Virus record (IMG/VR): IMGVR_UViG_3300024348_000302
Coordinates: 1-20,591 of that record
Length of the DNA: 20,591 nt
Source: a virus
Strand: one strand, 5' to 3'
The position numbers and the translations under genes are program-made. Shown here one piece after another: positions 1 to 20,591 of this stretch (positions within the stretch are counted from its first letter, which is position 1; each line of letters starts with the position of its first letter). Below the pieces are notes generated by a model. That model saw only the letters and a program-made list of their open reading frames with translations. It did no database searches and was not told the DNA's origin.

Positions 1-341
1 CCATCCACTGGACCTGCAGCCGGTTCAGGTAATGACTTTTCTAAATTTGCAGCCTGAGAAGTAGGGAGAACTTTATCAACAAGAGCTGCTAACTTTCCAG
101 GATCCTTTGGAGCTTCTCCACCTGCACCTCCACCCGCTTGTTTAAAAATGTTTTGAATTTGATCAGGTGTAAGTGCCACTTCTGATAGATACTTTTCATA
201 GCCTCTAATAAATCCCTCATCAATACGTTTCCAATGCGGTTTCATCTCGGGGGTAGAATATAAATCCTCAGAGATATATTTCTTAATACTTGAGTTTTGC
301 TCAATATTATCAAGAGAATTTATTAAAAGTCTAATATCCAT
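1..341 (-). CDS. Unrecognised late protein, N-terminal part only
   Basis: An open frame on the minus strand starts with ATG at 341-339 and is still open after 113 codons at the window edge, so the C-terminus is missing. The protein begins MDIRLLINSLDNIEQ, continues as a charged helical stretch (EMKPHWKRIDEGFIRGYEKY), and then has a Gly/Ala-rich linker (QAGGGAGGEAP) before a helix containing KLAALVDKVLP. I do not recognise a family or any catalytic motif. A TATAAATA box 22 bases upstream of the ATG suggests late expression, so a virion or assembly protein is a reasonable inference. The reading frame is well supported because it is long, has a sensible start and sits correctly behind a promoter. 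The function is unknown. Confidence 0.75.
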   Translation of the reverse strand, partial: MDIRLLINSLDNIEQNSSIKKYISEDLYSTPEMKPHWKRIDEGFIRGYEKYLSEVALTPDQIQNIFKQAGGGAGGEAPKDPGKLAALVDKVLPTSQAANLEKSLPEPAAGPVD

Positions 342-362
342 AATTGTGATCCAGTAATCCTT

Positions 363-370
363 TATTTATA
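363..370 (-). promoter_or_regulatory. T4-type late promoter (exact TATAAATA)
   Basis: On the minus strand positions 370 to 363 read TATAAATA, the exact T4 late-promoter box recognised by polymerase carrying the gp55 sigma factor. Transcription would start about 6 bases downstream, near 357, giving a leader of about 16 bases before the ATG at 341. The gene for gp55 lies in the same window (5429-4515). Confidence 0.75.
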
Positions 371-389
371 AAACGAACGCAGTTCGTTT
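371..389 (-). terminator. Hairpin with T-tract, likely intrinsic terminator
   Basis: AAACGAAC (371-378) pairs perfectly with GTTCGTTT (382-389) around a three-base loop. Read on the minus strand, the stem is followed directly by TTATAAATA, so its 3' side ends in a run of four T. This fits a weak rho-independent terminator for leftward transcripts, placed just ahead of the late promoter at 370-363. It could also be only an RNA-processing hairpin, since the T-run is short. Confidence 0.5.
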
Positions 390-413
390 GCTCTTTCGTT
401 ACACTCAGAGCAA
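388..413. other. Hairpin, 7-bp stem
   Basis: TTGCTCT (388-394) pairs with AGAGCAA (407-413) around a 12-base loop. It overlaps the neighbouring hairpin at 371-389 by two bases, so the two compete slightly or stack end to end. No T-tract follows on either strand. The role is unknown; it could be part of a tandem terminator or a structured RNA. Confidence 0.5.
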
Positions 414-462
414 TTGTTTCTTTCAAAGAAAGAATTAATATTATTCAGATCGTTCAGTCACA

Positions 463-483
463 CTTTGCCCTGACCGGGCAAAG
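463..483. other. Strong GC-rich hairpin, 8-bp stem
   Basis: CTTTGCCC (463-470) pairs perfectly with GGGCAAAG (476-483) around the loop TGACC. It is the strongest single stem in the non-coding stretch. Neither side has a long T-tract, so it is not a classic intrinsic terminator. It lies between the left operon's last stop (806) and the next late gene, and could end or protect the 3' end of the operon transcript. Confidence 0.55.
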
Positions 484-529
484 AAACATTATTCGAGTCG
501 AACATATGTCACTTAGCGTTACTGCATTA

Positions 530-582
530 CAGTGGCGGTTGGCCTGTACCACGAGCAGTGTCTTATTCCAGCGGCGGTTTGC
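530..582 (+). repeat. Imperfect 14-base direct repeat pair
   Basis: CAGTGGCGGTTGGC (530-543) recurs as CAGCGGCGGTTTGC (569-582), with 12 of 14 bases identical. The second copy supplies one arm of the 574-581/659-666 helix. The pair may mark duplication within the structured region, but two short copies are weak evidence. Confidence 0.4.
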
Positions 583-608
583 ATATATACGCTAACATAC
601 ATACAAAC
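577..608. other. Imperfect hairpin competing with a longer-range helix
   Basis: GTTTG (577-581) pairs with CAAAC (604-608), and the stem continues inward with further A-T pairs broken by two mismatches. The same GTTTG is also needed for the perfect 8-bp pairing of 574-581 with 659-666, so only one of the two can form at a time. Confidence 0.4.
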
Positions 609-805
609 GTAGGGTGTCTCTAACCCTTCATTTTGCCTAAATTCTTGTTTCAAATAACCAAACCGCGGCGAATTTGCGATCCTCGTCCTGTAAAGGATGG
701 TGGTTAAGTGCTTGCTTCAGCGGCAAGACTGCGGATTCCTGCGACCCTAGGTCCAGGTTTCTTCTGTTCGGCACACGATATTAGCCTGTGCGAGCTTAAA
801 CTGAA

Positions 806-1234
806 TTAAATTTTGGATTTAATGTGAGAGCCATGGACACGGACAGAAATTTGTCCGTTATAGTATTCATCGGATTCTAATACTTTGCGGTCGAATTGTT
901 CGCGGGCCTCAATGTAAGATGTTTCTGCTTTGCTTTTACAGTAGTGCAATATTTCTCTTGTGAAATTTTCTTTGCCAAATAACTCAACGTCTTTGTTAAG
1001 TTCTATATTTGAGCCATAATATTCTTGCCAGTCGCTGTTTATTTTGCTTCTGATCTTCTTTTTCTTCTTTGTGCCGTTCTTCAACTTTACAGTCTTGTAG
1101 GTCGTTTTACTAAATTTTGCTAACTTTTTGCCTATGTAGAGTCTGCCAGAAGTATTGCATGAGATAAGATAAACGAATCCCACACAATCTTCAGGCAGTT
1201 CTGTAACTATAGAACCTTTATGGTACCAAGTCAT
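806..1234 (-). CDS. GIY-YIG-like nuclease, free-standing
   Basis: This 142-aa protein carries the two signature strands of the GIY-YIG nuclease fold: GFVYLI (residues 19-24, the GIY strand) and LYIGKK (32-37, the YIG strand). They are separated by a short loop, as in homing and repair nucleases of this family. A Lys-rich stretch follows (about 48-64), then SDWQEYYGS (67-75) and a Glu-containing helix (IEAREQF, 108-114) that may supply the metal-binding acid. Similar small proteins are common in marine T4-like phages, where they are often annotated as Seg-like or homing endonucleases; whether they home or process DNA is unsettled. The gene is the last of the leftward operon, three bases after the H1-like gene and without a strong ribosome site, so it is probably translated by coupling. 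The structured non-coding region begins right after its stop. Confidence 0.65.
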   Translation of the reverse strand: MTWYHKGSIVTELPEDCVGFVYLISCNTSGRLYIGKKLAKFSKTTYKTVKLKNGTKKKKKIRSKINSDWQEYYGSNIELNKDVELFGKENFTREILHYCKSKAETSYIEAREQFDRKVLESDEYYNGQISVRVHGSHIKSKI

Positions 1235-1237
1235 TGA

Positions 1238-1435
1238 TTACTTTGCTGTCTTAGCTTCCTTGCGAGCATTCTTTTCTTCTGTGATCTCATTGCGTCTTGC
1301 TTTTACTAGCTTACTTAACTCTGCTAGAGCTTTGCGGCTGCGAGTTCCGGCTGCACTGTTGCCACCTGTGAATTTTGAATCTTCTGCTAAGAATGCTTCA
1401 AATTGATTTTTTAGTTGTTCTACTGTGTTTGACAT
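1238..1435 (-). CDS. Histone H1/Hc1-like small basic protein
   Basis: This 65-aa protein has an amphipathic N-terminal helix (VEQLKNQFEAFLAED), then GGNSAAGTRSRKALAELSKL (24-43) and a highly charged Lys/Arg/Glu C-terminus. The middle motif matches the 'GNKAA..R.R.....KL.K..RKE' pattern of the chlamydial histone-like Hc1 family, and similar short proteins occur in marine T4-like phages. By family it would bind DNA non-specifically or shape its packing; that role here is inference. A clear ribosome site (GAGGAAA) precedes the ATG at 1435-1433. The gene overlaps the 3' end of the preceding 95-aa gene by 38 bases and sits in the same operon as the gp46/47 nuclease, so it may act on phage or host DNA during replication and recombination. 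Confidence 0.7.
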   Translation of the reverse strand: MSNTVEQLKNQFEAFLAEDSKFTGGNSAAGTRSRKALAELSKLVKARRNEITEEKNARKEAKTAK

Positions 1436-1685
1436 TTTTCTTTTCCTCTTTTTTAAGTTTTCGTTCTAGCTTTATGTTTGCTAAGTTTTCTTTACATACT
1501 AATTGACTTTGTTTTTTCAATTGCTTGGCCAGCAATTCAACGTCTCGAAGATGTTTCCTACATATATACCCAGGAGTCCTGCCTGTAGTCCTTACAAAAA
1601 TCAAATTTTGATTATGTAGTTCTGCAAAGGCACTGACTAACTGTGAATATAAATCCTTATACTTGTTTATCTCTTCATTCAACAT
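1398..1685 (-). CDS. Small basic protein of unknown function
   Basis: I do not recognise this 95-aa protein. Its N-terminal half is predicted helical (EEINKYKDLYSQLVSAFAEL), then comes a basic segment with RTTGRTPGYICRKHL (32-46), and its last third is strongly Lys-rich (KLERKLKKEEKKNVKHS), which suggests nucleic-acid binding. It starts at 1685-1683, inside the end of gp46 (11-base overlap), and ends inside the H1-like gene (38-base overlap). No good ribosome site precedes it, which fits translational coupling to gp46. Overlap on both sides and the same strand argue that it is a real operon member rather than a chance frame. Confidence 0.65.
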   Translation of the reverse strand: MLNEEINKYKDLYSQLVSAFAELHNQNLIFVRTTGRTPGYICRKHLRDVELLAKQLKKQSQLVCKENLANIKLERKLKKEEKKNVKHSRTTKKSI

Positions 1686-3456
1686 AGTCTACATCGTTTG
1701 AGTAACTGGTAAAACCGTTCTCTTTAATAACTCGGAGTACGTTGTTTACCCTACCTACAAGTTCATCTTTGTGCGATATTAAGTATATATTCTTATTGCG
1801 CTCCCTGGCCATCTTTTTCAGGACAGCTAGGGCACTTTCTACTCCGGCTGCATCCATTCCAGCGTCTACAAGTTCGTCAATAAACAATAAATTAATACTC
1901 TGATACAATCCTTCCCATACATCACGGAAGGCAAAGCTCATACTTAGGATTAATCTGTTACGTTCTCCGCGACTCAGATTATCAAAATCGAGATCTTGTC
2001 CTAGTTGAGTAATCTCAACATTGAGGTCATTTTGAAAAACTACTCTATGCGGAAGTCCTAGCTTATCGATATAGTAGCTCAGGCGCTTGTTTAAATAACT
2101 CAAGTTTTGATCTATAATTTTCTTACGAATAAACGAGTCTTTGTTAGTCAACAACTTATGCAAGAACTCCTGGTGGTCTTTTAACTTATTCAATGTATTA
2201 ACTTCATTCCAGTTAATTTCTTGAATAGCGGTATGATTTAATTCTTCAATCTGTTCTTCGTAGGGATTGTGTTCATCAATTTTAGCAGTTAGACTCTTTT
2301 CTAACCCATCTAAATTGTTTTTATGACCCAATGCTTCAGCTTCTGTATCATAGAACGTCTGTGGCTTGTGCGGTAAATCACCAATGGCACTAACTTCTTC
2401 TACAATTTTACTAAGACTATTGCTAACTTTTTCAAAGTATTCAGCCGCTTCCAACAAATGCTTGTTGGCAGTAGCAGACATTTCTTCGTGTTTGTGGTCG
2501 TGTAGCTCTTGTTCGCAGGCATGACACTTTTTATCAGCTAGACTTTCAAGGTCTTTGCTGTACTTCTTAACAGTTTTTTCAGCTTGACCCAGAGCTGACT
2601 CTAGTGTAGCTTTTTGTTTGTTAAGATTTTTAATTTTAAGATCGTTCTCAGCCCAAGTCTTTACCTGTAAATGTGCCGCAAGTTCAAACTCAATGTCAAC
2701 ATTCTCGAGCCGCATCATAGCACGACCCAAGTTTTCAATGTCTGTTTCTTTTTTACTTGCCCATGCTGCACTTTTAATTTTTAAACTGTCAATACTTTTC
2801 TGTACATTACCGTTGGCAGTCTTAATTGCCTCAATTCTAACAGTTTCAATTTGAATAAAATCTTTGCTTTCTTTGATCTGCAATTTTAAGGCTTCTGCTT
2901 TTTCACTTAATAGTGTAATACCCAACAGTTGTTCAATGACTTCACGCTGTTCTGCTGCCTTCATAGACAGAAACGGTTCTGTATAAGTGTTAAGAGCTAC
3001 TAAATGTTTGAACATTGTATGAGTCATCTCTAACATCTGTTCAATGACTTTTTGCGTTTCTCTACTATCGCCCTGAGCTTCGTCTTCTTTTTCTTCTGCT
3101 TTTAATTCTTGATCATTAACATACAATTTAAGAATATTAGGTTTGCGGCCCCGCTCGATGCGGTAATTAACGCCGTTCTTTTCAAACTCAACTGTAACCA
3201 ACATTGCCTTGCCGTTAGTTTTGTTGATTAGATTCTCTTTTTTGATGTTAGTAAGTGCTTGTCCGTACAGCGCATACGACAATGCATTGATCATTGTAGT
3301 CTTACCTGTACCATTGCGTGACCCTGTATCATCTCCACCTAGGTCTAGGTTAGATCCAAGCACCAGCGTGAGGTGCTCTTTGTCAAAGTCTACAGCTTGA
3401 GTTTGATTTCCTACTGACAGGAAATTTTTTACAGTTATATTGCGGAGTTTAAACAT
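1675..3456 (-). CDS. gp46: Recombination endonuclease ATPase subunit gp46 (Rad50/SbcC-like)
   Basis: This 593-aa SMC-type ATPase would pair with gp47 to resect DNA ends for recombination-dependent replication and repair and, in T4, to help degrade host DNA. All key elements are visible: Walker A GSRNGTGKTT (45-54), a long coiled-coil arm, a zinc hook C311-H-A-C314, the second coiled coil, the ABC signature LSRGE (494-498), Walker B LLFIDE (523-528) and the switch histidine in LISHKDE (H562). Length is close to T4 gp46 (about 560 aa). Its ATG (3456-3454) overlaps the gp47 stop by one base (TAATG), so the two subunits are translationally coupled. A His-rich patch (HDHKHEE, 319-325) directly follows the hook cysteines. 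Identification is very secure. Confidence 0.97.
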   Translation of the reverse strand: MFKLRNITVKNFLSVGNQTQAVDFDKEHLTLVLGSNLDLGGDDTGSRNGTGKTTMINALSYALYGQALTNIKKENLINKTNGKAMLVTVEFEKNGVNYRIERGRKPNILKLYVNDQELKAEEKEDEAQGDSRETQKVIEQMLEMTHTMFKHLVALNTYTEPFLSMKAAEQREVIEQLLGITLLSEKAEALKLQIKESKDFIQIETVRIEAIKTANGNVQKSIDSLKIKSAAWASKKETDIENLGRAMMRLENVDIEFELAAHLQVKTWAENDLKIKNLNKQKATLESALGQAEKTVKKYSKDLESLADKKCHACEQELHDHKHEEMSATANKHLLEAAEYFEKVSNSLSKIVEEVSAIGDLPHKPQTFYDTEAEALGHKNNLDGLEKSLTAKIDEHNPYEEQIEELNHTAIQEINWNEVNTLNKLKDHQEFLHKLLTNKDSFIRKKIIDQNLSYLNKRLSYYIDKLGLPHRVVFQNDLNVEITQLGQDLDFDNLSRGERNRLILSMSFAFRDVWEGLYQSINLLFIDELVDAGMDAAGVESALAVLKKMARERNKNIYLISHKDELVGRVNNVLRVIKENGFTSYSNDVDYVE

Positions 3457-4469
3457 TATAGATTGTTATAGATATCAAGTAAAATCTTCTTATCAAACTG
3501 TTCAGATTCGATATTAATTAATTGTTCGGATACAATTTGATCAACACTTTCAAATTGTTGATCTGGGTTGTCGTCAATTGTACCATCTAAGTTGGTTTTA
3601 TCTTGTATAAGACTAATTTCTCGAATGTCGTGCTCTTTAGTAAACGTTTCTTTAATGAAGTTTGCTTCTTCATAGCTAATATCGATGTCGAGATTAACTT
3701 TAAAGTGCATCTTAGACTTCATGATCTCGTCTTTGCGGTCTAATAGTTCGCTTAGTTTAATGTGCCTAAACTTGGGACAGTCTTCCCAGTTACGATATTC
3801 TGGTACTCCGCCCCATTCAAGGATCATCATACCTCGTTCGTCATCCCACGTATCTGCAAAGTTATGTGGAAACGCATTACCTATGTAATGTACATTGCCT
3901 TGGCTTTGTCTTTTATGGAAGTGACCACTAAAAACATATTCAGGTTTGCCAAAGTCTTCTGCTCTGAGCTCACCATGATCAGGCATCTGCACCATAGCAT
4001 TCATATAGAACAATGGCAGTTCAAAGTGACCAAATACATATTTGCTAGTCAGCTGTTTCATAGCCTTCCACTCGTCGCCAACTAACCACGGTACAAGGGT
4101 AACATCACTTAGAGTAGTGACAGAGTCTACGACAGTCACGCCGGGTATATGGCGTCCGAACATACTACTATGAATGTCTCGCTTGTCCTTGTAGAACAAA
4201 TCGTGGTTACCTGGGAACCAATAGAACTGTTCAAAGGCAGCACCTAGCTTTTCTAAACAGCGCAAACTAGTATCTAATGTAATTAAATTGAGACTATTGC
4301 GGTTATGGCTCCAGTCTCCTAAAAAGATTGCTGTTTCGCAACCTTCTTTCTGGGCTTCTGCAATAAACCAGTCTACAAATTCTTCGCAATCTTTAAGATG
4401 TGTTCCTGAATTTGACTTCAGTCCAAAGTGTATGTCTGTAAAACACGCTACCTTTTTAAATAAGGGCAT
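3456..4469 (-). CDS. gp47: Recombination endonuclease nuclease subunit gp47 (Mre11/SbcD-like)
   Basis: This 337-aa calcineurin-like metallophosphoesterase is the nuclease partner of gp46. The metal-binding motifs appear in order: D12-I-H14, GDWSH (51-55), GNHD (87-90), GHFE (147-150) and GHFH (182-185). The C-terminal third is acidic and ends in FDKKILLDIYNNL, a region that in this family contacts the ATPase partner. Length equals that of T4 gp47 (about 339 aa). A strong ribosome site, TAGGAG, lies 8 bases before the ATG at 4469. A candidate sigma-70 promoter lies at 4490-4518, so the gp47-gp46 pair may be expressed separately from gp55 as well as by read-through. Confidence 0.97.
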   Translation of the reverse strand: MPLFKKVACFTDIHFGLKSNSGTHLKDCEEFVDWFIAEAQKEGCETAIFLGDWSHNRNSLNLITLDTSLRCLEKLGAAFEQFYWFPGNHDLFYKDKRDIHSSMFGRHIPGVTVVDSVTTLSDVTLVPWLVGDEWKAMKQLTSKYVFGHFELPLFYMNAMVQMPDHGELRAEDFGKPEYVFSGHFHKRQSQGNVHYIGNAFPHNFADTWDDERGMMILEWGGVPEYRNWEDCPKFRHIKLSELLDRKDEIMKSKMHFKVNLDIDISYEEANFIKETFTKEHDIREISLIQDKTNLDGTIDDNPDQQFESVDQIVSEQLINIESEQFDKKILLDIYNNL

Positions 4470-4489
4470 TAATAATTCTCCTAGCTACG

Positions 4490-4518
4490 AGTTTAACAGA
4501 CGTTTTGGATAAAGTCAA
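4490..4518 (-). promoter_or_regulatory. Candidate sigma-70 promoter for gp47-gp46
   Basis: On the minus strand TTGACT (4518-4513, 5 of 6 consensus bases) is followed after 17 bases by TAAACT (4495-4490, 4 of 6). The predicted start is near 4483, just upstream of the gp47 ribosome site and about 14 bases before its ATG. The -35 box overlaps the gp55 stop codon at 4517-4515. Confidence 0.45.
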
Positions 4519-5429
4519 GTTTCTGTTTCTTCGTTTTCTTCAACAAAATCGCCATCCTCACTTTTAGGCATACGGAAGTTTTTATACAACTCAGCTTGGC
4601 GAGCGGTTTCTACTGCGTACCCTTGTTGATTTTGTCTTGTAAGGCTAGGAGTTAATCCATGTGATTCTAGCATGTCATCACGTATGTTTTGATTTTTCTT
4701 TTCTATATTAAGAACCCGGGTAAAGCTGTTAGTTACTGCGGCTGTATAATAAGCAAATGGGTTTTCTGATTTACTTTCATCAAACTGTAATCCAATTTGA
4801 CTTAGCTGTAGAATAGCCTGTCCCCGCATTTCTTCAACATAGGTATAACCACGCCAGTTGCTACGCTGTGCATAGCGTTCGGACAATTTAATATACATCT
4901 TGCCCAAGTTTTCAGTGATACGTCCGTGATCTTTGCTGAACTTGCCAGTGTCTAACGGACCTTTCCAATGCGATTTTCCAACGCAGATTAATTCATCTTG
5001 ATCATTAAACTTCCAATGCTGATACGGGGGAAAGTTTACTTTCTCATGAGCATCAGCAGTTGTTTTAGTTGTCTTTTTGCGACCCGGTGCCAGTGGGATA
5101 TGATCAAATGTCATAATTCTAAATACAACATCTGGTTTAGCAATAGTTTTGTAGTCAGCTGTACATTCAATTAGTTTAACTTTCTTGTCGCCGCTGGCTC
5201 TAGCGGCTGCAAATTTAGCTAACCCTAATCTTTTAGCTTTGGCACGTTTAGCATCGGCAACAGTCCTAATGTTAATTTTATCCAAATTAGTTAGAATTAT
5301 GTCATGTTGCATAAACTCGGGTTGTTCATAACTTGAGAATGAACTCTTGCTACGATGAATTTCTGCTAATAAATCTCTGTTGTTTAGGTATTTTACTTTT
5401 CTTCCTGTGGGAATTAAACTTACGGTCAT
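4515..5429 (-). CDS. gp55: Late-transcription sigma factor gp55, enlarged form
   Basis: This 304-aa protein is the likely phage sigma factor that directs host RNA polymerase to late promoters. The sigma core lies in the C-terminal half: YAQRSNWRGYTYVEEM (186-201), then SKSENPFAYYTAAV (219-232) and FTRVLNIEKKNQ (236-247). These match T4 gp55, which has the same 'SKS.NPFA.FT......R..NKEKK' block (sigma region 2). T4 gp55 is only about 185 aa; here some 120 extra residues come first, with YLNNRDLLAEIHRSKSSF (14-31), a basic Ala/Lys segment (60-85) and VVFRIMTFDHIPLAPGRKK (101-119). Enlarged forms like this occur in marine T4-like phages. The acidic tail (EENEETET) may serve the sliding-clamp or gp33 contact, which is a guess. 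The gene opens the leftward operon behind a consensus sigma-70 promoter. Confidence 0.85.
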   Translation of the reverse strand: MTVSLIPTGRKVKYLNNRDLLAEIHRSKSSFSSYEQPEFMQHDIILTNLDKINIRTVADAKRAKAKRLGLAKFAAARASGDKKVKLIECTADYKTIAKPDVVFRIMTFDHIPLAPGRKKTTKTTADAHEKVNFPPYQHWKFNDQDELICVGKSHWKGPLDTGKFSKDHGRITENLGKMYIKLSERYAQRSNWRGYTYVEEMRGQAILQLSQIGLQFDESKSENPFAYYTAAVTNSFTRVLNIEKKNQNIRDDMLESHGLTPSLTRQNQQGYAVETARQAELYKNFRMPKSEDGDFVEENEETET

Positions 5430-5452
5430 TGTTATTATTATCCTTGTAAGAC

Positions 5453-5482
5453 ATTATAGCATTGTAGAAATGGTAATGTCAA
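5453..5482 (-). promoter_or_regulatory. Consensus sigma-70 promoter for the gp55 operon
   Basis: On the minus strand a perfect -35 box TTGACA (5482-5477) is separated by 18 bases from a perfect -10 box TATAAT (5458-5453), which is preceded by TGC (extended -10). The start would be near 5446, with ribosome site AAGGA at 5445-5441 and the gp55 ATG at 5429. This is the signature of a strong early phage promoter read by unmodified host polymerase. Confidence 0.8.
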
Positions 5483-5499
5483 CCATTATAAGAGCGTTT

Positions 5500-5507
5500 T
5501 ATTTATT
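5500..5507 (-). promoter_or_regulatory. Possible late promoter facing gp55
   Basis: Minus-strand AATAAATA (5507-5500) matches TATAAATA at 7 of 8 bases and is the same variant seen before gp25 and gp6. It lies upstream of the sigma-70 promoter and could let gp55 maintain its own expression late. In A+T-rich DNA an 8-base match can arise by chance. Confidence 0.3.
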
Positions 5508-5508
5508 G

Positions 5509-5516
5509 GTTAAATA
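5509..5516 (+). promoter_or_regulatory. Late promoter of the baseplate operon
   Basis: GTTAAATA (5509-5516) matches six of eight bases of TATAAATA and contains the TAAATA core used as the late motif in marine T4-like phages. The start would be near 5522, followed by GAGGAA (5525-5530) and the ATG at 5538, which is the right spacing for a short late leader. Confidence 0.5.
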
Positions 5517-5537
5517 CACTATACGAGGAATTATAGA

Positions 5538-6317
5538 ATGGCCATTGCATACGATCAACTCAGCGGTGATAGAAGAGAAAAAATTGTAAGAAAACGTTCC
5601 TTACAATTGGATACATCTGCTTTTGGGGAACGAGTTGTTCCCGGAGTACCAATGGGCGCCGAACCAGAAAAACCAGAAAAGCTGGAGGTAGAGTTTCAAG
5701 ATATTAAAGGCAACCTATCAAAAGATGACACCCGAGTTAAAATATTAGTTCCTCCAAAATACATTACTAAATTTCTTAAAGGACCAAATGATGAGATTGC
5801 TAATATTGGAGGAATATTATTTCCGTATACTCCAAGTGTTAGTTATGAAGCCAAGGCCGAATACGCTGAATCAAAACCTTTACATTCAAACTTTTCTACC
5901 AACTTTTATCAAAGAAGTAGTATAGGTAATATTTCAATTAGCGGAAAATTTTCTGTAGAAAACGCAGACGATGCTGTAATATATCTATCAACTATGCATC
6001 TTTTAAAATCTTTAACAAGAATGAGGTTTGGTGGTGATCCAGATGCCGGCGCCCCACCCCCCGTTTGTAGATTATATGCCGGTGGTGAAGCAATGTTGCA
6101 CAATGTTCCCGTAGCAATTGCAAGTTATAGAATAGAGATGCCCGACAGTGTAGACTATTTTACAATTTCTAATCATATAGATTTTGGTACAACCGCAGTT
6201 CCTGTAGTATCTACTATTGCAATTACTTGCGTGCCTATGTATAGCAGAGCTGAAATGCAGAAATTTTCTGTAGCTAGCTATAATGATGGTGCCTTTTGGA
6301 AACAAGGATATATTTAA
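5538..6317 (+). CDS. Baseplate tail-tube cap/initiator-like protein (gp48/gp54 type)
   Basis: This 259-aa protein opens the baseplate operon. After a polar N-terminus (1-60) it has a tube-like core: VKILVPPKYIT (67-77), GGILFPYTPSVSYEAKAEY (91-109), HSNFSTNFYQRSSIGNISI (116-134), PPPVCRLY (173-180), VPVAIASYRIEMPDSVDYF (190-208) and ITCVPMYSREM-like ITCVPMYSRAEM (229-240). This is typical of the protein that marine T4-like phages encode just before gp53, where the hub meets the tail tube; I recall it annotated as tail tube cap (gp48) or tube initiator (gp54) but cannot decide between them. Ribosome site GAGGAA lies 7 bases before the ATG. Its stop overlaps the gp53 start by one base. Confidence 0.7.
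   Translation: MAIAYDQLSGDRREKIVRKRSLQLDTSAFGERVVPGVPMGAEPEKPEKLEVEFQDIKGNLSKDDTRVKILVPPKYITKFLKGPNDEIANIGGILFPYTPSVSYEAKAEYAESKPLHSNFSTNFYQRSSIGNISISGKFSVENADDAVIYLSTMHLLKSLTRMRFGGDPDAGAPPPVCRLYAGGEAMLHNVPVAIASYRIEMPDSVDYFTISNHIDFGTTAVPVVSTIAITCVPMYSRAEMQKFSVASYNDGAFWKQGYI
6304..6308 (+). promoter_or_regulatory. Ribosome binding site that fixes the gp53 start
   Basis: AAGGA (6304-6308) lies 8 bases before the ATG at 6317. It argues against the longer TTG start at 6296, which would add seven residues inside the upstream gene and has no such site. Confidence 0.7.
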
Positions 6318-6613
6318 TGACTATGTACGCTAAAACAAGTCCTTATTATAATTCGTCAATGGTTAATAATTACCTTGATGTTATTAATTTTAGAGACATA
6401 CCCAAAGAAAGAGATGATATCTTGTTTGAATTGACTGCTACCTATGAACATCGTCCTGACTTGTTGGCCTATGATTTATATAAAGATCACAAACTGTGGT
6501 GGGTGTTCGCCGTCAGAAATAGATCAGTTATCAAAGATCCGGTATTTGATATGGTAGCCGGGGTTAAAATTTATTTGCCCAAAGCATCTACATTGCAACG
6601 AGTAATAGGATAA
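6317..6613 (+). CDS. gp53: Baseplate wedge protein gp53
   Basis: This 98-aa protein is the small wedge subunit that, in T4, helps join wedges into the hexagonal baseplate around the hub. The diagnostic block is YEHRPDLLAYDLYKDHKLWWVFAVRN, followed by the Asp-Pro pair in KDPVFDMVAGVKIYLP, the usual gp53 layout of a LysM-like small domain. It is shorter than T4 gp53 (about 196 aa), as is usual in marine T4-like phages. I chose the ATG at 6317, which overlaps the preceding TAA (TAATG), because AAGGA lies 8 bases upstream and the gene is thus coupled to the tube-cap-like gene. The next gene follows 4 bases after the stop. Confidence 0.85.
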   Translation: MTMYAKTSPYYNSSMVNNYLDVINFRDIPKERDDILFELTATYEHRPDLLAYDLYKDHKLWWVFAVRNRSVIKDPVFDMVAGVKIYLPKASTLQRVIG

Positions 6614-6617
6614 TTGT

Positions 6618-9600
6618 ATGGCTGTAAATGAAGCTGAAAGAAAAACTGACACAGCTAAGACTAATCCAGACGGTGATGCCAAAGCAGATGTTGATGCAAA
6701 GCAACAAGTTGTTCAATCTGCTGAAGCAAACATTTTAAATTCCTACAGATCTATTACATATAGTTTTACCCTTGCTGGATTAAAAAAGGGATACTTAACA
6801 GATCCTAAAAAATATAGAGAAAGTGAATTAGATTTAATTATTTTAAAATCTGGAGGCAAGGGCAATTCTATAATAGCAGTCAGCGACGCCCCATCCGAAC
6901 AAGATGTACGACTGTCTCAACGAAATGATGATGCTGATCCTCGAGACCGTAGAGTACAAAGTGCTGCTCAGACTAATGTTGACGTATCTAATAATAATAT
7001 TAGTATGATTCAAGGATTTAATACAGAAAGTCCTGGCCGATTTGATATGTTCCTTGAAAATGTAGAAGTTGATACATTGATGACATTTACTGACGGTGGC
7101 GGTACTACATTACCAACACAAATTAAATTTGAAGTCATTGAACCCTATAGTATTAACGGATTTATTGAAGCACTCCATGTTGCATCTATTGCCGCCGGAT
7201 ATCCTTCTTACCTGCAGGCTAGTTTTGTTCTAAAATTAGAATTTTGGGGTTATCCTGATGAGGGCGAATTTTCAGAACCAATAAAAATTCCCAAGTCTGA
7301 AAGATTCTTTCCTTTAGGTCTTACCGGTATAGAGGTTGATATTACTGAAAAGGGAACTAGATATAGATGTAGTGCAGTTCCATTTAATGAACGTGCGTTT
7401 GGAGAACCAAACGTTGTTAAAAAACCTATACAGATGTCAGGAATTACGGTTAAAGATATTTTGTTAGACTTGATTAAAAATGTCAACGAACAGGTTGCAC
7501 TTTCTGAGAAAGACGGTAAAACAGAATCACTAGGTAATAAACACGACACCTATAGTATAAAGTTTCCAAGTTGGATAGATGGAGAAGGTTGGAAAGACAC
7601 TCCTGATAATAAAATTGGACTTTCAAAGTTAGTTGAAATCTTAAAAGACAATGCATTATATAAGATGGTTGATCCAGCCACTACTGAAAAAGCTACCGCA
7701 TATAAAGTGACAGGAACACAACAACCCACCGCTGCTCAACAAGCTAAAGAACCTGAAGCAGTTAAGTATACTCCTGGAAAAACTGTAGTTCAGTTTGCTG
7801 AAGGAATGAATATACATGAGGCTATATCTTCTGTTATTCGTGACAGCGAATTTGCTAGGGACATCTTAAAAAACGTAAAGTTAAGTATTGACGATTTTGG
7901 AATGATGGAATATTTTATGGTCAAGATAGAAGTTACTAATCTTGATATAATTAATGAATCATCAAAAAAACCATTTCAAAATTTTGAATATGTTGTTACA
8001 CCTTACAAGGTGCATTACACACGTATTCCTACCTATGGTCAAGAACAGATAGATGATAAAAAATTAAAAAAATTAAGTCTAAGAGAATACAATTACATCT
8101 ATACCGGCAAGAATATAGACATTATAAATTTTAAACTCAATTTTAATACATTATTTTTTGAAGCTGTACCTGCGGCTATGGGTAATAACGATATACCGGC
8201 CGCTAAAACTGGCGCTGCGCCTAATAATGCAGTTGATACGAAACAAAATCCGTCAAATTCAGAATCAACAGAAAACCAACAACTCCCTAGTCCGCCTACT
8301 AAAGTTGAAACAAGCTCTGTTCAAAGCACCGGCGGCAATGCCGGTCAACCGCTAAATGATTCATATGGTATACTAGCAAAGAAGATGCACGACGCTATTA
8401 TTGATTCTAAAGCTAGTATGATTATAGGCGATGTGGACTTATTAGGTGACCCTTTTTATATTGCTACTGGCGGTGTTGGCAATTATGTTTCTAGTCCTGA
8501 CGGCCGCGGAAAGACCAAGGACGGAGAAGCAGATCACATTTACAGCGAAGTATTGATTACAATAAATTTTCGTAATCCAATAGATATTAATCCGGACACG
8601 GGCATGATGTATTTTGATCCTCGGCTAATTCCATTTAGTGGAGTCTACAAAGTTAACAAAGTATCTAGTACTTTTAAAGACGGCACATTTAAACAGCGTT
8701 TACAAATTTTAAGGTTACCTGGACAAATATTAGATCAGGACATTGCTCCTAGTGACCCGGCCGATAGAATGATCACTACCCCGTCGGTTGTTGATCGTGT
8801 TATTCCGGATACTACTAGAGCAGAAAATCCAAGTCGACGATTAGATTCGAGTACAGCAATGGAACAACTTAATAGAGGCTTGCCAAGTCCCGGCTTACCT
8901 GGTGAGTTAAGTAACTTTACTGCGGCTACAGGAGGCCTTGGCGGATCTACAGCCGGAATGTTAATGCAAACTCCTGGCAGTGTATTAAGATCCGGGGTGC
9001 TATCAGCAGGTTCTTCTATAATAGGGCAACCTTTGCCTACTGATATATCTTCTAATATTAGATTAAATTCGTCTGGCCTCGGAGCTATAAATCAAACAGG
9101 ATTAGGTTCTGCTGCTTTAATTGCCGTGGCCGCAAATGTGTTAACAGGTAACATTCCGGTACCCCGAGCACTGGGTGCTGTTGCTACAGCAATTGGCGGA
9201 CTGGCCATTGCATCTGCTCTTAACAAATCAAATATAGGTTCTGGTATAGGAGAAGGCGCCACAATCAAACTGCCAGGTGTAGTCACAGATCCTACAGCAT
9301 TAGATGTTAAGTTTGGTTCTACAATTGATCCTACCAAACTAGCCAACGGATCAGTCAACAGTATACTTGGCGGAACAAAAGAATTAGGAGTAGCCGCTGT
9401 TGGAATAATTAGTAGTTTAGGAACTAAAATATCTCCGTTTGTTAACGACATTGGCAGCAAGATTGCAGCATTTAACGGATCTACTGCTGACCCCAACGCA
9501 ATTGGTGCTCGGGTAGGACTGGACGTTTCACAACTGTCTGGTTTAAGTAGGCAATACCAAAGTAAATCTTTAAATCAAATTGCAAGTTTTGGAAATAATA

Positions 9601-10094
9601 CACCCGAAGGAGTTAATCTTTCTCAGGCTGCAGACGCCGGTGTTGTATTAGATTATATTTCTCCAAGCAAGATTAAAAATATTCCTCCTACCATGCCTTA
9701 TTCAACTGCACCTGCACCTGGAGTAGACATTGCCTACGTCAACGAAGTTGCTGCTAAAGGAGGCGCTACTGCCGTAGCAAACTTATACGGAGTTAGTGAT
9801 ATTAAAAGTATATCAGGTAATCTTTTACCAGCTGGGGTAGTTGCATCTGCGCTGGCTAATATACCTACATCGCAAGTTAACCCATTTTCTAATATTACTG
9901 GGCAGTTTAATGCAGTAGATGTTAATTCTATAAAAGACAAAGCTGTATCTGGCCAATCTCAACTATCTGGATTAACTGGATCTGTTCCTATCCTAGATAA
10001 AAATTTAATAGGATCAGTTAGTGCTAAATTTGGAAGTAGCGCATCTGCTAGTCCACTAAACAAATTAATAAACGGAACCTTTAACATAGGATAA
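6618..10094 (+). CDS. Large baseplate hub-type structural protein with low-complexity tail
   Basis: This 1158-aa virion protein lies between gp53 and gp5, which points to the central hub. After a polar start (1-40) comes core 1, with NSYRSITYSFTLAGLKKGYL (41-60), a stretch containing PSYLQASFVLKLEFWGYPDEG and RCSAVPFNERAFGEPN, then VVTPYKVHYTRIPTYGQEQ (about 460-478) and YNYIYTGKNIDIINF. A Pro/Gln/Ser/Asn-rich linker (about 520-585) leads to core 2, with MHDAIIDSKASMIIGDVDLLGDPFY and YFDPRLIPFSGVYKV, which looks like the membrane-side repeat of phage hub proteins. From about 735 the remaining 424 residues are Gly/Ala/Ser/Ile/Leu/Asn-rich, with no Trp, His or Cys and a very hydrophobic stretch near 828-868. 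Proteins like the core are known in marine T4-like phages as unassigned structural proteins; equivalence to T4 gp27 or gp29 is not established. Ribosome site AGGA lies 8 bases before the ATG. Confidence 0.75.
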   Translation: MAVNEAERKTDTAKTNPDGDAKADVDAKQQVVQSAEANILNSYRSITYSFTLAGLKKGYLTDPKKYRESELDLIILKSGGKGNSIIAVSDAPSEQDVRLSQRNDDADPRDRRVQSAAQTNVDVSNNNISMIQGFNTESPGRFDMFLENVEVDTLMTFTDGGGTTLPTQIKFEVIEPYSINGFIEALHVASIAAGYPSYLQASFVLKLEFWGYPDEGEFSEPIKIPKSERFFPLGLTGIEVDITEKGTRYRCSAVPFNERAFGEPNVVKKPIQMSGITVKDILLDLIKNVNEQVALSEKDGKTESLGNKHDTYSIKFPSWIDGEGWKDTPDNKIGLSKLVEILKDNALYKMVDPATTEKATAYKVTGTQQPTAAQQAKEPEAVKYTPGKTVVQFAEGMNIHEAISSVIRDSEFARDILKNVKLSIDDFGMMEYFMVKIEVTNLDIINESSKKPFQNFEYVVTPYKVHYTRIPTYGQEQIDDKKLKKLSLREYNYIYTGKNIDIINFKLNFNTLFFEAVPAAMGNNDIPAAKTGAAPNNAVDTKQNPSNSESTENQQLPSPPTKVETSSVQSTGGNAGQPLNDSYGILAKKMHDAIIDSKASMIIGDVDLLGDPFYIATGGVGNYVSSPDGRGKTKDGEADHIYSEVLITINFRNPIDINPDTGMMYFDPRLIPFSGVYKVNKVSSTFKDGTFKQRLQILRLPGQILDQDIAPSDPADRMITTPSVVDRVIPDTTRAENPSRRLDSSTAMEQLNRGLPSPGLPGELSNFTAATGGLGGSTAGMLMQTPGSVLRSGVLSAGSSIIGQPLPTDISSNIRLNSSGLGAINQTGLGSAALIAVAANVLTGNIPVPRALGAVATAIGGLAIASALNKSNIGSGIGEGATIKLPGVVTDPTALDVKFGSTIDPTKLANGSVNSILGGTKELGVAAVGIISSLGTKISPFVNDIGSKIAAFNGSTADPNAIGARVGLDVSQLSGLSRQYQSKSLNQIASFGNNTPEGVNLSQAADAGVVLDYISPSKIKNIPPTMPYSTAPAPGVDIAYVNEVAAKGGATAVANLYGVSDIKSISGNLLPAGVVASALANIPTSQVNPFSNITGQFNAVDVNSIKDKAVSGQSQLSGLTGSVPILDKNLIGSVSAKFGSSASASPLNKLINGTFNIG

Positions 10095-10097
10095 TAT

Positions 10098-12392
10098 ATG
10101 GGATTTGAAACAAGAAAACGTGCCCCACTACCTAATCCGGGCCCCTTCCTTGCAGAAGTAACAAACCATCTTGATCCAACTTATATGGGTGGACTTGAAG
10201 TTGCTTTAATTAAAGGCATGCCTAGCTCTACAAAGATTCAAGGCGAAACTTATGTAGTTCGTTACCTAAGTCCTTTTGCAGGCAATACTTCTATTAGGCA
10301 CGAAGGAACTAACAGCAGCGATTTTAATGATGTACAAAAGAGCTACGGTTTTTGGGCAGTACCCCCAGACGTTGGAACCACAGTTATGGTTATCTTTATT
10401 GACGGAGATCCTAATCAAGGTTATTGGATGGGATGTGTAGCTGATGTATTTCAAAATCATATGGTGCCTGGTATTGCCGCCAGCAAACAAGTTGCGGTCA
10501 CAAAAGAACAGCGTAGAAAATACGGCACAGATTATTTGCCCGTTGCAGAATTTCACAAAAGCTCTAAGAAGTTAGAAAACCCTAACGTAGAAAGATTTGC
10601 TAAACCAGTACATCCTTTTGCAGATAGATTGGTACAGCAAGGATTGTTGTTAGACACAGCTCGCGGCGTTACTTCTAGTAGTGCAAGGCGAGAAGTACCT
10701 AGCGGAGTGTTTGGTATTAGCACCCCTGGCCCGCTCGATGATAGTGCTGGTGCTAAACGAGGTAAGTTGGGTTACGAAGGAAATGCACAAGCACCTGTTA
10801 GTAGACTTGGCGGCAGTAGTTTTGTCATGGATGACGGAGATGTCAACGGACAGAATGAACTGATTAGACTTAGAACAAGAACAGGTCATCAAATTTTAAT
10901 GCACAATAGTCAAGACTTGATTTACATTGCTAACAGTAAAGGAACCGCATGGATTGAAATGACCAGTAATGGTAAGATTGATATCTATGCCGCAGACAGT
11001 GTTAGTATACATAGCGAGCAAGATTTTAACTTCCGGGCCGACCGAGATATTAACATAGAAGCAGGCCGCAACATTCATATGCGTGCCTGCAATAACATGG
11101 AAACTAATATCACTGGGTACAATTATCTAACAGTTGACGGTTATCAGAAAATTGTTGTTAAAGGAAACCACGACGAAACAATTGGTAGTTTGGTAAGTAT
11201 TACAGCAGGACTCGGCTATGATGTTGAATCTGGCGCCCAAATTAATTTCTCTGCTGAAGGGGCATTAAGTCTTGCCAGTGAAGACAATATCAACCTAGGT
11301 ACAGCCGCAGTACTTAGTTTAGGTGCTAACGGCAATGTATTAATTTCTGGATCAAATGTACATTTAAATGGCCCATCTGCTACCGCCCCAAACATTGCAA
11401 CGTCTGCAGAAGTTCCTCCAGATTTGCCACTGTTTAGTCTACCGGATAAACAAGTTAGCTATGGTTGGAGCGATGGTAAGTTTTACAATACAGGGACTAT
11501 TAAAACTATCATGCAACGTGTGCCAACACATGAACCGTGGCCGCAACATGAAAACATTAGTCCTATTAAAGTTAGTGCTCCTGCTACAGACGTTACTCTT
11601 GCAAACGCACCTGGATCTGCACGTGTCGCTGCTGGCGTTCCCCTTAATCCTGCTGCTGGCAAACAAGAGCCTGCAAATCCACCTGAAGTTGTTCCTGGAA
11701 CTTGTACTCCCGAATTTTCTAAAGAGATCAATGCTAGTTCCGCAGCCCCAGGTATTGCTGCCCTCAAAGCCGCCTGCGCCAAATATGGAATAACAAGTCC
11801 TTATGCAGTAGCTTCTTTGTTAGGTATTGCAGGCGGCGAGTGTCGTTGGAGGTTAGTTGAAGAAGGATTTAACTATTCAGCAGACAGATTATTACAGGTA
11901 TTTCCTAGTGTGTTTAAGGGAGATAAAACATTGGCACAGCAATATGCAGGTAACCCAAACAATAGTCTACCTGAATTTTTATACGGGCACACTACCAAAA
12001 AAGGTCAAGGTCTCGGCAATACACAATTTGGTGATGGTGGCAATTTTATTGGTCGAGGTTATATTCAGTTAACCGGCCGCGCCAACTATAAACGTTACGG
12101 TAATATGGTGAACAAAGATTTAATTAACAATCCTAAATTGTTAAGTGATTCTACTATATCAGCTGAAGTTAGCGTTAAGTACATGCTTGACAGATGCAAA
12201 GTTGCACAAACAGATCCTAGCTATTTTGAAGCGGCTTGTAAGTCTATTGGATTTAATACACCTGATATTAAAGCTAGAAAGAAAGGCTATTATGAATGCT
12301 TTTTAGGACAGCTACAAGGTAAACTAGTAGGCACAGGCAGTGGCGGCATTCTTAGTGACGGCAGCGGCAATCCTGTAAGAACCGGCTCTTAA
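10098..12392 (+). CDS. gp5: Baseplate hub spike gp5 fused to a GH19 glycoside hydrolase
   Basis: This 764-aa protein is the needle-like spike that pierces the outer membrane. The N-terminal OB-fold (about 16-125) has the gp5/VgrG block YGFWAVPPDVGTTVMVIFIDG and GYWMGCV. Around 250-440 are short alternating repeats (KIDIYAADSVSIHSEQDF, DINIEAGRNIHMRA, SASEDNINL-like ASEDNINLG), typical of the triple beta-helix. After a Pro/Ala linker (about 440-530) comes a GH19 domain (about 536-750): GIAGGECRW with E581 in the catalytic-acid position, VEEGFNYSADRLL (587-599) with the second Glu, and FIGRGYIQLTGRANYKRYG (647-665). GH19 domains in phage endolysins cut the glycan strands of peptidoglycan. T4 gp5 instead carries a GH24 lysozyme between the OB-fold and the helix, and many cyanophage versions lack an enzyme. 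The start follows the previous stop by three bases, with AGGA upstream. Confidence 0.9.
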   Translation: MGFETRKRAPLPNPGPFLAEVTNHLDPTYMGGLEVALIKGMPSSTKIQGETYVVRYLSPFAGNTSIRHEGTNSSDFNDVQKSYGFWAVPPDVGTTVMVIFIDGDPNQGYWMGCVADVFQNHMVPGIAASKQVAVTKEQRRKYGTDYLPVAEFHKSSKKLENPNVERFAKPVHPFADRLVQQGLLLDTARGVTSSSARREVPSGVFGISTPGPLDDSAGAKRGKLGYEGNAQAPVSRLGGSSFVMDDGDVNGQNELIRLRTRTGHQILMHNSQDLIYIANSKGTAWIEMTSNGKIDIYAADSVSIHSEQDFNFRADRDINIEAGRNIHMRACNNMETNITGYNYLTVDGYQKIVVKGNHDETIGSLVSITAGLGYDVESGAQINFSAEGALSLASEDNINLGTAAVLSLGANGNVLISGSNVHLNGPSATAPNIATSAEVPPDLPLFSLPDKQVSYGWSDGKFYNTGTIKTIMQRVPTHEPWPQHENISPIKVSAPATDVTLANAPGSARVAAGVPLNPAAGKQEPANPPEVVPGTCTPEFSKEINASSAAPGIAALKAACAKYGITSPYAVASLLGIAGGECRWRLVEEGFNYSADRLLQVFPSVFKGDKTLAQQYAGNPNNSLPEFLYGHTTKKGQGLGNTQFGDGGNFIGRGYIQLTGRANYKRYGNMVNKDLINNPKLLSDSTISAEVSVKYMLDRCKVAQTDPSYFEAACKSIGFNTPDIKARKKGYYECFLGQLQGKLVGTGSGGILSDGSGNPVRTGS

Positions 12393-12398
12393 AAGGAT

Positions 12399-12406
12399 AA
12401 TAAATA
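12399..12406 (+). promoter_or_regulatory. Late promoter before gp25
   Basis: AATAAATA (12399-12406) matches the T4 late box at 7 of 8 bases and lies in the only 18-base gap between the gp5 stop and gp25. The predicted start (near 12412) falls on the gp25 ATG at 12411, so a transcript from here would have almost no leader. The motif overlaps the 3' flank of the ribosome site AAGGA (12393-12397). Confidence 0.45.
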
Positions 12407-12410
12407 CACC

Positions 12411-12848
12411 ATGGCCTACAAGAATTTAGAAATTACTCCTACAGATTATAATAGTCAACATACTAACAAGTTGACTCATTATTATAAAGGATTTAGCACC
12501 ACTAATCCAGATAACAGAGGATCTAAACTCTACGACTTTGAATTAATCAAACAAGATATTCTCAACCATTTTAACACAAGAAAAGGTCAACGAGTAATGA
12601 ATCCTACATTTGGTACTATCATTTGGGATTTATTAATGGAACCGTTGACCCCAAATATTAGAAATTTATTGACTAAAGATATTGAGACTGTATGTACTGC
12701 TGATCCAAGAGTATATCCTACACAACTACAAATCAACGAATACGAACAAGGTTATCTAATTGATGTTGTCCTTGTAATGAAAAATACAGATCAATCGTCG
12801 TCATTAAGATTGCTGTTTGATCAAAACATTGGTCTAGTTTTGCAATAA
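12411..12848 (+). CDS. gp25: Baseplate wedge protein gp25
   Basis: This 145-aa protein belongs to the GPW/gp25 family, the lysozyme-like fold that joins gp6 and the sheath base in the inner baseplate. It has the family's core: YDFELIKQDILNHFNTRKGQRVMNPTFGTIIWDLLMEPLT (41-80), with the near-invariant Glu-Pro (77-78), and then PRVYPTQLQINE and LIDVVLVMKNT. Length is close to T4 gp25 (132 aa). Family members have lost lysozyme catalysis and serve a structural role. The N-terminal 25 residues (TPTDYNSQHTNKLTHYYKGF) precede the domain. The gene sits between the spike and gp6, the usual order. AAGGA (12393-12397) is 13 bases before the ATG, longer than usual. Confidence 0.92.
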   Translation: MAYKNLEITPTDYNSQHTNKLTHYYKGFSTTNPDNRGSKLYDFELIKQDILNHFNTRKGQRVMNPTFGTIIWDLLMEPLTPNIRNLLTKDIETVCTADPRVYPTQLQINEYEQGYLIDVVLVMKNTDQSSSLRLLFDQNIGLVLQ

Positions 12849-12868
12849 TGTGTATGGTTAATTTTTAC

Positions 12869-12876
12869 AATAAATA
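12869..12876 (+). promoter_or_regulatory. Late promoter before gp6
   Basis: AATAAATA (12869-12876), again 7 of 8 late-box bases, lies in the 46-base gap between gp25 and gp6. The start would be near 12882, giving a leader of about 13 bases before the ATG at 12895. No good ribosome site lies in that leader. Confidence 0.5.
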
Positions 12877-12894
12877 TGGTATCAAGACAACAAT

Positions 12895-15800
12895 ATGATT
12901 CCTTCAACTAACTCTCAACTACTGGTCGGCGAGGATTGGAAAAAGATTTATCAATCTTTTCGCAATGCTGACTTTAAATCTTACGATTTTGAAACACTAA
13001 GACGTACAATGATTTCATATCTTCAGGAAAATTATCCTGAAGATTTCAACGATTTTATTGATAGTAGTGAATATATTGCTCTTATCGATCTTATTGCATA
13101 CCTAGGACAGAACCTAAGTTTCCGTATTGACTTAAATGCTCGTGAAAATTTCTTAGAAACAGCACAACGTCGCGATAGTATTCTACGCCTGGCTCAATTA
13201 ATAAGCTACCGTCCTAAGCGTAATACTCCTGCAAGCGGCTTTTTAAAAGTTACAGCTATCTCTACAACAGACAGTGTAATTGATTCTAACGGCAATAATC
13301 TTGCCAATACTACTATTGGCTGGAATGATGCTACTAATTCTAATTGGTATCAACAGTTTATTAATATTATGAATTCTGCAATGAGTTCTAATTTTGGAAA
13401 TCCTGCAGACAGAGAAACATTAAATGGTATCTTAACAGAGCAATATTATTTCAACGGAGCCAACCCCGATGTTCCTTTGTTTAGTTTTAATAAGAACATT
13501 GACGGTGTGTCAATGGGATTTGAAGTAACACCGTGTACATTTATTGATAAGACTTATGTGTATGAAACTGCTCCTGAACCTGCAAACCAATTTAGTTTCA
13601 TTTATAAAAACGATAACCAAGGATCTGGTAGTGCTGACACAGGATTCTTTACAATGTTTAAACAAGGATCATTAAGCATGGTCCAGTTCTCTTTAGATAA
13701 TCCCGTACCTAATGAGATTGTAGGAATTAACACACCTGATATTAATGATACAGATGTGTGGCTATGGCAATTAGATAAGAATGGAAACTTTTCAACTCTA
13801 TGGACAGACGTTCCTACAATCAATAATAGTAATAATGTAATTTACAATAGTCTTAATAAAAATTTAAGAACTATCTATTCAATTGCTCCTAGAGAAAATG
13901 ATCAAATTGATTTAAACTTTCCCGATGGTGTGTTTGGTGATCTACCTAAAGGTGATTTTAGACTATTTTACAGACAGAGTAACGGCAAGCCTTATGTTAT
14001 TAAATCCGAGCAGATGAGTGGCATTGTCATTCAAATTCCGTATGTTAACGGAGTTGGCCAAACACACTCTCTTCAAATGACATTAAGTTTACAATACACT
14101 GTTAGTAACAGTTCGGGTGCAGAAACTAACGCTAGTATTCAAACAAAAGCTCCTCAGAATTATTACCTACAAAACAGAATGATCACCGGAGAAGATTATA
14201 ATATTGCTCCACTGAGTGCGGGATCTGATATATTAAAGATTAAAAGTATCAACCGTGTTAGTAGTGGCCTAAGCAAATATTTTGATATATCTGATGTAAC
14301 CGGTGGCTACAGTAAAACTAATATTTTTGCTGCTGATGGTATTTTATACCAAGAAGAAGCAGAAGAATATTTTGAATTTGAATTTACTAGCAGAAATCAA
14401 GTGCTTGCAGTCATTAAGAATTCCCTTGCACCTATAGTTGCATCAAATGGCCTAAGATCTTTTTATATGGGGCAGTTTGCAAATCCTAGTTTAACATCAC
14501 TGTTGCTTACTTGGAATGAAGTTAATAAAACTCCCGGCCAGAGTAGGGGATACTTTTCTAATTCTTCCGGAGTAATGGCACTAGGTGAATATTCGGAACA
14601 TAACTTAAGATATGTTAGTGTAGGAGCACTGGTTAAATTTAATCCAACTACCGGAAAATATTTTGATTCTACTAATAGCCTAGTATCAATTCCTAGTTCT
14701 GGGATTATACCCGACGGCGGCAGAGATTATATTTGGTCTATGGTTTATCAAGTTATTGGAGACGGTGTAAATAGTGGCGCCGGAACATTAGATGATGGTA
14801 CTGGCCCCGTAATATTTTCAAGTCGTGTTCCACAAGGAGCCGTACCAGTTGAAGTTATTCCAAAATACATTCAAAGTTTAAATTATTCAATTGAAAATGA
14901 AATTGCAAATCTATGCATGAGTCAAAGAAATTTTGGTCTAACTATTTCTAATGATTCTAAAACTTGGGATATAATTTTAAACTCAAATTTAAACTTAACT
15001 AGCTCATTTAGCCTAAGCAATCAAGGTAGTGTAGCAGACGCAGGCATAGATGCCAGTTGGATAATTGCATTTGTATGGACTGGCAAAAATTACAAAGTTC
15101 GCTATAGAAATTTATATTTTATATTTGAAAGCGAAGCCGAGACTTCATTCTATATAGACAATGATTCAGTGAACTACGACTTTATTAATAATTCTGTAAT
15201 TAAAGATAAAATTAGCGTACTATCAATTAATACCGTTCCTGAAACTAACAGGGCATGGCATGTTGGTACTGGAGCACCGTCTTCTTTGTTACCTGCTAAT
15301 GACGGAGACTATTACATAAACACAGTAAACAAATCCATTTATAGAAAAGTATCAGGTGTTTGGTTATTAGGTAACAACTATTCAGGAAATCTTATATCAG
15401 ATTATTCGTGGCAAATAGATGGACCGGTGGTAGAAGCTGACGGGTATGTAGAACCTAAAAAAGTTAAAATAAGTTTTTACGATTATAATAATACTGGTCA
15501 AATTGAAGATCCTAATGCATTTAAGTCTGTTGTTAACCCAGATTTTATTGATTCAACTACAAATTTTAAAAAGAACTTTGTATATTTTAAAAAATTAAGT
15601 GATGGATTGAGATATACCCGAGTAGAAGCTACTCAATTTTATACATGTCCAACTGAGGATGATGTTCCGACAAATATGAAAATTAACGGACAGTTGTTTT
15701 ATTTTTATGATTCATCGATCAATGTAGTTAAAAGTTGGGCATCTACTGATGGGACATTCAAGACGGAAACTGATTATTTTGCCAGGTCTGGCCGCGCTGG

Positions 15801-16437
15801 ATTGAGCTTCCATTATGTTCATAACAGTGGAAATGACAGACGCATCGATCCTAGCAAATCAAATATTATTGATATCTATGTATTAACTACTGGATATGAT
15901 AATTCAATAAGAAGTTGGCTGTCGGGAAATATACCTGCAGAGCCTCTTCCACCTACAAGTTATAGTTTAGAACAGAACTACTCTGCCAGTTTAGAACCAA
16001 TTAAAGCCATAAGTGATGAGATTATTTTTCATTCTGTAAAATACAAAGTATTGTTTGGAAGCAATGCTGATACTAGCCTACAGGCTAAATTTAAAGCAGT
16101 AAGAAATTCTAATAAGCCCACTACAGACAATGATTTAAAAACTAGAATACTAACAGCAATTAATGAATTCTTTGCATTAGAAAACTGGGACTTTGGTCAA
16201 TCATTCTATTTTAGTGAATTGTCAACTTATGTAATGAATCAATTAACTCCTGACATAACTAATTTTGTTGTTACACCTAAGAGTGTTGGCAGCTTTGGAA
16301 GTTTATATGAAGTAGCATGTCAATCAAATGAAATTTTTATAAATGGTGCAAACATTTCAGACATAGAAATAATTGATGCAGTAACAGCATCACAATTGAA
16401 ATCGACTTCGGCAATTGTAACAACCAGCGGAACCTAA
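12895..16437 (+). CDS. gp6: Baseplate wedge protein gp6, enlarged
   Basis: gp6 forms the inner ring of the baseplate as a dimer in each wedge. This 1180-aa version starts with the conserved N-terminus (MIPSTNSQLLVGEDWKKIYQ; FNDFIDSSEYIALIDLIAYL; NARENFLETAQRRDSILRLA; YRPKRNTPASGFLKV) and a baseplate-J-like core with QNYYLQNRMITGEDYNI. It ends with the conserved C-terminus (about 1038-1180: FSELSTYVMNQLTPDI, FGSLYEVACQSNEIFINGA, DIEIIDAVTASQL). T4 gp6 is 660 aa; the excess is mainly between about 500 and 1038. Within it, GDYYINTVNKSIYRKVSGVW (804-823) resembles a motif common in phage tail-fibre proteins. Marine T4-like phages also have long gp6, so this is lineage-typical at least in part. 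The giant gene that follows starts one base after the stop. Confidence 0.92.
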   Translation: MIPSTNSQLLVGEDWKKIYQSFRNADFKSYDFETLRRTMISYLQENYPEDFNDFIDSSEYIALIDLIAYLGQNLSFRIDLNARENFLETAQRRDSILRLAQLISYRPKRNTPASGFLKVTAISTTDSVIDSNGNNLANTTIGWNDATNSNWYQQFINIMNSAMSSNFGNPADRETLNGILTEQYYFNGANPDVPLFSFNKNIDGVSMGFEVTPCTFIDKTYVYETAPEPANQFSFIYKNDNQGSGSADTGFFTMFKQGSLSMVQFSLDNPVPNEIVGINTPDINDTDVWLWQLDKNGNFSTLWTDVPTINNSNNVIYNSLNKNLRTIYSIAPRENDQIDLNFPDGVFGDLPKGDFRLFYRQSNGKPYVIKSEQMSGIVIQIPYVNGVGQTHSLQMTLSLQYTVSNSSGAETNASIQTKAPQNYYLQNRMITGEDYNIAPLSAGSDILKIKSINRVSSGLSKYFDISDVTGGYSKTNIFAADGILYQEEAEEYFEFEFTSRNQVLAVIKNSLAPIVASNGLRSFYMGQFANPSLTSLLLTWNEVNKTPGQSRGYFSNSSGVMALGEYSEHNLRYVSVGALVKFNPTTGKYFDSTNSLVSIPSSGIIPDGGRDYIWSMVYQVIGDGVNSGAGTLDDGTGPVIFSSRVPQGAVPVEVIPKYIQSLNYSIENEIANLCMSQRNFGLTISNDSKTWDIILNSNLNLTSSFSLSNQGSVADAGIDASWIIAFVWTGKNYKVRYRNLYFIFESEAETSFYIDNDSVNYDFINNSVIKDKISVLSINTVPETNRAWHVGTGAPSSLLPANDGDYYINTVNKSIYRKVSGVWLLGNNYSGNLISDYSWQIDGPVVEADGYVEPKKVKISFYDYNNTGQIEDPNAFKSVVNPDFIDSTTNFKKNFVYFKKLSDGLRYTRVEATQFYTCPTEDDVPTNMKINGQLFYFYDSSINVVKSWASTDGTFKTETDYFARSGRAGLSFHYVHNSGNDRRIDPSKSNIIDIYVLTTGYDNSIRSWLSGNIPAEPLPPTSYSLEQNYSASLEPIKAISDEIIFHSVKYKVLFGSNADTSLQAKFKAVRNSNKPTTDNDLKTRILTAINEFFALENWDFGQSFYFSELSTYVMNQLTPDITNFVVTPKSVGSFGSLYEVACQSNEIFINGANISDIEIIDAVTASQLKSTSAIVTTSGT

Positions 16438-16438
16438 C

Positions 16439-19400
16439 ATGGCGGATATTAAGAAATCAGTTAATCTATTACCAGAATATCTACGAACTGATAAGAATTC
16501 TAAATTTTTATCTAGCACAATTGATCAGTTCATTCAAACTCCTCAAGTTGAGAGGTTAGACGGATTTGTTGGATCAAAGATAACTCCTAATTACAATCCT
16601 AATACAGATTTTTATCTTGATGAAAAATCGCCATTGAGAAACAGTTACAGTTTAGAACCCGCCTTAGTATTTAGAGACGCTAATAGCAACATCACAGATG
16701 TAGTGTCTTATGATGATTTAATCAACGAAATTGCAATACAGGGTAATAAAAGTTCTAACCTTGATTCTATTTTTAATTCTAAATTTTATTCCTATGATCC
16801 GCTAATTGACTGGGACAAATTAATAAATTTTACAGATTATTATTGGTTACCTACTGGACCTGGATTAATTACACTAGCTTCAACAGAAACTGTTAACGGT
16901 ATAGTTGGCCGCACATCATATACAATGGCTAACGGTCGATCATTGAGCAACGGAATGAAGATTGAAGTTGCTGGTAAAGTATATATGGTTGAAGGAGTTG
17001 GATCATCTATTAACTTAATAGATTTCAATCTATTAGATTCATATGATAAGACTGCTACAATTTTTAATGAAACATTTGATAATGTTGAATTTGATGAATA
17101 TCCGTTTGATGGCGACAAAAAATTACCGTTAACTCCTGATTATATTACAATTAACAGGGCCAGCGCAGATTTAAATCCCTGGACACGATATAATAGATGG
17201 TTTCATAAAGAAATTATTAAAATAACCTCAGAGATTAATAGCGTATCAGTTGTATACCCGCTTGATGCTAGAGCCAAGCGTCCTATTATTGAATTTAAAC
17301 CAAATTTAAAATTATACAATTTTGGAAAAACTGGAATTCAAAATGTTGATTTAATTGATAATACCACTACAGATGCATTTGGAACTGTTAACGGAACCTA
17401 TGGATATCATGTTGACGGGGTATTATTACAAGAAGGTTATAGAGTTATTTTTAATGCAGACACTGATTTAGATGTTAGGGGTAAGATATTCCAAGTTAGT
17501 TTTAACATCACTGGAGAAATTCCAATATTAAATCTTGTAGGAGCTGTAGATCTAACTCCGTCAGATATGGATTCAGTAAGTATAAATTTAGGTACTGAAT
17601 ACTATGGAACAAGTTGGTATTTTGATGCATCTACTAACAAATGGAAATATTCACAACAGCATAGCACAGTAAATCAACCTCCACTTTTTGATCTCTTTAC
17701 CGTTGACGGTGTTAGTTATGCTGACATTGATGAAGCAAATAATTTCCTTGGAAATCAAATCTTTGGATATGAAATTGGTACCGGCCTTGCTGACACTGTT
17801 TTTGGATTTCCGTTAAAGTATCAAAATAACATAGGTGCAGGAAGTTACCTATTTAAAAATTATTTTACAGATAATACTATTACATTAATCAATAACAATG
17901 TAAGTCGAACAGTTTCGACAGCAATTACCTATTTAAAGTTAGATGATGTGTTAATCAATGTTTGGGCAGATTCAGTTGATTATAAAATTCCTGTAATTGA
18001 AATACAAACAATAACAGAAAATACAAATACTATTAAAGTTACATGTTTAGGTTCACCAATTAACACAAATCTAACTGCTTCTGTTTATGTAAACAATATT
18101 AAAGTTTCTGCAACTGCAACAATTACAACTGGTAATATTACACTAACAACAAATAACACACTATTACAAAATGATGTGGTGCTATTAAAAATTGAAACTG
18201 ATCAAGTTCCTAACAGCAACGGATATTATGAAACTCCTACAGGACTAACAAATAATCCACTCAATGGCTCTCCATCTAGTTTAACTCTTAGTGAGTTAGG
18301 TGATCATTTATCTACAATGATTAATAAGACTCCTGCATACACAGGAAACAATCTTAGAGACTTATCGGATTATGCCAAGTATGGTTCTCGACTTGTAGTC
18401 AATGCTAATCCAATTGTATTTTCTCAAATTTTCTTAGGAAAGAAAGAACACAACGTAGTTGATGCTATTCGTCAAGCAGGCGATCACTATGATCAGTTTA
18501 AGATGAATTTATTAAGAGCTATTGTTAATGTAGATAGTGAAATATCCGCCGCTGATGCTCTTGATTCAATATTAATCGATCTTAACAAAGCTAAAGATCT
18601 TAAATCTCCATATCAGCGTTCTGATATGCTAGGCTACGGACAAAACAAAACAGTAAGAACATTTACAGTCACTGATATTGCTAATACAGAATATCCTGTT
18701 GGCTTTGAGTTTGATTTAACTAGATTAAGTTTTCAATCGGTATTAGTGTATGTTAATGGAACACACTTGCTCTATGGTTCTCAATATACTTTTAATTACA
18801 TTGATGGATCTGTAACACTATTAATTCCTAGGTCAATTGGTGACGTAATAACAATTAATTGTTACATTGATACACTAGGGTGTTACATTCCACCTACCCC
18901 AACAAAATTAGGATTGTATCCATCTTATATTCCAAAGATATTTTCTGATACTTCATTAGCTACGGGACAGGTAGATGCAATACAAGGGCACGACGGTAGT
19001 ATTATAAATGCCTACGGTGATTACAGAGATGATATTATTTTAGAATTTGAATTAAGAATTTTTAATAATATTAAAGCTCAGTATAACAGTAATGTATTTG
19101 ATATTAACGCAGTGACTCCCGGAGCATTTAGAACAAAGGATTACACAATTGCTGATGTAGATAGTATATTAGTAAATGATTTTTCACGCTGGGCAGGAAA
19201 TTACGGTATTGATACTAGTACAAATAGCACCTTTGATGAAACAAACTCACGTACCTGGAACTATACAGGTAGTCTTGATGTTATTGATAACAATGAAATT
19301 TCAGGACATTGGAAAAATGTTTTTGTATATTTTTATGATACTATTCAGCCTAATATTGTTCCTTGGAGAATGTTAGGATTAACTCAAGAACCATCTTGGT

Positions 19401-20591
19401 GGTCTAGTGAATATGGAGCAGCTCCTTACAAATCAACTAATACAAAACTTTGGACCGATTTAAAGAATGGATATCTACGAGGCAAAAACATATATCTATC
19501 TGACTATGCAAGACCTGATTTGTTATCAATCATTCCAGTTGATATAAACGGAAATTTAAAAACTCCTAATACATTCTTAGTTACTGCAAATGCATATCAG
19601 GATAAAAAATCAAAATGGAAATTTGGAGATCAGGGACCTGCTGAATTAGCATGGAGGCGCAGCAGTCATTACCAATTTTCAATAGCAGCCGCAGCCGCTC
19701 TATTAAATCCCTGTACGTTTTGTGCAGCCTTGTTTGATGTTAGTAGAACAACAATCAATGCTATTAGTCAAATAGCCTATACTGAAGATGATTTATATTT
19801 AGATCCTAGAAAATTAATTATCGAAGGTGAATCAAATAATCAAATTGCAGGCTTCGGATCTTATATTATTGAAAAAGGTAGACAGAAAGATCAAAACTAT
19901 ATTGTAAAATTAAAACAAGATCTTGAATACCTTAATGTTAACCTTTTCCATAAAGTTGGCGGATTTGTTGGCAAAGACAAACTACAAATTGTTATTGACT
20001 CTATTGATCCTACGTCAACAAGTCCGGGAGTTATATTACCAGCTGAAGATTATTCTTTAATCTTAAATGTTAGCAATCCTGTTAAGACTGCTAGGATTTC
20101 TGGAATCATTGTCCAGCGATCTAATGGTAATTTTGTAGTCAAGGGCTACGATATAGCAAATCCATACTTTGAGATATTACAACCTATCTCTTCTTATTCT
20201 TCGGGCGCCGTTAAAGTTGGCGGAGTATCTGAAGATTTCTCAGATTGGTCAAATATTGTTAATAACGGAAACACCGGGTTAAGTTCAGTTGATACTACAT
20301 CGGCAGAATCCGCTACTGGTCGATATTACAAACAAGGACAACTTGTAAGATATAATAACAAGTTCTATAGAGTTAAAATAGGACACAATGCAGGATCTAC
20401 ATTTGATCTAACCCTATTCCAGGGTCTTCCAGAGTTGCCAATTAAAGGCGGTGCCGCAGTACAGGCGTCTTCAAAATTTGAAACTACTGTGACACAGATT
20501 CCGTACGGTACAGAATTTACAACAATTCAAGAAGTATATGATGTTATTATAGGTTATGGTGCATACCTTGAAACACAAGGATTTATCTTTG
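16439..20591 (+). CDS. Giant baseplate/virion structural protein in the gp7 position, C-terminus outside window
   Basis: A single frame starts at ATG 16439-16441, one base after the gp6 stop, and I followed it without a stop for 1384 codons to the window edge. It begins MADIKKSVNLLPEYLRTDKN, followed by FLSSTIDQFIQTPQVERLDG and DWDKLINFTDYYWLPTGPG-type sequence. Later landmarks are DDIILEFELRIFNNIK (about 863-878), PWRMLGLTQEPSWWSSEYG (about 974-992) and LAWRRSSHYQFSIAAAAALL (about 1069-1088). Proteins with this start are found directly after gp6 in marine T4-like phages. T4 has gp7 (1032 aa), the wedge initiator, in this place, but I see no motif that proves homology, so gp7 equivalence rests on order and size only. 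YYKQGQLVRYNNKFYRV (1296-1312) resembles a carbohydrate-binding-type repeat. No ribosome site better than GCGGA inside gp6 is present, suggesting coupling. Confidence 0.8.
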   Translation, partial: MADIKKSVNLLPEYLRTDKNSKFLSSTIDQFIQTPQVERLDGFVGSKITPNYNPNTDFYLDEKSPLRNSYSLEPALVFRDANSNITDVVSYDDLINEIAIQGNKSSNLDSIFNSKFYSYDPLIDWDKLINFTDYYWLPTGPGLITLASTETVNGIVGRTSYTMANGRSLSNGMKIEVAGKVYMVEGVGSSINLIDFNLLDSYDKTATIFNETFDNVEFDEYPFDGDKKLPLTPDYITINRASADLNPWTRYNRWFHKEIIKITSEINSVSVVYPLDARAKRPIIEFKPNLKLYNFGKTGIQNVDLIDNTTTDAFGTVNGTYGYHVDGVLLQEGYRVIFNADTDLDVRGKIFQVSFNITGEIPILNLVGAVDLTPSDMDSVSINLGTEYYGTSWYFDASTNKWKYSQQHSTVNQPPLFDLFTVDGVSYADIDEANNFLGNQIFGYEIGTGLADTVFGFPLKYQNNIGAGSYLFKNYFTDNTITLINNNVSRTVSTAITYLKLDDVLINVWADSVDYKIPVIEIQTITENTNTIKVTCLGSPINTNLTASVYVNNIKVSATATITTGNITLTTNNTLLQNDVVLLKIETDQVPNSNGYYETPTGLTNNPLNGSPSSLTLSELGDHLSTMINKTPAYTGNNLRDLSDYAKYGSRLVVNANPIVFSQIFLGKKEHNVVDAIRQAGDHYDQFKMNLLRAIVNVDSEISAADALDSILIDLNKAKDLKSPYQRSDMLGYGQNKTVRTFTVTDIANTEYPVGFEFDLTRLSFQSVLVYVNGTHLLYGSQYTFNYIDGSVTLLIPRSIGDVITINCYIDTLGCYIPPTPTKLGLYPSYIPKIFSDTSLATGQVDAIQGHDGSIINAYGDYRDDIILEFELRIFNNIKAQYNSNVFDINAVTPGAFRTKDYTIADVDSILVNDFSRWAGNYGIDTSTNSTFDETNSRTWNYTGSLDVIDNNEISGHWKNVFVYFYDTIQPNIVPWRMLGLTQEPSWWSSEYGAAPYKSTNTKLWTDLKNGYLRGKNIYLSDYARPDLLSIIPVDINGNLKTPNTFLVTANAYQDKKSKWKFGDQGPAELAWRRSSHYQFSIAAAAALLNPCTFCAALFDVSRTTINAISQIAYTEDDLYLDPRKLIIEGESNNQIAGFGSYIIEKGRQKDQNYIVKLKQDLEYLNVNLFHKVGGFVGKDKLQIVIDSIDPTSTSPGVILPAEDYSLILNVSNPVKTARISGIIVQRSNGNFVVKGYDIANPYFEILQPISSYSSGAVKVGGVSEDFSDWSNIVNNGNTGLSSVDTTSAESATGRYYKQGQLVRYNNKFYRVKIGHNAGSTFDLTLFQGLPELPIKGGAAVQASSKFETTVTQIPYGTEFTTIQEVYDVIIGYGAYLETQGFIF

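Follow-up and report, generated by a model that had tools for sequence, protein, structure and literature searches.

Residue N13 of the T4 late sigma factor gp55 contacts the -9 adenine of the late promoter, and three acidic residues of the same protein bind the clamp helices of RNA polymerase (RNAP) (PMC7892883). Artificial gp55-gp33 fusions work in vitro, and it has been asked why no natural fused late sigma is found (PMC2988020). In sigma70, region 1.2 contacts the -10 element, while the NCR, located in domain sigma-2, contacts both DNA at -16/-17 and beta'. The contact with beta' antagonises the one between sigma-2 and the beta' clamp and aids promoter escape. Regions 1.2, NCR, 2.1 and 2.3 of sigma are the targets of Crl, RbpA and GcrA, proteins that strengthen the binding between sigma and RNAP, and NCR-binding regulators also exist, e.g. 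GrgA, which docks on a sigma NCR (PMC7403470).

The gp55 of the virus analysed here differs from that of T4 by a domain placed within the chain. The window, i.e. the whole stretch of DNA that was analysed (20,591 bases), is an entire virus record; gp33 was searched for in reference genomes and relatives.

The gp55 gene and its control region

The gene, its parts and its neighbours are as follows:

4515..5429, minus strand: gp55-type late sigma factor, 304 aa, ATG start at 5429 (ORF and profile matches)
5346..5396, minus strand: ancestral N-terminal segment, residues 12-28, VKYLNNRDLLAEIHRSK, equivalent to T4 gp55 residues 8-24 (sequence and structural alignments, gapless register)
4920..5348, minus strand: inserted domain, modelled residues 28-170, alpha/beta, autonomous predicted fold (AF2; 405/405 loci)
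4644..4919, minus strand: sigma region 2 core, residues 171-262, with helices 173-187, 198-215 and 224-256 (AF2 model, alignments)
4518..4643, minus strand: C-terminal helix and acidic tail, residues 263-304, without the T4-type clamp-binding motif (AF2 model, pattern search)
3456..4469, minus strand: gp47/SbcD homologue, the next gene on the strand of gp55 (PHROG match)
1675..3456, minus strand: gp46/SbcC homologue (PHROG match)
5538..6317, plus strand: virion structural protein, divergent from gp55 (phrog_12050)

The 4515-5429 ORF is a genuine gp55-type late sigma factor. In a PHROG profile search its residues 10-269 matched phrog_12791, "sigma factor for late transcription" (E 1.4e-82; profile positions 5-272 of 286), and residues 165-275 matched phrog_234 (E 7.6e-25), while in a PDB sequence search residues 152-246 matched T4 gp55 (7d7c chain F, E 4.8e-6). 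With 304 aa the protein exceeds T4 gp55 (185 aa) by 119 aa, and it is 45% identical to the gp55 of PA5oct. It is not new, since the full-length family is already present in PHROGs, where it is annotated as a late sigma. The order gp55-47-46 with the divergent neighbour was found in seven of the eight insertion-bearing reference genomes opened, the exception being SCTP-2. Two further ORFs on the minus strand lie nearby: a 65-aa ORF downstream of gp46 (1238-1435) matches Pfam Hc1, a histone H1-like protein (E 2.1e-14), and near genes 46/47 there is a SegE-type GIY-YIG endonuclease (806-1234; Pfam PF19835, E 1.7e-31).

The intergenic sequence 5430-5537 has the appearance of a compact divergent control region, whose three promoter-like elements are each over-represented in relatives:

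5441..5445, minus strand: Shine-Dalgarno-like AAGGA of gp55 (sequence)
5453..5482, minus strand: sigma70-type promoter-like pair of gp55, TTGACA at 5482-5477, 18-base spacer, TATAAT at 5458-5453 (sequence)
5500..5506, minus strand: ATAAATA pointing to gp55, which may be a late promoter for this gene (sequence)
5511..5516, plus strand: TAAATA resembling a late promoter, directed at the divergent structural gene (sequence)

In 141 usable gp55/structural-gene intergenic regions, obtained from 149 family rows, TTGACA/TATAAT-type pairs directed towards gp55 were present in 51 (shuffle mean 0.06), TAAATA on the strand of the structural gene in 124 (shuffle mean 32.6) and ATAAATA towards gp55 in 34 (shuffle mean 12.9). 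From these motifs gp55 looks to be driven by host sigma70, late genes seem to use a T4-like promoter word, and the ATAAATA facing gp55 makes autoregulation possible. The window gp55 would direct host RNAP to late promoters, a role that the TAAATA-type sites upstream of the structural gene fit. An ATAAATA-type late promoter word has been published for CBB (PMC5259590). Within the window, ATAAATA occurs four times (12400 and 12870, plus; 5506 and 369, minus), each time no more than about 70 bases ahead of an ORF start, and the copy at 12400 ends 4 bases before the ATG, which is too close for a usual leader. The 8-mer GATAAATA was enriched in PA5oct (22 vs 4.0), and the 14 words listed for the relative G001 or for CBB include none of the ATAAATA type.

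Position, fold and distribution of the insertion

An earlier note on this DNA described the additional sequence as an N-terminal extension before the sigma core. The extra conserved residues are indeed there, but sequence registers and structural alignment place them elsewhere: it is well supported that about 128 residues are inserted between the N-terminal segment and sigma region 2, forming a domain of approximately residues 29-170. The motif YLNNRDLLAEIHRSK (YLNNRDLL), which the note had counted among the extension's own motifs, corresponds to the N-terminal YVNNKELLQAI of T4 gp55, Y14 being equivalent to T4 Y10 and N17 to T4 N13; the other motif, FRIMTFDHIPLAPGRKK, does lie inside the insertion. 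The motif Y(V/I)(N/D)N is present near the N-terminus, beginning at residue 5-32, in all ten short gp55s compared (T4, four cyanophages, marine virus AG-345-D19, CZ01, Stupor, pf16 and RAS14). An eleventh, that of Campylobacter NCTC12673, has a degenerate motif only and was excluded from the motif-distance and residue comparisons. All nine insertion-bearing references, the window included, carry this segment, which reads YLNN in the window. The distance from this motif to sigma region 2 is 162 residues in the window and 34 in T4, a difference of 128, and it ranges from 153 to 209 in proteins with the insertion versus 24 to 49 in short gp55s; therefore, the extra sequence is internal.

A 17-column N-terminal profile, built from nine short gp55s, had its best gapless match at the motif in 159/159 proteins (158 with the insertion, and RAS14), of which the 150 rows of the family alignment, window included, had passed a motif filter and the nine references had not. 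In the window the motif scored 25.9, against a best of -2.0 in region 128-160, and one of 2000 shuffles of the protein reached 25.9. Across whole proteomes, gp55 ranked first with this profile in PA5oct (2241 ORFs) and G001 (1987); in CBB, 7 of 3139 ORFs outscored gp55, i.e. the motif is not proteome-unique there. The hmmsearch scores of the profile were weak (median 1.9, window 1.8, shuffled maximum 1.7), and the best match lay within the first 60 residues in 147/159. The full-length AF2 model aligned with T4 gp55 over 111 residues (Z 10.7, rmsd 3.4), the alignment spanning window 14..268 and T4 10..153.

Were the sequence nevertheless a true N-terminal extension, the T4 N-terminus would correspond to window residues ~137-160 and the YLNN motif would be a coincidence or a duplication. 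Such a reading agrees with an hhalign comparison of the 150-row family with the single T4 gp55, which paired window 139-245 with T4 8-115 and missed the N-terminal register, and with an imperfect repeat, E(I/V)xxS(K/H), seen by eye in several references close to the two ends of the insertion. However, it conflicts with the motif register, with strands 137-141 and 147-152 of the AF2 model, which occupy the place where the T4 N-terminus would fall, and with the structural alignment, which begins at window 14 (T4 10). It is also at odds with the gp55 of RAS14, which bridges the two forms, as its motif segment YINNADLLIELAKSH leads almost straight into sigma region 2. We regard it as highly improbable.

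The repeat itself (residues ~22-28 and 148-154, AEIHRSK and ICVGKSH in the window) is clearer in references such as CBB, and RAS14 has one copy, IELAKSH; it could be a trace of the insertion's origin, or chance. A downstream start, which the earlier note had allowed for, was rejected as unlikely, because a start at M40 or M106 would delete a conserved motif that 402 of 405 ORFs have ahead of the insertion (the remaining three are truncated where the fetched piece begins); moreover, AAGGA precedes the ATG at 5429. Likewise, the note had considered that the extension might align with residues present in T4 gp55, and this holds for its first part, residues 12-28.

The insertion is confidently predicted to be an autonomous alpha/beta domain. 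Residues 28-170 folded alone reached pLDDT 96.2 and pTM 0.87 in AF2, and in the full-length model (mean pLDDT 89.2) residues 31-170 stood at 88-98 per block. A search of PDB folds with the insertion gave no convincing match (Foldseek best E 0.27; none above Z 2.2 among 736 chains aligned), although this absence is not proof of a new fold, and the best E in a PDB sequence search was 0.92. A known Pfam domain was rejected as well, as the 149 insertions of the family produced weak matches scattered over 56 families (best E 0.0023 among the matches listed, which cover 25 of the 56), with none for the window; in a PHROG scan of the same set only phrog_12791 was found at E 0.001. In the viral structure library BFVD, two entries matched the insertion fold at E <= 0.001, A0A8S5T0K9 (340 aa) and A0A2Z5HHY8 (134 aa). 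The latter, with E 2.1e-5 and 32% identity, is possibly a stand-alone or truncated copy of the insertion. Phage UB has one insertion match and, in the stretch examined, an ordinary gp55 gene.

At all 405 loci (287 distinct sequences, several loci covering one contig) the sigma core was in the same ORF as the insertion; stand-alone insertion domains were found at none of these loci, all of which were fetched with insertion-bearing queries. Among 16 genomes or records searched, the insertion occurred once per genome in 11/11 with an insertion-bearing gp55 and was absent from RAS14, T4 and three cyanophages.

R104, S153 and H154 are invariant in the 150-row alignment. Charge varies: the window insertion contains 27 K/R and 17 D/E (net +10), that of RaK2 17 K/R and 26 D/E (net -9), and that of CBB has a net charge of -11. 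Over 149 sequences the range is -11 to +17, with 109 positive; therefore, the "partly basic" character reported earlier is not a conserved feature of the family. For the family rows, 310 ORFs were matched, of which three without the motif (cut at the piece start) and three without a usable start were dropped. This left 304 ORFs, 214 of them unique, among which the motif count of 214/214 is circular, in contrast to the 402/405 obtained without a motif filter. Proteins shorter than 255 or longer than 335 aa were excluded from the family alignment, and of 155 sequences at 88%, 150 entered this alignment and 149 the insertion/charge set.

Tblastn with the full gp55 matched 1213 phage records, with coverage above 80% of the query in only 56, whereas with the first 151 residues it matched 57, of which 56 over at least 80% of the query, SCTP-2 being matched at residues 79-151 only. 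The insertion-bearing records are PA5oct-, Atu_ph07-, RaK2-, 121Q-, CBB- and Munch-like phages and similar. Metagenomic virus contigs contributed at least 597 relatives (597 of 599 matched stretches, fragments and duplicates included), and nine contigs in bacterial MAGs also carry the inserted part. In a tree of the sigma core of 49 proteins (30 of 154 relatives, i.e. every fifth, and 19 references, with NCTC12673 left out) the insertion carriers formed one clade (UFBoot 98) with RAS14 as sister (UFBoot 99). The simplest history is therefore a single gain, which would have taken place in the RaK2/PA5oct/Atu_ph07-type lineage. We found no mention of the insertion in the openly accessible portions of the literature, including those on CBB, Atu_ph07, AP-J-162 and phAPEC6 and a jumbo phage overview.

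Retained contacts, gp33 and the sliding clamp

The window gp55 retains late-promoter-reading residues of T4: N13 is N17, F86 is F216, Y97 is Y227 and T99 is T229, the last two T4 residues contacting the -12 and -8 adenines. T4 Y10 is kept as Y14, and T4 H95 is replaced by F225, F being found at this position also in cyanophages. By analogy with sigma70, N17 would play a region 1.2-like part. Of the three acidic T4 residues that bind to the clamp helices of RNAP, E70 is kept (E200), while D74 is Q204 and E77 is L207. The position of E77 is hydrophobic in 9/9 insertion-bearing references and in RAS14 and is E in 9/9 of the other short gp55s; therefore, the sigma-2/beta' interface is changed in the insertion carriers. 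The clamp-binding tail assumed by the earlier note was not found in the window gp55, and the T4-type C-terminal pattern was present in 0/150 aligned insertion relatives. It occurs in four of the eleven short references (T4, Stupor, pf16 and NCTC12673), and 121Q alone among the insertion-bearing references matches it, in a charged stretch. The missing tail does not exclude membership of gp55, because accepted cyanophage gp55s also lack the pattern.

gp33 (phrog_254) was found in 0/8 insertion-bearing reference genomes and was not detected in RAS14; the controls, T4 and seven of eight short-gp55 phages, were positive, with NCTC12673 as the exception. One of four metagenomic fragments (G003) gave a phrog_254 match at chance level (E 0.02, 28 positions), equal in strength to a second, false-looking match in T4 (E 0.03). 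A local gp33 profile, which recovered held-out gp33s in 6/6 cases (3e-32 to 1e-6), yielded no convincing match in PA5oct (best E 0.53), CBB (0.066 and 0.077) or G001 (2.1). Group 2 jumbo phages, including the Atu_ph07 type, have been stated to have a gp33 orthologue (PMC7824862), which was not reproduced in the genomes examined. A very divergent gp33 could have escaped detection. A fusion of gp55 to gp33 was rejected, as the insertion and gp33 showed no homology (hhalign probability 0.1). RAS14, which has no insertion, likewise has the altered E77 position and no detectable gp33; therefore, neither feature can be attributed to the insertion.

A gp45-like clamp (phrog_12062) was detected in 8/8 insertion-bearing reference genomes (the query came from one of these) and in two metagenomic relatives. 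This family is listed in PHROGs as having an unknown function. Its link to gp45 through phrog_223 comes from Vibrio phage 2.275.O only (E 1e-5 and 6.7e-5); hhalign of phrog_12062 against gp45 gave a probability of 76 (E 2.2e-5), and by sequence the family had no match among PDB clamps at E <= 1. On this moderate evidence, phrog_12062 may be a divergent gp45-type sliding clamp. No gp45 homologue is reported in the accessible part of the publication on CBB (PMC5259590). In Vibrio phage 2.275.O the clamp gene (L336:1414-2133; homologues L355-L364) directly follows an ORF that by eye resembles the C-terminal part of a DNA polymerase. RAS14, a large phage whose gp55 is short, gave a weak gp45 match only (E 3.2e-5) and may be a separate late-transcription variant.

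Possible role of the inserted domain and comparison with known systems

The earlier note proposed that the additional sequence supplies contacts with DNA or polymerase. A conserved and, as predicted by AF2, autonomous domain beside the promoter-recognition segment is in line with the general idea, and its specific versions fare less well. The best explanation, to which we assign a probability of about 0.45, is that the insertion is a built-in NCR- or Crl-like module acting at sigma-2 and the beta' clamp. The domain would lie next to the beta' clamp and to the upstream border of the -10 element; from there it could modulate or reinforce both the binding of sigma-2 to beta' and the formation of open complexes at ATAAATA promoters. 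It might thereby let this sigma, which has no sigma-4 and no detectable gp33, do without the latter. The contact between domain and beta' is inferred from the place in the chain. Since the sigma70 NCR/beta' contact is antagonistic, the precedent cuts both ways, and easier promoter escape is equally conceivable.

Other roles have to be weighed against the NCR/Crl-like module. The domain might be a built-in functional substitute for gp33, a replacement that the earlier note had suggested; it would then reach the beta flap and upstream DNA within a single-chain late sigma. The failure to detect gp33 in the insertion-bearing references, or convincingly in PA5oct, CBB and G001, speaks for it. However, the insertion has neither homology to gp33 nor a fold match, and by its position, as judged from the T4 complex (PMC7892883), it lies at sigma-2 and not at the flap site of gp33. 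Direct replacement is thus unproven, because the insertion is not gp33-homologous and the insertion-free RAS14 also has no detectable gp33, and we consider it unlikely. Equally unlikely is an adaptor that binds the divergent sliding clamp, couples late transcription to replication and replaces the lost C-terminal clamp motif. The clamp gene accompanies the insertion in all eight references and two metagenomic relatives, and the T4-type tail is missing from all 150 aligned sequences, but the pattern is restricted to 4/11 short references, and cyanophage gp55s have neither pattern nor insertion.

Slightly less probable is a docking site for a phage or host regulator, dispensable for basal activity. 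NCR-binding regulators provide a precedent (PMC7403470) and the invariant R104, S153 and H154 of the alignment suggest a binding surface, but no partner gene was identified. We give least weight among these roles to a reader of upstream promoter DNA, another function suggested by the earlier note. The net positive charge of the window insertion and of most of its relatives would suit it, as would the DNA contact of the sigma70 NCR at -16/-17 (PMC7403470), a T at -7 in 70% of the 33 ATAAATA sites of PA5oct, and A/T and G/C biases in the sequence preceding TAAATA between gp55 and the structural gene. On the other hand, the charge is not conserved, as RaK2 and CBB demonstrate, and the only late-promoter-like element found was of the ATAAATA type. 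No strong block was seen upstream of ATAAATA in G001, PA5oct and CBB, which is a weak test, ATAAATA not being top-enriched in G001 and CBB. The intergenic biases are confounded, because gp55's own promoter overlaps them on the other strand.

A broader proposal, which we regard as doubtful though conceivable, is that this lineage has a natural single-chain late sigma, in which a gp55 with a built-in domain of an unsolved fold at the NCR position replaces the split gp55 and gp33 system of T4, which two C-terminal tails tether to the sliding clamp, so that late transcription proceeds without gp33 and without a T4-type clamp tether. If true, this would bear on why no natural fused late sigma is found (PMC2988020). 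Retained in this lineage are the late promoter word and the sigma core and, in its reference genomes, a clamp, while no gp33 was seen, the T4-type tail is missing and a new sigma domain is present. The insertion lineage serves as a natural experiment on the rebuilding of a minimal sigma, with RAS14 as the insertion-free comparison.

With T4 gp55, the window protein has in common the -10-contacting N-terminal segment, the sigma region 2 helices and the late promoter word, and in T4 genes 46 and 47 are also on the strand of gp55, a few genes away. In contrast, T4 gp55 has no inserted domain and the window gp55 has no counterpart of the C-terminal clamp-binding motif of T4 (SLDFLY), and T4 possesses gp33, which is not detectable in the eight insertion-bearing reference genomes. 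T4 gp33 sits on the beta flap (PMC7892883), whereas the inserted domain lies within gp55, next to sigma-2. The gp55 of Stenotrophomonas phage RAS14 (209 aa) has the same motif and no insertion, with 24 residues from motif to sigma region 2. PHROG 12791 (RaK2, PA5oct, Atu_ph07, 121Q, CBB and others) is the full-length family with the insertion, from which the window protein differs only by sequence divergence.

The NCR of sigma70 spans approximately residues 128-372, i.e. about 245 residues, compared with about 128 for the insertion. No likeness to this NCR or to Crl was found, because the insertion matched no known fold; neither its sequence nor its fold matched PDB chains. The AF2 model aligned with E. 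coli sigma70 (4yln_F) over 91 residues (Z 7.3), 15..248 of the model corresponding to 110..447 of sigma70, which leaves about 143 model residues and about 247 sigma70 residues unmatched within these ranges. The alignment gives end residues only and not gap positions, and from the positions of the helices the unmatched parts appear to face each other. As in an NCR-type insertion, the extra domain of the window gp55 is situated between a region 1.2-like segment and region 2; an NCR-like contact with beta' and DNA would follow by analogy. The structural alignment thus suggests that the two insertions occupy the same place in the chain, and this gp55 may be seen as an independent example of a sigma with a domain inserted at the site of the sigma70 NCR.
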